Of a stretch of 64,000 nt of DNA, positions 1-64,000 are shown piece by piece. The notes below the pieces were generated by a model, which was not told the origin of the DNA, did not search any database, and was given only the letters and a program-made list of their open reading frames with translations. The position numbers and the translations under genes are program-made. The first letter of the stretch is position 1; each line of letters begins with the position of its first letter. The DNA is from a virus, in the IMG/VR virus record IMGVR_UViG_3300044630_004815, positions 1 through 64,000 of that record. One strand, written 5' to 3'.

Positions 1-1971
1 CATGATCTTGAGTTTAGGTTCAGAATACCTAACCCCTTCAGAGTCCCATACATTAAGAATGTATCTCTTCTTTGCAGTCCAGATACCTCTTTCTGCAATG
101 TTCTCCCTTTTCATCTGCATCTTTTGCTCATATGCATTCACATACTCTGCCAATTCTTGGTAAGAACTTTCAATATATTTTTCAAGTTCCACCTTACAGA
201 TCTTATCAAGGAACGAAACAATGCCTTCAGTAGTTTTCTCTCTTCCCTGGAATACAGTTTCAACCAAAGGACCCATATTAAGATAAATGGAATCGGTATC
301 AGAAGCAATAACATAATCAACATCCTTAGATTTAAGAACTTTGTTTAGATACTTATTTACCTTACTTTCAATCCATCTAATTGAAACTTGTCCAGAAAGA
401 GTAACTGCCTCAGCATTTTCAATCATAAAGTATCTGAAATATTCATTACCTACTGCACCATAGGCAGAGTTAAGTGAAATTTTCTTTGCCATTTGAATGT
501 TATTACATCTGGCAATCTCCTTCATGAGTTCAACAGAAGGAGTTTTTTCATACTCCTGCTTTGCCTCAAGCATCTTCTTTTTGTAAATTACACGATCACT
601 ATACATTTTATCCATGAGTTCTGGTAGGAATCCACGAATATCTTTTCTATACATAGCACCATTGGCACATACTGCATAGTCTTTATAGTCATCAAAATTA
701 ATTTCTTTATTCAGAATTTTATCTACATTGACTTTGGGATGTCTATTTGGCAGTAGAGTTTCTGGAGAAATATTGTACTGCATGATCAAGTGAGGATACA
801 GGGAGTTTAAGTCAAATGAAACAACCCAATCATACTTTCCTGGAATTGGTTCCTTAACATATGCACCAGCATACTTCTCATCCTTCTTAGTATCAGTCTT
901 GAATGGAATAACTACATCTTTCTTTCTGAGATAGTTATAGATGATGGAATCCCACATTCTAACTTGGTAGAACACATCATTGAAGTTGCCTTTACCATCA
1001 TATGCCATGGTAATAGCAAGTTCAATTAGACGCATTTTATCCTCAAGTCTGTCAACCAGTTCCACGTCTTTGATGTTGTATTCAACAAACTTTTGCCAAT
1101 TCTTAGTATAGAACTCTTTAAAAGTATCATACTCAGAGTGGTCTAGTTTGTTTTGCCCAAGTTCAACTGATGCAATGTGATCAAGACGATATGATTCCTG
1201 ATTAGTATAAGTAAATTTCCTATACAGTTCAAGATAGTCTAGGATTGTAACACCAGCAATGTCATATCTAATTTGAGGTCTGCCATTAATAAGTGCCTCA
1301 TTCTCAGTGACAATGCCCCAAGGAGAAAGTTGTTTTACTACCTTCCCCCCTAGAACAGTGCTGATACGCCTATACAAATATGGAATGTCATACAGATCAC
1401 AATTCCATCCAGTTACTACCTCTGGACAATTGTTCTCCCAGTAGAACATGAATCTATCAAGAAGATCATATTCATCCCTACACAGAATGTAATTTACATT
1501 CTCTTGAGTATTATTAAATGGTTTAACTCCCCAAGTAATAATATTTTTAGTTGTATAGTCCTGAAGAGAAATAGTTAGGAGTTCTTCTTGTGCAGATTGT
1601 ACATCAGGGAATCCATTTTCAGATGCAACCTCAATGTCAATTGTGACCAATTTGATTTTTGAAATATCAAATTTAATAGCCTCTTCTGGATAATTGTCAG
1701 ATATGTATTGATTTACATATCTGGTATTCCCATACAACTTAAAGTTATCTACTTTCTGATACTTATCAATAAATTCTCTAGTTTCCCTAATAGTTCCTGG
1801 TTTAATTTCTTCAACATAACTTCCTTCAAGAGTTTTAAATTTTGTCTTTTTATTGGAAGTCACATAAAGAGTAGGATAAAACATTTCCCTATTCTTAAAG
1901 TGCTCACCATTATTAAACCCTCTGGAAAGTATTTCATTTCCAACAAGAACTACATTGGTATAGAATTTCAT
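1..1971 (-). CDS. 43: DNA polymerase gp43 (3' end cut by window edge)
   Basis: Replicative family B DNA polymerase of the T4 replisome, with 3'-5' exonuclease and polymerase activities, working with clamp gp45 and loader gp44/62 encoded nearby. The reading frame begins MKFYTNVVLVGN and is open for 657 codons to the first base of the window, so the C-terminus is missing. Visible family B motifs are the exonuclease DIEVAS segment, the polymerase A motif SFDLNSLYPHLI, the B-region NSAYGAVGNEYFRYF and the C motif YVIASDTDSIYLN. It is the last gene in the transcription direction and overlaps the upstream small gene by 4 nt (ATGA), which suggests translational coupling. Assignment is secure. Confidence 0.97.
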   Translation of the reverse strand, partial: MKFYTNVVLVGNEILSRGFNNGEHFKNREMFYPTLYVTSNKKTKFKTLEGSYVEEIKPGTIRETREFIDKYQKVDNFKLYGNTRYVNQYISDNYPEEAIKFDISKIKLVTIDIEVASENGFPDVQSAQEELLTISLQDYTTKNIITWGVKPFNNTQENVNYILCRDEYDLLDRFMFYWENNCPEVVTGWNCDLYDIPYLYRRISTVLGGKVVKQLSPWGIVTENEALINGRPQIRYDIAGVTILDYLELYRKFTYTNQESYRLDHIASVELGQNKLDHSEYDTFKEFYTKNWQKFVEYNIKDVELVDRLEDKMRLIELAITMAYDGKGNFNDVFYQVRMWDSIIYNYLRKKDVVIPFKTDTKKDEKYAGAYVKEPIPGKYDWVVSFDLNSLYPHLIMQYNISPETLLPNRHPKVNVDKILNKEINFDDYKDYAVCANGAMYRKDIRGFLPELMDKMYSDRVIYKKKMLEAKQEYEKTPSVELMKEIARCNNIQMAKKISLNSAYGAVGNEYFRYFMIENAEAVTLSGQVSIRWIESKVNKYLNKVLKSKDVDYVIASDTDSIYLNMGPLVETVFQGREKTTEGIVSFLDKICKVELEKYIESSYQELAEYVNAYEQKMQMKRENIAERGIWTAKKRYILNVWDSEGVRYSEPKLKIM

Positions 1972-2189
1972 TTAATAGTTTTCAAATAGACTTCAATTTG
2001 ATCTGGTTTAGGATCTACAATAGTAAAAATTGAATCAGAGTGAATCTTAAGTTCTCTCTGATCAGTAAAGACTGGCCACTTCCTCATATCAAAGGTAGTA
2101 GAATCGGATACTAGCATCTGAACTGGATTGACCAACTTACAATCAGGTTCTCCAAGTTCAACACCACCAACCTCATGAATCTCAGTCAT
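1968..2189 (-). CDS. Small conserved phage protein upstream of gp43, Sm-like paralog (73 aa)
   Basis: Function unknown. The start chosen begins MTEIHEVGG and lies just after the stop of the upstream gene; a longer frame to 2234 would overlap that gene by 35 nt. Its second half has an NPV element and then a strand reading FTIVDPKPDQIEVY. This closely matches the end of the upstream neighbour (VTILEPLDQIKTSY), so the two look like tandem paralogs. The 4-nt overlap with gp43 suggests coupled expression with the polymerase. A role in replication or RNA binding is inference only. Confidence 0.7.
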   Translation of the reverse strand: MTEIHEVGGVELGEPDCKLVNPVQMLVSDSTTFDMRKWPVFTDQRELKIHSDSIFTIVDPKPDQIEVYLKTIK

Positions 2190-2199
2190 TAAGATTGAA

Positions 2200-2493
2200 T
2201 CATTCTTCAATATCAGAATCTTCAGATTTTGCATTTACTTTCTCCATATATGAGGTTTTAATCTGATCAAGTGGTTCTAAAATAGTAACAACCCAATCGC
2301 AAGGAATAGGAATAGAAGTATCTTTAGATAATGGGGCATAAGGATAAAATCCTACTTGATCCCTATTTTCATTAAATGAAAGTACGTATGGATTGTCAAG
2401 AACATATCCAATTACTTTATCATCAGATTTCATTTCACTAACATTAGCAATCACATCTTCTAGTGATTTTAGGTTAACAATTTTTATAGACAT
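2200..2493 (-). CDS. Small conserved phage protein, Sm-like paralog (97 aa)
   Basis: Function unknown. The chosen start reads MSIKIVNLKS and is preceded by GAGAG; the frame extends 11 codons further upstream without a better site. The protein looks all-beta: an IKIVNLKSLEDVIANV opening, a central LDNPYVLSF strand and a WVVTILEPLDQIK end. The same layout occurs in the gene at 10278-10655 and in shortened form in the next gene downstream. The pattern resembles small Sm/LSm-type beta barrels, but this is a visual judgement rather than a profile hit. It lies between an intrinsic terminator and the polymerase operon. Confidence 0.75.
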   Translation of the reverse strand: MSIKIVNLKSLEDVIANVSEMKSDDKVIGYVLDNPYVLSFNENRDQVGFYPYAPLSKDTSIPIPCDWVVTILEPLDQIKTSYMEKVNAKSEDSDIEE

Positions 2494-2524
2494 TTTTCTC
2501 TCATAGGGCAAACTACAGTTTAGC

Positions 2525-2568
2525 AATAAAAAAGGGGAACGTCAAGTGGATTTTGCCACTCGTTCCCC
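2525..2568 (-). terminator. Rho-independent terminator after hsp20
   Basis: Read on the minus strand, GGGGAACG (complement of 2561-2568) pairs with CGTTCCCC (complement of 2534-2541). An inner AGTGG/CCACT stem extends it. A run of T residues follows (complement of about 2525-2533). It ends the hsp20 transcript before the small-protein/gp43 operon. Confidence 0.85.
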
Positions 2569-2602
2569 TGCGACGACGATATTTTAGGGTAGCCTGAATT
2601 AT

Positions 2603-3028
2603 TTAGAACCAAACTTTTTTCTTTTGGTGTTCTGGAATAATTTTAGACAACTTGACAGTTAGTAGACCATCTTCAAAATGGACTTCCTTAACTTCAACAT
2701 CATCAGAAATAGTCCAAGATCTAGAAAATGCTCTATTCGAAAGACCTTGGTAGACATATTCTTTCCCATTATCTACATCTTTTGTACCCTCAATAATCAA
2801 TTTATTATTTTCCGTATACACGGTAATTTCATTTGATTTAAAACCAGCAAGGGCAACTTCTAATCTAAAATCAACATTACTTTCCTGAATGACATTATAT
2901 GGAGGATAATTAGTTTGTTGAACAGATGTCATTCTATCCAACCATTCATCCATTCCAATAGAATATTTTTGAACATCATTTACAAACTTTTCAATATTAT
3001 TTGTGTTGTATTTTGATAGTGTGTACAT
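2603..3028 (-). CDS. hsp20: Small heat shock protein Hsp20 (141 aa)
   Basis: Alpha-crystallin-type holdase chaperone, typical of T4-like cyanophages; it probably keeps phage or host proteins soluble during infection. The start MYTLSKYN is chosen because AGAGGT lies 8 nt upstream; the frame stays open to 3076. The alpha-crystallin domain occupies roughly the last 95 residues. It includes FRLEVALAGFKSNEI, the beta strand LIIEGTKD, a NRAFSRSWTISDDVEV segment and the signature GLLTVKLSK. The gene is isolated: terminators lie just upstream (3098-3121) and downstream (2525-2568), so it appears to be its own transcription unit with a possible TATAAT -10 at 3082-3087. Confidence 0.93.
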   Translation of the reverse strand: MYTLSKYNTNNIEKFVNDVQKYSIGMDEWLDRMTSVQQTNYPPYNVIQESNVDFRLEVALAGFKSNEITVYTENNKLIIEGTKDVDNGKEYVYQGLSNRAFSRSWTISDDVEVKEVHFEDGLLTVKLSKIIPEHQKKKVWF

Positions 3029-3081
3029 AGTGACCTCTTTGAGCATCGTTGAGTATTGGACCCATTCGGCATCCACTACTA

Positions 3082-3087
3082 ATTATA
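3082..3087 (-). promoter_or_regulatory. Candidate -10 box for hsp20
   Basis: Minus-strand TATAAT lies 54 nt upstream of the hsp20 start and directly follows the regA terminator. No convincing -35 box is seen at 17 bp, where the spacer runs into the terminator T-tract. The position between two terminators supports it; the sequence alone is weak. Confidence 0.4.
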
Positions 3088-3097
3088 CACAATGCAC

Positions 3098-3121
3098 AAA
3101 AAAAGGGAGTAGTAAACTCCC
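3098..3121 (-). terminator. Rho-independent terminator after regA
   Basis: On the minus strand GGGAGT-TTACT-ACTCCC forms a compact stem-loop followed by seven T residues, 8 nt after the regA stop codon. It closes the clamp-loader/regA operon. Confidence 0.85.
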
Positions 3122-3128
3122 TAAAAAA

Positions 3129-3569
3129 TCATTCGGTTTCTTCACCACGTTTCTTTTTAGAACCAATATTATACTTAGTTTCAAGCAACCAATCACCTTT
3201 GTCCTTATAAGAAAGAACTTTAATTTGATTTAATGGAGCAATATCAGTAATTTGCTCAGGTTTAGAAACAGTAATTAGTCCCCAATCTGCAAGAAGTTGA
3301 ACAATTCTATTTCTGCGTTGAATATCATTTACCGTGATATTTGCATGTTTACCATCAAGAGCAAATAATTCTTTAAAGTGTACAAGATAATATTTGCCTT
3401 GTTTGTGTAAGATATGACAAGATTGATAAATCTTTTTTTCCTTACGAGATGCAACTCCGATACGGGTCAAAGTTTCACGAACCTTAAGAAAATCATCAGG
3501 TTCATTGAGAATCACTTCTACCATTTGTGATTGCGTCCAATTTACTTCAGGTTCATTAACAACACTCAT
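3129..3569 (-). CDS. regA: RegA translational repressor (146 aa)
   Basis: RNA-binding protein that in T4 represses translation of many early mRNAs, including clamp and clamp-loader genes, by occluding initiation regions. The size is slightly above T4 RegA (122 aa). Core features are MVEVILNEPDDFLKVRETLTRIGVAS, a conserved CHILHKQGKYYLVHFKELF strand region, and NRIVQLLADWGLI. It follows gp62 with a 4-nt overlap and is the last gene before the terminator, the same 44-62-regA arrangement as in T4. Confidence 0.95.
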   Translation of the reverse strand: MSVVNEPEVNWTQSQMVEVILNEPDDFLKVRETLTRIGVASRKEKKIYQSCHILHKQGKYYLVHFKELFALDGKHANITVNDIQRRNRIVQLLADWGLITVSKPEQITDIAPLNQIKVLSYKDKGDWLLETKYNIGSKKKRGEETE

Positions 3570-3952
3570 TTCATTCCTCCAGTTTCAAGTTTAGTTTTAA
3601 TAAAAGTAAGTTGTTCTTTAGTGAGAATGCCCAAAACTTGCTGTGCCTTCTCATTACTATAACCATAGTATGATTTGACGCATTCAAGATCTTCGACTTT
3701 TTCTTTTCGGACCCAAGGAGAAAATCTTTTCCTTTTCCTAACAATATTTATAAGAAAATCATATTGAAGTTTTTTATCAATATTGCAATTCTTATTTAAT
3801 TCATTTGCATACATTACAGTATCAATATGTCCAGACATACAACGATTAATAATATATGGAGAATATTCTTTAATTGTGGATGGGTCCTCATCCATAATAT
3901 TATTTTTCGTCGTATTGATCGAAGTCAACCAGTCTTTCAGTTCTATCTTCAT
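3566..3952 (-). CDS. 62: Clamp-loader small subunit gp62 (128 aa)
   Basis: Small subunit of the gp44/62 complex that loads the gp45 sliding clamp. The start MKIELKDWL is used; the frame remains open upstream to 4060, but that extension is low-complexity and runs inside the previous gene. Cyanophage gp62 is shorter than T4 gp62 (187 aa). Recognised from position between gp44 and regA and from the SPYIINRCMSGHIDTVMYANEL and KRKRFSPWVRK segments. It overlaps the upstream 66-codon gene by 53 nt and regA by 4 nt, suggesting coupled translation. Confidence 0.85.
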   Translation of the reverse strand: MKIELKDWLTSINTTKNNIMDEDPSTIKEYSPYIINRCMSGHIDTVMYANELNKNCNIDKKLQYDFLINIVRKRKRFSPWVRKEKVEDLECVKSYYGYSNEKAQQVLGILTKEQLTFIKTKLETGGMK

Positions 3953-4100
3953 TTTTATAAATTGGAGGATGAAAATTACAATATTCATTAAATACAATCT
4001 TACATTCTTTTTGAGTAAGATTACAGTATTCTGCTGCTTTTGGAAGATTCCATTTAGCAATGAATAGCATTTCCATTGCGTGTCTAGTTTCCTGCCTCAT
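3900..4100 (-). CDS. Small protein between gp44 and gp62 (66 aa)
   Basis: Function unknown. It starts MRQETRHAMEML with a 4-nt ATGA overlap with the gp44 stop and ends inside gp62, so the three genes are tightly packed. Residues about 19-41 (LPKAAEYCNLTQKECKIVFNEYC) look like a helix-turn-helix. T4 has no gene in this position. A clamp-loader accessory or regulatory role is only inferred from location. Confidence 0.7.
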   Translation of the reverse strand: MRQETRHAMEMLFIAKWNLPKAAEYCNLTQKECKIVFNEYCNFHPPIYKNEDRTERLVDFDQYDEK

Positions 4101-5047
4101 TTGAAGTTCACCTCAACCATAATTTCAGTCAGTGCTGCCAAAAGATTGATTTCCTGGTCTGCAACAAATGCAGATTGATATTGATACTTAGCAACAATAA
4201 GAACTGCAGCAGCAATACTAGGACCATCAACCTTTTCATATAGAGCATCATAGACTCTACGTAAAATTACACTAATATCATTATCGAGATTTTGTGCAAC
4301 CCACTTCCTAACTTCTGGAAAGTTTTTATCCTTAAGATGATTAATTAGTTCGTTAGTGGATATTTCTGCAAATGTTCCTAGAATGCCAACGTCAATTTTT
4401 CCACTTACAGAATATCGTTGACATTCATTTAGAACTCTCCTCCAGTCTGGAAAGTACTTTTTGATAATTTCTGCAATGACTTTTTGATCATACTCAATCT
4501 TTTCCTGATCCAGGATTTCCTGCAATCGTTTGAAGAAGAGTCCAGCAAGTTTTGGTTTGTCTTTTCCTTTAATACCGAATTCAACAACGGCACACCTTGA
4601 GTGGAGGGGTTCAATGATTTTGTTTTTGTAATTGCAGGTGAAGATGAATCTGCAGTTTTTATAGAACGTCTCAATATTTGCCCTAAGTAAGAGTTGTACA
4701 TCTGTGGTGGTATTGTCTGCTTCGTCAATAATGATGACTTTATGTTTTCCAGTTGCTTGAAGTGATACGGTCGAAGCAAAGTTCTTTGCTTGATTCCTGA
4801 CAGTATCGAGAAATCTACCTTCGTCTGATCCGTTGATGACATAATAATCTACTCCTAATTGTTCACACAATGCCTTTGCAACTGTTGTCTTTCCACAACC
4901 TGCTGGACCAGCAAGTAAAAGATTTGGAATCTCTCCCTTGGCAACAAAATCTTTGAAAGTATTTTTGATTTCATCTGGCAAAATACAATCTTCAATCTTC
5001 TTTGGTCTGTGCTTTTCTACCCACAAAAAATCTTCACGCATATTCAT
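4097..5047 (-). CDS. 44: Clamp-loader ATPase large subunit gp44 (316 aa)
   Basis: AAA+ ATPase that, with gp62, opens and loads the gp45 clamp on primed DNA. Walker A GPAGCGKTT is at residues 47-55, Walker B IIIDEAD at 105-111 and the arginine-finger SRC motif at 150-152. Length matches T4 gp44 (319 aa). The start MNMREDFLWVEKHRP overlaps the upstream gene by 14 nt; a start two codons later is possible. It lies in the 45-x-44-x-62-regA replication block. Confidence 0.97.
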   Translation of the reverse strand: MNMREDFLWVEKHRPKKIEDCILPDEIKNTFKDFVAKGEIPNLLLAGPAGCGKTTVAKALCEQLGVDYYVINGSDEGRFLDTVRNQAKNFASTVSLQATGKHKVIIIDEADNTTTDVQLLLRANIETFYKNCRFIFTCNYKNKIIEPLHSRCAVVEFGIKGKDKPKLAGLFFKRLQEILDQEKIEYDQKVIAEIIKKYFPDWRRVLNECQRYSVSGKIDVGILGTFAEISTNELINHLKDKNFPEVRKWVAQNLDNDISVILRRVYDALYEKVDGPSIAAAVLIVAKYQYQSAFVADQEINLLAALTEIMVEVNFK

Positions 5048-5573
5048 AAATCCAATTTGGCATTCTATCAGGAATTTTTAGGTAATTATCCTTTACCCAA
5101 GGTTTGCTAGAAACATATCTCTGATATGCTTCAACTGTATCAATAGAGGTATCATTTTTCAATTCATCTGGCATTGCCCTAGTAAAGGATTTTACATCTT
5201 TATAGATGCCAATATCTTTGCCAGTTTTTTTAGAAAAAATTGATTCTGCTTCTAAAAGTCCTTGCATACAGGCATGATCTTTATTATAACGATGCCTATA
5301 CTCATTACACAATGCATACCCATGCCGAATCAACCAAGCAAGGTTTTCGTGGGTTTCTGCTGCCCATTGGGTGCAAGGATGATTTCTAAATGCTCCCTTC
5401 ACAGTACTATAGGGGGTCCCATCTTTTTTGGGAATAGTTCCCCAATTATGATACCAAGAACTGTAAATAACAGAAATCATTTGGCAACACTCCAGAGGCA
5501 TTTTAACAATATGCTTATCTGGAAGTGATGCCGCAGAAAGAACAGGACAAACATCCGTCACAAAAATATTCAT
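5034..5573 (-). CDS. Conserved phage protein between gp45 and gp44 (179 aa)
   Basis: Function not recognised with confidence. The N-terminus reads MNIFVTDVCPVLSAA followed by DKHIVKMPLECCQM. Further on are KGAFRNHPCTQWAAE, HGYALCNEYRHRY and a C-terminal AMPDE, then VEAYQRYV. The conserved His, Cys and Glu residues and compact alpha-rich look suggest an enzyme or metal-binding protein. Similar phage proteins are sometimes labelled DNA-repair enzymes, which cannot be confirmed here. It overlaps gp44 by 14 nt and is followed by the replication genes. Confidence 0.8.
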   Translation of the reverse strand: MNIFVTDVCPVLSAASLPDKHIVKMPLECCQMISVIYSSWYHNWGTIPKKDGTPYSTVKGAFRNHPCTQWAAETHENLAWLIRHGYALCNEYRHRYNKDHACMQGLLEAESIFSKKTGKDIGIYKDVKSFTRAMPDELKNDTSIDTVEAYQRYVSSKPWVKDNYLKIPDRMPNWIYEYA

Positions 5574-5588
5574 AATAAAATAAAATGA

Positions 5589-6254
5589 TTAACTAAAAGT
5601 AGAATCAGGTTCAAGTGCAATGAAGTACTGTAGATTGTACTTCTCATTTGTAAATTTAGCAGATAACTTCTTGGAAATCACAACATCGTAACATCCTGGA
5701 ATAATTTTAATATTCTCTTCTTTGAAATTGAATGCAAACTCTTGCTCGGTTTCACCAACAACTAAGGAATATTCATTTGAAGTATCATTATTCTTGTTAC
5801 GAACAAGAAGTCGGATAACACCAGATTCACCCACAACAGAAAGATCAGGAAGTTTGTAGACTGCTGCTGCTTTCTTTAACTTGTCCAATTGAGAATGCTC
5901 AAGTTGAAAACAAATATCTTGAGTGGGAAGTTGAATATCTTTTTCTGGAGGAGACACAATGATTTCTGGATCAGCATAGAAATATTTTACCTTGCGTTTC
6001 CCCTCTCGAATTACAAGGTATGATTGTTCTGCAAAATCAAGATCAGGATCCTGGTGAAGACTCAATCCATTCAAAAATTCATTTAGATCGTAAATGGCAA
6101 AATCTTTAGGAAATTGCTCACTCACTTCTGCTTCTGCGTAAATGTTTTTAAGAATAGAAATGGTTTTGATTTTCGAACCTTCTTTAATCAGAATAGATTG
6201 ATTAATAGAAGAGAAATTTTTGAGAATGGTAATAGTATTGTCAGAAAGTTTCAT
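5589..6254 (-). CDS. 45: Sliding clamp gp45 (221 aa)
   Basis: Trimeric processivity clamp for gp43; in T4 it also acts as the mobile enhancer of late transcription with gp55 and gp33. The length is close to T4 gp45 (228 aa). Recognised from the MKLSDNTITILKNFSSINQSILIKEGSKI opening, in which the clamp beta strand is clear, the FPKDFAIYDLNEFLNGLS segment, and its place next to the clamp loader. It overlaps the preceding gene by 4 nt. Confidence 0.95.
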   Translation of the reverse strand: MKLSDNTITILKNFSSINQSILIKEGSKIKTISILKNIYAEAEVSEQFPKDFAIYDLNEFLNGLSLHQDPDLDFAEQSYLVIREGKRKVKYFYADPEIIVSPPEKDIQLPTQDICFQLEHSQLDKLKKAAAVYKLPDLSVVGESGVIRLLVRNKNNDTSNEYSLVVGETEQEFAFNFKEENIKIIPGCYDVVISKKLSAKFTNEKYNLQYFIALEPDSTFS

Positions 6255-6586
6255 TTGTTCTCAATAAGGTTAAGGTGATTGATCAAGAGAATAGTATAGT
6301 GAAGCACTTTAAACAAGTCTGCTCTCGGAGTCCCCTTTGAATCATACCGATCAATATACTTGGTTACGTTCCCAGCACAAAATCCTTCTCTACGATTATG
6401 CTTAATCTTATCCAAAGTTTGCTGTTTCTCTCCACCAACTTCATCAACATAATGTTGATTATAAGTACTGGAGATATATTGCTCCAGTTGTTTTAGAATT
6501 TTGTCTTCGTTATATTTCCAGAATCCATTAGCGTTTCTATTTTCTTGCATATTAAGAGTAATTTCAGTAGAGTTGGAACCAAACAT
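6251..6586 (-). CDS. DUF3310-like protein (111 aa)
   Basis: Small phage protein of the DUF3310 type. The hallmark is the segment at about residues 69-81, FCAGNVTKYIDRY, followed by a short basic stretch and DLFKVLHYTILLI. The family is sometimes called nucleotide-kinase-like, but its reaction is not established. It sits between gp46 and gp45 and overlaps gp45 by 4 nt. No clear Shine-Dalgarno is seen before the ATG at 6586; an internal start at 6550 (MQENRNANG) is possible. Confidence 0.75.
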   Translation of the reverse strand: MFGSNSTEITLNMQENRNANGFWKYNEDKILKQLEQYISSTYNQHYVDEVGGEKQQTLDKIKHNRREGFCAGNVTKYIDRYDSKGTPRADLFKVLHYTILLINHLNLIENK

Positions 6587-6629
6587 AATAAAATTAGATC
6601 AGATCTCTAATATGCTACCACTCAAACAT

Positions 6630-8348
6630 CTAAGAGTCAACCATTACACCAAATCCTTTTTGCTTCTGGAACTTAACTACAGAATCAAATTTATCGATCA
6701 ATTCATCAGTTTTGTGTGAGATTACAAATACGTTAGATTTATTAATCACATATCTAATGATCTTGGTGAAATTATCAGTACCAAAATCATCCAATGAACT
6801 ATCAAAAACTTCATCAAGAATTAATAGATTTGTGTTTACTGAATTTTTAACTTTTGCAACTTCTCTCCATGTAAATAATAATGCCAAATCAATTCTCATT
6901 TTTTCCCCCTCACTAAAGGAATCATAAGAAAAATCTTCATAAATTGGATTCAGTGCCTTTTCATTGAACTCTTCGTCTAAATTAAAATTAATACAAAAAT
7001 CTAACAACTCCAAATATTTGTTCAAATTTTTATTAATGATGGGAAGATACTTCTTAATAATGTTTGTCTTTGCTCCACCATCTTTCAACAAAAGATGGAT
7101 GAACTCGTAGTTCAAAAGTTCCTCTTTTTTCAAAGAGATTTCAGTTATTATTTCATCTAAACTAATATTAAGTTTTTTTAGTTTTTCATGTTCAATATTA
7201 GTTTCTGTTCCTTTAGTGATAAGTTTTTGAATTTCATGTTGCAATTCTTTGTACTGTTTTTCAAGTTCAAAAATTTTAACATTGTTAGAATTGATTTCAT
7301 TGTTAAGTTTAGTAATCCTCTTTGAAATTTCTATAAATTTAGATTCATTCTTTTGCTCATCTTGAATTGTATTCTCAAGATCTTGACATGCAGAAGTCAA
7401 TTCATTTTTTTTATTTTGAATATCATCCAGTTTATTTAATCTAAATTCATTCTCAATAGATTGAGTACAGGTGGGACAAACCGTATTATGATCAAAAAAC
7501 TTATGGTCTTCTGTATAATTTGATATTTTTTGAAGTAATTTAATTTTCAATCCATCAAGTTTTTTCAGTTTATTGGAAGAATTTGATACCTCCTCCAACT
7601 GTTCCTGCATTTTTTTAATTTCAATTAGATAATTATCATTACTAATTTTGAGATTATTAATTTCAATTTCAATAACTTTTTGTTTATCGGTTTTATGTTC
7701 AACATCTTCACAATTTCTTTTTTGAAGTTCTTTTATAAAATTTTCTTGAACTTCGATTTTATCCTTACAATTTTCTTTTTTGTATTCCAACTCTCGAATT
7801 TCTTCTCTAAATGTTTTGATGTTTCCCTTGGTTATATCATTCATTGAAGAAAATACTTTAATATCCAAAAGATCTTCAACAACTTCTCTTCTATGCTGAG
7901 AAGATAATTGCATGAATGGAACGAAATTGGAGGATCCGAGGATTACAATTTGAGTAAAAGATTTATAATTCAACTTCAATAGATTTTGTTCTAGCCACTT
8001 CTGCTGATCTACTGAAGATGCTAATTCATCAAGAATTTTATTATTTTTCTGTATCTTAAATATGTTAGGTTTAATTCCACGTATAATTTTATATTGATCA
8101 CTATTGATTAAAAAATCAATTTCAACAACACAATCTTTTTCGTTTGTAGTATTGACTAATTGACCTTTTGTTATTTTCCTAAAGGGTTTATTAAACAATA
8201 CAAACGTCAATGCATCTAGTAGTGTGCTCTTTCCTGCACCATTCTGTCCAATAATTAACGTTGAATTGTTTTTGAGTAGATCAATTTCTGTCCAATAGTT
8301 TCCAGAAGAGAGCAAATTTTTATAACGAATTTTCTGAAATTTTATCAT
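6630..8348 (-). CDS. 46: Recombination exonuclease subunit gp46, Rad50-like (572 aa)
   Basis: ATPase subunit of the gp46/47 complex that processes DNA ends for recombination-dependent replication and host DNA breakdown. Walker A GQNGAGKST is at residues 34-42. A central coiled coil is rich in Lys, Glu and Asn and carries a zinc-hook CPTC near residue 292. The C-terminal signature FSEGEKMRIDLALLF and Walker B NLLILDEVFDSS (near 511) complete the ABC head. Length matches T4 gp46 (560 aa). It overlaps the DUF3110-like gene by 29 nt. Confidence 0.96.
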   Translation of the reverse strand: MIKFQKIRYKNLLSSGNYWTEIDLLKNNSTLIIGQNGAGKSTLLDALTFVLFNKPFRKITKGQLVNTTNEKDCVVEIDFLINSDQYKIIRGIKPNIFKIQKNNKILDELASSVDQQKWLEQNLLKLNYKSFTQIVILGSSNFVPFMQLSSQHRREVVEDLLDIKVFSSMNDITKGNIKTFREEIRELEYKKENCKDKIEVQENFIKELQKRNCEDVEHKTDKQKVIEIEINNLKISNDNYLIEIKKMQEQLEEVSNSSNKLKKLDGLKIKLLQKISNYTEDHKFFDHNTVCPTCTQSIENEFRLNKLDDIQNKKNELTSACQDLENTIQDEQKNESKFIEISKRITKLNNEINSNNVKIFELEKQYKELQHEIQKLITKGTETNIEHEKLKKLNISLDEIITEISLKKEELLNYEFIHLLLKDGGAKTNIIKKYLPIINKNLNKYLELLDFCINFNLDEEFNEKALNPIYEDFSYDSFSEGEKMRIDLALLFTWREVAKVKNSVNTNLLILDEVFDSSLDDFGTDNFTKIIRYVINKSNVFVISHKTDELIDKFDSVVKFQKQKGFGVMVDS

Positions 8349-8601
8349 AATTTGGAGGAACGACTAGATCATTTGAAGTAATTATAGCATATTCATAATT
8401 AAAAGATTCGCAAGCAATTAATAGAACTTCCTTATCAACTTCGATAACTTCCATCTCAGGATAATTAAGTTCTTCTAACATACAAAGATATCTTTCTGCA
8501 TCATCATACTCTTCAAAAATCATAAGAACATTATCACCATATTCACTTTCTATGGCAAATGCTCCTTCGTCTGGGTTTGATGCAAGAGTAAGTATGTACA
8601 T
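8320..8601 (-). CDS. DUF3110-like protein between gp47 and gp46 (93 aa)
   Basis: Function unknown. The N-terminus MYILTLASNPDEGAF, the strand NVLMIFEEYDDAERYLCMLE and the EMEVIEVDKE segment match the pattern of DUF3110, a family mainly known from cyanobacteria. It lies inside the gp47/gp46 operon, with 3 bases to gp47 and a 29-nt overlap with gp46. A host-derived origin is plausible but inferred. Confidence 0.75.
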   Translation of the reverse strand: MYILTLASNPDEGAFAIESEYGDNVLMIFEEYDDAERYLCMLEELNYPEMEVIEVDKEVLLIACESFNYEYAIITSNDLVVPPNYDKISENSL

Positions 8602-8604
8602 TTA

Positions 8605-9642
8605 TTATAATTGATAAGACTCTTGATAAATTGTATTAATCATATTTTTTATCCTACTCTTATTTAAACTAATTTCAGATTCATCCACATATTTTTTTAG
8701 TAAAGAAAGAGTATCTTCAGATCCAACAAATTCTTCATCATCAAAATTTTGATTGATATGAACGGTTTCAATTACTCTAAATTCATATGGATTCACCTGA
8801 ATTAATTTATCAACATATTGTTCATATTTTTTTTGATTGGTTTTATTTTTTACAATCAGTTTGACAATACAATTTTTATACTCATCAAGTTCTTCATTTA
8901 GATTATCCTCATCATAATTAATAATTTTAAAAATTCTATATGGGTTATTAATATACTCGTGCTTTAAGGTTTCGGTATCAAAAATAGTAAATCCACGATT
9001 ATCATCTAGATCACTCCAAAACATTTCATATGGATTTCCTAAGTAAAATACTACTCCATCATTCGATCTAGTATGATAGTGTCCAGAAAATACTTTATTG
9101 AATTTATGAAGACCTTTTGGATCCATTCCGTGATCCATAACTAAATGAGAATTGACCTTGAACCCCGTCAATTCCAAATGTCCCATTGCCACTTCACAGG
9201 GACTGTTTTGAATCATTCTAAGGGCATTCTGCTCGTTCTCAGGTGTAATCCAAGGAAGCATTAGTATATCCAATCCCCCAATTGTAAATTGTTGGGGAGA
9301 AGATATTTTAATTACATTGTCATATTCTGATAATAAGTAATCTACAGAATTTAATTGATTTGTATTTTTGTAGTAAATATCATGGTTTCCAATGATATTA
9401 TAAACTGTAATTCCAAGTGTCTCAAAAGTATCGTAAATATTTTGCTTTGTCCATTGAAGAGACCAATAATCTATCCCCTTACGATTATCAAAGGCATCTC
9501 CAAGGTGAATTACAGTCTTAATTTTATTTTTAATTAGATATGGAAAAAATATTTCAGTATAAAATTTCTGAAAGTATTCATGGAATGTTTTATTTCCCTT
9601 TTTAAATCCAAAATGAGTATCAGTAATTAGGGCAACTTTCAC
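8605..9642 (-). CDS. 47: Recombination endonuclease subunit gp47, Mre11-like (345 aa)
   Basis: Metallophosphoesterase nuclease partner of gp46. Metal-binding motifs are visible: DTH at residues 8-10, LGDAFD around 47-52, GNHD at 85-88, MGHLEL near 155 and GHYHTR near 190. Length matches T4 gp47 (339 aa). It starts MKVALITDTHFGF, lies 15 nt after gp55 and precedes the DUF3110-like gene. Confidence 0.96.
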   Translation of the reverse strand: MKVALITDTHFGFKKGNKTFHEYFQKFYTEIFFPYLIKNKIKTVIHLGDAFDNRKGIDYWSLQWTKQNIYDTFETLGITVYNIIGNHDIYYKNTNQLNSVDYLLSEYDNVIKISSPQQFTIGGLDILMLPWITPENEQNALRMIQNSPCEVAMGHLELTGFKVNSHLVMDHGMDPKGLHKFNKVFSGHYHTRSNDGVVFYLGNPYEMFWSDLDDNRGFTIFDTETLKHEYINNPYRIFKIINYDEDNLNEELDEYKNCIVKLIVKNKTNQKKYEQYVDKLIQVNPYEFRVIETVHINQNFDDEEFVGSEDTLSLLKKYVDESEISLNKSRIKNMINTIYQESYQL

Positions 9643-9657
9643 TTAATTTTTCCTCAA

Positions 9658-10137
9658 TCACAATGTAAATCTATAATTGATCCCATCTTTAATGCTATTC
9701 ATATTTCCAAGTTCATATCCCATATCAGATCCATCTGCACTAAACACTTCATCAAATCCAGATCTTTCAATGATTTTGGTTTTAATTTCAAGTTGTTTCT
9801 TTTCTTTTGCAATTCTTCTTAGAAATGCATAGTAAATTACTTGAGTAAAATATGCAAAAGGATTCTTTTTAGTTACATCAAAATTATGAATGTATTGAAC
9901 ACAGTTCTCAATTCCATCACAAATCATATCATCCTTAAACATGTAATTTACAAAATTTGGTTTGTATGATAAATGATTTGCAATTTTCAAAAAGCACTCC
10001 CCAATATAATTTGGTATTTTTGGTTTAGGTAGATTTTTATCCTTTGCTTCATCTACCATTTTTTTATAATCAACCAGTGCTTGATGAAATTCTTTATTGC
10101 TTACATAATGTTCAGATCTTTTCTTTTCTTTTGTCAT
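9658..10137 (-). CDS. 55: Late sigma factor gp55 (159 aa)
   Basis: Phage-encoded sigma-like factor that directs host RNA polymerase to TATAAATA late promoters, in T4 together with gp33 and the gp45 clamp. The start MTKEKKRSEHY is preferred; the frame is open to 10224 but the extension is Cys/Thr-rich and unlike the family. The segment NYMFKDDMICDGIENCVQYIHNFD followed by NPFAYFTQVIYYAFLRRI corresponds to sigma region 2. Length is close to T4 gp55 (185 aa). Late promoter octamers in the same window fit its job. Confidence 0.92.
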   Translation of the reverse strand: MTKEKKRSEHYVSNKEFHQALVDYKKMVDEAKDKNLPKPKIPNYIGECFLKIANHLSYKPNFVNYMFKDDMICDGIENCVQYIHNFDVTKKNPFAYFTQVIYYAFLRRIAKEKKQLEIKTKIIERSGFDEVFSADGSDMGYELGNMNSIKDGINYRFTL

Positions 10138-10277
10138 AACTTTTAATAGCATATTAAATTGTTGATTTCTATAAGTTGTTCTAATTGTACTACAAAAACT
10201 AATGTTTTGACAAGTACTTGACAACTGTTAGTAAAGTGAGTAGGATCACTCTGTTAGGTTTGAAGATAAATTATATC

Positions 10278-10655
10278 TTAATTACTTCTATAGATCTTCT
10301 CTAAAGAGTCTCTTGCGGCATCCACATGAGATATAAGACCCATATTCTTTGTAATCTTTAATTGTGAACTACTTCTAGTAAATTTCCTATGCATGGAAAT
10401 AATCCTAGAATCTTTAACTTCAGTGATTGTAATTATTTTATCAAAATCAATAATGAACATTTCATCATCAGATATGTTCACCCAGGGAATAACTTTATAT
10501 CCCATAGTTTTATTTGATTTAGATTGGATATGAGTAATTACTACTGGATTATCTAATAGTAAAAATCTCTTATCATCTTCTTCAGATAGACAAACTAAAG
10601 CAAATACTTCTTCACCTGAAATTAATTTAATTGTTGCATAAAAGTCTTCTTCCAT
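10278..10655 (-). CDS. Sm-like small protein downstream of uvsW (125 aa)
   Basis: Function unknown. The beta pattern ATIKLISGEEVFALV, LLLDNPVVITHI and IDFDKIITITEVKDSRIISMH parallels the 97-aa protein at 2200-2493, which has a similar opening, the same DNP element and a TI-E tail. The two are therefore probably paralogs. The resemblance to Sm/LSm folds is a judgement by eye. It shares a TAATG junction with uvsW, so it is likely translationally coupled. About 140 nt separate it from gp55. Confidence 0.75.
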   Translation of the reverse strand: MEEDFYATIKLISGEEVFALVCLSEEDDKRFLLLDNPVVITHIQSKSNKTMGYKVIPWVNISDDEMFIIDFDKIITITEVKDSRIISMHRKFTRSSSQLKITKNMGLISHVDAARDSLEKIYRSN

Positions 10656-12118
10656 TATTTTTTAAAGTTGATTGTAATGATTTCATAATCAAAGTTTTCT
10701 TCATTGTAAATTTTAATTCTTTCAATTAAATGATTCAATGTATAATTTTTCTTTGATTTATATTTAATTTCATCAGCAATATCATATAGAGTTGCTGAAG
10801 ATTTCTCTTTTCCTTTTCTTAAAACTCTTCCGATAGATTGTAGATTTCTTATTCTTGATTTGGAAGGTGATGCGAAGACAACATTGTGTAAGTTTCTAAT
10901 ATTGATACCTGTACTAAAAGTGCCATAAGAAGCAACAATAATCGCATTTGATTGTTCCTCGGTAATTTTTCTTACCATTTCTCTTTCTTCAGTATCCACT
11001 CCACCATGAATAAAAAATATTTTTCTATCTTCACTGGCATCTTTATTTATTAATTCATAGAGGGGTTCTCCATGAGTTGCAACCCTATTAAACAATACCA
11101 AAGTATTTCCTTTAAGATCTAAAACTAGATTTTTAATAAAATTATTTCTACGTTCATGTCCAATTAAATATTGAACTTCTTCTTCATAGTCATTAAATTC
11201 ATGCTCTGGATGTGATAGAAGAAGAACTTTAATTTTTAACTGAGATAGGTATCCCTTTTTAATAAGATCATCTGTTTTAATTAATTTGTAAGTAGGACCA
11301 AATAATCCCTCAAGTACCAGTTTGTGAGTTTGAGATCCATCAAGTGTTCCAGTAAATCCAAATCTATATTTTGCATCATGCAATTTATCCATGATACTAA
11401 TCAATGATTTAGATTTGAATTGATGTGCCTCATCTCCAATTACTACGTCATAGTTTTGGAAATATGATTTATCTAATTTGTAAATAGATTGCCATGTAGA
11501 TATTGTAACTGGTTTCTCTGCCTCTCTAGACATTCCTCCATATATTTTATGGCAATATGTCTCAGCATTCCATCCATAGTCTTCAAAGTCCTTATACATC
11601 TGTTCTACCAATGATGTGGTTGGGACTACCAACAATATATTCATTCCCCTCTCTACAAAGTATCTGACTACAGAATAAATCATCAATGATTTGCCTGATG
11701 CAGTTGGGGATAGTAATAACTTTCTTTTGTATTTTAATGCATCATGAACTCCTTGGATTTGATAGTCCCTTGGTTCGTGACTGCAAATACTTTTCATATA
11801 ATCTCTCACACCCTCCATTGAAATAGAATCATCTATCTCTCCAGGAAGACCATAATATTTGTTTTGATTAAATTCAAAGTTATAGTTGTGATTCTCGCAG
11901 AATGTGATAAGTTTATCCAGTAGTCCAGAATAGATTTCTCCAGTCTGAATATTGAATAAACGTATTTTACCATCCCAGTGCTTACTTCTATATTGAGGCA
12001 TAAACTTTGCACCAGGCACATCAAATGTAAATTGATCACTCAATTCATATTTAATATGAGGTTCACATTCGACCTTCAGATAGATTTCATTCTTTTTAGA
12101 TATGATAAGATCAGACAT
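10655..12118 (-). CDS. uvsW: UvsW RNA-DNA/DNA helicase (487 aa)
   Basis: SF2 helicase that in T4 unwinds R-loops and branched DNA and helps switch from origin-dependent to recombination-dependent replication. Motif I SPTASGKS is at residues 137-144, motif II DEAH at 228-231, motif III FTGT follows, and motif VI QSIGRVLRKG is near the C-terminus. Length is close to T4 UvsW (503 aa). The N-terminal beta domain includes PQYRSKHWDGKIRLFN. It lies directly after uvsY. Confidence 0.97.
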   Translation of the reverse strand: MSDLIISKKNEIYLKVECEPHIKYELSDQFTFDVPGAKFMPQYRSKHWDGKIRLFNIQTGEIYSGLLDKLITFCENHNYNFEFNQNKYYGLPGEIDDSISMEGVRDYMKSICSHEPRDYQIQGVHDALKYKRKLLLSPTASGKSLMIYSVVRYFVERGMNILLVVPTTSLVEQMYKDFEDYGWNAETYCHKIYGGMSREAEKPVTISTWQSIYKLDKSYFQNYDVVIGDEAHQFKSKSLISIMDKLHDAKYRFGFTGTLDGSQTHKLVLEGLFGPTYKLIKTDDLIKKGYLSQLKIKVLLLSHPEHEFNDYEEEVQYLIGHERRNNFIKNLVLDLKGNTLVLFNRVATHGEPLYELINKDASEDRKIFFIHGGVDTEEREMVRKITEEQSNAIIVASYGTFSTGINIRNLHNVVFASPSKSRIRNLQSIGRVLRKGKEKSSATLYDIADEIKYKSKKNYTLNHLIERIKIYNEENFDYEIITINFKK

Positions 12119-12119
12119 A

Positions 12120-12551
12120 TTATATTCCCGATTGGAATTTCAAAAAATCAATTGAATTCTTAATTTGATAAGTTCTATTCGAAATCATTTTTATAATTTC
12201 TTCTAGATATTTTAATATTGTATCATAATATTCTATTTTCATAAAAATATCTGATAGTTGCTTATCTGCTTCCAGATATCTAGTCATTCCCTCTTTATCT
12301 CTTACTTTATATGGGAATGGATCTTCTTTATATGTTTCTGGTTCTGCTTTCCCGTTATAATAATTATATCGTTCAAGTTTTTTTTGTTTATATTGAAACT
12401 CAGATCTTTTCCTGAGTAGGGATATGTTGTTGTATATTTCGTAGTATTTTGCGTGCAATGATGGCACTCTCAAAGATTCGTTGTGGAGATTGTCAATATC
12501 AATGTTTGAATCTTCTTTCCACATTTCTTGAATTTTATCAATATCAATCAT
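12120..12551 (-). CDS. uvsY: UvsY recombination mediator (143 aa)
   Basis: Loads UvsX recombinase on gp32-coated single-stranded DNA. The length is close to T4 UvsY (137 aa). Recognised from the acidic MIDIDKIQEMWKEDSNID start, the helical middle with SLHAKYYEIYNNISLLRK, and position between uvsW and the tail gene, as in other T4-like cyanophages. It overlaps the preceding gene by 4 nt. Confidence 0.92.
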   Translation of the reverse strand: MIDIDKIQEMWKEDSNIDIDNLHNESLRVPSLHAKYYEIYNNISLLRKRSEFQYKQKKLERYNYYNGKAEPETYKEDPFPYKVRDKEGMTRYLEADKQLSDIFMKIEYYDTILKYLEEIIKMISNRTYQIKNSIDFLKFQSGI

Positions 12552-13102
12552 ATATTAGGTATAATTTTATAATAAGTATATTTGAAGTTTACTTGTGCTG
12601 TAAAGTAATTAATATTTTCTTCTGTAGCATCGAAATCCAATGATGATAGGAAAACTGGATACATACCAGTAAAAATTACTGATGCTGATGGATTGAAGTT
12701 ACTATTTAAAATTTGTAGACTAGCATCTGATTGTTCATAAAATTCAGTGCTATCTTTTTTAGGAGAATTGGAAACTGTTGAAGTATCCATTAAATCTGCA
12801 TACTGTTCGAGACTGTATGGAAATCCTAGTCCAGTCATCCAATTCCAAATTTCCATATAATTCTCTAGACTCTCATCTACAAGGAATCTAAGATTGAAAT
12901 CACCAAAAGACATCTTATCTCCAGGGATATCAATATTTTTTCCATAACGAGTTTGTAATGCTGATCCTAAAGTAATTGCTGGTATGTTTGCAGCATTAGA
13001 ATAAAAATCAACCTTAGGTGCTTTATGTAAATTAAATTTAAATCCTACTGGAGATAAAAAATTCTTGTTGGATGGTTGTCCTGCCCAGGTTGTATTTGCC
13101 AT
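12548..13102 (-). CDS. Tail completion/tube-fold protein at the gp3 position (184 aa)
   Basis: Tail protein lying between gp23 and uvsY, the slot occupied by gp3 (tail completion and sheath stabiliser) in T4-like cyanophages. The sequence has a tail-tube look: SPVGFKFNLHKAPKV, IPGDKMSFGDFNLRFLVDE, YMEIWNWMTGLGFP and the closing VNFKYTYYKI. T4 tube-like proteins gp54 and gp48 have related folds, so gp54 cannot be excluded. An AATAAATA late promoter lies 16 nt upstream of the ATG and the gp23 terminator lies behind it. Confidence 0.75.
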   Translation of the reverse strand: MANTTWAGQPSNKNFLSPVGFKFNLHKAPKVDFYSNAANIPAITLGSALQTRYGKNIDIPGDKMSFGDFNLRFLVDESLENYMEIWNWMTGLGFPYSLEQYADLMDTSTVSNSPKKDSTEFYEQSDASLQILNSNFNPSASVIFTGMYPVFLSSLDFDATEENINYFTAQVNFKYTYYKIIPNI

Positions 13103-13117
13103 AATACTGTTTCTAAC

Positions 13118-13125
13118 TATTTATT
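13118..13125 (-). promoter_or_regulatory. Late promoter octamer AATAAATA before the gp3-position gene
   Basis: Minus-strand AATAAATA fits the NATAAATA late consensus of T4-like cyanophages. It lies between the gp23 terminator and the next virion gene, so the gene can be expressed independently. Confidence 0.65.
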
Positions 13126-13130
13126 TGCAT

Positions 13131-13156
13131 AAAAAAAGGAGTCCTTTCGGACTCCT
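13131..13156 (-). terminator. Rho-independent terminator after gp23
   Basis: Minus-strand AGGAGTCC-GAAA-GGACTCCT forms an 8-bp stem with a GNRA-type loop and is followed by seven T residues, 18 nt after the gp23 stop. It is a strong intrinsic terminator closing the capsid operon. Confidence 0.92.
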
Positions 13157-13174
13157 AAAACTATGTGATTTGAT

Positions 13175-14599
13175 TTACATAAGATTTTTTACTTGTACTC
13201 TTCTGTAGTAACGGTTGGTGTTCTGGGCAATTCTACCTGCACCAACATCAGTTCCTTCAGCAAATGGGTTGGCAACCATACCATATCTGGTCTTGAAGCC
13301 AATCTTGGGCTGGAAGGTGTCCTGACCAACGGCACGAACCATTTGGAGAGGAACGTAAGGGCAATAGAACAGACCAGCATCATAAGGATTAGTACCCTTA
13401 TAACCAACAACATAATACTGCTCAGCAGCAAGGTTGGCAGCAAATGGGTCAATGTAAACTCTGAACTTGCCGTTAAGAACACCAGCAAAAGTATTGCCAG
13501 TATCATCAACATTCAGGTTAGCATTGAGTGCTGGGGTATAATCAAGAAGTCCTGCCATGGTGAGAGCAGAAGCAACGTCAGCAGAACAAAGGATGACGTT
13601 ACCCTTTCCTCTACGAGTTCTTTGTGCGATTGCGTTTGCGTCTCTTTCCAGTTGGAACAGAAGACCCTTGAACTTCTCAACTGACCAACGACCGTTGGAG
13701 TCAACATCAAGGTCAAACATACCAGCAGTTGCTACGTTTGTCTGGGCACCAGGCTCAGCAATCTTGTAGATAGTGCGGATAACTTCACGGTTGATCTCAG
13801 CAAGAATCTCGGTTGAGAGAATATTTGCTAATTCAGCCTCAGCATCAAGACCGTGGATTGCCTTGAGGTCTTGTGCAAGTTCAAGGGTGTACTCTGCCTT
13901 GAGTGCTCTGCTCTTTGCGGTAACAGCAATCTTCTCGATGCTGAATGCCATCTGGTTGAACTGATCTCCATCAGCACCACCAAGTGCTTCAGCAGCTTGA
14001 GTTGACATACCCTGACCAACTCTGTAATCAGTGCCAGCAGCACCAGCAGAGTTTAGAAGTGAGGGGTTAGAACCAGCAGCAAGACCACCACCAACAAATC
14101 CAGTAGTACCAAAACCAACGGATGCTCCGTCGTCAGCACCACCAGTATAATCACCCTGGGTTAGGTTATAACCACTATCTTGACCAGAGTATGCAGTATC
14201 GGGCTCGTTGTAGAGTGCCTCAAGACCTTGCTGGTTTACATACTTGCTTCTCATCGCAAAGATCAGTCCAGTAGGACCGTTCATTGGTTGAACACCAGCA
14301 AGGTCATATGCAACCAGATTAGGCATTGAACGTCTGATCAGTGAGATCAGAACGGGGTCGAAACCTGCAACTGGGGATGAAGCACCACCAGAGAATCCAG
14401 CAGCACCAGTGGCACCAGGATCTGTATTAACATTGGGGGCAGCTTCAGTGAGGAATCCTCTTTCCTCTTTTAAAAATCTTTCTTGGTTTTCTAGCAGAAC
14501 TGCGGTAACTGATCTTCTATAAGGGTCTCTGATCTCGTCTAGACCATTTGCCTCAAGAAGAGGTTGCCACTTCTTCTGCAATTGTTCTGAAAGGAACAT
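13175..14599 (-). CDS. 23: Major capsid protein gp23 (474 aa)
   Basis: Precursor of the major head protein. The N-terminus MFLSEQLQKKWQPLLE begins the delta region removed by protease gp21; a (L/I)xE-type site, FLTE followed by AAPNV, ends at residue 52 and is the likely cleavage point. Later segments such as RRSMPNLVAYDLAGVQPM and the C-terminal ANPFAEGTDVGAGRIAQNTNRYYRR are typical of the family. The length is a little shorter than T4 gp23 (521 aa). The RBS AAGGAG lies 10 nt upstream, and GC content is visibly higher than in neighbours, as expected for a highly expressed gene. Confidence 0.98.
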   Translation of the reverse strand: MFLSEQLQKKWQPLLEANGLDEIRDPYRRSVTAVLLENQERFLKEERGFLTEAAPNVNTDPGATGAAGFSGGASSPVAGFDPVLISLIRRSMPNLVAYDLAGVQPMNGPTGLIFAMRSKYVNQQGLEALYNEPDTAYSGQDSGYNLTQGDYTGGADDGASVGFGTTGFVGGGLAAGSNPSLLNSAGAAGTDYRVGQGMSTQAAEALGGADGDQFNQMAFSIEKIAVTAKSRALKAEYTLELAQDLKAIHGLDAEAELANILSTEILAEINREVIRTIYKIAEPGAQTNVATAGMFDLDVDSNGRWSVEKFKGLLFQLERDANAIAQRTRRGKGNVILCSADVASALTMAGLLDYTPALNANLNVDDTGNTFAGVLNGKFRVYIDPFAANLAAEQYYVVGYKGTNPYDAGLFYCPYVPLQMVRAVGQDTFQPKIGFKTRYGMVANPFAEGTDVGAGRIAQNTNRYYRRVQVKNLM

Positions 14600-14647
14600 T
14601 TGCTTTTTCTCCTTGTTTAGTCTTGTTAAAGTGTTTTTAACTACAAA

Positions 14648-14654
14648 TATTTAG
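14648..14654 (-). promoter_or_regulatory. CTAAATA late-promoter variant before gp23
   Basis: Minus-strand CTAAATA lies about 50 nt upstream of the gp23 start. The same variant precedes several other virion genes in this window, which supports a late-promoter role, but it departs from the T4 consensus. Confidence 0.4.
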
Positions 14655-14667
14655 TATAATCTTAAAT

Positions 14668-15792
14668 TCACTTAGAGTATTTACCGAGTGCTCTCAGATA
14701 AGCATTCATTGAAGGACCGTAATCCTCGTTTGCTTCTTCAACTAGCACTTCTTCTCTTGATGAGTTTACTGGTGATTTCGAAAAATATGACTCTTTTAGA
14801 GTCTCCAGTTTCTCACGATAGTCTACTTCACTTTCAAACTCAACACTTTCGGCAAGACTTGCAAGCTTTTCCTTCTGAGTTAAAGCTAACCCTTCAGAAA
14901 TATCATTTAGGATAGTGTCACTAACAGCTTCACTAAGTCTTTGATTTAGTTGAACATTTCTTTCGATTTGTTCGTTGAGTTTTTCTTCCATTTCATCTAG
15001 TCTTTCGACCATTCCTTCTAATACATCATATTTATCTTCAGGGATTTCTACATAATGTTCTTCAAAAAGACCCTTCAGATTGCTCATGAAGGATTCTGCT
15101 AACTGAGATTTGATTCCAGTTTCAATCTGAAGTGCGTTCTCTTCGATCCACTCTTCAGAAACATACTCTAGGTAAGAATCAATTCTATCAGTAAGTTCTT
15201 CTTTGATTGCGGTAACTTCTTCTACAAGTTTCTCTGCATAATCTTGCTCATATGCTTCAATAATTGAAACAACCTTGCTCTTAATAGCAGCTTCAAAAAT
15301 AACTGCTGCCTTTCCCATAAATTCTGGAGAAAGGTCCTCACCTTCCATTAAAGCATTAATGTCATCTGAGTAATCAACTTTTTCATTTGCAATTTGATCG
15401 AGTCTTTCTTGCAGAGAAAAAGTATCTTCCTCTTCACCATCTTCCACTACTTCCTCTTCTGAGATCAGATCTTCATCTTCAATTTCAGTCTCCTCATAAC
15501 TCATAGCAGACTTGTTAGCATGTGGCATTGCATCAGGTGCTTTTGCACCTTTGTTTACCACATTCTGAACTTTGGAAAGAGTCTTTCCAGGAGTCTTGAG
15601 TTTATTGGACTCATCATTAGGTCTTGAGTTATGGGGGGTAGGACCACCCAGATCTTCTACTGAGTTATTCAGTCCTTCACCTGGAATATTGCCCTTAGGC
15701 ATACCTTCAGCAGGCTTAGCTCCTTTGTTAACTGCAGTTACAGATTTTTTAGTAGATACTTCCATTTCTTGTAAATCGTTACCGACACTCAT
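14668..15792 (-). CDS. 22: Prohead core scaffold gp22 (374 aa)
   Basis: Major component of the prohead scaffolding core, degraded by gp21 during maturation. It is strongly acidic and helical with long coiled-coil stretches, such as the MVERLDEMEEKLNEQIERNVQLNQRL region. The N-terminal part is low-complexity with a repeated NKGAK/AMP element (about residues 22-33 and 80-91). Length exceeds T4 gp22 (269 aa) because of this extension. Position between gp21 and gp23 agrees. Expression is served by a perfect TATAAATA late promoter and a hairpin-borne GGAG site. Confidence 0.92.
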   Translation of the reverse strand: MSVGNDLQEMEVSTKKSVTAVNKGAKPAEGMPKGNIPGEGLNNSVEDLGGPTPHNSRPNDESNKLKTPGKTLSKVQNVVNKGAKAPDAMPHANKSAMSYEETEIEDEDLISEEEVVEDGEEEDTFSLQERLDQIANEKVDYSDDINALMEGEDLSPEFMGKAAVIFEAAIKSKVVSIIEAYEQDYAEKLVEEVTAIKEELTDRIDSYLEYVSEEWIEENALQIETGIKSQLAESFMSNLKGLFEEHYVEIPEDKYDVLEGMVERLDEMEEKLNEQIERNVQLNQRLSEAVSDTILNDISEGLALTQKEKLASLAESVEFESEVDYREKLETLKESYFSKSPVNSSREEVLVEEANEDYGPSMNAYLRALGKYSK

Positions 15793-15811
15793 TTTTATTC
15801 TCCGAATAAAA
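15793..15811 (-). promoter_or_regulatory. RBS hairpin of gp22 with C(GGA)G loop
   Basis: A perfect 8-bp inverted repeat, TTTTATTC and GAATAAAA, closes a GGA triloop on the minus strand. The loop plus closing base forms GGAG, the Shine-Dalgarno, and the ATG begins 1 nt after the right arm. The ribosome site is therefore displayed in a hairpin loop. Confidence 0.6.
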
Positions 15812-15835
15812 TCCTTGATTAATTTATTCTATATT

Positions 15836-15843
15836 TATTTATA
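15836..15843 (-). promoter_or_regulatory. Late promoter TATAAATA before gp22
   Basis: Exact T4-type late promoter octamer on the minus strand, followed by a second overlapping ATAAATA at 15832-15838. It lies about 45 nt upstream of the gp22 ATG and abuts the gp21 stop. Confidence 0.8.
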
Positions 15844-15845
15844 AA

Positions 15846-16502
15846 TTATAAATTTGAGAGATAATCTCTAAGGAGTTTGAGTTTATTTTGCTCACTCAAT
15901 CTTCTTCCTCTGCTCAATTTTTCTACATTTTCTTTGGTTCTTTGTGCATTCATTTCTCTTAAAATACCACCTTCCCACACCCACTCTTTTCCTTCCATAA
16001 TTCCTTGAACAAATGCATCGGGTGCAGAAGGATCAGCAACAATATCAGCAGCAGTTGATAACATAAAATCTTCACCTACATACTTGATTCCATTCCTTTC
16101 ATTTAATGAACCAATGCCTCTAGAGGAAACACCAAGGGTAACTCCCTCACCTAGAAGAGACTTGGCAATGTTTCCCATTGGAGTATCCAATAATTTTGCC
16201 TTTCCAATAAAGTTATTTCCTTCTCTATGAAGACTGGTAATCATATGAGATACTCTGTCTAAATTCACAGTAGGACCATCGGGATGTCCTAATTCTCCCA
16301 ATGCTCTTCCTTTTTGGATAAACGAATCATTATACCTCTTAACTTCTCTTTCGAGAATTTGTAGAGGATAATTTCTACCATTTCTATTTGTACATTCTGC
16401 CTGAAGGAATGGTCCCTGAATATACAGGGTTTTAATTCCATTTTTTTCTTCAGTAATAATTTCTACTGATTCGATTTCTTCTGTGATTAGTTTCATGGTC
16501 AT
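15846..16502 (-). CDS. 21: Prohead protease gp21 (218 aa)
   Basis: Serine-type herpesvirus-like prohead protease that cleaves scaffold and capsid precursors. Catalytic candidates are His73 in GELGHPDG and Ser126 or Ser127 in TLGVSSRG. It starts with a 4-nt ATGA overlap with the upstream structural gene; an in-frame ATG two codons later is also possible. Length matches T4 gp21 (212 aa). It is followed by gp22 and gp23. Confidence 0.94.
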   Translation of the reverse strand: MTMKLITEEIESVEIITEEKNGIKTLYIQGPFLQAECTNRNGRNYPLQILEREVKRYNDSFIQKGRALGELGHPDGPTVNLDRVSHMITSLHREGNNFIGKAKLLDTPMGNIAKSLLGEGVTLGVSSRGIGSLNERNGIKYVGEDFMLSTAADIVADPSAPDAFVQGIMEGKEWVWEGGILREMNAQRTKENVEKLSRGRRLSEQNKLKLLRDYLSNL

Positions 16503-17029
16503 GACTGGGATGTGGTTTGAACTTCTGTGATAGAAACTGTGGATGCGGTTCCACCTACTCCATATGCAGCAACTTTTACACTTCTTGCAACAACTGCTCC
16601 AGTTACAGTAATTATTCCTGTGACTGAAGATGAATTATGATTAATTGTTATGGAAGAATCTGAAACTCCAGTAATTGCAACGTGAGTAGTATTAATTCCC
16701 GCAGTTGTCGCACCAGAGACAGTCACATAATCTCCAACTAAAAATGGATTTCCATAATTCTGACCAAAGGTTACTACAGTTGTAGCACCAGTAGTAATTC
16801 CCGAAATTTGTTGTCTAGCAACTCTTTCTTTTAAAATTTCTGGTTGATATTGAGAAACTAAAAAATCACTTGTAGTTGCTGTTGGGTTTGTGCCAATTGC
16901 AACAGCAACAGCAGCACCAACTGGAACAATTCTAATAAAACCACTCTGCAGAGAAATTGCAGAACTTTGAGCTGATGCGGCACCTACACTACTCAAAGGT
17001 GTTACTGTTTGTACTATTTTGTGAGACAT
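16499..17029 (-). CDS. Conserved cyanophage virion-type protein between gp20 and gp21 (176 aa)
   Basis: Function not known. The composition is rich in Val, Thr, Ser and Gly with repeated beta-strand patterns, for example SGFIRIVPVGAAVAVAIG, FLVGDYVTVSGATTAGIN and SSITINHNSS. This fits a head-decoration or fibre-like structural protein. The SFLVSQYQPEILKERV-type middle helix is short. It overlaps gp21 by 4 nt and follows the 416-aa structural gene, so a virion role is likely by context. Confidence 0.7.
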   Translation of the reverse strand: MSHKIVQTVTPLSSVGAASAQSSAISLQSGFIRIVPVGAAVAVAIGTNPTATTSDFLVSQYQPEILKERVARQQISGITTGATTVVTFGQNYGNPFLVGDYVTVSGATTAGINTTHVAITGVSDSSITINHNSSSVTGIITVTGAVVARSVKVAAYGVGGTASTVSITEVQTTSQS

Positions 17030-17057
17030 TACTATAATTAGTCTTTTATTTAATTAT

Positions 17058-18308
17058 TTAGTAAATTTCTCTCCATCTAATAGAAACCCCAACATTAGTG
17101 CTGGTGTCACTTATATTACTTACAAGAACTGAAAAGATTTCTGAGTCTGTTGCATCAAAATTTTGTGTTAGGAAATTTTTCTTAGATGATGGACCACTTG
17201 ATACATCTACAGTTGTTGCTGATGGTTTTTGTGAGTTTTGACTTTCACCTGCAGCATAACCACCCATAAAATCTTCAAAATATGCAGTACTAATTCCAGT
17301 TGAAGATGCATTATATTCAACAACCGATTCATCATTTTCAGATACCCAAGTTCCTGTCGAATTAATTCCAACAGAACTTCTAAATTTTAAAACTTCATAT
17401 TTTACATTTCCTCCATTACTAAACACAGAAACATCTTCAAGTTTTACTGTTGCTCTATTTGGATAACCTTTAAATGCATTCTTGAGTCTAATTTTAATAA
17501 TGGGAACTGTACTACCAATGCTAACAGTTCTAAGATTTGTTGTATGAGAAAATTCTCTACCTGCCTCAACATACCCACCCTCACTCATTACAGTAGAGCA
17601 AATCTGAATAAAGGAACCACCAGCACCTACTTGTGCTCCAGTATTTCTAACCTCACATCTTACGGGAAGATTTGGATTGGACATATAAACTGTTGGAATG
17701 TGATTTGAATTATAAAATTCGTGACAGACCACATTCTTACCATCAATCGAAAATCCACAACGAACTCTACCAACACCTAACCATTCAAAGTCAGTAAAGA
17801 ATAATTGTGTTTTAGTAATATCTAATGTAAATCCAGAAGGATCTTGACCATTCAATCTATCCTTATTCCATTGAGATTGAGTAACTCTTCTATCTGAAGC
17901 AATCCCAGTTACATAAGATCTGATTACAAAACTTAAAGTTCCATCTGGTGCTTGCTCAAAGAAAATACCATCTCTGTCATCAAAGTAACCAGTTCTCTTA
18001 TAGACATTTTGTTGTGCTGCACCAAAATTAAATGTAGAAAAAATCAATTGAGATTTTCCAGGCATATAATGATGATATCTCTTGGTCTGGTGAATAGTAT
18101 ATCCATTAGTGCTGATTCCAGACTGTAAAATTGCTGCTGCTTGGTTGACATCAAAAACAATAGTTGCTCCTGTGCCAACTTTAACATCTACAAAATCTGG
18201 GTCAATAGCATAAAGATGCTTATAATCTCCAAGAGTATATGGATTTGATGTTCTTAATCTACCAAAAGCATCATCTTCTGGTTTCCACGGATTATATAAG
18301 TGTGACAT
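17058..18308 (-). CDS. Conserved cyanophage structural protein, portal-protease interval (416 aa)
   Basis: Probable virion protein, exact role unknown. The start MSHLYNPWKPEDDAFGRLRT shares a TAATG junction with the previous stop; the frame extends five codons upstream. The sequence is beta-rich and almost free of long helices: YHHYMPGKSQLIFSTFNFG, FEWLGVGRVRCGFSIDGK and a final VGVSIRWREIY. No such gene exists between T4 gp20 and gp21. It is likely a head- or neck-associated decoration or fibre protein. Confidence 0.72.
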   Translation of the reverse strand: MSHLYNPWKPEDDAFGRLRTSNPYTLGDYKHLYAIDPDFVDVKVGTGATIVFDVNQAAAILQSGISTNGYTIHQTKRYHHYMPGKSQLIFSTFNFGAAQQNVYKRTGYFDDRDGIFFEQAPDGTLSFVIRSYVTGIASDRRVTQSQWNKDRLNGQDPSGFTLDITKTQLFFTDFEWLGVGRVRCGFSIDGKNVVCHEFYNSNHIPTVYMSNPNLPVRCEVRNTGAQVGAGGSFIQICSTVMSEGGYVEAGREFSHTTNLRTVSIGSTVPIIKIRLKNAFKGYPNRATVKLEDVSVFSNGGNVKYEVLKFRSSVGINSTGTWVSENDESVVEYNASSTGISTAYFEDFMGGYAAGESQNSQKPSATTVDVSSGPSSKKNFLTQNFDATDSEIFSVLVSNISDTSTNVGVSIRWREIY

Positions 18309-19003
18309 TAAACTACTCTCCAACCATTTCTATAAACAAAAGTAAGTGAACCATAATCATAAGCAATAAATGCTCTATCTCTGCCATCAATAGTGTTAGA
18401 ACCAGATGGGAGGATTGTAATATATCTATTTACTCCCTTGGATGCTTCTCCAAGTTCATCTTTTACTATGTAGGTCTTCCCATTCTTTTTGGGTGTTGGA
18501 AGAGTAATTGTAACTGCTCCTGCATAATTAACTCCAATATAATAATCTTGTGGAGTTACTGTATAAGATGAAGTAGTGATATATTTAAGAGGCATATCCA
18601 TATATGCCAAATTCGTTTCACCACCTCCACCTAATGTGGAAAGTTGCTGTTGAATTCTTGATAAGAAAAGACTATAATGCTTTTGGAGATCATCAAGAGT
18701 TGCAAACTTCTGATTTAAAGGAGTAAGAGGATCTTTTTCTTGTTTGGTATTTGATGGTTCAGCAAGAAGTCCTAATGATTTTTCTACCAGTTCTTCCTTT
18801 GTTTCCTCTACTACCTCTTCTTTATCCTCACAAATTGTGTTATCGATTTCTATTAGAGATTCCTTATTTTCTTTATATTGCTTAGATAAAGGTTTTACAA
18901 AGTCTTCAAAGAAAGAATCTCCAAGAAGTTCTTTTATCTCTTCTTTTCTTTCTTTCTTTGCAGACTTTACTGTTTTAAAGAAGTCTATTAACTCCTTATC
19001 CAC
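18308..19003 (-). CDS. Two-part structural protein with GTG start (231 aa)
   Basis: Function unknown. It starts with GTG, supported by GGAGGAG 6 nt upstream. The first 90 residues are charged and helical (KKERKEEIKELLGDSFFEDF, then Glu-rich). Residues about 135-231 are a beta domain, with YYIGVNYAGAVTITLP, NRYITILPSGSNTIDG and FVYRNGWRVV. The beta domain resembles repeats seen in phage tail and decoration proteins. It may anchor the beta-rich partner encoded immediately downstream. Confidence 0.72.
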   Translation of the reverse strand: MDKELIDFFKTVKSAKKERKEEIKELLGDSFFEDFVKPLSKQYKENKESLIEIDNTICEDKEEVVEETKEELVEKSLGLLAEPSNTKQEKDPLTPLNQKFATLDDLQKHYSLFLSRIQQQLSTLGGGGETNLAYMDMPLKYITTSSYTVTPQDYYIGVNYAGAVTITLPTPKKNGKTYIVKDELGEASKGVNRYITILPSGSNTIDGRDRAFIAYDYGSLTFVYRNGWRVV

Positions 19004-19006
19004 TTA

Positions 19007-19174
19007 TTACTCCTCCCCAACAATATTTCCAAATAATGACTGGGCAACATATGGAGTAATTGCATCAATATTAGAACTTGATTTTGTATACAAAATCTCC
19101 TTAATCTTATCAGAAATTTGTTCCGATGAATTTCCAGATAAAATAATATCCATCAATTCTGTACTAGATTCCAT
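19007..19174 (-). CDS. Small protein at the gp67-like position after portal (55 aa)
   Basis: Starts MESSTELMDIILSGNSSEQ; GAGG lies 7 nt before the ATG, and a TATAAATA box lies further upstream. It is short and helical, with SEQISDKIKEILYTK and VAQSLFGNIVGEE segments. It occupies the slot directly after gp20 where T4 encodes the small prohead core protein gp67 (80 aa). Identity to gp67 is suggested only by position and size. Confidence 0.7.
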   Translation of the reverse strand: MESSTELMDIILSGNSSEQISDKIKEILYTKSSSNIDAITPYVAQSLFGNIVGEE

Positions 19175-19198
19175 AAATAACCTCAAAAAATTATAAAC

Positions 19199-19206
19199 TA
19201 TTTATA
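19199..19206 (-). promoter_or_regulatory. Late promoter TATAAATA before the post-portal genes
   Basis: Exact TATAAATA on the minus strand, overlapping the gp20 stop region, 25 nt upstream of the 55-aa gene. It would allow separate late expression of the prohead-core block. Confidence 0.78.
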
Positions 19207-20869
19207 TCTCTGCTGCCTTGCTGTTTATATTCATATCCTTATTGGATGATCCCATATCAGGTTCCATTGGAACTTGTCCAAGCATTTGTCCATTCATACC
19301 AGGAACCATCGGTTGTCCATCTGGACCAATAGGGGGCATAAGTTTAGGATCTGGATATAAACCATCCTTAATTTCTTCCTTCATTAATTCATTCTCATCG
19401 ACGATTTCTTGGTCTGTTTGACGAAGAATCTTACGTCTCACATAGTCTTGTGAATAATAAGTGCCAATGTATGGTTGAATTGCAACCATCAAATTGAGTC
19501 TTTCATTCATCAACTCAGTATCTTTAAGTTCAGAAAAATGACCATCATATAAGTAATCATATTGAATATGATCACTCATCTTCTGCCAATCTTCTGGAGT
19601 TATAATATTCTTCAGAATGAGTTGAGTCTTTAGCATATCGTGAAAAAGACCACTAAATCTCTTTCTTAATCTTCCAACAAACTTACCAAACATCAATTCA
19701 TCTCTAAGAATCTCTGAAGATCTTCCTAGATTAAATCCTTCATCTGAAGCAGTTCTAGATTCTGGAACATTCAGTGCTCTGAATAATTTCTTTTGGAAAT
19801 ATTGAACATCGGTCAACTCTCCAAGATTCTGTCCACCAGGAAGAGTAGTGATCTCAGTGCCTCTACCACCCTCTCTACGGGGCAGCCAGAAGTCTTCCAT
19901 CATACTCATAAACTTCTTGTCATCACGCATTTCACCAGTGTTTGCGTCATAAACAAGTTTATTACGATATCTACCCATAACATCACGTAGATATTGCTCT
20001 GCCTTTACTTTAGGTAGATTGCCAACATCGATGTAGAAGATTCTTCTTTCTGGTGCTCTAGAAAGTCTGTAGATAACAAGAGCATCCTCAATCATCCTAA
20101 GTTGATTCAGTGCTTTAATTGCTTTATGTAAATATGAAAGTGTCAGTTGTCTATTTCTATCTACAAGACCTGAAGTTACATACGTAATAGAATCCCTTGC
20201 AATTTTCACACCACGATTAGTTGAACCAACCTTTTGAATAGATCCCTGAGGGTAATACATAAAGTATTCCTCAATCTCTGGTTCAGTGAATGCTGTCATA
20301 CTATTGGGATCTATACTATTAAGATAGTTTCCTCCAAGATTGACTTTGGTATCTTTCTTCTTTTCTTGTCTAATAAATCGAACTTTCAATGCGTCCATAT
20401 AACGAATATCTAAAATTCCTTCCTCAGGTTTTTTTAGATCGATAACTTTATGATATAATAATCTTCCGTCGATATACCAGTTTTTAAATATTTCGTGTGC
20501 CTTTTTGTCGAAATCTAAAAGATCTTTAATATATTTAAATTCTTCTCTGATAATCTTTTTGAGTCCATCACTTGCATTAAGATTACTCAGTTCAATTTCA
20601 ACTGGAGAATCATTCAAGTCACTTACAATTGCCTCATTGACAACATTTTCAATTGCACTATCACATTCTGGGTGAAGTGCCATTTCCCTATATCTTTTAA
20701 TTAAATCGTATTCATTCCTGAATACTCCTTCAATATCTACATATTGCCCATAAAAACCACTAGTCAGATAATAGTCAGCCCCGTCCTCGTTATTTTCGGG
20801 GACAGGGGAGACCGCACCTTTTGGTAATTTATCGTCGTCTTCAATAGAGAAACCAAATAGTCTTGCCAT
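19202..20869 (-). CDS. 20: Portal vertex protein gp20 (555 aa)
   Basis: Dodecameric portal through which DNA is packaged and to which the neck joins. The length is close to T4 gp20 (524 aa). Recognised features are the IKRYREMALHPECDSAIENVVNEAIV segment, the GRLLYHKVIDLKKPEEGI region, the central RRIFYIDVGNLPKVKAEQYLRDVM and the ALNVPESR stretch. The C-terminal 50 residues are Pro/Gly/Met-rich. It follows gp19 and precedes the prohead core genes. Confidence 0.97.
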   Translation of the reverse strand: MARLFGFSIEDDDKLPKGAVSPVPENNEDGADYYLTSGFYGQYVDIEGVFRNEYDLIKRYREMALHPECDSAIENVVNEAIVSDLNDSPVEIELSNLNASDGLKKIIREEFKYIKDLLDFDKKAHEIFKNWYIDGRLLYHKVIDLKKPEEGILDIRYMDALKVRFIRQEKKKDTKVNLGGNYLNSIDPNSMTAFTEPEIEEYFMYYPQGSIQKVGSTNRGVKIARDSITYVTSGLVDRNRQLTLSYLHKAIKALNQLRMIEDALVIYRLSRAPERRIFYIDVGNLPKVKAEQYLRDVMGRYRNKLVYDANTGEMRDDKKFMSMMEDFWLPRREGGRGTEITTLPGGQNLGELTDVQYFQKKLFRALNVPESRTASDEGFNLGRSSEILRDELMFGKFVGRLRKRFSGLFHDMLKTQLILKNIITPEDWQKMSDHIQYDYLYDGHFSELKDTELMNERLNLMVAIQPYIGTYYSQDYVRRKILRQTDQEIVDENELMKEEIKDGLYPDPKLMPPIGPDGQPMVPGMNGQMLGQVPMEPDMGSSNKDMNINSKAAEI

Positions 20870-20891
20870 ATTATAATTGTAAACTTTCTAC

Positions 20892-20898
20892 TATTTAG
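20892..20898 (-). promoter_or_regulatory. CTAAATA late-promoter variant before gp20
   Basis: Minus-strand CTAAATA lies 22 nt upstream of the gp20 ATG and overlaps the gp19 stop codon. It belongs to the recurring variant class seen in front of virion genes here. Confidence 0.4.
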
Positions 20899-21524
20899 AT
20901 CACTTGAGATGATGGGGTATTATTGGCATCTGCAGCTTCCCACCACTGAACTTGAAGATCTACTGTGAATTCTTCAATTTCATTTTCATTGTTGTATGAA
21001 AGATCAATCTGAGAAACACTAGTTGGGAATACTCCGTGTACAATATACTTTCTCAAGATATCAATCTCACCACCTTGAGTTCCTGGGATATTTAATCCAG
21101 TATATGCACCCCTTGATAATTGGGTTACATTCATATCAACCATATATTCTGATGGATTAATTGAACCACTTCCATCAGATACTTTGACCATATAGTTCAT
21201 CCATCTTTCAAATAGATTTCTCCATTTGAAATTGGTATCGTTAATAACAGTGATGCTCCAAATATCAAAGGTTCTATCACCAGCAATTTTGAGGGTTCTT
21301 CCTCTGAATGGTACTGGAATTTCTGAAATAGTTGATCCAGGAAGACCAGCAGTTTTGATTAACATATAGTCATCAGATTCAATAGAAATTGATGAATCAA
21401 ATGGTAAACTGAATGTAGACGATGGTGATGATCCAAAACTTACTTCAAATAGATTGCTGCGAGCACCACCACCAGATAATTTAGTCTTAAATCTATCAAT
21501 TGTTCTTTCGTTGAAATTAGGCAT
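20895..21524 (-). CDS. 19: Tail tube protein gp19 (209 aa)
   Basis: Subunit of the inner tail tube. Recognised from MPNFNERTIDRFKTKLSGGGARSNLFEV, IPVPFRGRTLKIAGDRTF and the WSITVINDTNFKWRNLFERWMNYM strand-helix unit, plus the closing FTVDLQVQWWE. T4 gp19 is 163 aa; the longer cyanophage form is normal. It is encoded between the sheath and portal genes and preceded by an AGGAGAA site. Confidence 0.95.
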   Translation of the reverse strand: MPNFNERTIDRFKTKLSGGGARSNLFEVSFGSSPSSTFSLPFDSSISIESDDYMLIKTAGLPGSTISEIPVPFRGRTLKIAGDRTFDIWSITVINDTNFKWRNLFERWMNYMVKVSDGSGSINPSEYMVDMNVTQLSRGAYTGLNIPGTQGGEIDILRKYIVHGVFPTSVSQIDLSYNNENEIEEFTVDLQVQWWEAADANNTPSSQVI

Positions 21525-21541
21525 TGTTCTTCTCCTTTAAA

Positions 21542-24151
21542 TTAAACTGTTCCAACAACGGTTTCAAATGAAACACCAGTTCTCGTAGCAACGAATGTCA
21601 GTCCGATGTAATTGATAGAACGAGCTGGTTTTACATAAATGTCAGCAATAAATTCATTTCTATCAATAACAGCAGGAGTATTATTTGTTTCATCACACAC
21701 TAGTAAGAAGTCTGTGATTCCTCGTTTTGCCTGCACATCTCTTAGATATGGTTCAACGATATTAATGAAACTTGCTCTTGTCGATGAATCATTAAATTCA
21801 AATAATTGAGCATCAGCAGCACCTCTGATTGCTTGTTCAATTGTAATGAACAACCTTCTGACGTTGATTCTGTCAAATGCTGATGGATAAGATAATGCAG
21901 TTTTATCACCGAATAGAATTGTTCCAGATCCAGGATAAGTGATGATTGGATTGACTCTATTTGAATAGAGTTCGTCTCTGTCTTCTTGGTTTGGATTATA
22001 TGCTAGTTTGATGACATTCTTAAGAGTTCCTCTCACCTTTCCAGCAGGAGAATACCAAGGATACTGATTAATGTCAGTTCTTACACATAGACCAGCAACA
22101 TCTGCTGAGCATGGGATGTATACATACTCTCTGTTGAATCTGTCATAGATGTATTGATATCCAGAATCAAATGCTGCATAAGATGATGAAGATAGTGAAG
22201 TGAAGAATGAAAGAATGTTAGGAAGTTTATTTGCCTCTATTGGAACGTTAACAGTTGCTCCTCTGTATGGTGAAATAAATGCTAAACAATCTTTCCTAGA
22301 TTCTGCTGTGGAAATTAGATAATTTGCTCTTGATTGCTCAAAATCAATACCACCAGAAGCACTTCCCTGAAGTAAGAAGTTTAATTCAACTTCATTCTCG
22401 TTTGCCAGTTTGTCAATTGCACTAGTAATGTCATTCAACTGTACTTCAAATCCACCAACATTAGTTGCTTGACCAGCAGCAGTTGAATAATCTTTTCCAC
22501 CAGTGATTGTAAATGACTTATTTCCAACTGAGTTGAAATGTGTATCATCCGAAGTTTGTCCCCAAACACCTAGTGAGGTTGAAATTGGAGTAAATCCTGA
22601 CGAGAATTTGGAAGAAACTTCAGAAACTCCCCAGTGTGCATCAGTTGCAAGTACAGCACCAGCAAATATATAACGTGAATTTGCCTCTAGGTAAGTCTTA
22701 TAATATACGTTTTGTGATGGGGAAGTTTGGGCATCCGATGCCTTAGATATATTTCTGAATACTTCTAGAATTTGCTGAGGATTTCCTGAGAAATTTGATG
22801 CCCTAGTATTGTCAATAATTGCAATATTCAGTGCATCATTACTACCACCCCTATCAGATACATACTGATTAGTTCTTGGTTTTGGTGCAATTGCCTTCCA
22901 TAGAACAGTTTGCCTATCTCCATTAGCAGTATTTAATACATACTGCTGATTATACCAGTCATTAATTGCTAGTGGGTAGAGAAGTCCACTGTTTGAAATT
23001 GTACTTACTGTTAAAATTTCATTGGTTGCTGGGTTAATCAGGTAATCTCCAGCATTCACATTTCCTAAAGATGTGAGTTGAACTTGAGTTGTAGTTGAGT
23101 TGACTCCAACTGAAACTGTAACGTCTGCAGGAAGAACTGATAGGATAGATATTGAAGAACCATCTGGATGATTCGTTGCAGTAGTTCCATAACTTGCTCT
23201 AGCAACAGTAACTGTAGATGTAACTAAATTTGAAATTACAGAAGATACTGTTACAATTTCCGAATTAATTTTTAATTTCTTTGCAGTTGTAATACCAGCA
23301 TTATATGCAACATAGAGAACAGTGTCAGAAGATTGGAACGCATCTGAACCTTGCATGTCCAGAGTTGTTATTCCATCAACATTTAAAGTAGTTAGAGTTT
23401 GTCCAGTTCCAATTGATGCTGCTGAGTATGTGCTTAATCCTGCTCTTACAACTTCTACTGCAGTAACTCCAACCCCAAGGGATCCATTGATGTAAATGGA
23501 TTCCATGGTATTAAAAGAATATACACCTCTTTCGGTGTAATCTTGATTAGTTTCAGTTCCACCAGAACTTACTTTACTTACAACTTTAACATAAAATTCA
23601 GAGTTTCCAATACCAGAAACAATTCCTTTCAAATGTCCACCAGATTGAATTGATTGGGTAACTCCAACACCAACTGAAATTCCAGATGTATTAATTCCAG
23701 AAAAAGTTTGGTCTGCGAAGTTGTCAATTACACACACTTTAATTCCATCTGCCCAATATCCTGGGTTCTTTGCTGCCCAGTAATATCCAGATGAAATTGT
23801 TTCCTGATAATTTTCATAATTTTTAATTTTAATGTCAGTTGAAGCAGCACCAACTGCAGCATTGGAGTTCTTCAGATTGTCTGAATCTGCTCTTACTACT
23901 TTTAAACTTCCACCGTAGGAAAGGAAGTTTGATGCAGAATACCAATACTCATAGTGAAAATTGTTCTTTGATGGTGAACCAAAAATGTTCACTAAATCAT
24001 TTTCAGTTCTTATTGTAGTTACTTCTTCTACTGGACCTCTCTCAAAAGGTGCTGCAATACCTGCAGCTAAAGGAGAAGTAGCATTAACTGAACCTCTAGT
24101 TAAGTCTACTTCTCTTATTGTAATCCCTGGAGATGATAAGCTTAAAGCCAT
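21542..24151 (-). CDS. 18: Tail sheath protein gp18 (869 aa)
   Basis: Contractile sheath subunit. The N-terminus MALSLSSPGITIREVDLTRG and the C-terminal SINYIGLTFVATRTGVSFETVVG are typical. The protein is about 200 residues longer than T4 gp18 (659 aa). The middle contains a beta insertion: LKINSEIVTVSSVI leads to VARASYGTTATNHPDG at about residues 290-333. The same bead pattern recurs in other tail proteins of this window. A TATAAATA promoter and a GAGGAG site lie upstream. Confidence 0.96.
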   Translation of the reverse strand: MALSLSSPGITIREVDLTRGSVNATSPLAAGIAAPFERGPVEEVTTIRTENDLVNIFGSPSKNNFHYEYWYSASNFLSYGGSLKVVRADSDNLKNSNAAVGAASTDIKIKNYENYQETISSGYYWAAKNPGYWADGIKVCVIDNFADQTFSGINTSGISVGVGVTQSIQSGGHLKGIVSGIGNSEFYVKVVSKVSSGGTETNQDYTERGVYSFNTMESIYINGSLGVGVTAVEVVRAGLSTYSAASIGTGQTLTTLNVDGITTLDMQGSDAFQSSDTVLYVAYNAGITTAKKLKINSEIVTVSSVISNLVTSTVTVARASYGTTATNHPDGSSISILSVLPADVTVSVGVNSTTTQVQLTSLGNVNAGDYLINPATNEILTVSTISNSGLLYPLAINDWYNQQYVLNTANGDRQTVLWKAIAPKPRTNQYVSDRGGSNDALNIAIIDNTRASNFSGNPQQILEVFRNISKASDAQTSPSQNVYYKTYLEANSRYIFAGAVLATDAHWGVSEVSSKFSSGFTPISTSLGVWGQTSDDTHFNSVGNKSFTITGGKDYSTAAGQATNVGGFEVQLNDITSAIDKLANENEVELNFLLQGSASGGIDFEQSRANYLISTAESRKDCLAFISPYRGATVNVPIEANKLPNILSFFTSLSSSSYAAFDSGYQYIYDRFNREYVYIPCSADVAGLCVRTDINQYPWYSPAGKVRGTLKNVIKLAYNPNQEDRDELYSNRVNPIITYPGSGTILFGDKTALSYPSAFDRINVRRLFITIEQAIRGAADAQLFEFNDSSTRASFINIVEPYLRDVQAKRGITDFLLVCDETNNTPAVIDRNEFIADIYVKPARSINYIGLTFVATRTGVSFETVVGTV

Positions 24152-24188
24152 TTTGACTCCTCTAACTGCTTCATTTTTTAACTAAAAG

Positions 24189-24196
24189 TATTTATA
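24189..24196 (-). promoter_or_regulatory. Late promoter TATAAATA before gp18
   Basis: Exact late octamer on the minus strand in the gp17-gp18 gap, 38 nt upstream of the gp18 ATG. It allows strong late expression of sheath and tube separately from terminase. Confidence 0.8.
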
Positions 24197-24207
24197 AATT
24201 TATCCTT

Positions 24208-25860
24208 TTATCTATATTCCCACATGTAGGATCTATCACCATATTCATCAACCTTCCAAATATCCCCATCAGCATCTTTGAATTCTGTTTCATCATCTAT
24301 TCCAGTAATAATGAATCCAAATGGAGACATATCTTGATCAATTTGATTTTTTTGTTCTTCATATAATCTTTTTCTAACATCTTGCTCCGTCAGTTCTTTG
24401 AAATAGTCCTGTGCGACCAACCAAGCATAAATTACAAGGCACATTGCCAAATCATCATTACAACCCTCTTCTGCCTCGAATGAGTTATGTTTCTGGATGA
24501 AAGTAGTTAGTTCACTGATAATCTCATAGTCATTGAAGATGAGTTTGTCCTCTTCGATCATAGTTTTAAGATTGAGACATCCAACTTTCTTAACTGTCTT
24601 GGACATCTTAAGTCCTAGTTGAGTTTTCTTCCCAGAAAATCCTTGCCCAACAATCTGCCCTGCTCTACCTCTCATAGAACACATGAGGAGATTTTGATAC
24701 TCTAAATCATATTGAATAATTGATGCTACTTGGTCTCCAACATCATTGACTTCACAAAGGACAAATGCATTATTGTACGCTTTAGCAACCTCATGTATGA
24801 TGCTTGGAAATAGCATTGGTTTGATTTCATTATTCCTATACTTTGCTACTATTTTGTGTGGGAAAGTTGTAATATCAAATACTACAAATGCAGAGTAGTC
24901 ATTTCCAACTCCTCTTGCTACGTCAACCGTAACTACATAGTCTCTATTTTCTCTTTTCTCTTCATATACATCCAATCCTTTATTTCTTTTAACTGGAGTA
25001 TCATATACTAAACTCTTAAGTTTGCTTGGAGCAATTAGAGTGTCAACAGATCCTAAGAATTCGCACTCAAACTCGATCTTAAACTGCTGCTCAGAAGTGT
25101 TCGCAATAGTCTGTGCTTTCCATTTATCATCTCTTCCAGGAACTTCAGTCCAGTGAACATCAGTGGGAACATATTCATTTTTACCCCTTTCTGCATCGTG
25201 CCAAAGTCGATAAAAATGATTCATACCATGTGGGGTAGAAACAATAATTACCTTTGTTGATTGTCCAGAAGAAATAGTTGGATATACAGATGCAAAGAAA
25301 TCATCTGCAAGGTGATTTTGAACGAATGCAAATTCGTCTAGGAATATAATGTTGTATGATCCACCACGAACTGCAGATGCTGAAGTTGATGCTGCCAGAA
25401 TCTTGGATCCATTCTCCAGTTCCATAGAACCCCTGTTCCATGCCACAATGCCCTGCTGTAACCATTTGGGAAGGTTCTCATAGGCAGTTTGTAGTCTTTG
25501 TAGCAAATCTCTTGCTGTGGATGCCTTGTTGGCAAGAATAGCAATGTTTACGTTATCATTAAAAATTGCATAATGAAGCAAATAAGATACCACAGTAGTA
25601 GATTTGCCAGTCTGCCTAGGCATCTTGCAAATGTTAAATCTATTATTGTGGAAATTTTTAATTAATTTTTCTTGAAAGTCATAAGGTTTAAATGGTTGTA
25701 ATCCATGATCCAAGGTTACAATTTTAACATAGTTCTTTGCAAAGTATACTGGATCATTCTTGCACTTTACAAATTCTAAAATTTGATCTTGAGAAAATTC
25801 AATTGGAGTATTTGCTTTTTTTAGAAGCGGGTTTCCAAGATAAATGTTATTATTACTCAT
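24208..25860 (-). CDS. 17: Terminase large subunit gp17 (550 aa)
   Basis: ATPase-nuclease motor that packages DNA through gp20. Walker A PRQTGKST is at residues 81-88, Walker B IIFLDEF at 171-177 and the coupling motif VSTP follows near 208. The nuclease domain starts with TVDVARGVGNDYS, Asp313 being a likely catalytic residue. Length is close to T4 gp17 (610 aa). It is separated from the small subunit by an unusual 358-aa gene. Confidence 0.97.
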   Translation of the reverse strand: MSNNNIYLGNPLLKKANTPIEFSQDQILEFVKCKNDPVYFAKNYVKIVTLDHGLQPFKPYDFQEKLIKNFHNNRFNICKMPRQTGKSTTVVSYLLHYAIFNDNVNIAILANKASTARDLLQRLQTAYENLPKWLQQGIVAWNRGSMELENGSKILAASTSASAVRGGSYNIIFLDEFAFVQNHLADDFFASVYPTISSGQSTKVIIVSTPHGMNHFYRLWHDAERGKNEYVPTDVHWTEVPGRDDKWKAQTIANTSEQQFKIEFECEFLGSVDTLIAPSKLKSLVYDTPVKRNKGLDVYEEKRENRDYVVTVDVARGVGNDYSAFVVFDITTFPHKIVAKYRNNEIKPMLFPSIIHEVAKAYNNAFVLCEVNDVGDQVASIIQYDLEYQNLLMCSMRGRAGQIVGQGFSGKKTQLGLKMSKTVKKVGCLNLKTMIEEDKLIFNDYEIISELTTFIQKHNSFEAEEGCNDDLAMCLVIYAWLVAQDYFKELTEQDVRKRLYEEQKNQIDQDMSPFGFIITGIDDETEFKDADGDIWKVDEYGDRSYMWEYR

Positions 25861-25867
25861 AAATTAT

Positions 25868-26944
25868 TCAACAATTCCAAGCTCTAAGTGATTTATTGAT
25901 CCTTGAATTTGGATCATTTGCAGTTTTCTTTGAGGTTAACTTACTTTTCACGCCACTCATTCTGGCACAGAATGATGCTCTTCTTGGGTTTCCTACTTTC
26001 TTTGAAGGTGCTTTCAAATCTGATCCAGGATTCTCCCTTTCATAAGATTTTCTTCCTTTTTCATTAAGACCACCAGATTGATTCTTACCTTCCTTTCTTT
26101 GCCATGCAGCAACTTCAGTCATAAATTGATTGAAAGTTTTTTGTTCTGGAACACAATTAGGAACTACTCTTTTCCCTTTCTTTTTCATTCCAACTTGCTT
26201 ATACCCAGACCAACATGCTTCAGAAACATCTTCATCACTAGACATATATTCTGCTGCAGTATCAATAAAGTCTGCTGCTCTAGTAATCTTGGATTGCACC
26301 CAAGCAGGAAGTTGTTGATCTCCCTTTTTAACTAATTTTCTGAGCATATTGATTGATCTTTCAATTTGATCAAACTCAACTCTTGCCATATATCCTTCAT
26401 CATCTTTCTTCTTTCCAGAAGCAATTTCCTTATGATCCTCATGAATTTTTGATTCATTAGCAGGATGAAGTTTTGCAATACTATATTTGTCCCACATTTG
26501 TGGTCCCCAAGAACAATCCATTCTTTTTTCATTCTTTCTACAAAGAAGGCAATACTTTGTATCTTCCTTGTACTGCTGTTCTATATCAACTTCTTCTTTA
26601 TATCCTTTTGCATCAGGAACTCCTTTTGAGGGAACGCAATTCGGAACCTTTCTTCCACCCTTCTTCTTCATTCCAACTTGAGTATACCCTTTCCAACAGG
26701 GATCCTTGTCTTCTTTCATGGTAGGTTTCCTTTCTACTTTTTTTAGTTTTGTGTAATAGTCTGGAAGTTCATCTACGTGCTGAAGTGCTGTTATCTTTGC
26801 ACCACTTTTACTTGTGGTATGCTCACCCTCAACCTTAGTTCCCATTTTTACCTGATTAATAATATTATCCAGAGGAACTTTATGCTTCTTGGCAATTTCT
26901 TCTGGGGATCTATATGGTTTTACGGGACCTTTAGGATCTTTCAT
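25868..26944 (-). CDS. Multidomain basic protein inserted between gp16 and gp17 (358 aa)
   Basis: Function unknown. Residues about 1-60 resemble the small DUF5872-type basic domain. A CWKGYTQVGMKKKG...PNCVP unit at 83-104 is duplicated at 244-265. CLLC and a further Cys between them (132-144) could bind zinc. Residues 180-235 carry MARVEFDQIERSINML and LPAWVQSKITRAADFI, a module common in cyanophage virion proteins. The C-terminus, from GGLNEKGRKSYERENPGSD on, is DUF6321-like. The architecture suggests a DNA- or head-associated structural protein. Confidence 0.72.
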   Translation of the reverse strand: MKDPKGPVKPYRSPEEIAKKHKVPLDNIINQVKMGTKVEGEHTTSKSGAKITALQHVDELPDYYTKLKKVERKPTMKEDKDPCWKGYTQVGMKKKGGRKVPNCVPSKGVPDAKGYKEEVDIEQQYKEDTKYCLLCRKNEKRMDCSWGPQMWDKYSIAKLHPANESKIHEDHKEIASGKKKDDEGYMARVEFDQIERSINMLRKLVKKGDQQLPAWVQSKITRAADFIDTAAEYMSSDEDVSEACWSGYKQVGMKKKGKRVVPNCVPEQKTFNQFMTEVAAWQRKEGKNQSGGLNEKGRKSYERENPGSDLKAPSKKVGNPRRASFCARMSGVKSKLTSKKTANDPNSRINKSLRAWNC

Positions 26945-26952
26945 AATAGGTA

Positions 26953-27375
26953 TTATTCTTCTATATTATTTAGAAGTCCTTGTTTTATAAGTTTTGATAA
27001 CTCGGAAGTTGATCCAACAAACAATGCATTGTTCACTGTGGTAGGTCCACCCTTAGTTGGAGCATCAAGATCTTTCATCTTTTTCTGAAGATCTAATAAT
27101 TTATCACTTACATCACCAACAGATTTAATAAGTTGTCCAGCAACTTCATATGCTCTTGGATGATCTGAACTTTGAGCAACTTCTAAAATTCCATTAATTG
27201 CTTCTTGACCTTTCTCAATTAGGTTATATAAATTTGCTCTAGTATATTCATAATCTTTTCTGGGATCATCTGGAATGTTTATAGGTTTACTTTCAACTGG
27301 TTCCGCAGAGACTAACTTAGTCTCAACATTCAATGCCTTTTCAATTCCTTCAAATTTATTTTCTTGCATTTTCAT
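26953..27375 (-). CDS. 16: Terminase small subunit gp16 (140 aa)
   Basis: DNA-recognition and regulatory subunit of the packaging motor. Recognised from DYEYTRANLYNLIEKGQEAINGIL, HPRAYEVAGQLIKSVGDVSDKLLDLQKKM and the order gp15-gp16. Length is close to T4 gp16 (164 aa). It overlaps gp15 by 4 nt. The frame could start at MKMQENKFEG or one Met later (MQENKFEG). Confidence 0.92.
   Translation of the reverse strand: MKMQENKFEGIEKALNVETKLVSAEPVESKPINIPDDPRKDYEYTRANLYNLIEKGQEAINGILEVAQSSDHPRAYEVAGQLIKSVGDVSDKLLDLQKKMKDLDAPTKGGPTTVNNALFVGSTSELSKLIKQGLLNNIEE
26967..26973 (-). promoter_or_regulatory. CTAAATA late-promoter variant before the 358-aa gene
   Basis: Minus-strand CTAAATA inside the 3' end of gp16, 22 nt upstream of the next ATG. 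The spacing resembles the variant before gp20. Confidence 0.35.
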
Positions 27376-28226
27376 TCATCCACATCAATTCCTTGTGCTG
27401 TACTATAAGTTTTGAAATCTACAAAATCTTCCAGTACACCATTAAATCCAAAATCATCTCCAAATTCGATCAATGGATCATCTAGTGAATTAATCACTCC
27501 ATCATCATTGTAATCCTGAAGTGCTTTAGGTGTTGAAGTATATCTAACTTCTCGTTTTGCATTGAGAATTGCATCAGTTGCATAATCAACTTGAACTTTC
27601 TTAATCAGACCAGTTGAATCATCTGGGATTTGATTAAACACATAAGTTTTTGCTGTAAAATTTAATGTGTAATAAAGCAATCTTCTTTGCTTAAAATCTT
27701 CTTCATAAGTATCTCTGAAATTCACACGATTGAGAATAATTGGAATATCTTTTACTTCTGATATTTCTGGAATTAAGTTAACACTAACATTAAATGATGG
27801 TTGGAAAAATGGAATGATTTGCTCAATAATTTGCAAAACATCATCTTGAATTTTTGATACTATTGTTAATTCGAATCCAATATCATAAGGAACTGGCATA
27901 TAGATATTTTTAATTTCTTTACCATCTTCAACACTTGTTCCTTTAAAGGTTTGAATTGTTGATGCCTTTCTGGACGGAGCATACTCTATAGAAATCATTT
28001 CAAATGACATTCTTGGAAGAGTAGTGGAAACTCTTCTATTTCCATCTGGAGACTGCTCTACTCTTGCTAGGAACTTTTGAATTGGTCCATATGCTAATGG
28101 AACCTTTAAAGTTGAAATTGAATTATTATTAGAATCTAAATGACGTATTGAAATATCATTAAATAGTGTTCCAAAAGCAACTACAGTTTTGTGTATGCAT
28201 TTATTGTAAAAATAATTTCCAAACAT
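27372..28226 (-). CDS. 15: Tail sheath stabiliser/completion protein gp15 (284 aa)
   Basis: Terminates the tail and joins it to the neck. Recognised from MFGNYFYNKCIHKTVVAFGTLFNDI, the RVEQSPDGNRRVSTTLPRMSFEMISIEY segment and position after gp14. Length matches T4 gp15 (272 aa). The C-terminal 40 residues are acidic. Confidence 0.94.
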   Translation of the reverse strand: MFGNYFYNKCIHKTVVAFGTLFNDISIRHLDSNNNSISTLKVPLAYGPIQKFLARVEQSPDGNRRVSTTLPRMSFEMISIEYAPSRKASTIQTFKGTSVEDGKEIKNIYMPVPYDIGFELTIVSKIQDDVLQIIEQIIPFFQPSFNVSVNLIPEISEVKDIPIILNRVNFRDTYEEDFKQRRLLYYTLNFTAKTYVFNQIPDDSTGLIKKVQVDYATDAILNAKREVRYTSTPKALQDYNDDGVINSLDDPLIEFGDDFGFNGVLEDFVDFKTYSTAQGIDVDE

Positions 28227-28259
28227 TGTAAAAAGTTCCTAGTTATACTATTTAATGGT

Positions 28260-29630
28260 TTAAAGATCTCCAAATGGATTAATCTCACTGAAATCAATAA
28301 TATCATCACCTTCCTCTTCAATTACTTTATTGTCATCGTATGATGTGGAAGATGTTGGGGTTTCATATGCCTTAATAATATATGTAGCATTAGAAGTTTC
28401 TCCAGTGATTGTTTCTCCAACAATAAAATCTGTTCCAATTCCAGAAACTTTTAATATTTTTGTATATGGATCCCAATTTTGAACAGTTCCAGTTATATTT
28501 CCTATTGATGAATTTACCGACTCTCCAAATATAAAGTTGCCAGATGATACAGTTGTACCAGATCCAATTGTGATTGTTGGTGGTGCAGTATATCCAATGC
28601 CAGCATTTACAATTCTAATTCCAGATACTTCTCCAGAAGAATTTAATATCGATTCTGCAATTGCAGTAGTTCCTCCAGAAACTGGAGATGAGAACGTTAC
28701 TGGTGGTGGAGAAACATACCCACTACCAGGAGAGGTAAGTGTAACTACTCCAATACTTCCATTTGTAGAAATGCCAACTGATAGTTTAATTCCATATCCA
28801 CCACCACCAAAGAAAGAAATTTTTGGAGTAGTCGTATATCCAGATCCTGGATTCTGAATGTAAACCTTATGCAAACTTTGTTTTGAAAGTAATGTCCTAG
28901 AATTGGTCATAATACCAACTACTTGACATTGAGTTCCAGAAACTGGTGGATCAACAATTATGGTAGGAGTGGAAGTGAATCCATATCCTTCATCTATAAT
29001 ATCAATTTTTTGAACTGCACCAGAAACAAGTGAAGTATATGCAGAAGCAGTAGACCCTATTCCTGAGAGTGTTAATGTTGCAGTATATCCAAGATCTTTA
29101 AATTGAGTATCAATATCATTAATTCCAGTCTTAACTTCATCATCCTCAAACTCATAAACTTCACATCTCAGTTCATAAACATAAGTCTTTTGTAGTTGAT
29201 AGAATGGTTTTCTATTTTCTACAAATTTAATTTCCATCAAACTATCAGACAATGGAACATAAATTAAATCACCTTCATTAGGTCTTAGGGAATTCTTAAA
29301 TGTTCCTATTGCCTTCATCAATTCTCCAATATAAAGTTCAAATCTTTCTTTTGATATAATTAGAGTCATTTCATCAGTTACTTTCACTCCAAATTTACTC
29401 ATCAAAACACTATTTGCATCAAATCCCTCATAATTCATAATATATGCTTCTATTGGGAAAGCATTTTTGAATTTGGAATAAATTACATCTCTTATTACTT
29501 TTCCTTCTGAAAATATTTGTCTTGGTAAATAATAAACTTCGGCACCATAAATCTTCAATTGTTCATTGATTAAATCTTGAACAAGACTCTGTTCTGTGTT
29601 AGATCCCTGAAGAAAAAATGAATTTAACAT
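28260..29630 (-). CDS. 14: Neck protein gp14 with beta-repeat extension (456 aa)
   Basis: Head-completion neck protein. Residues 1-170 carry the gp14 core, with LVQDLINEQLKIYGAEVYYLPR, VIRDVIYSKFKNAFPIEAYI and YELRCEVYEFEDDEV. T4 gp14 is 256 aa; here about 200 residues form at least four repeats of the VxxxNxGxGYTxxPxI type. Such repeats probably form beta beads. It lies 1 nt from gp13 and precedes gp15. Confidence 0.94.
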   Translation of the reverse strand: MLNSFFLQGSNTEQSLVQDLINEQLKIYGAEVYYLPRQIFSEGKVIRDVIYSKFKNAFPIEAYIMNYEGFDANSVLMSKFGVKVTDEMTLIISKERFELYIGELMKAIGTFKNSLRPNEGDLIYVPLSDSLMEIKFVENRKPFYQLQKTYVYELRCEVYEFEDDEVKTGINDIDTQFKDLGYTATLTLSGIGSTASAYTSLVSGAVQKIDIIDEGYGFTSTPTIIVDPPVSGTQCQVVGIMTNSRTLLSKQSLHKVYIQNPGSGYTTTPKISFFGGGGYGIKLSVGISTNGSIGVVTLTSPGSGYVSPPPVTFSSPVSGGTTAIAESILNSSGEVSGIRIVNAGIGYTAPPTITIGSGTTVSSGNFIFGESVNSSIGNITGTVQNWDPYTKILKVSGIGTDFIVGETITGETSNATYIIKAYETPTSSTSYDDNKVIEEEGDDIIDFSEINPFGDL

Positions 29631-29631
29631 A

Positions 29632-30462
29632 TTATCCTATTAGATCCAATGGAGGTAATTCAAATTCCAACATCATCTTATCTTTAATATCTTGAAGATC
29701 TTTTTGAGCATCGTCATATATCTGTCTTCCATTAAGCTCAACTCCACCAGGAAGTTTAACACCCTGAAACTTAATCAAATTCTGTCCCCATTGCCTTTTA
29801 ATTAGGGCAGTCAAATATAATTTTAAGAAAGAATCATTCCAAACTTTGACAAAATCGTTTGGATCTAAAGTTCTATAACATTCAATAAGAAGATAATCAT
29901 CAACCTGAAGAGTATCCCAACTAGTATCTAGATATAAACGATTTTGTCTCTTATTAAATCTAATTTGCCTTTCTGGATTAATGATCCAATCAATATCTTC
30001 AAGGTATCGTTTAGTTACATAGTAATTTAATAGTTCAGTAGAACTGAACCAGTAAATATCATTCAAAAACAATTGATAGTTTACATTGAACAAGTTTGAT
30101 GCAATAGTTCTATTGCTAAGTTTAAATACTCTTTCAACTCCAATTACTGAATCTGGAACTGGAATATAATTGCTATTCTCCTCCCAAGCAAAAGTTCCAA
30201 TTCCAGAGGAGGCATAAGTAGTGACTATTCCAGCAGAACTTTCTCCACCTCTAGCACGACCTCTATCTTTGTCTTCCTGTGTTAATTTATATTTGAGAAA
30301 CATTTTTTCAACTCCATCAAAATGTCTCTCATAAAAATATTGAAGGGCATCATCTACGAGATCATCAATTTGCTCCTCAGCAACGTTTATTTCCAAAACA
30401 GGAGCACCAAGTTTTCTTAGGCAATAATCAACTAATTGTTGTCTTGATGCTGGTTTTGCCAT
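29632..30462 (-). CDS. 13: Neck protein gp13 (276 aa)
   Basis: Head-completion protein that with gp14 forms the portal-neck junction. Recognised from MAKPASRQQLVDYCLRKLGAPVLEINVAEEQIDDLVDDALQY and the ALIKRQWGQNLIKFQGVKLPGGVELNGRQIYDDA motif. Length is close to T4 gp13 (309 aa). It is followed by gp14 after 1 nt. Confidence 0.96.
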   Translation of the reverse strand: MAKPASRQQLVDYCLRKLGAPVLEINVAEEQIDDLVDDALQYFYERHFDGVEKMFLKYKLTQEDKDRGRARGGESSAGIVTTYASSGIGTFAWEENSNYIPVPDSVIGVERVFKLSNRTIASNLFNVNYQLFLNDIYWFSSTELLNYYVTKRYLEDIDWIINPERQIRFNKRQNRLYLDTSWDTLQVDDYLLIECYRTLDPNDFVKVWNDSFLKLYLTALIKRQWGQNLIKFQGVKLPGGVELNGRQIYDDAQKDLQDIKDKMMLEFELPPLDLIG

Positions 30463-30481
30463 TATTCCAATACTTTTTAAC

Positions 30482-30488
30482 TATTTAG
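30482..30488 (-). promoter_or_regulatory. CTAAATA late-promoter variant before gp13
   Basis: Minus-strand CTAAATA lies 19 nt upstream of the gp13 ATG and overlaps the end of the upstream small gene. It is one of the recurring variant boxes. Confidence 0.4.
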
Positions 30489-30667
30489 TTAGATGATAAT
30501 AAATCTAATTTTTGCATAGTTTCTTCAAGACTCAAATATAGTTTTACATAACATTTGCAAATATTTCTCATTAGATCGATATTTGTACATGTATCCAATT
30601 CTCTTGAAATTTTTTCAAATTCAAATAATTTTGACATACTTTCAAGTTTTAATTCTTCATGATTCAT
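30485..30667 (-). CDS. Small helical protein before gp13 (60 aa)
   Basis: Function unknown. MNHEELKLESMSKLFEFEKISREL and the rest form an alpha-helical protein with Leu/Ile spacing of coiled-coil type. It overlaps the upstream gene by 11 nt, indicating coupled translation within the tail operon. Confidence 0.65.
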   Translation of the reverse strand: MNHEELKLESMSKLFEFEKISRELDTCTNIDLMRNICKCYVKLYLSLEETMQKLDLLSSN

Positions 30668-30887
30668 TTACAATTCTCCCTAATAAATTTTTAATTTCTT
30701 CAATTGAGGATTTGATATTAATGAGATCAGACTTAATAATATCAATCTCCTCAGATTTTCTTTGTCTTATTTTTCTATTCCTATCATAATTTGATGATTC
30801 TATTGAGTCTGTATTAATGATGGCATTGGTATCCAAATCTCGCATTAAATTTGGATACCCTTCCACTCTAGCATATTTCTTTTTCAT
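30657..30887 (-). CDS. Small basic-acidic protein after the 2128-aa tail protein (76 aa)
   Basis: Function unknown. The N-terminus reads MKKKYARVEGYPNLMRDLDTNAIINTD. The conserved-looking VEGYPNLMRDLDTNAIIN followed by NYDRNRKIRQRK and a coiled-coil C-terminus suggests a small chaperone or virion protein. It overlaps the large tail gene by 4 nt. Confidence 0.7.
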   Translation of the reverse strand: MKKKYARVEGYPNLMRDLDTNAIINTDSIESSNYDRNRKIRQRKSEEIDIIKSDLINIKSSIEEIKNLLGRIVNES

Positions 30888-33800
30888 TTAAGTGCTATTG
30901 CTCTTAGGTCTTTTATAAGTGGGGAATATGCTTGGTTTGTTGTGGTTCCAATAATCTTAATAGCAAAAGATGTAAACTGTGCAATATTATCAGTGCTGAA
31001 TGAATATTCTAGATATTGACCAGATAGACTTGGGGGAACAAGAACATCCGATCTGCCATCATTGTTATCTGGATTAATAATTTCATTATTTACATCTAGA
31101 TTTAAGTATCCAGGGAACAGTTCCCAGTTTTGATCTTCATCTGGAGTATCATCTCTAAAGATTTTATAGAGTACTCTAATATCTGAATATGAAGATCTAT
31201 ACGCAGAAAGAAGAACTTTTAATGATGTGGCAGAATCATTTAAATCTATTCTCTTTGAAAGATAGATAAATGAATTTGGATCATTTACATTTGAATTAAC
31301 TCTAGAATCTGTTTGATATGAATCTAAATTGATTGGTTGATTGATCATATAATTTTCTACAAATATATTTGTATTTTGTAGATTAATTATTGGAGAAATA
31401 TTAGAATTTGAAGTGTTTAAATTTAATTCAAGAGTAAATGATTTATTGTCATTAAATTGAGCAGAAGGTAAATATTCTAATTCATTTAATCTCGAACAAA
31501 CCATTCTTGGAGAATCAAATTTATTGATGCTACTAATTCCAACCGATTGATATCCATTATCTGCGAATGAAACTTCAGATCCATCTACACTAGTAGAAGA
31601 AACTGTTCTGGCAGAGGCAATAATTGATGTTGATGGATAATTGGATACAAAATCTTCATCAAATTCTAATGAACCAAATTGAATATTCTGAGACGCATAT
31701 ACTTCATTTCCACCACCAAATTTATCTGAAGTAAATGTTATTCCATCATCAACCTTTCTTACATAATAAGAATCAATTGTTGGATCAATAATTCCCTCAA
31801 AAGTTGTATTAAGTTGAACTAATGAAACTCCATTAAATTCATACTTATAAACTAAAGAGTTAATTTCGTGAGTTATTGGAGTAGTGCCAAATTGTCCTCT
31901 AGAAATACCAGTTAATTGACCAGAACTAGCTGCAGTATACTTAATAATTTCATCTCCAATCTTAATGTATCCAGGACTCAATTCTTCTACTGGTGTTTGA
32001 TTAAATGATGTAAAATTGCTTGTAGATGCACTTGGAATTGAAATTGCAGAAGTTGAAGTCACACTATATTCTGCTTCAAGTTTTACAGGTAATCCATCTG
32101 GAGCAATACCAGATAGTTCTACAAAATTATTCTCAGAATACATTCCATGATTTGGATGATAAACTCTAATATGTCTTCCATCATTATATGGAGATTCTGC
32201 TAAAGTGGATAAAGCAGTAATTGGATTTTCTGAAAGTTTATTTTGAATGGACTTGGTTGAAACAGTTGTGTTGGATAAGAATGCAGTTCCACTTGTAGGA
32301 CTAAATTGTGCTTTATTTAAAGTAAACTTCAGATCTTCTTCTGGGGTTGGGACCCAAGTAGTTCCATTTTGAGATTTAAATAAAGATCCCAACGAAGGTT
32401 GTTTATTGATAATAACCTTCTGAACTTCTGGTAAAGATGCTGTTGAAATCTCAACTCCCCCCATTCTAGAAACCCAAACATTATAGTTGTCAGAATCTGA
32501 AATAAGCACAACTGCATATTCTCTTCCACCCTCTAATCTTGTAAGATTATCGAATTTAAAATTTGTTGCAACAGATGCATCTGTACTGATAGAAATTTGA
32601 TTTGCGTTTAAAACTTTCTTGAAATTGCCAACAATTTTATCTGGTCCACCAGGAATTCCAGATGAAACTTCTCTAATTTGTAATTCAACAGGAATAGTTT
32701 CATCTTTTGTTGCAAAGAAGATATCTACTGATGTAATAAATACACCTTCTTCTTCTGGAACATTAAAAGTTTGTGCTAAAGGATCATAATATTTAATTTT
32801 GGTAATTACTACTTTCTTACCTTCAGAAACAAAATTAGTTTCTGCAGTGCTTGTAAATTCTCCAGGAACCCCAAGTGCTGCTGTTGTAGTTGTAACCTTG
32901 GCAGTAGTATTGCCAGTTTCAAATTTGATATCAGTTGCCTGTGGATTGGGAATAAAGAATGCTCCAATCAATGTTCCATTGTCATCACTAATTAGTCTAA
33001 TCTGAGAAACCTTTGCTGATGCACCACTAGATGTTCCATATAATTGCATACCATTGGTTATATTTCCAAAATATTGACTTTTAGTTGGAAGTTCTAATGA
33101 TTCAGTATCAACATTCAATACAGTTGATTGTGGTCCATATATCGAAGATAGTGCAGTACTTGGTTGATATGGATTAATTGAATATGTTGTTGATGGATTG
33201 TTATATGCTCCAGATTTATGATTTGGAGTACAAAGTCTAAATGAAACAGTATTTCCGTTTGAATCATAACCATTAACAAGTTCACCTACTACAAATGTTC
33301 CCACTACATTTGTAATTTCAATTAGTTTGGGGAATGCATATGTAGACCCAGTGCTATTGTCTGATAGATTTTTTGAATCAAATATAAAATCAAACTGTGA
33401 TATTGGTTTTAATCTAGTTCCGATAAATTCAACATTTCGGGATCTCATATATGGGATTGAGGATATTTTTTTGATCTTCTCAGTAGTTCCCTTCTTCTCA
33501 CTATTTGCAACATCCTTAGTCTTTTTAATTTTAATCTTCCACTTATCTTTATCTGGATTTAGATCTAAATTTCCAGACCAAGTTATAATGTTAAATGGAT
33601 TAATGTTGACAATTCTACTTGCAAATGGTTGTTTTTGATAATTGACTTCAGTATAATCTAATGTCAGTGTATTTCCAGTTACTTTTAGATTAGTAGTAGT
33701 ATTTGTCTCAAGACTAAGTTGAGTTCTTTCAGTATCAGCACTTAAAGTATTATTTAAAATTTTTGCTTTAAATGAAATATTAGATTGATCTGATACATCA

Positions 33801-36800
33801 TAAGAACTGAAGTTATCAACAAAGAATCCACATTTAAATCTATTAAATCCATCATTATCTTCAATAAGAAGATTTTGGGTGGAAATTTCTAGAAGTGACA
33901 ATGAAGTATAGAATTCTAAATTCTCGACTCTCTTTTCTATGTCTCTAATATTGGACATAGTGTATCTCTTATGATCTGTCAGTTCAATAACAATATCTTC
34001 AGAAACATTAAAGACATATGCAGATGCTGAAATTGTAGCAACATCTAAAACTTCTTCAGAAATCTTTGGAGCAATTGGTATTTCTGTTGGTTCTCCCAAT
34101 ACAATATTGAAGTTACCATCTTTATCTAATGTAAGTTTATCTGTTCTTGGTAGATAGAACTTATAATCAAATACTATTGACTCATTCGATTTTAAAATTT
34201 GAGAAGAATTATTAGAACCTGTATTGAATACTCTGGATCCATAATCAAATGGACTCAATGTACTTACAGTATTGTAATTAGCAACTCTTGGTCTAATATC
34301 GATAGCATCTGTATTTCTTACAAAATTGAAGGTAGGAATTTTATTTCCATATAGATTTTGTGGATAACTATCAACAGAAATAATATCCCCAAAATCTGTG
34401 TCTTCAAATTTAAAATAATCAAATACAATTTTTATTTTTTTAGATATTTCTTTAGATGCATCTTTTTTTATCAATCTACCAATATCATAAAAATGCTTTC
34501 TTTGTCCATTATCAACGATAAATTCTGAAATAATATTATCTTCACCTGGGGTTACGATGGTTACAGTTGCTTCTGCCTCGGATTCTTTAAATGTGATTAC
34601 CTCATTAGCATTAAATGTATTTTGTGATTTGTATATAAATGAAATGCTAGAACTTGAAACTTTTTCTACACAAATCGCAACTGCTCCAGAAGTATTTCCA
34701 ATAAAGACTTCCCCCAGAATAATATTTTCAGTATTTAATCCAGAAATTGTTAATTGTGGAAGTTGTGGATCTGAAGTGGTAGATGATTGGAATACTCCAT
34801 GAACTTCAAAAATATCTGGATAATTTAAACTAATTTCTTGATCTTCTACTCTTGTTCCATAGATTGATGAATAAGTTAATCCAGAACCCAAAATTACTGG
34901 ATTATATTTACTTCTATTTAAAGTTACTGATGAGCAACGTTGAAGTTTTTTGTATTTTGATGAAACATTAGATTTAATTTGAGTGACGATTAATTTTGCA
35001 GAGGATGCTGATGCTACTGACAATCCTGTTAGTGATCCAGTTTTACTACCAGAATTTATAGTTACATTAGATTCGTCTAATGTAATATTATTTCCACTGT
35101 CATCAATCAAACAATATCTTTCTTCGTCAAATGCAGCATAAACAAAATCTGTATTTGATAGATTTGGAAGTGTTAATGAATTGCCAGATATAGTCAATCC
35201 TGTATAGTATTTTTTAACAAAAACACTAGAATTTAAGAAACTTACCTCAGATATATTCGAATTTTCTAATGGTGAATATAATGAAGAATCATCATAATTT
35301 CTAATTTGAGGTCTAATTATATTGATGCTATTTAATTGACCTGTACTGCCAAGATTATTTGTGCAGACATTTGCAACTGAAGCAACTTGAGAAACTGTAA
35401 TGCTAGTTTTATTAGCATTTATAGAGTCAATTTTTGCATATACTGGAAGTGATTGTCCAGAAGAAGAATATTTAACTATGTCATTTACTTTAAATCCATT
35501 AGCAAATGATGTTCCATCTTGTCTTACAATAGTGGCAGTTCCACCACCAACAGTTATAGTTAATGGTCCATTTATTAATGTTGACTCTGTAAGTGAAGAA
35601 TCTGATGTAAATGTGCCATCAGAAACTGATTTGACATCCTGAATAGAATAGTCTACTACAGTGGTAATAGTTGATGTAGTGGATATTCCAGATATAATAA
35701 GTGGTTCATTCTGAATAAATGTTCCAGAAACTTGATATAGTGTTAAATTTTGTCCAGAATAAGTTTTTAAATATCCTGATGCATTACTATATTGTCCTCG
35801 GATATAATTTCCAGTAGAAATACCAGAGATAGAAGTATTTGAAACTAGTTTAGTATATGTTTGAATATCAAAAAGATATAAATTTGACTGACTTGATTCA
35901 TTTACATATGAAGTATTATGATATTCAAAATCATATACCCTTGCTAATCCAATAGCATCTACTGCAGTTGGTAGATTCGTATCGTCAAGTCTAGTGTTGT
36001 ATAACGTAATTGATGAATCAGTGGTAATGCCTATTTTTGGAATATTTGTTATATTATTAACTCTAAGTATATTTCCAGCATAGAAATTTGACGAAGAAGA
36101 TTCTATATTTTTTGTCGTTCTTGGTTTTTCATAATCTACTAATTCTGTTGATGTTGGAACTTCATATCCTTTAATATATGCTTTTCCTGGGGATACTTTA
36201 AGGGTTGCCAAATCATCAGAAGGTGTTAATCCACTAGATGTTTTTTGATTATTTGAATATTGACCACCATTGCCTAAATTATCATTTAAAGATTCTAGAG
36301 CACTTACTTTAAATGGTTGCACATAGTAATTTCCAGATTCATCATATGTTCTTCTTGCTAAGACATCAGTGATAAATGCATATGGGTCATTATTATTAAT
36401 TTTTCTAACTACACCATTCTCAACTCTGAATAATTCAATAAAATTATCGTCATCAAAATTATCTAATTCCTTTTTAGTTAAGGCAGTTTCAATTTTTAAT
36501 CTATCTGCTCCTGGTGCAGCATAGTTTGAAAATCCTTTTGCATTATCAGTAAGATCAGAATCTTCATCAGAATCTACTATAGATTCAATTACTTGAAGTC
36601 CAACTCTATATGATGGAGTATTTGTATAAGCATCTAAAATAATTGTATCTTTAGATATATTTACAAAATATCCTCTGATAAAATAAACACCTTCCTCAAT
36701 TTTTGCTGAAGATCCAACAGAAGATGCAGTTCTATTTGTTGGAGATAATACTCGAAATACTGCAGTATCTGTTGCAAATAAAGTAGATCCTACAGTTACG

Positions 36801-37270
36801 TCAGATTGAACTAATAACTCCTCTCCATCTTGAAATATTTCTGTGTTAAAATCTTCTGAAGATGAATTTTGATACTTAACATAAAGTGCTGTCGTATTTC
36901 TAGTCGAATTTTCATCCAACTTTGACATCACATATTCAATTTTTGCAGTAACTCCAGTTGTTCTTCCTTTTATTATTTTTCCAACAAAACTATCAAAATA
37001 TGTCTCAACAGAGATCCCCTTATAAGTATCTTCAATTTCTATACAATTGAAAGTTCCATCATAAGCAAAATTTCCTGGAATTACTATTCCACCATTGGAG
37101 AAAAATTTACTTCCAAATTTTTCAATTTGATTTTGAAGAATTGATTGTAAATTACTTAATTCCCTAGTTTGTACAGTTACTCCAGGTTTGAAAAGAACCT
37201 TATAGTAGTTCTTCTCATCACTAAAATCGTCATAATAAGGACTTACGTTTAGGTTAGTGCTTTGTGGCAT
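30884..37270 (-). CDS. Giant tail/baseplate structural protein with DUF4815-like N-terminus (2128 aa)
   Basis: Probable baseplate or tail-fibre structural protein. The N-terminal 400 residues (YYDDFSDEKNYYKVLFKPGVTVQTRELSNLQSIL, FVNISKDTIILDAY, GKAYIKGYEV) match the DUF4815 pattern of cyanophage structural proteins. The remainder is a chain of beta segments. One, at about residues 1770-1805, reads KIGDEIIKYT and ends ISRGQFGTTPITHE. The C-terminus has a lectin-like FTSFAIKIIGTT followed by SPLIKDLRAIAL. It lies where T4 has gp9-gp12, but homology to a specific T4 protein is not visible. Confidence 0.82.
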   Translation of the reverse strand: MPQSTNLNVSPYYDDFSDEKNYYKVLFKPGVTVQTRELSNLQSILQNQIEKFGSKFFSNGGIVIPGNFAYDGTFNCIEIEDTYKGISVETYFDSFVGKIIKGRTTGVTAKIEYVMSKLDENSTRNTTALYVKYQNSSSEDFNTEIFQDGEELLVQSDVTVGSTLFATDTAVFRVLSPTNRTASSVGSSAKIEEGVYFIRGYFVNISKDTIILDAYTNTPSYRVGLQVIESIVDSDEDSDLTDNAKGFSNYAAPGADRLKIETALTKKELDNFDDDNFIELFRVENGVVRKINNNDPYAFITDVLARRTYDESGNYYVQPFKVSALESLNDNLGNGGQYSNNQKTSSGLTPSDDLATLKVSPGKAYIKGYEVPTSTELVDYEKPRTTKNIESSSSNFYAGNILRVNNITNIPKIGITTDSSITLYNTRLDDTNLPTAVDAIGLARVYDFEYHNTSYVNESSQSNLYLFDIQTYTKLVSNTSISGISTGNYIRGQYSNASGYLKTYSGQNLTLYQVSGTFIQNEPLIISGISTTSTITTVVDYSIQDVKSVSDGTFTSDSSLTESTLINGPLTITVGGGTATIVRQDGTSFANGFKVNDIVKYSSSGQSLPVYAKIDSINANKTSITVSQVASVANVCTNNLGSTGQLNSINIIRPQIRNYDDSSLYSPLENSNISEVSFLNSSVFVKKYYTGLTISGNSLTLPNLSNTDFVYAAFDEERYCLIDDSGNNITLDESNVTINSGSKTGSLTGLSVASASSAKLIVTQIKSNVSSKYKKLQRCSSVTLNRSKYNPVILGSGLTYSSIYGTRVEDQEISLNYPDIFEVHGVFQSSTTSDPQLPQLTISGLNTENIILGEVFIGNTSGAVAICVEKVSSSSISFIYKSQNTFNANEVITFKESEAEATVTIVTPGEDNIISEFIVDNGQRKHFYDIGRLIKKDASKEISKKIKIVFDYFKFEDTDFGDIISVDSYPQNLYGNKIPTFNFVRNTDAIDIRPRVANYNTVSTLSPFDYGSRVFNTGSNNSSQILKSNESIVFDYKFYLPRTDKLTLDKDGNFNIVLGEPTEIPIAPKISEEVLDVATISASAYVFNVSEDIVIELTDHKRYTMSNIRDIEKRVENLEFYTSLSLLEISTQNLLIEDNDGFNRFKCGFFVDNFSSYDVSDQSNISFKAKILNNTLSADTERTQLSLETNTTTNLKVTGNTLTLDYTEVNYQKQPFASRIVNINPFNIITWSGNLDLNPDKDKWKIKIKKTKDVANSEKKGTTEKIKKISSIPYMRSRNVEFIGTRLKPISQFDFIFDSKNLSDNSTGSTYAFPKLIEITNVVGTFVVGELVNGYDSNGNTVSFRLCTPNHKSGAYNNPSTTYSINPYQPSTALSSIYGPQSTVLNVDTESLELPTKSQYFGNITNGMQLYGTSSGASAKVSQIRLISDDNGTLIGAFFIPNPQATDIKFETGNTTAKVTTTTAALGVPGEFTSTAETNFVSEGKKVVITKIKYYDPLAQTFNVPEEEGVFITSVDIFFATKDETIPVELQIREVSSGIPGGPDKIVGNFKKVLNANQISISTDASVATNFKFDNLTRLEGGREYAVVLISDSDNYNVWVSRMGGVEISTASLPEVQKVIINKQPSLGSLFKSQNGTTWVPTPEEDLKFTLNKAQFSPTSGTAFLSNTTVSTKSIQNKLSENPITALSTLAESPYNDGRHIRVYHPNHGMYSENNFVELSGIAPDGLPVKLEAEYSVTSTSAISIPSASTSNFTSFNQTPVEELSPGYIKIGDEIIKYTAASSGQLTGISRGQFGTTPITHEINSLVYKYEFNGVSLVQLNTTFEGIIDPTIDSYYVRKVDDGITFTSDKFGGGNEVYASQNIQFGSLEFDEDFVSNYPSTSIIASARTVSSTSVDGSEVSFADNGYQSVGISSINKFDSPRMVCSRLNELEYLPSAQFNDNKSFTLELNLNTSNSNISPIINLQNTNIFVENYMINQPINLDSYQTDSRVNSNVNDPNSFIYLSKRIDLNDSATSLKVLLSAYRSSYSDIRVLYKIFRDDTPDEDQNWELFPGYLNLDVNNEIINPDNNDGRSDVLVPPSLSGQYLEYSFSTDNIAQFTSFAIKIIGTTTNQAYSPLIKDLRAIALK

Positions 37271-37271
37271 T

Positions 37272-38852
37272 TTAGAACTCTATAATGATTTTAATGTCTT
37301 CCCTTTGATTTGATGTTCTTGTAATTGTAGATCTGTTGTCTACATACAATATATCACCACTCTTTGTATTTATATCTGGATTAGATAGACCATTAGTAAA
37401 TGTTTGTCCTAAATATTCTCCATTATATTGAGAACCACTAATATCTGCCACTTGATATGAAGTTAAATCATTTCCAATAGTTACATTAGATGTATTGAAT
37501 TGAGAATATTGGTATAATGAAGATGTGGTAATTCCAGCAAAATTTGGATTAGTTATATAAGGATCAAACGTTTTTGAAATACCTTGAGATACTTCAGAAT
37601 AGTAATCAACATATTCTTCTCTTGATTGAATATATTTTAAAAATGTTGCCGAACCAATTTCTTCAGCACTAGCAATTACTCCCTTTGCATCAGTTGATGG
37701 TTGATTTAATTTGTAATCTGATATTCCTGTCAGTCCAGTTGCATTAAGTGCAATTCCATATACACCAGAACCAGTGGTGCCAGTAAAATATGAACTTGAA
37801 CCATTACTTAAAACATCTTTAATAATTCCAACCCTTGCAAATTGGTTATCAATAACAAAGTCTGGGTTTGTAATTGGATTTTCAATTCTACTATAGACCA
37901 AACATCTAAATGCTCCTAATTCCTTATAGATGTCTGCACCATGACCACCAGGGGGAGGAATGATGACATTAAATATGGATTTTTCTGATCCAGAATCTCT
38001 AGGAATAACAGAATCCAAATCTAATGTAGCATAAGTATATCCAGATCCTGGATTAATAACTTCAACCTTTACTGGATAACCTTCAGAATCAAAAATAACT
38101 AGAGCAGTTCCTCCAGTACCATCCCCCTTTATATTACACGAAACTCCCAATTCTGGATCACTTCCGATTAAATATTGGGTAGATTTTTCAATTAAAATTG
38201 TTCTAATTCCACCATCAATAGCACTCGATCTAACTTCAGATATTGATGCGTTTGTTGAAGTTTTCCAATTACTTGGAACTGGAATATAATCTGTAGAATC
38301 AAATTTTAAATAATTAGATGGACTTATCGTATAAAGGTACTTCCAAACATATCCATCCCCCCTATCAACATATTCATTTGGATCTGTGTGAGATGGTTCT
38401 ATTGTAGATGGAACTCCGTCCTCATTTCCTGGACCATATCCATTATTTAAACATATGTATACAGAAAATTCACTATTCATTACATAATACTTGCTATCAT
38501 ATAGTCTTGTTGAACTGGAATTTGGAGTTAAGTTATATGTGCTGTAGTCGTGTCTGTACATATCATAACGAGTGCCAGAATTCCATTCTACCTTTGGAAT
38601 TGCTCTGATTACATCAGTAGATGTAATCTTTTTTACTCCAAGAATAGATTCTTTAAAAGAATTGTGATAATTAAAATTGTCTATTGGATTCTGTGGGTTT
38701 GCGTCCCAAGAAGTCCAATATTCGGTAGGGTTTGGATATCCAATAAAAACATAATAATTTCCTTGAGTGGGATTATCTTCAACGTATTGAATCGAATCTA
38801 TAAAATTTGTACAATTTTGTATTTTTAAATTATCAGTTATAATTGCTGGCAT
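37272..38852 (-). CDS. 8: Baseplate wedge protein gp8 (526 aa)
   Basis: Wedge subunit of the baseplate. The order of motifs follows T4 gp8: a YYVFIGYPNPTEYWTS opening, ESILGVKKITSTDVIRAIPKVEW, then PSHTDPNEYVDRGDGYVWKYLYTI, and a C-terminal GDILYVDNRSTITRTSNQREDIKIII. T4 gp8 is 334 aa; the extra length is a middle insertion with INPGSGYTYATLDLDS. It lies just after the 902-aa gene and has its own AATAAATA box upstream. Confidence 0.9.
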   Translation of the reverse strand: MPAIITDNLKIQNCTNFIDSIQYVEDNPTQGNYYVFIGYPNPTEYWTSWDANPQNPIDNFNYHNSFKESILGVKKITSTDVIRAIPKVEWNSGTRYDMYRHDYSTYNLTPNSSSTRLYDSKYYVMNSEFSVYICLNNGYGPGNEDGVPSTIEPSHTDPNEYVDRGDGYVWKYLYTISPSNYLKFDSTDYIPVPSNWKTSTNASISEVRSSAIDGGIRTILIEKSTQYLIGSDPELGVSCNIKGDGTGGTALVIFDSEGYPVKVEVINPGSGYTYATLDLDSVIPRDSGSEKSIFNVIIPPPGGHGADIYKELGAFRCLVYSRIENPITNPDFVIDNQFARVGIIKDVLSNGSSSYFTGTTGSGVYGIALNATGLTGISDYKLNQPSTDAKGVIASAEEIGSATFLKYIQSREEYVDYYSEVSQGISKTFDPYITNPNFAGITTSSLYQYSQFNTSNVTIGNDLTSYQVADISGSQYNGEYLGQTFTNGLSNPDINTKSGDILYVDNRSTITRTSNQREDIKIIIEF

Positions 38853-38871
38853 TGTACCGTGTCTTTTACCT

Positions 38872-38879
38872 TATTTATT
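38872..38879 (-). promoter_or_regulatory. Late promoter octamer AATAAATA before gp8
   Basis: Minus-strand AATAAATA lies 20 nt upstream of the gp8 ATG and at the stop of the 902-aa gene. It fits the NATAAATA cyanophage late consensus. Confidence 0.6.
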
Positions 38880-41586
38880 ATATTTTTCTCCAAATACTGA
38901 TTGTTGATGTTGTAACAGACTGATTGGTTGCACTTGTAGATATTCCAATTACTCCAGAATCAATTGATATTACTTTATAACTATCTGTATATATTGATTC
39001 CACGTAATCCCCAATATTAATATTTGATGTATTAATTCCAATTGTAGATGCTGAGGCAACTGAAAATGAACCAGTTGCAGTTTTTACTGATGTAAATCCA
39101 ACATCAATTGAATTTAAAGATTCCCTTGCTTTGCTAATTAGTTCACCACCAATTATTAAATCTTGGTTTTGTGGAGTAAAATCAACTGGTCTATATGTAA
39201 CAGAATCATACGTTAATCCCTTTTTATTATAAATTTCTGTTCTAAGTTTATCAGAACTCAAAATTTTCTTTACAGTTCTTCTTATTTGAGTTTGTGGATT
39301 TTTTTCAATATTCTTTTTGATTTTCAAATTATCCCCTATTTTAATTTTTGGATCAATGTCATATAAGATCATATCTCCAGTACTTCCAGTATAAAAATAA
39401 ACTTTTACAGTACTTCCAACTGGTGGAGGTTCACTTAAAATCAATTGAGTTCCCCCATTAAAGGAATATGATTCTCCTGGTATTTGTAATACATCATTGA
39501 CAAATAGTAAAATATTCTGCTCAATATCAATTGGAGATCCAGGTAATGTTTCTAGGCTGAGTAATTGGGAGTTTTCTAATAAATTAAATATTTTTCTTGA
39601 TCCATTTACATAAGGAGTTAAATCATCTAATTTTCTTAAGTTTCCTAAATTCCAAGCAGAAAATGTATCTTTACCAACTTCCAATACTATTATTTTAAGT
39701 CTATCTGCTTCAGTTTGGTCAGATGTTCCAATTGTATTTGGAATAGTCAAAATATCTCCAGTTGAATATCCATATCCTGGATTTGTAAATCTAAATTCTT
39801 TAACTTCTCCAGAATCTGAAATATCAAAAGAAACTTTTGCTCCAATACCAGCAGAAGTTCCAGACAATAAAACATTATCATATTCAAAGGGAGGTTCAAT
39901 TACTATGCTTGGAGTTGATCCAATGCCAATATAAGTGCAAGCAACTGACACATTTACTGACACCACAAATCCATCTTGAATAATAGCAGTTCCATACCCA
40001 CTAATTCTTTCTCCATTTTGTTCAAATGTCACAGATGCTGCATATCCAGGCAATTGCCTATATCCAGATCCAGAATATGCAATACCTATATTACTATTAT
40101 CAATATAGTAAATATCACCAGAATCATTTTTAAATGTTTCATATAATTTTGCTTGCTTAAGTTGTTGATAATTTGATCCACCACTAAGACCATATCCGAC
40201 AATTATTCCACCTCTTGGGAATCCTTTTACATTAACATCATAATCTTTTGGTGCATCTCCCTGAGTACCTATTCCTATAAAGTTAATATTTGTTGAATTT
40301 CCTCCAATTTCTTCAAAATAAAAAGACTCATCAAACTCTGGATACTGGAAAATATTATTGACCAAGATAATTCCATTATCTGATGATATTCCAATAGTAG
40401 AAATGCCAGAAGATTTTAATTCGAATGATGTTGAAATTCCATTAAATTGTGGTGAAATATCATCAAAAACAGTATTGCCCGAATATTCAGATCTTAAGAA
40501 TGCTCTCCCCGAGAATGAAGATCCTCCAGAAACATCTAATACATTTAATTTCATTTCACCTATTGGTGTTAATTCATCATATTGTCCTATAGTTGTTGTA
40601 AATTCAACTGGTATTCCAGAAATTGCATTTTGATAATTTTCTGCAAAACTGAAATTATTTTCATAATTTTTAATTGCAAAATAATTTACACCACTATCTA
40701 ACCCTTGAGGGGGATTTTGTGTGGACAATCCAACAACAGTTCCTGTTTTTATTACAGAATTAAATATATTGAATGAGAATGTATCGTTTGAAAAATCACT
40801 TGCAGATAAAGTATATGTATACTTCCTACCTTGAAATGGAGAATCTGTAAAATAAATTTTATTTTCAACGATATTATATTGTCCAGACATAATTGTTACT
40901 ATGTCTGTATTTTCATCAAATGGAACTTCATTTGTTCCAAGAATAGTTGGTCCCCTAAAAATGGTTACTGTTCCTACCCCAACATTTGTTCCATTATATT
41001 TTACGCTAATAACTTTCGCATACTCATCTCCAATTTTCAGTATAGTCCCTTGTGTTATCCCTTCTAATGAATCTAATTCTAAAGTTGTACTATTGACAAT
41101 AGAATTAATTTTAACTGTATTTCCAATTGATATTGGTGATTGGATAATATTATCAATTGCAATTAAACATTTTGAATTCTGCTTATCACATTCAAATGAA
41201 TGTAATGTACCTACTCCAACTGAAGTGAAGTTAACGTATTGATTAGATTCTGCTAAATTTTTTGTTAATGCTATTCGAATCTTTCCATAATCAACAGAAA
41301 TTGGATATACTTCTTCTGGCAAAAATGTTGTCCCCAATATATTTCCTGGACTTGTAGTAGAAATGCCTAAGGCAGATCCACCATTTGGAAATTTATAAGT
41401 TAAAGGTTCTCCAGTATTAAAAAAATGATCTTTTATTGATATGATATCATTTTGAATATCAACAATTGATCCACTTTCTCCATTAAATTCCTTATAAAAA
41501 ATTGACTCTCCATTGTGAGTAAGGAGAAAAGAATTTAGTCCAAAAGTATTTGGAACATAAATTGAGTTTGTGGAATTATCTGCCAT
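38878..41586 (-). CDS. Modular tail/baseplate protein (902 aa)
   Basis: Probable baseplate structural protein between the 2743-aa protein and gp8. It consists of many beta modules: a DEYAKVISV bead ending FRGPTILGTNEVPFDE (about 179-224), FTNPGYGYSTGDILTIPN near 600, and a C-terminal VESIYTDSYKVISIDSGVIGISTS. No T4 counterpart is recognisable; the gp7 position is one possibility. It starts MADNSTNSIYVPN, 5 nt after the upstream gene. Confidence 0.8.
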   Translation of the reverse strand: MADNSTNSIYVPNTFGLNSFLLTHNGESIFYKEFNGESGSIVDIQNDIISIKDHFFNTGEPLTYKFPNGGSALGISTTSPGNILGTTFLPEEVYPISVDYGKIRIALTKNLAESNQYVNFTSVGVGTLHSFECDKQNSKCLIAIDNIIQSPISIGNTVKINSIVNSTTLELDSLEGITQGTILKIGDEYAKVISVKYNGTNVGVGTVTIFRGPTILGTNEVPFDENTDIVTIMSGQYNIVENKIYFTDSPFQGRKYTYTLSASDFSNDTFSFNIFNSVIKTGTVVGLSTQNPPQGLDSGVNYFAIKNYENNFSFAENYQNAISGIPVEFTTTIGQYDELTPIGEMKLNVLDVSGGSSFSGRAFLRSEYSGNTVFDDISPQFNGISTSFELKSSGISTIGISSDNGIILVNNIFQYPEFDESFYFEEIGGNSTNINFIGIGTQGDAPKDYDVNVKGFPRGGIIVGYGLSGGSNYQQLKQAKLYETFKNDSGDIYYIDNSNIGIAYSGSGYRQLPGYAASVTFEQNGERISGYGTAIIQDGFVVSVNVSVACTYIGIGSTPSIVIEPPFEYDNVLLSGTSAGIGAKVSFDISDSGEVKEFRFTNPGYGYSTGDILTIPNTIGTSDQTEADRLKIIVLEVGKDTFSAWNLGNLRKLDDLTPYVNGSRKIFNLLENSQLLSLETLPGSPIDIEQNILLFVNDVLQIPGESYSFNGGTQLILSEPPPVGSTVKVYFYTGSTGDMILYDIDPKIKIGDNLKIKKNIEKNPQTQIRRTVKKILSSDKLRTEIYNKKGLTYDSVTYRPVDFTPQNQDLIIGGELISKARESLNSIDVGFTSVKTATGSFSVASASTIGINTSNINIGDYVESIYTDSYKVISIDSGVIGISTSATNQSVTTSTISIWRKI

Positions 41587-41591
41587 TTTAA

Positions 41592-44500
41592 TTATAATAG
41601 AGGATTAGTTGATCTTAAAATGCTCTTTTGATAGAATTTTATATCATAAGTTGCCAAATCATTTGGATAGTATGTCAACGTATATGTTCCAGAATTTTGG
41701 TCAAATATTGTATTAAATTCCAGATCATCAAAGTTTCCAATAATTCCATAATTTATATTATTTAAATACTTTTCTTGTTCTGGTATAATATCATAATGAA
41801 CAGAGTTTATTTGAATGATGCTTCTTTGCGTTGTAATACCAACAGTTTTTTGAACTTCAATTACATATTTAGATGCTGCATAGTCCTTTGTTATTGATGA
41901 AATCCCAACTGGATCTAATGTAGAAGCAGTAAATTGAAGTCTAGAACTATTTAATTTTGCATACTCCAAATCTTGATAACTTGGATTTGTCTGAGAATTT
42001 ACTAATAGATTAGCATTAATATACAAGTATGATCCTATATTTGAAATTGGAGTATAAGTAATTTCAATATTATTTGTAATTCCTGTTGAAATACCTACCT
42101 CACCAAGATTTCTAATTTCATTTTCTGCATATATTGAAGAAATTATTTGTTGTCCATTATAAAGGAAAGTGAATTCTAAATACTCTTCTATTGATCCGTA
42201 AGTTGTAGAAATACCAACATATACAGTACCAGATTTACAATTTGCCAATGTGCCAATATTAATTCTTTTTTCCGTAGGTGTTACTTCTGAAGAGAATGAT
42301 GTAGTAATTGCAACATTACTCAAATTTCCATAATTTACAATTGTTTGATCTGTGTTTAATGCAACTATATCTTTTACGGATCTTGAACTAATAATATTGA
42401 AAATATTTGATGGAACAAATTCCAATAAAATTTCATTTGAATTATTTGGATTTACCTGGGAAATAAAAGTTCCCAAAGACTCATCCTCAAAATATGAATA
42501 TGAAACTAAATTAATACCATCATTTCTTTTAGATAAGTAGATCTCTGATAATGATGGTAATTCAAAATCAGTATAAATTGATTTGGTTGATTCTATAAAT
42601 GTAAAATATTTTGCAATAAATGTTCCAGATCCAAATATTGGTAAAGTGTCAATTACAATAGTTACTAAAGAAGAATCATTATTAAAATTTGATGAAATAT
42701 CATCTATAGATAAAACTCTGTTTTTTATTGATAATGAATAATCCGTTAATTTTGTACTCTTGAAAGTTAAAATCTCAGAATATAAATTATTATTATCATC
42801 AACATCTTCTAAAACAAGATCGAAATCATTAATAGTATTGGCATTAACGTAGGAATTTATAGAAATATTAATATTTGAATTGTCATTAGAAGTTACTTGA
42901 TGTCCAGTAAGATCCTCAGATTCTACTATTAAATCTCCAAATTTCTTCAGTCCAGTAACATGGACCAAATCTGAAACTGGTGAATCCCAATGAATATTTT
43001 GTTTATTACTTTTCAATGAATATGAAAAATTCTGATAATAGTCGTTATCTGGCAATTTTTGAACTATTTCAGAAAGATTGCCTTTTTGGTCAATCCAACC
43101 AATAGGTTTTGTTTTACTATTAGAAATAGAAAACTCCGAATATTGTGGATTAATTTTGACTATAGTTCCTTCTGAGTTGCTATTTTTTCCTCTAATAATT
43201 TGTGACTCTATAAATTCTGAAGAATCATAAACCTTAAGGATAGATTTATTTAATGTATCGACAGAATTGTTTATAAGAGTTGTATTTTCTAAAGGCTCAT
43301 TGGAATAAAATTCATTTTCAGAAACTATTACCTCACAATCTGGAAGATCGTTTGAATTTATTACATATGCAAAATTGTATGATATTGGAATACCTGGATC
43401 ATTTGGAAGTTCATATCTAATAATAGATTGGTCTGGACTTGAATATGAAGTAATTATCCCAACAACATTAAATGTATTATAAGAATATTTCTCTGAATTA
43501 TAACCAAATCCAGAGGAAACTATTCCCTCAACAAAAATTTTATCGTTTATATTGAATGGAAGTGGATTGGAAGTTGTAAATCCCGAAGATGGAGTCTCCA
43601 CTCTTAATGATACTAAGAAAGTTCCTGGAGAAGTCTCTAAACTAGATGCTTCTATAATTTTAACCCCATTTGAATTCTCGGTAAATATTATTTTATTACC
43701 AGTTTTTGGCAATCCATAACCAGGGTTTGCAATTACAATTTCATCAACTGAAGGACCACTAAGATTACAATATGCACTAAAACTATCATAAATCTCATTC
43801 GTATTTTCATTATAAAGTTTTACACTTGGGGATGATAGATAATTTGCTCCACCAAAGTTTAAATTTAATTTGGAAACTTTATAATTATTATCAAGGTGTA
43901 AGATTGAATATAAATTTGATATTGGTTTTAGTGTTGTGTCTGATGGGTAAATTGAATTGGAAATAGTTTCAATTTTATTAATTTTGCCAATCGTTGTTGT
44001 AATTGGAATTAATGTAGCATTAATTCCACTACTATTAATTGAAGAAATTGATGGAAGTTTTTTATAATCACTTCCTTTAAATAATAATCTTGTATCATTT
44101 ATTGGACCAGTTGTTTGTGAATTTAATATGTTATATGATAATGAAGTATTTCCAATTGCTACATAATTACTTACTTCTGGTTCTGAAGTCAAATTAATTG
44201 TAAATGTGTTTTCTGTTGTTTCTATAATTTCTGAATCTGAATTAAAGATGCTTGGCAATATCTCAATACAATTTGCATTTTGTACACTAGTATCTTGATA
44301 AAGATCTTTTGAAGTTTCAATATTATAGTAAAGTTTATTTGGAGTATGTTCTGTAATTCTTAATGTTAATTTTGTTGAAGTTTTTGTGACTTCAACTCCA
44401 GATGTGCCATTTCCAATATACTCGTTTTCAAAATTTTCATCAGTATACAGTTTAAATCTAGTATCAGATAAAGTTATTGATGATATGTCAAACTCAACAA

Positions 44501-47500
44501 TTTGATTTTTATAAACTGTTAGTTTTGGATTATTTGACGAATCTACTCTAAGTTTTGCAGTTGCTGAATTATAATTGATAGAAAATACAACAGTGGATCC
44601 TGTAATAACATTTAAACGTATTACATCACTTAAAGATAATCCATGAGATGATGCAGTGGATACTATAGATTCATTATATAAAATATTTCCAGTAACTACA
44701 GATCTATCTGTTACCAGTTTGTGGAGGTGTCCTGCACCAGAATCATTAAAATATAATAATCCATCGGCAGAACTAATCTTAGTCTTATCATTAGTAAATC
44801 CAATAATATCATTTCCCAAATCTACAATGTATAAATTTGGAATTTCGTCAATGTATGTTCCAGAATTTAAATTGGTCTGCATACTAAAACCATTTGGATC
44901 CATGAAGTATGTCACCTTTTCACCATTCTTAAATTTGTGATTTGGCATCCAAATCCCAGCAGTTCTTATAAATCTTGTTTCAGATTTTCCTTGCCCATAA
45001 GGAGTTTTTGTAATGGTATTTCCAGATCCAGGAGTAGTTCCAATTCCAACAGAAATTAAATCAGAATCAAAATAATAGACTTCATTTTTTACGGATAGAT
45101 CTAATTTTTGATTTAAATTAAATTGGAACTTATTTGATAATAATTCAACTTCGGATTGTGATGCTGCTGAATTAGAATCATTTTCTCTTAAGACTGTTAT
45201 TGAATTGTTTAAATAATCAAATCCAACAACATTTAGTATTTCTGTTCCTATTTTAATTTTTGAATCAATATCAAAATTAGTTATAGAATCGGTAATTGTT
45301 ATTGAAGTTAAAATACCACTGTTTGCTGGCAATTCTTTAGTTAATTTGGATTTAAATTGCTTAAATGCAATTTTTTTGGTTCCTTCCAATGATGAATATG
45401 CTGATGAAGATATTCCAGTTATATTGATATAATAATTGTCTTTTATATTAAGAGTTGTAGAAGCAATTCCAGTAACAACATTATTTGTCTGGACAAACGT
45501 AACTTGAGATTCTGAGAGTGTTTGTGAAGATATGCTTGTTATTCCAACACCCATTAATTCACTGACTTCTGCAGATGCTCCAAATCCACCTGTCACTTCA
45601 TTATTGAAGATAATTTTATCTCCAATAGAATATCCATTACCAGAAGAAACTACTTCAATATCATCAACTGTTCCACTTAAAGTACTTAATACAGTAAGAT
45701 CTTCCTTATAAATGTTTGGATAGAAGTCAAAATAATCATAATAATTTTCTTTATCTTGAATATAATATGGAAATGTGTGCTTAACAATATCTAAAGTATT
45801 AAAATCTAAATCTTGACTATAATTTAAATCTAAATTGTCTTCAACTAGTGAATAATTATATTCTGGACCAATAAAATATGGGAAAGTAGATGTTGCAAAA
45901 TATGCATAAACCCCATTTGGATACTCTGGAGTAATGCAATATCTTCCATTGTTTTCATCTAGTGTGCCAAGATCTTTAACGAAAGTATAGTCTTCTATGC
46001 AATCAAGATTTGAAGACTCTGAAATTATAGGTGATTTTCTAATCTTTCTATAACTACTTGTCATTTTAATGATATCACCACTTCCATCTACATTTTCATA
46101 TGCATATGGACCATAAATTGGACATCCATCATATGACCAACCAATGATTGGAGAATGAGAATTGCTTGTAATATTAAAATTTCCTGATAGAGTTGGAGTT
46201 AAATAATATATTCCTATATTATTTTTGTTCTGATAATAGTTTTCTCCAACCAATAATCCACGATTTAAAATTGTACTTGAATATTTCGATACTTCATTAA
46301 GAGTCCAATATTTAATATTTGCTTTAAATTCTGCACCAGACCCTTCATTTTTTGCTAATAATTTTGTATACTGGTCATATCCAATTCCAGAACTAATAAC
46401 TTTAATCTCTGTGATTTGACCGTCTACAATGACTGGATGAAGTTTTGCTCCTACTCCAGATCCAATGACTTCAATATTTACTGTATTATAATATCCATAC
46501 CCAGGATTGAAAATAATAACTCTCACAATCTTTCCATTTGAAATGATTGGTTTAAAGGAAGCAGATTTTCCTTTAACTAAATCAATTTTGGGAGCATATT
46601 CGTAGTTAAATATATTAGAACCATATTGTTCAGAATTAATTATATTAACTTTACTTATAGATCCCTTTACTTTTGGATATAATTCTGCAGAGGATCCAAT
46701 GGTTGAAATTCCTAATGTACTTAATCTTCCAGTAATTTCAGTTCTAATTGGGGAATATGAAAAATAATGAATACTAGTAGAATTTGAAGCATTAATGATA
46801 ATAGGAGTATTCAAATCCTTAGTTGAGGACAGTTTAAATTTGTCATCATCAATTTTGATGACATAATAGTATTGAGATGTATTTAATATAGAATTGCCAG
46901 TGTATGAGTATGAAATTTCATCCCCAGAAACAAATCCATGATTTTCAAATTCAAATATTTCATCATAATGATTAATATTTGCCTTCTTTAATGGAAGTTT
47001 CTTATATTTAAATTGAGTTTCTATATCAATGATATTAACAGAATCTACAACATTTACTAATTTCACTGAAGTAAACTTTTGAAGTCCCTTTCCACGAGTT
47101 CTTAAATTTATAGTTCCAATTCCAGCAAAGGCATCCTCTTTAGTATTTGCCAATCTAAATGATGTTCCTGCTCCAACATCAAAAATATAATAGATTGAAT
47201 TATTGGAAAGAAATTCAGTTCCAGTTCCAATTCCAATTGGAGTGTTGCCAAAAGTCTCATAAATTACACCATCTCCAGGGAATAGTTTATGAGGATAGTC
47301 AAGAATAAATTTATTAATCGGATCTAAAGTAACGACAACATCAGAATCATCTGCATTAAAAGAAAGTTCTCTTTGAACCTTCTTCATTTTTACTTCTGTT
47401 CTTACTGAATCATTTCCACCACCTTTTACCGTAACTATGGGAGTCTCAATATAATCAAATCCAGAATCAATTACTGCAATTGATTCGATATCTCCACTTA

Positions 47501-49823
47501 ATTCTGGGGTAATGATTGATGTAAAATTAGTATCAGAATTTATTTTAAATTCTGGAGGATTTAATAGATCGTATCCATTTCCAGGATCTAAAACATCAAT
47601 TGATGTTATCTCTCCATTATAAAGTCTATCAAATGATTTGTAGTTTTGAATTTCAACACCATTTGCAAGTATTCCAATAGATCCTACACGAGTTGGAATT
47701 TTTTCCTTTGGAAATGTTACTGATTTTGGTATTTTTTTAAATAATTTTGTGGAAGTAAAAGTATTACCATAAAGTTTTGATAATATTAATTTTAACGTAT
47801 CAACATACCCAGAAGTTGTAGAATTATTTTCATCAACTTTCTCAGCAAAATTTATATAATTTCCATTTATAATATCATTTTTTGTGAATGCTAATTTGAT
47901 TTCATTTGAATCAATTTTTTTCACATACAATGACAGTCCTGTAGTGATTCCAATGGCATTTTTAAATCCTGGAGTTCCTGCAATATTTTTAGTTGTATAA
48001 TTTGAAACCGTAATAAGTTCACCATCATAAAATGTATGCTGACCATAAATTGAACTAGATACTCCAGAAGTTGGAGTTTCTAATTCAAATTCAAATTCTC
48101 TTTTATATGGATTAATATTTCCTGAGAAAAATCCATTTGAGGTTACATAATAGTTTTCTGAATCTTCATATGAATCTTGAATATTAATAGAAAATTTATT
48201 ATTAATTTCTGAATATTGATTTGATGAAGATTTAATTACTTGTCTTTTGAATTTAATGATATGATTCAAAGTTAAATTCTGTGATCCACTAATTGTAAAT
48301 TGATTAGATGTTTCGGAATTTGAATTACTTACAACACAATCATATACTTTTCTGTTTGTGGTTGCACTAAAAACTTCTAAAACATCCCCATTTTTCAAAT
48401 AGTGTGGATATTTTGTTTTGACTTTACCACTATTTTTACTTATTCCATATTTTCCTTCTGGTATTTCATCATAAACTTCTCCTGCATGAATAATTGCTGG
48501 CACATTATAATGCAGTGAGTCGGTAAAAATACTTTCTTTAGTGGAACCAAGATTATCTACTTTTAGAAGATCATTTTCATAAGCAAGAATAGTATTTGTA
48601 TTATCAATAGAAGATAGAGTATTTAAAAGTCTAAGACTTACAACGTTGTCAATATTGCCATTTTCATATGAGTATACAAAATTTGAAGCATATATTGGAG
48701 TTGATGATACTATTGAAGTAGTGATGCCTACACAGTCCAGAAACTCGGTGTTAGTCTTGTCTGAGTAAGATACCACCAAATCCCCTACATTGAGGGTTCC
48801 TGACTGTTTAAACCCTATTGTAGAAACTGCAGAGATTGTATTGCTATTGGCAGAAACTTCCGAAGTGCAATAAGTTTTAGGAGTAATGTTAAATTCACCA
48901 AATATTGAACCCTTTGGATTTAAATTATTTGAATATCCAGAAAATATATCAACATTATAATATTGATTTCCATTTAATGTTACAGAACTTACTTTGTAAA
49001 TAGAACCATTTGCTGGCAGGATGTCTCCATTTTCATCTTGATATAATGTCTGCCCATTTAACTGCAGTGGATCTCCACTAATTACCTCACAGATAAATCT
49101 TTCAGCAACAATCCACTGATCGTCAGATGTTGTAAATAACAGATCTCTTGGTTTAATTACTTTTACGTCTTCACCATAAAGGACTTTGAATAAAATTTTA
49201 AATGCTTCATCAGTTCCTTTGGTCTGATAGAAACTCTTTACCTTACTGATGAAATTTGGAGCATTGATTCTCGAATCAAAATCTAGTTCTTCAAATCCAG
49301 GAGAAAATTGATATTTGGTTTTTTTGAAGAACTCTAATAGAAATAAGTTACTTAGATTTTCTACTGAAGAATTAATTAAATGTTCTTCTGTTTCTGTGGA
49401 TGAAAATTTTAAATATTCTGGATTGTCTGGATCGGAAAGTGATTCAATTCCACTAAATCCCCGTATACAACCAGTAAAGGTATTTGTAGTAATTCCAGTA
49501 TAAGTGATAATTTCATTATCGATCTTCAGCAGACCATATTGACTTGGCCAACCATTTGTTGAATTGACATAAATTGCATCATCAAAATAAGAAACTTCCT
49601 GAGATAATGTAGTAGATTCAATTAAATTTTTAGAGTCAAAACTATCAACATTCTTATAGTCAATTATATTCTCAACAATATCAACTGTTGCACCCTGATA
49701 TTCTTGGGAGATATAATATTGCTTTAAAAATTCTGCAAGATTAGGATTTTCTGTGAGAATAAATTCTGGAATTTGATTCTCAATTACTTCACTAATTTTT
49801 ACTACTTTTTTATCTTGATTCAT
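41592..49823 (-). CDS. Giant baseplate protein with YHYH domain (2743 aa)
   Basis: Largest protein in the window, placed like gp7 directly after gp6, but 2.6 times the T4 gp7 length. The N-terminal 230 residues have VVKISEVIENQIPEFILTENPNLAEFLKQYY, EFFKKTKYQFSPGFEE and KSFYQTKGTDEAFKILFKVLYGEDV. Residues about 1226-1320 form a YHYH domain, with WSYDGCPIYGPYAY, LDENNGRYCITPEYPNG and FPYFIGPEY. Beta beads and GxGY repeats fill much of the rest. Probable roles are the baseplate wedge and perhaps receptor contact. Confidence 0.85.
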   Translation of the reverse strand: MNQDKKVVKISEVIENQIPEFILTENPNLAEFLKQYYISQEYQGATVDIVENIIDYKNVDSFDSKNLIESTTLSQEVSYFDDAIYVNSTNGWPSQYGLLKIDNEIITYTGITTNTFTGCIRGFSGIESLSDPDNPEYLKFSSTETEEHLINSSVENLSNLFLLEFFKKTKYQFSPGFEELDFDSRINAPNFISKVKSFYQTKGTDEAFKILFKVLYGEDVKVIKPRDLLFTTSDDQWIVAERFICEVISGDPLQLNGQTLYQDENGDILPANGSIYKVSSVTLNGNQYYNVDIFSGYSNNLNPKGSIFGEFNITPKTYCTSEVSANSNTISAVSTIGFKQSGTLNVGDLVVSYSDKTNTEFLDCVGITTSIVSSTPIYASNFVYSYENGNIDNVVSLRLLNTLSSIDNTNTILAYENDLLKVDNLGSTKESIFTDSLHYNVPAIIHAGEVYDEIPEGKYGISKNSGKVKTKYPHYLKNGDVLEVFSATTNRKVYDCVVSNSNSETSNQFTISGSQNLTLNHIIKFKRQVIKSSSNQYSEINNKFSINIQDSYEDSENYYVTSNGFFSGNINPYKREFEFELETPTSGVSSSIYGQHTFYDGELITVSNYTTKNIAGTPGFKNAIGITTGLSLYVKKIDSNEIKLAFTKNDIINGNYINFAEKVDENNSTTSGYVDTLKLILSKLYGNTFTSTKLFKKIPKSVTFPKEKIPTRVGSIGILANGVEIQNYKSFDRLYNGEITSIDVLDPGNGYDLLNPPEFKINSDTNFTSIITPELSGDIESIAVIDSGFDYIETPIVTVKGGGNDSVRTEVKMKKVQRELSFNADDSDVVVTLDPINKFILDYPHKLFPGDGVIYETFGNTPIGIGTGTEFLSNNSIYYIFDVGAGTSFRLANTKEDAFAGIGTINLRTRGKGLQKFTSVKLVNVVDSVNIIDIETQFKYKKLPLKKANINHYDEIFEFENHGFVSGDEISYSYTGNSILNTSQYYYVIKIDDDKFKLSSTKDLNTPIIINASNSTSIHYFSYSPIRTEITGRLSTLGISTIGSSAELYPKVKGSISKVNIINSEQYGSNIFNYEYAPKIDLVKGKSASFKPIISNGKIVRVIIFNPGYGYYNTVNIEVIGSGVGAKLHPVIVDGQITEIKVISSGIGYDQYTKLLAKNEGSGAEFKANIKYWTLNEVSKYSSTILNRGLLVGENYYQNKNNIGIYYLTPTLSGNFNITSNSHSPIIGWSYDGCPIYGPYAYENVDGSGDIIKMTSSYRKIRKSPIISESSNLDCIEDYTFVKDLGTLDENNGRYCITPEYPNGVYAYFATSTFPYFIGPEYNYSLVEDNLDLNYSQDLDFNTLDIVKHTFPYYIQDKENYYDYFDFYPNIYKEDLTVLSTLSGTVDDIEVVSSGNGYSIGDKIIFNNEVTGGFGASAEVSELMGVGITSISSQTLSESQVTFVQTNNVVTGIASTTLNIKDNYYINITGISSSAYSSLEGTKKIAFKQFKSKLTKELPANSGILTSITITDSITNFDIDSKIKIGTEILNVVGFDYLNNSITVLRENDSNSAASQSEVELLSNKFQFNLNQKLDLSVKNEVYYFDSDLISVGIGTTPGSGNTITKTPYGQGKSETRFIRTAGIWMPNHKFKNGEKVTYFMDPNGFSMQTNLNSGTYIDEIPNLYIVDLGNDIIGFTNDKTKISSADGLLYFNDSGAGHLHKLVTDRSVVTGNILYNESIVSTASSHGLSLSDVIRLNVITGSTVVFSINYNSATAKLRVDSSNNPKLTVYKNQIVEFDISSITLSDTRFKLYTDENFENEYIGNGTSGVEVTKTSTKLTLRITEHTPNKLYYNIETSKDLYQDTSVQNANCIEILPSIFNSDSEIIETTENTFTINLTSEPEVSNYVAIGNTSLSYNILNSQTTGPINDTRLLFKGSDYKKLPSISSINSSGINATLIPITTTIGKINKIETISNSIYPSDTTLKPISNLYSILHLDNNYKVSKLNLNFGGANYLSSPSVKLYNENTNEIYDSFSAYCNLSGPSVDEIVIANPGYGLPKTGNKIIFTENSNGVKIIEASSLETSPGTFLVSLRVETPSSGFTTSNPLPFNINDKIFVEGIVSSGFGYNSEKYSYNTFNVVGIITSYSSPDQSIIRYELPNDPGIPISYNFAYVINSNDLPDCEVIVSENEFYSNEPLENTTLINNSVDTLNKSILKVYDSSEFIESQIIRGKNSNSEGTIVKINPQYSEFSISNSKTKPIGWIDQKGNLSEIVQKLPDNDYYQNFSYSLKSNKQNIHWDSPVSDLVHVTGLKKFGDLIVESEDLTGHQVTSNDNSNINISINSYVNANTINDFDLVLEDVDDNNNLYSEILTFKSTKLTDYSLSIKNRVLSIDDISSNFNNDSSLVTIVIDTLPIFGSGTFIAKYFTFIESTKSIYTDFELPSLSEIYLSKRNDGINLVSYSYFEDESLGTFISQVNPNNSNEILLEFVPSNIFNIISSRSVKDIVALNTDQTIVNYGNLSNVAITTSFSSEVTPTEKRINIGTLANCKSGTVYVGISTTYGSIEEYLEFTFLYNGQQIISSIYAENEIRNLGEVGISTGITNNIEITYTPISNIGSYLYINANLLVNSQTNPSYQDLEYAKLNSSRLQFTASTLDPVGISSITKDYAASKYVIEVQKTVGITTQRSIIQINSVHYDIIPEQEKYLNNINYGIIGNFDDLEFNTIFDQNSGTYTLTYYPNDLATYDIKFYQKSILRSTNPLL

Positions 49824-49824
49824 T

Positions 49825-51699
49825 TTAGTTTCTTATTTTTGACTCTGTGGTATAACTCGATTCTGGAACAAATCTGCTTCCAGATGCATTTTCACCAGAT
49901 GATATAATATCTTTTGTGAGAGTAATATTACTGCTTCCTACATCAAGTTTTAAGTAAACTGATTTCTTAGCAATAATATCATTTGAATATGGAGTTGCTT
50001 CAATTTGAATGATGTTGTTTGGTACTAGAGTAGAACTCACATTTATATTATCTATATTGATTTCACCAGTAATATAATCAACCGTTCCAACAGTATTTGA
50101 TTGAATTACAACTTCATTATTTTTCAATGAGAATAAGAATAATGATCCTGTTTTTAAATCAGAATTTGGTTTATCTGAAATATAAACAGTTTCTGTGTTT
50201 CCTTGAATCTTGAATCCAGTCGTTCTTATATTGTAACCACTTGTAGAAGCATTAAATCTATTTTCAAAACACACCTCATAATTTGCTGGACCAGATACTA
50301 CACCAATATTTCTTCTAATCTTAATTCGAGTAATGTTTGATGTAATTGAATTACTTGTTGAATCGATTATTCTAAGTGATTTACTATATTTAAATCTTCC
50401 TCCAAACTTATTCAGGTCAGAAGAATTGGAATATGTATCTAAAGAATTATAAATTCTTGATTCTAAATCACTTACAGACCCGACTAGATTTGAATTATAA
50501 TAAATTGTAGAATCCATTTCTACGTACAATACGTTAATATCAACAAATTTAACTTTAATACCTGCCACAGAATACTGTTTCAGAGAATTTAAAATTGTTT
50601 GTTTTGTAAATTCTGACAGGTAATCAGAATTTTTTGGTTTTACTGCCAAATACACTGTCCCATATTGTGGTGGGGATAGTTCTTCACCTCCATATGCGGT
50701 CACAGACTCTATATTTGGGTAGATTGAAGGCAATAGTGCCTCATAGTCATTTGCAGTAACTGCTCGGTATTGGGAAGAATACAGTCTTGGAGCATAGTAT
50801 CTTACAGATTCTACAGATTGAATGCTATCTCCATTTGATGCAGACTCATTTGTGATAACGGATCCCGCATTTCCACTTAAATTTGTTGTATTATTTCCAA
50901 AAATGGTTCCAGAGAATGTAAAGTTGGATGGTCCATTGCCATCTTTTCCATCAGTAGTGATATAAGTTACGGTAATTGTGCTTTGATCTTCTGGTTTTTT
51001 GCCAAAAATCCCATCCCCAAAGAAAATTTCATACTTTTCATCAGAAACTTCGTGAACTAAAAATACTTGAGACTCAGAATTTACTCCAATTATGTTATCA
51101 ATGTATGAATATTCAGAAGTTGTACCAGATTTTTCTACTTTTACTCGAATTGTAGAGGTATCGATGTAAGGATTTGGTAAAATATACTTCTGATTGGGTT
51201 GTGAATTATCAATAGTAAAGGTTTTTGTTAAAAAAGTTCCTTGATAAATGTCTATTTCATTAAAAAGTGCTTCTTGCTCATCAACTCCTACAGTAATATC
51301 TTCTGGAATTGAAAAAATAAAGGTAGTATTATCCTGATTTCCTGTGCAAACAATTCCTGCCTTTAGTGTTGCAGTTTTAATTGCAGTATTTGTAATACCA
51401 GTTACATTAAAAGAAATATTTGCCTTTGCTGCTCGTCTAGAAAGGGGTACAAACCCTATGTTCCTTGCAAGAGATACAACGTTCTCTCTTAGGGTAGCAC
51501 TGTCCAGGAATGCCTCATTGGCAACCATATTGCTGTTATACGCAGTCAAATATGTGTTGTATGCAAGAATGTCAATTAGAACCGATAGATTAGATCCTTC
51601 AAAGTCAAAGTCAGTGAAAGTACTATTTGCTCTGAGATAATCTTTAATGGATGACTTTACTAGATCAAAGTCTAGATTTGTGAATTGAGTAAATTCCAT
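49825..51699 (-). CDS. 6: Baseplate wedge protein gp6 (624 aa)
   Basis: Wedge protein of the baseplate ring, J-family core. Recognised from LDFDLVKSSIKDYLRANSTFTDFDFEGSNLSVLIDILAYNTYLTAYNSNMVANEAFLDSATLRENVVSLARNIG and from GDGIFGKKP. Length matches T4 gp6 (660 aa). It touches gp25 with a 1-nt overlap at 51699. Confidence 0.97.
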   Translation of the reverse strand: MEFTQFTNLDFDLVKSSIKDYLRANSTFTDFDFEGSNLSVLIDILAYNTYLTAYNSNMVANEAFLDSATLRENVVSLARNIGFVPLSRRAAKANISFNVTGITNTAIKTATLKAGIVCTGNQDNTTFIFSIPEDITVGVDEQEALFNEIDIYQGTFLTKTFTIDNSQPNQKYILPNPYIDTSTIRVKVEKSGTTSEYSYIDNIIGVNSESQVFLVHEVSDEKYEIFFGDGIFGKKPEDQSTITVTYITTDGKDGNGPSNFTFSGTIFGNNTTNLSGNAGSVITNESASNGDSIQSVESVRYYAPRLYSSQYRAVTANDYEALLPSIYPNIESVTAYGGEELSPPQYGTVYLAVKPKNSDYLSEFTKQTILNSLKQYSVAGIKVKFVDINVLYVEMDSTIYYNSNLVGSVSDLESRIYNSLDTYSNSSDLNKFGGRFKYSKSLRIIDSTSNSITSNITRIKIRRNIGVVSGPANYEVCFENRFNASTSGYNIRTTGFKIQGNTETVYISDKPNSDLKTGSLFLFSLKNNEVVIQSNTVGTVDYITGEINIDNINVSSTLVPNNIIQIEATPYSNDIIAKKSVYLKLDVGSSNITLTKDIISSGENASGSRFVPESSYTTESKIRN

Positions 51700-52106
51700 T
51701 AGTATCTTGTTGGTTGTAATACAAAGGTTATTGCTTGTGTAGGAACAGCAAGTCCAACTATATCATAAACAATATACACTTCGAGTTCATTCTCATCTGG
51801 TCGTAAATTAACATTTACTTGCCTTAATATTACTCTAGGTTCGAAATTTGTAATTGTAGTTCTAATTTCTTCAGTAATTGGATCTACAACTTGACTATCT
51901 GCAAGTTCAAATAACATATTCTCAACATTAGAACCTAAGAGTCGGTTAAAAAATCTTTCCCCGACTCTAGTTCTAACTAAATTCATCACAGATCTTTTAA
52001 TTGCATCCTCATTCGTGAGAACAGCAATATCATTCGTTACAGGATGTCTTTTGAAGGACAAACTGACATCTTTAAAATATTTTGATACTGCGATTTCTAC
52101 TGGCAC
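51699..52106 (-). CDS. 25: Baseplate wedge protein gp25, GTG start (135 aa)
   Basis: Lysozyme-like-fold baseplate protein that joins wedge and sheath. The frame begins at GTG with PVEIAVSKYFKDVSLSFKRHP; no strong Shine-Dalgarno is visible. KRSVMNLVRTRVGERFFNRLLGSNVENMLFE is the family signature. Length matches T4 gp25 (132 aa). A CAATAAATA late box lies 22 nt upstream. Confidence 0.95.
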   Translation of the reverse strand: MPVEIAVSKYFKDVSLSFKRHPVTNDIAVLTNEDAIKRSVMNLVRTRVGERFFNRLLGSNVENMLFELADSQVVDPITEEIRTTITNFEPRVILRQVNVNLRPDENELEVYIVYDIVGLAVPTQAITFVLQPTRY

Positions 52107-52128
52107 GTTAGGTTAGACAATATATTTG

Positions 52129-52136
52129 TATTTATT
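52129..52136 (-). promoter_or_regulatory. Late promoter octamer AATAAATA before gp25
   Basis: Minus-strand AATAAATA overlaps the stop of the preceding 80-aa gene and lies 22 nt before the gp25 start. Confidence 0.6.
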
Positions 52137-52374
52137 GAGGTTTTCCATAACAAGGTTCAGTTCCATAACTCCAATCGTCATAATCTTCATCATTACGAAT
52201 TTTTTCATGAAGAGATGTTTGTTCTTTTAAATGATGCTTTTTGCCAATATCATCATTTACAATTTCTTGAAGTATTCTTTTTTCTTGAATTGAATTGTAA
52301 TCAGTTGAGAGTTTTGTAGTTCCCCACATTTGATACATGTAATTTGAATCTCGATCTACTGGAAGATTTGACAT
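52132..52374 (-). CDS. Small conserved cyanophage protein before gp25 (80 aa)
   Basis: Function unknown. The sequence has NYMYQMWGTTKLSTDYNSIQEKRILQEIVNDD, a Lys/His/Glu-rich middle and a short DDWSYGTEPCYG C-terminus. The clean ATG and location among baseplate genes support a real gene, possibly a baseplate assembly factor. Confidence 0.65.
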   Translation of the reverse strand: MSNLPVDRDSNYMYQMWGTTKLSTDYNSIQEKRILQEIVNDDIGKKHHLKEQTSLHEKIRNDEDYDDWSYGTEPCYGKPQ

Positions 52375-52408
52375 AAGTTTTACCTAATTCGAAGTGAATT
52401 AGAACTTT

Positions 52409-52627
52409 TTACGGGGTTCCTATCCCGAAGTCTGTAATTTTGTCTCTATGGAAGGTTAGGTTTTTTTGTATTCTAATATCTGAGTTTTTAAATGTCCAAC
52501 AATACCCTCCATTATCTAGGAACACAACCCATTCAAGATCATGCTCCTGAGAACGGTCAATTAAAAAAAATGCCCAGCCTGGACCTTTAGGGGTCAAGAC
52601 TGGGATTTGTGGATTCAATTGAATCAT
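52409..52627 (-). CDS. Conserved small cyanophage protein, beta-type (72 aa)
   Basis: Function unknown. The sequence MIQLNPQIPVLTPKGPGWAFFLIDRSQEHDLEWVVFLDNGGYCWTF has clear alternating strand pattern, followed by NSDIRIQKNLTFHR. It resembles short proteins common in cyanophages. Its ATG directly follows the stop of the upstream 47-aa gene. Confidence 0.7.
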   Translation of the reverse strand: MIQLNPQIPVLTPKGPGWAFFLIDRSQEHDLEWVVFLDNGGYCWTFKNSDIRIQKNLTFHRDKITDFGIGTP

Positions 52628-52771
52628 TTATCTTCCTTGTCCTCTGTAACGTTTCTTTGCTCCATTACGAGAAGATGCAGATAGTTTAGTATGTTGAGAA
52701 CAACCCTGACGAGTCTTCTTTGGTTTGCTCTCAATTACAACCTTACCATTAAGTGAAGGACGTTTTGCCAT
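52628..52771 (-). CDS. Very basic 47-aa cyanophage protein
   Basis: Short gene, MAKRPSLNGKVVIESKPKKTRQG at the start and GAKKRYRGQGR at the end. The composition is rich in Lys and Arg, suggesting nucleic-acid binding or head packing, but function is unknown. It is flanked by adjacent genes with a 0-nt and a 5-nt junction. Confidence 0.7.
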   Translation of the reverse strand: MAKRPSLNGKVVIESKPKKTRQGCSQHTKLSASSRNGAKKRYRGQGR

Positions 52772-52776
52772 AATTT

Positions 52777-52947
52777 TTAAACCTCAGTACTTGTACATTC
52801 TACCATAATATCCTCTGGGTTGGGAACCCCTGTCTCATAAAATTGTTGGGAAAGATCATCCATGATGTTGAGCATTTCTTCTTCAGAAACACTCTTATGA
52901 ATGATTCTTCCCTTACATAAGATATCAAATGATTCTTGTCTTTTCAT
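52777..52947 (-). CDS. Small cyanophage protein (56 aa)
   Basis: Function unknown. It begins MKRQESFDILCKGRIIHKSVSEEEM and continues LNIMDDLSQQFYETGVPNPEDI, an acidic helical protein. It starts inside the C-terminal codons of the glycosyltransferase-like gene (23-nt overlap) and is followed 5 nt later by the basic 47-aa gene. Confidence 0.68.
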   Translation of the reverse strand: MKRQESFDILCKGRIIHKSVSEEEMLNIMDDLSQQFYETGVPNPEDIMVECTSTEV

Positions 52948-53686
52948 GTCCTACTCGAACTTGGGGATGGCACCAAATTTCAAAATCACATTTACGAGTG
53001 GCATCAAGACAGAATGAGACATCTTCACCACACATATCTTGTACTTCTCCAGAATCAAAAACTTGCATTTGAGGAGCAAACCAAGGATACTTCATCTCAG
53101 GATGTTCAAACACACCTTTCTTAATCAGTACCCAACCAAATCCAGTATAGTCAACGGTGAATGGTTTCTTTCTATTTGAGATAGTATCTACCATCTCGTG
53201 ATTCATGACTCCACCATTATTCTTAAAGTCACTTTCATCTAACCAATGAGCAACAGAGGTGGTTCTACCATCTTCCGTTGCATACCAACCACAGGCAATG
53301 TCCTTATCCATTTGTACCATTGCCCAGAAGGCATCAGTATTGAATACAATGTCACTATCAATCCATAGTTGATAATCATACTGTAGATTGCCCTGCCAAG
53401 GTAGTTGATCTGGTCCTGAGAGAACATTTGCACCAAGTACTTTACAACGTGCAAAATTAACCATTGAAGAGTAGTCTTGACTAATTTGAATACTTGCACC
53501 AGATTGTACAAGATCAAAACAAAGTTGAACAAAACTCTTTAGAAACCGATATGAAACTCCTCGTCCAGGAAGACAGAATACAATTGTCTTTCCTTTAATT
53601 CTTTCTTTGCACTCATCAAGATTAAAAAGTGGTTGCTCTTCTTCTTGTTCTGGTGCTTTTGCTTTTACAGTAAATCCTTTTGCCAT
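52925..53686 (-). CDS. Glycosyltransferase-like protein (253 aa)
   Basis: Probably transfers a sugar to a virion or host component, but acceptor and sugar are unknown. TIVFCLPGRGVSYRFLKSFVQL begins a Rossmann-type fold, WIDSDIVF at about 108-115 contains the DSD metal-binding motif of GT-A enzymes, and VDYTGFGWVLIKKGVFE follows. The C-terminus has MCGEDVSFCLDATRKC and VRVGHEKTR. It lies upstream of gp25, a usual place for such genes in T4-like cyanophages. Confidence 0.85.
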   Translation of the reverse strand: MAKGFTVKAKAPEQEEEQPLFNLDECKERIKGKTIVFCLPGRGVSYRFLKSFVQLCFDLVQSGASIQISQDYSSMVNFARCKVLGANVLSGPDQLPWQGNLQYDYQLWIDSDIVFNTDAFWAMVQMDKDIACGWYATEDGRTTSVAHWLDESDFKNNGGVMNHEMVDTISNRKKPFTVDYTGFGWVLIKKGVFEHPEMKYPWFAPQMQVFDSGEVQDMCGEDVSFCLDATRKCDFEIWCHPQVRVGHEKTRII

Positions 53687-53810
53687 AAAATTTATTCAGT
53701 GATTTGATATATCGTATCACTTCATATGATACTCCACTATTTAGTTTTGGTCAATCACCCCTCCTATCTGAAAGAGAAATTGCGGACCTAAAACGCATAA
53801 GACAACACAA
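53687..53810. other. Intergenic gap before the glycosyltransferase-like gene
   Basis: Contains an inverted repeat GTATCA/TGATAC with a 7-nt spacer (53714-53732) and a CTAAATA late-promoter variant on the minus strand near 53742. No gene is seen. Confidence 0.5.
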
Positions 53811-54149
53811 TCACTCACAATCTATCTCCACACCATCAGTAAGATCTTTTAGTCTATCAAATAAATCTTGATTTAGTGGAATAAGTTCCGTCTTACCAGT
53901 CTCCACATCATCTACCAGTTGTTGCAGATACTCCAGAAAGTGCCTGGGATAGGTATTGTCTTCCCCAAGAGACACCCAGAACCATTCATAACATTCTGTG
54001 TAAGGGTCATCACTAGGAAGCAGTCCATAGTCCTTGTAGTTGCCTGTCATCAGATCTGCCCATATTCTATAAGCTCCTCTGATAGATTGCCACCCAGTCA
54101 TCCAACAATGACCTATCCAGTATTCCCACCAGTTGATTTTACTAGTCAT
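53811..54149 (-). CDS. Hypothetical protein rich in Trp and Asp (112 aa)
   Basis: Function unknown. The start MTSKINWWEYWIGHCW is chosen because GAGGT lies 5 nt upstream; a start four codons earlier is possible. Eight Trp residues, several in the first 40 positions (WWEYWIGHCWMTGWQSIRGAYRIW), suggest a membrane or protein interaction surface. The C-terminus is acidic. Confidence 0.6.
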   Translation of the reverse strand: MTSKINWWEYWIGHCWMTGWQSIRGAYRIWADLMTGNYKDYGLLPSDDPYTECYEWFWVSLGEDNTYPRHFLEYLQQLVDDVETGKTELIPLNQDLFDRLKDLTDGVEIDCE

Positions 54150-54306
54150 CACATACCTCACAGTTGATAATTAAAAATTCTTCTAATTGAAAATCTGTGG
54201 AAAACCCTGCACTAATCATATTGTGAATATCTGTGAGAGCACCCTGGCATTGTGCCAAGTCACCTTCACAAAATACACGATCTCTTGCAATCAACCTATA
54301 GACCAT
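54142..54306 (-). CDS. Hypothetical small protein (54 aa, start uncertain)
   Basis: Function unknown. The preferred start MVYRLIARDRVF follows a weak GGA; the frame is open to a GTG at 54375, giving 77 aa. The sequence includes CEGDLAQCQGALTDIHNMI and an LEEFLIINCEVCDD end with two Cys. It overlaps the following gene by 8 nt. Confidence 0.5.
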   Translation of the reverse strand: MVYRLIARDRVFCEGDLAQCQGALTDIHNMISAGFSTDFQLEEFLIINCEVCDD

Positions 54307-54585
54307 TTTTTCCATCAGAAATTTTTTTATATATGTTCCATCCAAGTATCTTTGAGGTCTCCCACAGGCAAACACTAATATAACTCACCTCATCCCAAGG
54401 ACTTGTCTCTGTGCCCCACACAGTATTATACAAAAACCTCACAGGAGTTTTTTTACCCCAAAAAATTTTTTTAAGCATTTGAAATCACTCTCTCGATTTG
54501 TCACCTCTGTAGGTTGGATAGGACCCTTTTTTTATAAATCGCATTACCGCATAATATAATACAACAACCCCCGATATAACTGTCG

Positions 54586-54629
54586 ATGGACGAATCAGAA
54601 TACTGCTCTATAATTATGCACGAAGTGCA
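54586..54629 (+). promoter_or_regulatory. Candidate plus-strand promoter with palindrome
   Basis: TGGACG, 16-bp spacer, TATAAT at 54609-54614, followed by TGCAC-GAA-GTGCA (54617-54629). It would transcribe against all genes into the repeat-rich region. Confidence 0.4.
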
Positions 54630-54670
54630 AGTATAAACAATAGACTGTCAAATAGTACTGTCACGAGGTC

Positions 54671-54737
54671 CTCACAGACTCACAGTTATTAACTCACAGT
54701 GGACTCACAGTTGTTTATATTCACTGCTGTCTCACAG
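54671..54737. repeat. Five CTCACAG iterons
   Basis: CTCACAG at 54671, 54679, 54693, 54704 and 54731, several as ACTCACAGTT. Spacings are 8, 14, 11 and 27 nt. The direct repeats suggest a protein-binding array. Confidence 0.7.
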
Positions 54738-54953
54738 TTATCATACATCAGATGACGTATTCTGTCAACCCTGTAATACCAAGTGCATAAGTAATGCCCC
54801 TATATGACTATTAAGAACACGAAAAGTTGGGATATACCTATAACTTGTCAGAGGACTATTACAGGTCATTCTAGACACCTCTCAGTGTATTATACTAACA
54901 CGAATTGAGGACGTATTTGATAACGTCAAAATGGACGATATAGGGGTATAAAG

Positions 54954-55008
54954 TTTTCCACAGGTTTTTCCACAGGTTTTTATAAGTTTTCCACAGGGTT
55001 GTGGAAAA
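54954..55008. repeat. Cluster of four DnaA-box-like TTTTCCACA sites
   Basis: TTTTCCACA at 54954-54962, 54966-54974 and 54987-54995, plus inverted TGTGGAAAA at 55000-55008. The last two form a perfect palindrome with a GGGT centre. The TTTTCCACA form is the DnaA-box type reported for Synechococcus elongatus. Confidence 0.7.
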
Positions 55009-55195
55009 CTATCTGTCACAAGGGGTATTGACAGATCTCGGAGTTTGTGATACATTGTGGGCCAAGATCACAAGAACATGAGGCATTTACATACATTCTC
55101 ACACAATAACAAATCATTCACATTTACCTCACAATTATACACAGCAAACAAATAAACACATCACAAACACTTGAAATGGACGATATAGGTACACA

Positions 55196-55217
55196 TTCTC
55201 CACAGGGTTGTGGAAAA
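55196..55217. repeat. Second DnaA-box-like palindrome
   Basis: TTCTCCACA-GGGT-TGTGGAAAA repeats the palindrome at 54987-55008 with one change; 22 bases (55200-55221) are identical to 54991-55012. Confidence 0.68.
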
Positions 55218-55263
55218 CTATAACCATTTTATTTACACATTAAAATAAAACAATAAGTATAAC

Positions 55264-55491
55264 TTATTCTCCGCAATGCAATGATTGAATGTATACAATA
55301 TCATCATACAATGCATTACAATAATGATATTCTACCCATACTGATTCATCATTCATCCATTCATCTTTACTCATTGCATCATTATACTCTCTGAGTCTAA
55401 GCATTGATAGTCCTCGAATCACTCTATCAATATCACTGGGATGAAGAGTAATACGAATACCATTCTCAAACCTTACATAATCATCAGTCAT
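55264..55491 (-). CDS. Hypothetical protein bordering the repeat-rich region (75 aa)
   Basis: Function unknown. It begins MTDDYVRFENGIRITLHPSDIDR and is acidic with aromatic residues. It overlaps the upstream 30-aa gene by 4 nt (ATGA) and is the last gene before the gene-free region. Confidence 0.6.
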   Translation of the reverse strand: MTDDYVRFENGIRITLHPSDIDRVIRGLSMLRLREYNDAMSKDEWMNDESVWVEYHYCNALYDDIVYIQSLHCGE

Positions 55492-55580
55492 TTTGTTTGA
55501 AGAATTGCTTGTACAATGAGTAGAAGTTCATTACCATCTTGTGCTTTAGATAGTAATTTGATTTGTTCTTTTCTTTTCAT
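55488..55580 (-). CDS. Tiny protein (30 aa)
   Basis: Reads MKRKEQIKLLSKAQDGNELL followed by a helical end. It starts 1 nt past the preceding stop and overlaps the next start by 4 nt. This supports translation despite its size. Function unknown. Confidence 0.5.
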   Translation of the reverse strand: MKRKEQIKLLSKAQDGNELLLIVQAILQTK

Positions 55581-55581
55581 A

Positions 55582-55728
55582 TCAGTTAGACATTACCTTA
55601 TAGAATAGAGACTGATAATTATCTACATCTAGATCATCTTCATAATCATTACCATCATAGAAAGAAAGAATGGTCTGTAGAACATTAAGTTCTTCAGGTG
55701 TGAATCGGAAAATCAATTCAGTCATCAT
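55582..55728 (-). CDS. Small acidic protein (48 aa)
   Basis: Reads MMTELIFRFTPEELNVLQTI with FYDGNDYEDDLDVDNYQ in the second half. It is strongly acidic. The first ATG overlaps the preceding stop by 4 nt; the second ATG is also possible. Function unknown. Confidence 0.6.
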   Translation of the reverse strand: MMTELIFRFTPEELNVLQTILSFYDGNDYEDDLDVDNYQSLFYKVMSN

Positions 55729-55889
55729 TTGTTGATCAGAGTTTGAACTTCATCGAAAGACTTACACTGTCCTGCTTTAATTGCATTGGTGATGTTGTAA
55801 GTCACAAATCCACATCGTTCAGTATTTGGATCACAGATTGCATATCCAGGTTGTTGAGTCTGAATATCGAAAACAGTTTTAATCAGCAT
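55725..55889 (-). CDS. Small hypothetical protein (54 aa)
   Basis: Reads MLIKTVFDIQTQQPGYAICD followed by ERCGFVTYNITNAIKAG. Alternating strands and three Cys are seen. It belongs to the run of tightly overlapping short genes. Function unknown. Confidence 0.6.
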   Translation of the reverse strand: MLIKTVFDIQTQQPGYAICDPNTERCGFVTYNITNAIKAGQCKSFDEVQTLINK

Positions 55890-55896
55890 TGTTAAA

Positions 55897-56049
55897 TCAG
55901 AAATTGTGAAGATTCAGGGGCATACAAGAGATAAACTTGTAACCAGCAAGATTACCAAAGTTTTGAGTAGTTGCCTTATACTCAGATGTTGCAAGAATCG
56001 TTTTGGTGTGATTCGTATTGCAATGCTGATAGATGAACTTTTGAATCAT
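55897..56049 (-). CDS. Small hypothetical protein (50 aa)
   Basis: Reads MIQKFIYQHCNTNHTKTILA and ends CMPLNLHNF. It lies 7 nt before the next gene. No family recognised. Confidence 0.5.
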   Translation of the reverse strand: MIQKFIYQHCNTNHTKTILATSEYKATTQNFGNLAGYKFISCMPLNLHNF

Positions 56050-56070
56050 TTGTGAATGAAAGAATAAAGA

Positions 56071-56244
56071 TCAAACAAGAGAGAGTGCATCTTTCTTTTG
56101 TTTTGGATTCTGTGTTTGTTTAATCCAAGTGGACTTGCGATTTGAATTGATCTGTGAAGGGAGTTTAGATTTACCTTGCACATCATTCACAAGTTGAATG
56201 AAATTGATAAAGAATTGCTTCTCCATCCGTTGCTGCGTGGTCAT
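56071..56244 (-). CDS. Hypothetical basic C-terminal protein (57 aa)
   Basis: The start MTTQQRMEKQFFINF is preferred because it lies downstream of the strong promoter at 56267-56295; a longer frame to 56325 would begin upstream of it. The C-terminal half is rich in Lys, Asn and Gln. Function unknown. Confidence 0.55.
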   Translation of the reverse strand: MTTQQRMEKQFFINFIQLVNDVQGKSKLPSQINSNRKSTWIKQTQNPKQKKDALSLV

Positions 56245-56254
56245 CTCTTGAGTC

Positions 56255-56295
56255 TGAACTTCGTTCATCATAGCACGGATTGAGGGGTTTGTCAA
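56255..56295 (-). promoter_or_regulatory. Sigma70-type promoter TTGACA-17-TATGAT with palindrome
   Basis: TTGACA (56290-56295) and TATGAT (56267-56272) on the minus strand are spaced 17 bp, a near-consensus bacterial promoter. TGAAC-GAA-GTTCA (56255-56267) overlaps the -10 and start region. It would drive the short genes from 56.24 kb down. Confidence 0.75.
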
Positions 56296-56354
56296 GGGGG
56301 TAACGGTTGTTCTACCTATCAGCATCCCTGATGGGTATAGAAACTGTGTTGTGA

Positions 56355-56534
56355 TTAAACTAATTCCCAGCGATAACCAGTTGAAAGACCATAATTATCA
56401 AAAATCACTGTGCGTTTGATAATGTTGGAATCAAGCATAGGTTGAATTGCTCGCATCCGTTGTGAATAATTTAGAATATCATTAGTATTTCCAATCTCTT
56501 CAAGAATTGCAGATTGTGCTTTAGTGAACTTCAT
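56355..56534 (-). CDS. Small hypothetical protein (59 aa)
   Basis: Reads MKFTKAQSAILEEIGNTNDI followed by FDNYGLSTGYRWELV. GAG lies directly before the ATG, and a promoter module lies at 56544-56616. Function unknown. Confidence 0.6.
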   Translation of the reverse strand: MKFTKAQSAILEEIGNTNDILNYSQRMRAIQPMLDSNIIKRTVIFDNYGLSTGYRWELV

Positions 56535-56543
56535 CTCTCATCT

Positions 56544-56616
56544 CTGAACTCCGTTCAGTCTATCATGCCAGAGGGGTCTGTGCTCATTTACTGTGCCACT
56601 AGAACAAGTGGCACAT
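56544..56616 (-). promoter_or_regulatory. Intergenic punctuation module, copy 1
   Basis: 39-bp core at 56578-56616 with inverted repeat TGTGCCACT-AGAACA-AGTGGCACA, then a weak -10 CATGAT (56562-56567) and the palindrome CTGAAC-GGA-GTTCAG (56544-56558). Similar modules occur at 57782, 58740 and 61388. Confidence 0.6.
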
Positions 56617-56627
56617 GGTATAAGAGA

Positions 56628-56885
56628 CTAGAGTTGAGACAGCACCCACATCATCGCAGACACTTCCTGTTTATTATTCCATCCACTTACATCTTCAGTC
56701 ATATTACCATTGGGTCGAAAGATTGCAACCTCATAAGTATTGTCATTGATGTTACCATATAATCCACAAGCAGGAGGACCAGCAACTACGGAAATCTCCC
56801 AATCATTGCTGAACTTATATCTTGCTTGCACAGCATTAGGAATATTGTGCGGAACAAATGTAAGTTGATCAAACATTGCCTTCAT
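56628..56885 (-). CDS. Conserved small cyanophage protein (85 aa)
   Basis: The start MKAMFDQLTFVPHNIP overlaps the previous stop by 4 nt. WEISVVAGPPACGLYG, YEVAIFRPNGNMTEDVSGW follow, a beta-rich pattern common in small cyanophage proteins. Function unknown. Confidence 0.68.
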   Translation of the reverse strand: MKAMFDQLTFVPHNIPNAVQARYKFSNDWEISVVAGPPACGLYGNINDNTYEVAIFRPNGNMTEDVSGWNNKQEVSAMMWVLSQL

Positions 56886-57067
56886 GCACAAACAGAATAG
56901 AGTTGATTAAACTTATATCCACCATCATCATCTTGTGCCTCATACACAATGACAGTTTCACCAGACAATTCTACACTCCAATCAAGTGCATTTTCTTTTG
57001 CATCATCTACATCAGAATACCATTCCGCATCAATCAGATCAAAAGAAACAGGACAAGAAACAAACAT
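56882..57067 (-). CDS. Small acidic protein (61 aa)
   Basis: Reads MFVSCPVSFDLIDAEWYSDVDDAKENALDW, then ELSGETVIVYEAQDDDGGY. Strongly acidic, strand-rich; no family recognised. The start lies 5 nt past the upstream stop; the frame extends ten codons upstream. Confidence 0.6.
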   Translation of the reverse strand: MFVSCPVSFDLIDAEWYSDVDDAKENALDWSVELSGETVIVYEAQDDDGGYKFNQLYSVCA

Positions 57068-57071
57068 TAAA

Positions 57072-57320
57072 TCAGACTCGTGAATAAGGATTAGCAAGTT
57101 GCGGAATTGTATTGAAATCTATAATCTCATACGGAATAGTATGATTGAGATAGTTATTGATCTCAAGATGCATCTCAACTCGATTGAGAAACTTCTTGGA
57201 TTGTGTCTGACCCATAAAGGTAAGAATCTTCAGACACCATTCTTTTGATACATCACCAAATGGTGTCTTGATTGGGTAGAAATCAACTACCATGTTGCCA
57301 TCTTTAGATTGAAGTTTCAT
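57072..57320 (-). CDS. Hypothetical protein (82 aa)
   Basis: Reads MKLQSKDGNMVVDFYPIKTPFGDVSKEW followed by FLNRVEMHLEINNYLNHTIPYEI. It lies 3 nt after the ArdA-like gene stop. Function unknown. Confidence 0.6.
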   Translation of the reverse strand: MKLQSKDGNMVVDFYPIKTPFGDVSKEWCLKILTFMGQTQSKKFLNRVEMHLEINNYLNHTIPYEIIDFNTIPQLANPYSRV

Positions 57321-57323
57321 AAT

Positions 57324-57770
57324 TCAATACTCAGTGTCAAAAACAAAACCATTGTTATAAACACAACCGAGATTCTCGAAAGTGTTTTCCCAATCAATCT
57401 CAACAAAAGAAGGGAACTCAACAGAATAACAATCAGTCACATAGTTTTCTGCATACTGTGCTTTAGAATCCCATTCTCCACGGTAAGCATCCATAAATCC
57501 ACCAAGTTCATCAACACCAAACTCTTCAATGAAAGTATCTACTGCATTGTAAGAGTAAGTTTCACCTGCATCGACATACTCATCATAATGAGCACAGAAA
57601 GAATCAACACCGTGTTCTTGAATGAACTCAAGCATATCATCAATGTAGAAGTTTTCATCAATGAAATCTTGAATCTGATCTACTACCATTTCATCGAGAA
57701 CTTGCTTATAGTTCTCACTGGTAAGATCAGAGTAATCTACAGTTTCTTTCACGTTCGGAAGGGAGATCAT
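57324..57770 (-). CDS. ArdA-like antirestriction candidate (148 aa)
   Basis: Possible DNA-mimic inhibitor of type I restriction. The C-terminal half has AYRGEWDS (95-102), an AQYAENYV helix, then IDWENTFENLG (125-135) and GFVFDT, the pattern of ArdA proteins: an acidic AYxGE-DS stretch, an IDWE-type helix and a VF ending. The protein is strikingly acidic throughout. The N-terminal 80 residues do not match clearly. It sits behind promoter module copy 2 and is the first gene of a short operon. Function is inferred from pattern only. Confidence 0.55.
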   Translation of the reverse strand: MISLPNVKETVDYSDLTSENYKQVLDEMVVDQIQDFIDENFYIDDMLEFIQEHGVDSFCAHYDEYVDAGETYSYNAVDTFIEEFGVDELGGFMDAYRGEWDSKAQYAENYVTDCYSVEFPSFVEIDWENTFENLGCVYNNGFVFDTEY

Positions 57771-57781
57771 TGGTTTCTTTC

Positions 57782-57853
57782 GATTACTCCGTAATCATAG
57801 CATGGCAGGGAGCACTGTGCTCATTTACTGTGCCACTAGAACAAGTGACACAT
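57782..57853 (-). promoter_or_regulatory. Intergenic punctuation module, copy 2
   Basis: 39-bp core at 57815-57853 with inverted repeat TGTGCCACT-AGAACA-AGTGACACA (one mismatch), -10 TATGAT (57794-57799) and palindrome GATTAC-GGA-GTAATC (57782-57796). The core overlaps the last codons of the 70-aa gene. Confidence 0.65.
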
Positions 57854-58048
57854 CTCATCATTGGACTCACTGGTGCTTCCATTAACATCATCAAACCAAG
57901 TGTCGAGTGAGTTAAAGATTTCAGTTACAATAGAATCAGTAATTGAATCAATGTGTGGTTCTGAATTGTGCTTAAATGCACGTTGGTATCCATACCTTAC
58001 ACCTTCTTCAATTGCCATTTCTAATACGGCACGGAACTTAGGTTTCAT
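57836..58048 (-). CDS. Conserved small cyanophage protein (70 aa)
   Basis: Reads MKPKFRAVLEMAIEEGVRYGYQRA and ends DEMCHLF, its stop lying inside the module loop. The AIEEGVRYGYxRA helix is seen in many cyanophage small proteins. Function unknown. Confidence 0.68.
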   Translation of the reverse strand: MKPKFRAVLEMAIEEGVRYGYQRAFKHNSEPHIDSITDSIVTEIFNSLDTWFDDVNGSTSESNDEMCHLF

Positions 58049-58182
58049 TTGACGTTTTGTTTTGCAGTTTCTTGATAGTATGCCTTAAACATTTTATCAT
58101 CACGTTGAATCAGAAATGAATTCCAACCAACAATAAAAGTAAAAGCAATCAGTCCTGCAACGAGATACTTACGATTCATCAT
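58045..58182 (-). CDS. Small membrane protein (45 aa)
   Basis: MMNRKYLVAGLIAFTFIVGWN is a single membrane-spanning segment preceded by basic residues. A charged tail follows. It overlaps the next gene by 4 nt. Possibly located in the inner membrane; function unknown. Confidence 0.6.
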   Translation of the reverse strand: MMNRKYLVAGLIAFTFIVGWNSFLIQRDDKMFKAYYQETAKQNVK

Positions 58183-58185
58183 AGT

Positions 58186-58392
58186 TTAATTCACAGCAAG
58201 GACAAGATGAGCAACTCGATTCTCAGGAACAAACTCCTGAAGTTTATCATTGATAGTATAAAATTGATTCTGCATGTTGAAATAATACATTGCAAGACCA
58301 GAATCACATGCATTCTCTGCCTGAGATAGTTTTATCTCAAGAGCAGCAATAATATCAAGCAACTCACCAGATGTGAAAGAAATAGAAGTCAT
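58186..58392 (-). CDS. Small helical protein (68 aa)
   Basis: Reads MTSISFTSGELLDIIAALEIKLSQAENACDSG; helix-rich, with 4-nt overlap with the upstream gene. Function unknown. Confidence 0.6.
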   Translation of the reverse strand: MTSISFTSGELLDIIAALEIKLSQAENACDSGLAMYYFNMQNQFYTINDKLQEFVPENRVAHLVLAVN

Positions 58393-58565
58393 TTAACGTC
58401 AAAAATGTCGAACAGTTCTCGTTGTGTTTGAGTGAATAGTGTATCCTCTGGAGGATAATTGTAGAGTTCCAACTCAAACTCTTTGTAGAAGTAAAGAATG
58501 TCTCGCAGAGCAATCAATTGCTTCTCACTCAAAACTTCTTCGATTGTCAGTACAGTATCAAGCAT
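58389..58565 (-). CDS. Small acidic helical protein (58 aa)
   Basis: The start MLDTVLTIEEVLSEKQL follows the stop of the GTG-started gene by 4 nt; longer frames to 58586 or 58670 would overlap that gene. It is helical and acidic. Function unknown. Confidence 0.55.
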   Translation of the reverse strand: MLDTVLTIEEVLSEKQLIALRDILYFYKEFELELYNYPPEDTLFTQTQRELFDIFDVK

Positions 58566-58569
58566 AGTT

Positions 58570-58734
58570 TCAGTAATCAGTTCCATCGTTTTGACATTGT
58601 TGAATCCAGTAAGAATAGGCAGGAAAGTTTTGTGGATGATCTCGATCCCTGCTATACCAATTAAATGCAAGATTCACTCTGTTCTCTGGAATCCGCAAAT
58701 AAGGAATGGAAGACAAATGTGGAATGTAAGTCAC
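58570..58734 (-). CDS. Small protein with GTG start (54 aa)
   Basis: Begins GTG ACT TAC, so MTYIPHLSSIPYLRIPE; NRVNLAFNWYSRDRDHPQ and FPAYSYWIQQCQND follow. It opens 6 nt downstream of the 78-bp module, at the same distance at which the ATG of 61140-61379 follows the other copy. No AUG alternative exists in frame. Function unknown. Confidence 0.55.
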   Translation of the reverse strand: MTYIPHLSSIPYLRIPENRVNLAFNWYSRDRDHPQNFPAYSYWIQQCQNDGTDY

Positions 58735-58739
58735 CTTTT

Positions 58740-58817
58740 CTTTGCTTGTGTCCCTGTATTATAGGGCATCAGGGGGCACTGTGCTCATTTAGTGTGCCAC
58801 TAGAACAAGTGGCACAT
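58740..58817 (-). promoter_or_regulatory. Intergenic punctuation module, copy 3 (78 bp exact repeat)
   Basis: Identical over 78 bases to 61388-61465. It contains the inverted repeat at 58793-58816, a TATAAT -10 (58758-58763) 15 bp after the 39-bp core, and abuts the helicase stop codon. A TAAATGAGCACAG box takes the place of a -35. Confidence 0.75.
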
Positions 58818-60049
58818 CATACACACAACTCACCCCTCACAAAGATAGCATTTACCACACTTTCAAGTTGACGAGCAATCTTGTCACCATAGTTATTCTG
58901 CACAGGAACAGTAATAGTGCCAAATGGTTTCTTATAAAATGCAAACTCACCTGCCTTCATCTTACCATCTGCAATTGCTTTACGGTCATCCTTGTTCATA
59001 CGAATCACACGACCAATAGTTTGTGCCATCTCAATGATAGGAAGATTGCGAAGCATAATGCAATGAGTCAGACCGTGAACATTCATACCCTCAGACAAGA
59101 TGCTGTAATGAAATACAATGAACTTCTTATCAGGATCAGCACCAAACTCATTCATCTTGTCAAAGAATACTTCACGAGACACTTTCTGTTTGTCGATATA
59201 AGCACCATGCTTAGAAGTGATGTGCATAATTGTATAACCCATATCATTGAGTTGTTGAAGCAGATCACTCTCAGTAAACATTGCCCAGATTACTTTAGTG
59301 CTAGGAGCAGCAACAAGAACCTTAGGAACAGTATTCTCATCAATCTCTGAAAGAATACCAACAATGTTCTCTGCATCTACAAATGCAGCATTTTCCTTTG
59401 TGCGAATCGTTTGTGCTTCATAAGGCACAATCTTAGGAGGAATGATGCTGCCAGCATCAATCAGTTCTTGTGCAGGAATAGAGATAATCTTCTCACCATA
59501 CACATCAGTATTGTTCATCGACTCCTTGTTATTGTTGAACTTAGGAGTCGCAGTGAAGAAATAAGCATTGTCTGCAACTGCAGATGTATGAGCAATACCT
59601 ACAAAGTTAGATGGTTTCACACAATGGTGTGCTTCATCGAAATACACAATATCAATTTCAATGTTTGCTTCATTCACACGACCAATCGAATTGTAAGTGG
59701 TGAAGATAAAGTGATGCTTTCCACTTCCGATTGCAGTGTCATTGTATTCTGCAATGACAGATGAACGTGTAGAGGATTGATGATGAGTTTCTCCACTATG
59801 AACGTGCATGTAAGAAACATTTTGGTCTTCGAGATAGTCTTCGAACTCTGAACAGAGTTGATTTGCAAGAAGAATACGAGGTGCGACAACAACAATCGTC
59901 AGAGGATTATCTGCGATTGCAAGTCGATATTTTACATCTTCCATCATTACGACAGTTTTACCACCACCAGTAGGAATATAAACTGTTCCCTTGGAATGTT
60001 CTTTAATGGCATCAAGAGTGCGTTGTTGATAAGGAAGGAGAGTCAGCAT
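58817..60049 (-). CDS. SF2 DEAD/DEAH-box helicase (410 aa)
   Basis: ATP-dependent helicase or translocase of the type found in cyanophages; target unknown. Motif I PTGGGKT is at residues 28-34 (long frame numbering), DEAH at 140-143, FTATP near 172 and QTIGRVIRM near 349. MLTLLPYQQRTL is preferred over a start two codons earlier. The 5' end is preceded by a TATAAT box; the 3' stop abuts module copy 3. Confidence 0.9.
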   Translation of the reverse strand: MLTLLPYQQRTLDAIKEHSKGTVYIPTGGGKTVVMMEDVKYRLAIADNPLTIVVVAPRILLANQLCSEFEDYLEDQNVSYMHVHSGETHHQSSTRSSVIAEYNDTAIGSGKHHFIFTTYNSIGRVNEANIEIDIVYFDEAHHCVKPSNFVGIAHTSAVADNAYFFTATPKFNNNKESMNNTDVYGEKIISIPAQELIDAGSIIPPKIVPYEAQTIRTKENAAFVDAENIVGILSEIDENTVPKVLVAAPSTKVIWAMFTESDLLQQLNDMGYTIMHITSKHGAYIDKQKVSREVFFDKMNEFGADPDKKFIVFHYSILSEGMNVHGLTHCIMLRNLPIIEMAQTIGRVIRMNKDDRKAIADGKMKAGEFAFYKKPFGTITVPVQNNYGDKIARQLESVVNAIFVRGELCV

Positions 60050-60062
60050 CAGCAATCAATTC

Positions 60063-60117
60063 AATAGGACTATTATAGCACCTTCTGGGTGCCTGTGGGG
60101 AGTTTATGGTCAGTGCT
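60063..60117 (-). promoter_or_regulatory. Promoter before the helicase gene
   Basis: Minus-strand TATAAT (60072-60077) with an overlapping AATAG-TC-CTATT palindrome (60063-60074). Upstream are a GCACC-TTCT-GGGTGC hairpin and a partial version of the punctuation inverted repeat directly behind the tRNA. No TTGACA is seen. Confidence 0.45.
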
Positions 60118-60145
60118 ACAAGTGGCACATAGTATAGTAAATAAG

Positions 60146-60217
60146 AGCCCCCGATCTGATTCGAACAGACGACCAATGGTTTACAAAACCATTGCTCTAC
60201 CACTGAGCTACAAGGGC
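60146..60217 (-). tRNA. tRNA-Thr (UGU)
   Basis: Cloverleaf of 72 nt on the minus strand. Acceptor GCCCTTG pairs with CGGGGGC with two G-U pairs. The anticodon loop TTTGTAA, flanked by ATGGT/ACCAT, gives anticodon UGU. TTCGAAT is the T-loop. No CCA is encoded. tRNA-Thr(UGU) is one of the commonest tRNAs in T4-like cyanophages. Confidence 0.93.
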
Positions 60218-60232
60218 ATAAAATTATTTGAT

Positions 60233-60544
60233 TTATTTATCCCAGTTTGACCAAATAAACCACAGAATCAAACCAATTCCACCAAATAGTAGAATATACT
60301 TCCAAGCAAAGATAATGAATGCAATTAACAGTAAACCTAGAATACCTGCACCATCCATAGAATCTGATGATGAACTATTGCTATCATCAGATGATTGTGA
60401 TCTATAGCAGGGAGTTGCATTTAATAGTTTACCACCAGTGCTAGATTCTGCAATGCTTTTTGCATCATTATAATTATATGCCTCAACTGTCAAGTGTTGA
60501 AGATAGTTTGAAGGCATACGAACGGTACAATCCCATTCATTCAT
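60233..60544 (-). CDS. Small membrane protein (103 aa)
   Basis: MNEWDCTVRMPSNYLQHLTV is followed by a Ser/Asp-rich linker and two hydrophobic segments (ILGLLLIAFIIFAW and ILLFGGIGLILWFIW). It is probably an inner-membrane protein with cytoplasmic N-domain. TGATG junction with the upstream gene. Function unknown. Confidence 0.65.
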   Translation of the reverse strand: MNEWDCTVRMPSNYLQHLTVEAYNYNDAKSIAESSTGGKLLNATPCYRSQSSDDSNSSSSDSMDGAGILGLLLIAFIIFAWKYILLFGGIGLILWFIWSNWDK

Positions 60545-60723
60545 CACATAAACTCCATCATATAATAATCAACAGTAACTTCAAGAAATGCTGCTTTCAT
60601 TTCAATTTCCATTGCATACTCATCTGCAATTTGTTCATCATCATTACTTTCACAGAAGAGATCGAGAGTAGATTCGTGCATTTTGTTTTGTTGAAAAATA
60701 GTATTAATAATGAACTTAAACAT
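60544..60723 (-). CDS. Small acidic protein (59 aa)
   Basis: Reads MFKFIINTIFQQNKMHESTL, then DDEQIADEYAMEIEMKAAF; the later Met start (60681) is possible. The start shares a TAATG junction with the previous gene. Function unknown. Confidence 0.58.
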   Translation of the reverse strand: MFKFIINTIFQQNKMHESTLDLFCESNDDEQIADEYAMEIEMKAAFLEVTVDYYMMEFM

Positions 60724-61103
60724 TAAAACTGAATTGGTTCAAGAGTTGGTTCAGGAAATCCAAACTCAACAGGAGAAACTTCTTCAAGTTCATTTGTATC
60801 TGGATTCTGCCTATAGGTGTGCAAAGAACCCTCTAGAGTATTATTAAGAGACTCATTCACCTTTTCATCTTGGACAGACTCATTATACTCAGTTTCTTGA
60901 GTGTTGTCAACTACATCAAAGATGATGAGATTGATACAAGCATCTTTAGCATCTTTGAGTGTCTTTGTAACATGCTGAGGAGTGTCTACAACATCAGTTA
61001 CAATCCACTTAGCAGCAGATGCTTTACGAATGAATCCAACAGTATTAGAATCCTTTTGGACTTCGTAGATACCAGCAGACAGACGAGGGAAAGTGAAAGT
61101 CAT
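60723..61103 (-). CDS. Hypothetical protein (126 aa)
   Basis: Reads MTFTFPRLSAGIYEVQKDSNTVGFIRKASAAKWIV, a beta-strand front part; the C-terminal half is acidic and disordered. Function unknown. Confidence 0.62.
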   Translation of the reverse strand: MTFTFPRLSAGIYEVQKDSNTVGFIRKASAAKWIVTDVVDTPQHVTKTLKDAKDACINLIIFDVVDNTQETEYNESVQDEKVNESLNNTLEGSLHTYRQNPDTNELEEVSPVEFGFPEPTLEPIQF

Positions 61104-61139
61104 AATGAAGAAGTGTGAATTGATTAAGTTGAATGTGAA

Positions 61140-61379
61140 TCAGCAGTATTCGGGAAGAATACAGAAAGAAGCACAGAAACTACGAACCCAGTTCAAGGTA
61201 TCAGCATAGCAACGTGGTTCAGACATTACCATACTTGTATCCTTGCGAGGATTGTAAGCAACAGCAACATAACTGTAGAAATCAGGAGATTGTTCAATCT
61301 CTTGAATCCACATTTGATTCACATTACCAACTTGCCAATCCCAACGGGACACGGTGTAGTGAAAAACATCAAGAACCAT
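61140..61379 (-). CDS. Hypothetical protein after module copy 4 (79 aa)
   Basis: Reads MVLDVFHYTVSRWDWQVGNVNQMWIQEIE, then FCASFCILPEYC with three Cys at the end. It begins 9 nt from the 78-bp module. Function unknown. Confidence 0.62.
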   Translation of the reverse strand: MVLDVFHYTVSRWDWQVGNVNQMWIQEIEQSPDFYSYVAVAYNPRKDTSMVMSEPRCYADTLNWVRSFCASFCILPEYC

Positions 61380-61387
61380 CTGGTTTC

Positions 61388-61465
61388 CTTTGCTTGTGTC
61401 CCTGTATTATAGGGCATCAGGGGGCACTGTGCTCATTTAGTGTGCCACTAGAACAAGTGGCACAT
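61388..61465 (-). promoter_or_regulatory. Intergenic punctuation module, copy 4 (78 bp exact repeat)
   Basis: Identical to 58740-58817. The inverted repeat lies at 61441-61464 and the TATAAT -10 at 61406-61411. It lies just past the stop of the upstream gene and just before the next start. Confidence 0.75.
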
Positions 61466-61469
61466 GGCA

Positions 61470-61652
61470 TCACTTTGTGGACTCTTTCATCAAAGATATT
61501 CTATCCAATTGATTTGGATAAACTAAAATGCAGACATCTCTTACTTTAGAATCAAATCTAGCAATACACACAGTAATATAATCCTCAGAAATAAATCTAA
61601 CTGTTCCTGGGATTCCTTTGTAATAAACTTCTAATCCTTCTGAGATTACCAT
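61470..61652 (-). CDS. Small conserved cyanophage beta protein (60 aa)
   Basis: Reads MVISEGLEVYYKGIPGTVRFISEDYITVCI with a VRDVCILVYPNQLDRI end. The alternating strand pattern is shared with small proteins of other cyanophages. Function unknown. Confidence 0.65.
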   Translation of the reverse strand: MVISEGLEVYYKGIPGTVRFISEDYITVCIARFDSKVRDVCILVYPNQLDRISLMKESTK

Positions 61653-61658
61653 ATCATA

Positions 61659-61877
61659 CTAATTTGGCAAATTGCAATATGTATAAGTTTGTTTTGGTTC
61701 TAAGAAATCATCACCAAAATCAGAAGATTTGCAAATGTTTTTGATCTTTTTTGCTTTGTTATAAAAGGTTTCAAGATCTTTAATAATTTCATCCAAATCA
61801 TCATCAGTGTTTCCAAGTAGTGCATCATTGATTCTATCAAATGCAGCAGATGTTTGTAGAGTATGATTGAATATCAT
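61659..61877 (-). CDS. Small acidic helical protein (72 aa)
   Basis: Reads MIFNHTLQTSAAFDRINDAL, then DDDLDEIIKDLETFYNKAKKIKN, a coiled-coil-like helix. The start overlaps the GTG-started upstream gene by 4 nt. Function unknown. Confidence 0.6.
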   Translation of the reverse strand: MIFNHTLQTSAAFDRINDALLGNTDDDLDEIIKDLETFYNKAKKIKNICKSSDFGDDFLEPKQTYTYCNLPN

Positions 61878-61999
61878 TTTATCACCTCAAGTTTGCGTTT
61901 GATATGTTGCAATGCTTGCTTTCTTGCTTTAAGTCTTGCTTTACAAGTTCCTTTGGTATTCTTTTGTTTACCTGAGTTGTGTTGCCAATTTGGAGTCAC
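61874..61999 (-). CDS. Very basic 41-aa protein with GTG start
   Basis: Begins GTG ACT CCA, with AGGA 8 nt upstream. The peptide is MTPNWQHNSGKQKNTKGTC, then KARLKARKQALQHIKRK, strongly basic and helical. It overlaps the next gene by 4 nt. Nucleic-acid binding is a possible role. Confidence 0.55.
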   Translation of the reverse strand: MTPNWQHNSGKQKNTKGTCKARLKARKQALQHIKRKLEVIK

Positions 62000-62011
62000 T
62001 GTTCTTTCCTT

Positions 62012-62090
62012 GTGTTCTTACACTATAGCACACTCACCTTCTATGGGGTGAATGTGGTGGACACTTGCAAGAGTGGCACTAGATGTAGAC
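62012..62090 (-). promoter_or_regulatory. Promoter module, degenerate copy
   Basis: Minus-strand TATAGT (62022-62027) with GTGT-AAGA-ACAC palindrome (62012-62023). Upstream at about 62064-62090 lies a decayed version of the punctuation inverted repeat, overlapping the HNH gene stop. Confidence 0.4.
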
Positions 62091-62555
62091 ATACTCTTTC
62101 CACTCAGGAACATTAGATTTATTTAGTGAGAAGATAATCTTGTTCACTGGTCTTTGTGGTTTCTTCATCAATTTCATTCCAGTGTGCTCAAGAAGTTTAT
62201 CACTCTTCTTTGTATTGCAAGAACAACAAGCAACCACAAGATTTTCCCAAGTATCTTCACCACCACGAGATTTGGGAATAATATGGTCAATTGTGAGTGA
62301 TCGAGTAGATCCACAATATTGACATTTATTATCGTCACGTTTGTAAATCATTGCTCTGCTTGGACGATCTTGCATTAGTGTTTCATATGGCAACTTAATG
62401 TAATTGACTAATCGAATCACTCTCTTACCGAGTGCTTGTGCTTTATTTTTGAGTAGCAAAACTACTGCTCTTTTCCAATCACAAAAATTGAGAGGTTCAA
62501 AACTTGCGTTTAGAACAAGTATAGTTTGATTTGGTTCAATTTTTAAGTAGTCCAT
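62079..62555 (-). CDS. HNH endonuclease (158 aa)
   Basis: Metal-dependent nuclease of the HNH class. CQYCG and CxxC-type CCSC flank the DHIIPKSRGGEDTWENLV core at roughly residues 78-115, the classic zinc-stabilised HNH arrangement. The N-terminal 70 residues (LVLNASFEPLNFCDWKRAVVLLLKNKA) are typical of cyanobacterial and phage relatives. It may act in packaging or as a homing nuclease; no host gene is interrupted here. Confidence 0.9.
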   Translation of the reverse strand: MDYLKIEPNQTILVLNASFEPLNFCDWKRAVVLLLKNKAQALGKRVIRLVNYIKLPYETLMQDRPSRAMIYKRDDNKCQYCGSTRSLTIDHIIPKSRGGEDTWENLVVACCSCNTKKSDKLLEHTGMKLMKKPQRPVNKIIFSLNKSNVPEWKEYVYI

Positions 62556-62604
62556 CGACCTTTTGCGTGTTTATAAGATGAAGAGATTCTAACTCCCTCA
62601 GTAT

Positions 62605-63375
62605 CTAGATGTCAAAGAATTTATCTGGATTGAATCCAGTATTTTGACCAGGATACCCACCAGGATTACAAATTACATTACACTGTTCAATCATATAATC
62701 AAAGTGATTGTGAGTGTGACCATGAACCCAGTATTTAATTTGTGGATGATTGATAATTATCTCATCAAGATTACTACAATAAGCACCGTTAGCATGTTTC
62801 TTGTATTCTTGAGGAACCGATTGATAACTCGGAGAATGATGACTGATAACAAATACATTGTCATTCAGTGTTTGTAATTGATTCAGTAGATACTTCTTAC
62901 TTTCCTTATGAAATGCAAGAGTATCATCTGCTCTCAATTTACGATACTTACCACCAATACGAATGACTTTGTAATCATTCATATTGCACTCTGCTTCCAT
63001 CATCTCTAGAGCATTTTCATTACGAAAATCAGTCCAAAGTGTGAAACCAATAAAGTTCCAGTTGTTGATAGTTATTGTGTCATTATCAAGAAGATGAAAA
63101 TTATGAGGGAGATTCTCTTTTATTTTCTTCTTTGCCCCTTCATAATTGTATCCATAGAACTCGTGATTTCCCATCACATAAAGAACTTTATCATAATTCT
63201 TATTGCAATCATTTAAGAATCTATCATAGACTGCATGAATATATCCATCAGTCTTAAAATGCTTGGCACAAAGAATGTCTCCAGCAAGAACTAGAACATC
63301 ACCTTCACCAACATCAAAGATTTGACAGGCAGTAAAATGTTCAAGATGTAAATCACTAAGAACTTTAAGTTTCAT
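62605..63375 (-). CDS. Calcineurin-like metallophosphoesterase (256 aa)
   Basis: Hydrolyses phosphoesters; substrate unknown. Metal-binding motifs in order: SDLHLEH (Asp8, His10), AGDI (Asp33), MGNHEFYG (69-76), SHHSPS and HGHTHNH near 219. The tidy single-domain length fits small phage phosphoesterases. It lies next to tRNA-Arg. Confidence 0.88.
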   Translation of the reverse strand: MKLKVLSDLHLEHFTACQIFDVGEGDVLVLAGDILCAKHFKTDGYIHAVYDRFLNDCNKNYDKVLYVMGNHEFYGYNYEGAKKKIKENLPHNFHLLDNDTITINNWNFIGFTLWTDFRNENALEMMEAECNMNDYKVIRIGGKYRKLRADDTLAFHKESKKYLLNQLQTLNDNVFVISHHSPSYQSVPQEYKKHANGAYCSNLDEIIINHPQIKYWVHGHTHNHFDYMIEQCNVICNPGGYPGQNTGFNPDKFFDI

Positions 63376-63389
63376 TGTTATAAAAATAA

Positions 63390-63463
63390 CGGGTTAGGAG
63401 GGACTCGAACCCCCGACCAATTCATTAGAAGTGAATTGCTCTATCCATCTGAGCTACTAACCC
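63390..63463 (-). tRNA. tRNA-Arg (UCU)
   Basis: Cloverleaf of 74 nt on the minus strand. GGGTTAG pairs with CTAACCC; the anticodon loop CTTCTAA, flanked by ATTCA/TGAAT, gives UCU. The D-arm AGCTCAGATGGATAGAGC and T-arm GGGGGTTCGAGTCCCTC are canonical. tRNA-Arg(UCU) is common in T4-like cyanophages. Confidence 0.95.
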
Positions 63464-63547
63464 ATAGACCCTCTGGTTTGTGCATTGTTAAGAGGCATAG
63501 AGGGTGTGGGACTTACTTAAAGTTTGGACCTTTAATGCCCCTAGAAA
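63464..63547. other. Short gap with inverted repeat
   Basis: ACCCTCT and AGAGGGT flank a 24-nt loop directly upstream of the tRNA on the minus strand. No gene and no T-run; possible processing or leader structure. Confidence 0.35.
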
Positions 63548-63799
63548 TTAACCGTTAAGGACTTGAGGTTCGGAATCCTCTGCGTCAAGTTTATTTAGAA
63601 CATACTGAATGGGTTTCAGTTCTTCCTTGAGGTCATTCTCAAGTTCCTTGAAAGTCTCAACCAGTGCCTCAAAGAGTTCAGAACCAGTCAGGTCTTCATA
63701 ATCACAATCATCAAAGAAGTTTTCACGGAAATACTCCGTGAGTTGGTTTTTCAGATTTTCAACAATTTGACGAGAAGCAGACTTGCAACGACGTGCCAT
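63548..63799 (-). CDS. Small acidic helical protein (83 aa)
   Basis: Reads MARRCKSASRQIVENLKNQLTEYFRENFFDDCDYEDLTGSELFEALVETF. The N-terminus is basic and the rest acidic, largely helical. Function unknown. Confidence 0.65.
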   Translation of the reverse strand: MARRCKSASRQIVENLKNQLTEYFRENFFDDCDYEDLTGSELFEALVETFKELENDLKEELKPIQYVLNKLDAEDSEPQVLNG

Positions 63800-63832
63800 A
63801 ATAAAGAAAAAAGTTAGTTAGTTAAACTGTAA

Positions 63833-64000
63833 TCAGACGTAAGTTACATTGCCTTCAGCATCAGTGAGGGAAACATAACCGTCATCCTCAGAATCCACAG
63901 GTTCAGAATAGTTCTCAAGCACAGTGGAATCATAATTGTCCAGTGCTTCAATGAGTTCAGCACCAGTCTCTGCTTTAGTCAGATTGACAATCAGTTGAGA
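63833..64000 (-). CDS. Partial small protein, C-terminal part (55 codons seen)
   Basis: Open frame entering from beyond the window and ending TGA at 63833. Visible sequence includes SQLIVNLTKAETGAELIEALDNYDSTV and a strongly acidic VDSEDDGYVSLTDAEGNVTYV. No Met is in frame, so the start lies outside. Function unknown. Confidence 0.5.
   Translation of the reverse strand, partial: SQLIVNLTKAETGAELIEALDNYDSTVLENYSEPVDSEDDGYVSLTDAEGNVTYV

Follow-up and report, generated by a model that had tools for sequence, protein, structure and literature searches.

DnaA boxes and a conserved promoter-like element at one locus upstream of gp25 in T4-type cyanophages: a candidate replication origin assisted by host DnaA

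The stretch of DNA analyzed here (the window, 64,000 nucleotides) is part of the 70,209-bp IMG/VR record IMGVR_UViG_3300044630_004815, which carries T4-type structural genes: gp25, gp6 (49825-51699), portal, and major head protein. Upstream of gp25 is a gene-free stretch bounded by two small ORFs (Table 1). A reading made earlier from the letters alone (the sequence-only reading) had given its extent as 54376-55263. This holds for about 54479-55263; the interval as first given is partly coding, because the ORF on the gp25 side is conserved in relatives (tblastn identity of 54-98% in six of them and 39% in locus L217). The leader of this ORF contains a second conserved block, ACTACCCTAACCTACA(AA/GA)GGT, at 54500-54540 in the window and at 46550-46590 in P-SSM7, and the block is also present in ACG-2014d and in loci L222, L227, and L234. 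Several CTCACAGTT(G/A)TT-like repeats at 54660-54745, between the ORF and the box array, may be a second set of binding sites. On the far side from gp25 is a gene for an SF2 helicase, which is found in the same order in most phages compared, with 43-53% identity in many cyanophages. It is distinct from the UvsW of the record (10655-12118), which has the UvsW_N domain. On that side also, a protein encoded at 57324-57770 (minus strand) matches phrog_36653, annotated as an anti-restriction protein (E 4.9e-22). The ORF at 53811-54161 was dropped as a synteny anchor since the gene is mobile and not syntenic, and gp25 was taken instead.

Table 1. Coordinates of the features at the locus (positions in the window)
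Feature	Position	Strand	Basis or remark
gp25 baseplate wedge, positional anchor	51699..52106	-	phrog_261 E 1.7e-49; module 2.9 kb upstream
Conserved small ORF, 60 aa, gp25-side boundary of gene-free stretch	54296..54478	-	tblastn
AAATGGACGATATAGG copy 1	54929..54944	+	exact
DnaA box TTTTCCACA, upstream array box 1	54954..54962	+	exact match
DnaA box TTTTCCACA, upstream array box 2	54966..54974	+	exact match; 12 bp after box 1
DnaA box TTTTCCACA, upstream array box 3, left arm of first GGGT palindrome	54987..54995	+	exact match; 21 bp after box 2
DnaA box TTTTCCACA, right arm of first GGGT palindrome	55000..55008	-	exact match
Conserved element of about 75 bp, predicted promoter plus leader	55022..55097	+	model R1 E 4.6e-17; sole copy in its own 70 kb record
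Predicted -35 hexamer, TTGACA	55028..55033	+	conserved as TTGAC[A/T]
Predicted extended -10, TGA + TACATT (-10 = 55051-55056)	55048..55056	+	TG before second hexamer; 17-bp spacer
Conserved leader GGGCCAAGATCACAAGAACATGAGGCATTTAC, right after -10	55059..55090	+	alignments
AAATGGACGATATAGG copy 2	55174..55189	+	exact; related copies also in locus L215
DnaA-box variant TTCTCCACA, left arm of pair downstream of promoter	55196..55204	+	
DnaA box TTTTCCACA, right arm of downstream pair	55209..55217	-	exact match
Terminator-like stem, then T-rich tail (weak)	55206..55225	+	1 found vs 0.6 expected
Small ORF, 75 aa, other-side boundary of gene-free stretch	55264..55491	-	96% identity in L210
SF2 helicase (not UvsW), opposite side of module from gp25	58817..60055	-	Pfam

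The six sites claimed for the gene-free stretch were all located: a span of 264 bp holds five exact copies of TTTTCCACA and one of TTCTCCACA. Exact TTTTCCACA occurs six times in the window, always inside 54196-55217, against a shuffling expectation of 1.65 for the whole window; the extra copy, at 54196 on the minus strand, is within a coding ORF. In 300 dinucleotide shuffles of the window, the maximum number of exact sites per such span was two, a value reached in six of the shuffles. The cluster, which matches the consensus of host DnaA, is beyond chance. The two palindromes centered on GGGT (54987-55008 and 55196-55217) are real; they match at 21 of 22 positions and have in common a 23-base identical run, TCCACAGGGTTGTGGAAAACTAT. 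The duplicated element reported beside them, AAATGGACGATATAGG, is exact in both copies.

Box arrays printed side by side revealed a conserved element of about 75 bp adjoining them, which is absent from the sequence-only reading. Aligned, the element has the form TTGAC[A/T]-N17-TANNNT, then GCYAAGAYYACAA-N10-CACATTTA, where N10 stands for about ten variable bases. An HMM of the element, built from 25 phages, gave 134 matches in the loci searched, 99 of them non-redundant and with the promoter pattern TTGAC[A/T]-N14-TGN-TANNNT plus leader; its best match on reversed sequences had an E value of 0.51. By these motifs the element is a predicted sigma70-type promoter with an extended -10, the mark of which, a G two positions ahead of the -10, occurs in 81 of 86 phage sequences. 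The spacer count is biased to 17 by a scoring preference; the -35 and -10 nevertheless align column by column. The element has marine and freshwater types, set apart by a 14-bp indel that follows the -35. With 17-bp spacing, the marine type has in many phages TAAGAC or TAAGCC as its -10, a poor match to TATAAT, and the promoter activity of this type is therefore less certain.

In the window, the predicted promoter is on the plus strand, antisense to every neighboring gene, and points away from gp25. The upstream array is located 20 bp before the -35; on the downstream side, a distance of about 130 bp separates the promoter start from the second box pair. The predicted transcript is G-poor (C exceeds G in 80% of the sequences), and conservation of the element fades after about 60 nt. 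The terminator-like stem, weak as it is, could end an antisense transcript of about 165 nt. Folding of the region as a single sequence gave a z of -1.7, RNAalifold found zero conserved pairs among 19 sequences, and Rfam assigned the region to no family, returning only a sub-threshold chance match to a snoRNA. An RNA hairpin or terminator was also considered as the main cause of the palindrome and was rejected, since many modules have direct, helically phased boxes instead; the palindrome stem, with T before it and A after it, has the wrong polarity for a terminator.

A search of related cyanophage genomes, suggested in the sequence-only reading, shows that the boxes recur upstream of gp25 across the Kyanoviridae. 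By blastn, 54948-55014 gave 154 hits among 50,697 phage records, 110 of them cyanophages by name. Of 19 complete Kyanoviridae genomes tested, 16 have one module at a distance of 2.9-8.8 kb upstream of gp25, as do dozens of IMG/VR contigs; the module as usually found consists of helically spaced DnaA boxes (about 2-8 of them) together with the conserved element. It is absent from the other three of the 19 (ACG-2014f, P-SSM2, and ME01). The array lies several kb upstream of gp25-gp6 in DSL-LC03, P-SSM7, S-PM2, Syn1, S-RIM44, and S-CAM1. Scans of whole records for exact boxes found scattered single sites and clusters at one locus, in Syn9, S-RIM12, Syn30, ACG-2014d, and S-RIM8 as well. The module is at 52.6 kb in Syn9, about 19.2-19.35 kb in S-PM2, and 41.7-41.8 kb in S-RIM8. 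The same scans found no exact clusters in S-CAM9, ACG-2014f, P-SSM2, ME01, P-HM2, ACG-2014h, T4, or VR5. In every genome that has box clusters they are upstream of gp25, as they are in the IMG/VR contigs, and the distance was confirmed by locating gp25 in S-SZBM1, DSL-LC02, Syn9, and eight contigs. There is one locus per genome, and its position is conserved. The 19 cyanophages are a biased sample, in that eight were picked from BLAST hits (two via a neighboring gene and six via box similarity). Among ten genomes from an evenly spread list of gp25 matches plus Syn9, clusters were found in 5 of 11, all upstream of gp25.

The element was also sought in whole genomes with a model of its sequence only. 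One confident copy was found at the expected place in 16 of the 19 cyanophages, and none in T4 or its relative VR5. Four of the 16 were outside model building, and two of these four gave weak matches (P-HM2, E 0.02; S-SZBM1, E 0.05), both at the expected place. Extra weak matches occur elsewhere in S-CAM9 (E 0.003) and ACG-2014h (E 0.03). Since the genomes of S-CAM9, P-HM2, and ACG-2014h and some contigs (L233 and L238) have the element without an exact box cluster, the boxes appear to be its common partner and not indispensable to it. In S-CAM9 (L457), about 5.9-6.0 kb upstream of gp25, direct repeats of GAGCACTTTAC are found downstream of the element instead of boxes, and they resemble copies of the element's own CACATTTA part. 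In S-PM2 (L206, AJ630128), tRNA-Asn and tRNA-Leu are annotated over the DnaA boxes at 19177-19333; these coordinates seem to be shifted, because ARAGORN finds no tRNA in AJ630128 between 16500 and 20000.

The association of boxes and element was followed in at least 120 IMG/VR stretches fetched solely by the pattern TTTTCCACA-N0-12-TGTGGAAAA, a few of the 120 listed having fed the element HMM. Four-base spacers dominate the inverted pairs among the matches listed, GGGT/ACCC being the commonest. The element is present in 64 of the 120 matches listed, and it is within 300 bp of the pair in 53, compared with about 8% expected by chance from the stretch lengths. Relative to the promoter, the pair is on the downstream side in 32 of these listed matches and on the upstream side in the others.

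The 9-mer TTTTCCACA is the cyanobacterial DnaA-box consensus, for which binding has been assayed in Anabaena and Cyanothece (PMC4674748, PMC3480399). Same-strand boxes in the phages are spaced with peaks at 11-12, 20-22, 32-33, and 42-44 bp, and in cyanobacterial genomes same-strand TTTTCCACA spacing is mostly 11-12 and 20-22 bp. Such spacing, like that of host arrays, would be expected if binding were cooperative and kept to one face of the helix. The tight palindrome with GGGT at its center is not a host-like arrangement, however: of 146 genomes sampled from the cyanobacterial phylum, 1 has an inverted pair with the 13-bp offset, and this arrangement is a trait of the phages. A search for the Bac_DnaA_C domain found none in 22 phages and was positive in 10 of 10 control genomes. 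The box consensus, the host-like same-strand spacing, and the lack of a phage-encoded DnaA make host DnaA the natural candidate for the binding protein, and together with the recurrence of the sites in relatives they uphold the earlier description of them as cyanobacterial DnaA boxes.

DnaA boxes beside a promoter or initiator sites are known from P1 oriR, λ, F, and pSC101, that is, from temperate phages or plasmids with an initiator of their own. The host boxes are alike in the present case, but the phage is lytic, T4-type, and without a recognized initiator. The oriC regions of Synechococcus elongatus, Anabaena, and Cyanothece, often found beside dnaN, share with the phage module the box consensus and a same-strand spacing of 11-12 and 20-22 bp. 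The module differs from them in having tight inverted pairs, which are nearly absent from host genomes, in lacking dnaN, dnaA, and a GC-skew switch, and in the conserved predicted promoter that runs through it. With T4 oriF, or ori(uvsY), it has in common a place near gene 25 and, judging from sequence, a promoter transcribing into the putative origin. However, T4 has no DnaA-box cluster (two scattered exact sites) and no element, and its oriF lies between uvsY and 25, whereas the cyanophage module is 2.9-8.8 kb upstream of 25, between gp25 and the SF2 helicase, with its promoter pointing away from gp25. In T4, UvsW unwinds R-loops at origins, and one may speculate by analogy that the SF2 helicase beside the module is relevant to the origin. 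For Syn9, Weigele et al. (2007, cited in PMC2984593) predicted a single theta origin, and exactly one module was found in that phage, which does not imply that the two positions coincide. The review PMC2984593 does not mention DnaA boxes or state the position of the predicted origin.

With somewhat better than even confidence, we regard the region as the single replication origin of this phage and of most of its family, assisted by host DnaA and coupled to transcription. A strong promoter of the early type, at which host RNA polymerase would start early in infection, would have phased TTTTCCACA boxes occupied by host DnaA on one side of it or on both. Transcription, antisense to the surrounding genes, would proceed to the downstream box pair through the segment to which DnaA is bound, and DnaA and the moving polymerase together could open the segment. 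The transcript would supply an RNA primer or help in opening the duplex, after which the helicase, primase, and polymerase of the phage would load and take over. Later on, as in T4, replication would depend on recombination. We infer from the sequences that DnaA binding, transcription, and a replication start take place here, and in this order.

The proposal in the sequence-only reading that the region is a candidate origin gains from the recurrence upstream of gp25; the AT-rich flank, which had been part of that proposal, and GC skew add nothing to it. In duplex stability the least stable 60 bp rank at the 84th-99th percentile, but the flank does not stand out significantly (empirical p of 0.21 for the window and of 0.16 combined over seven sequences). 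No GC-skew switch was found at the module in six genomes, which counts against an origin, the test being a weak one in that gene orientation dominates the skew and recombination-dependent replication would blur it. Because of the missing skew switch and the unexceptional flank, we only infer the start of replication itself.

The region might instead be a DnaA-responsive regulatory promoter, at which DnaA would activate or block a short antisense RNA that times early genes or senses host replication, with no replication start. We consider this rather unlikely. The element varies less than the boxes and is retained where they are missing, the boxes lie close to the promoter on either side (in the window, 20 bp separate the upstream ones from the -35), the leader is conserved, and the terminator-like stem could end an RNA of about 165 nt, all of which such a promoter would explain; however, no conserved RNA structure was found in 19 sequences and no Rfam family for the region, the conservation fades after about 60 nt, and an origin coupled to transcription would be just as likely to give such a transcript. 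A DnaA sink, a datA-like array that titrates host DnaA and so stops initiation on the host chromosome, would also suit boxes that are clustered and spaced as in the host, and a lytic phage could plausibly gain from it. One small cluster per genome, of about 2-8 boxes, is few for this purpose, and a sink needs neither a conserved promoter nor a fixed position; this reading is improbable.

It is quite improbable that the boxes serve a protein other than DnaA, either a phage-encoded initiator or another host protein preferring TTTTCCACA, in an origin or a regulator that works without DnaA. That just 1 of 146 cyanobacterial genomes has the tight inverted pair with its 13-bp offset, and that S-CAM9 has GAGCACTTTAC repeats at the box position of the others, would agree with such a protein, but the 9-mer is identical to the published cyanobacterial DnaA box and its same-strand spacing is that of host arrays. 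An injection stop or packaging-related signal is highly improbable: T4-type headful genomes are circularly permuted, and a signal here would thus have no fixed distance from a genome end. The comparison is with a region of T5, whose proposed injection stop signal is likewise described as having repeats, palindromes, and DnaA boxes, but no counterpart of the conserved promoter element is named for it (PMC13250531).

The DnaA-assisted, transcription-coupled origin would extend a known kind of origin to phages of the T4 type, for which the use of DnaA is undescribed as far as the literature searched shows; nor did that literature yield a previous account of such boxes in cyanophages. In its general form, that lytic replication of most T4-type cyanophages begins at a single origin dependent on host DnaA and equipped with a dedicated antisense promoter, the proposal has a little less than an even chance. 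If true, it would be a new mode for T4-type phages and would tie phage DNA synthesis to the replication-licensing state of the host and, through DnaA, to its cell cycle and light-dependent growth. The ocean contains T4-type cyanophages in very large numbers, and a candidate origin that occurs once per genome in them, with exact coordinates in cultured phages, is directly testable.

Elsewhere in the window, an abiF RNA is encoded at 63468-63504 on the minus strand (Rfam RF03085, 48.8 bits against a cut-off of 37), directly 5' of tRNA-Arg (63389-63464). A search for the Abi_2 protein (PF07751) found it in none of six records carrying the RNA, most of which are fragments. The RNA may accordingly be an orphan that neutralizes an AbiF-type defense of the host. 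It is also present in 5 of 33 other cyanophage records, namely S-SZBM1 and four IMG/VR contigs.
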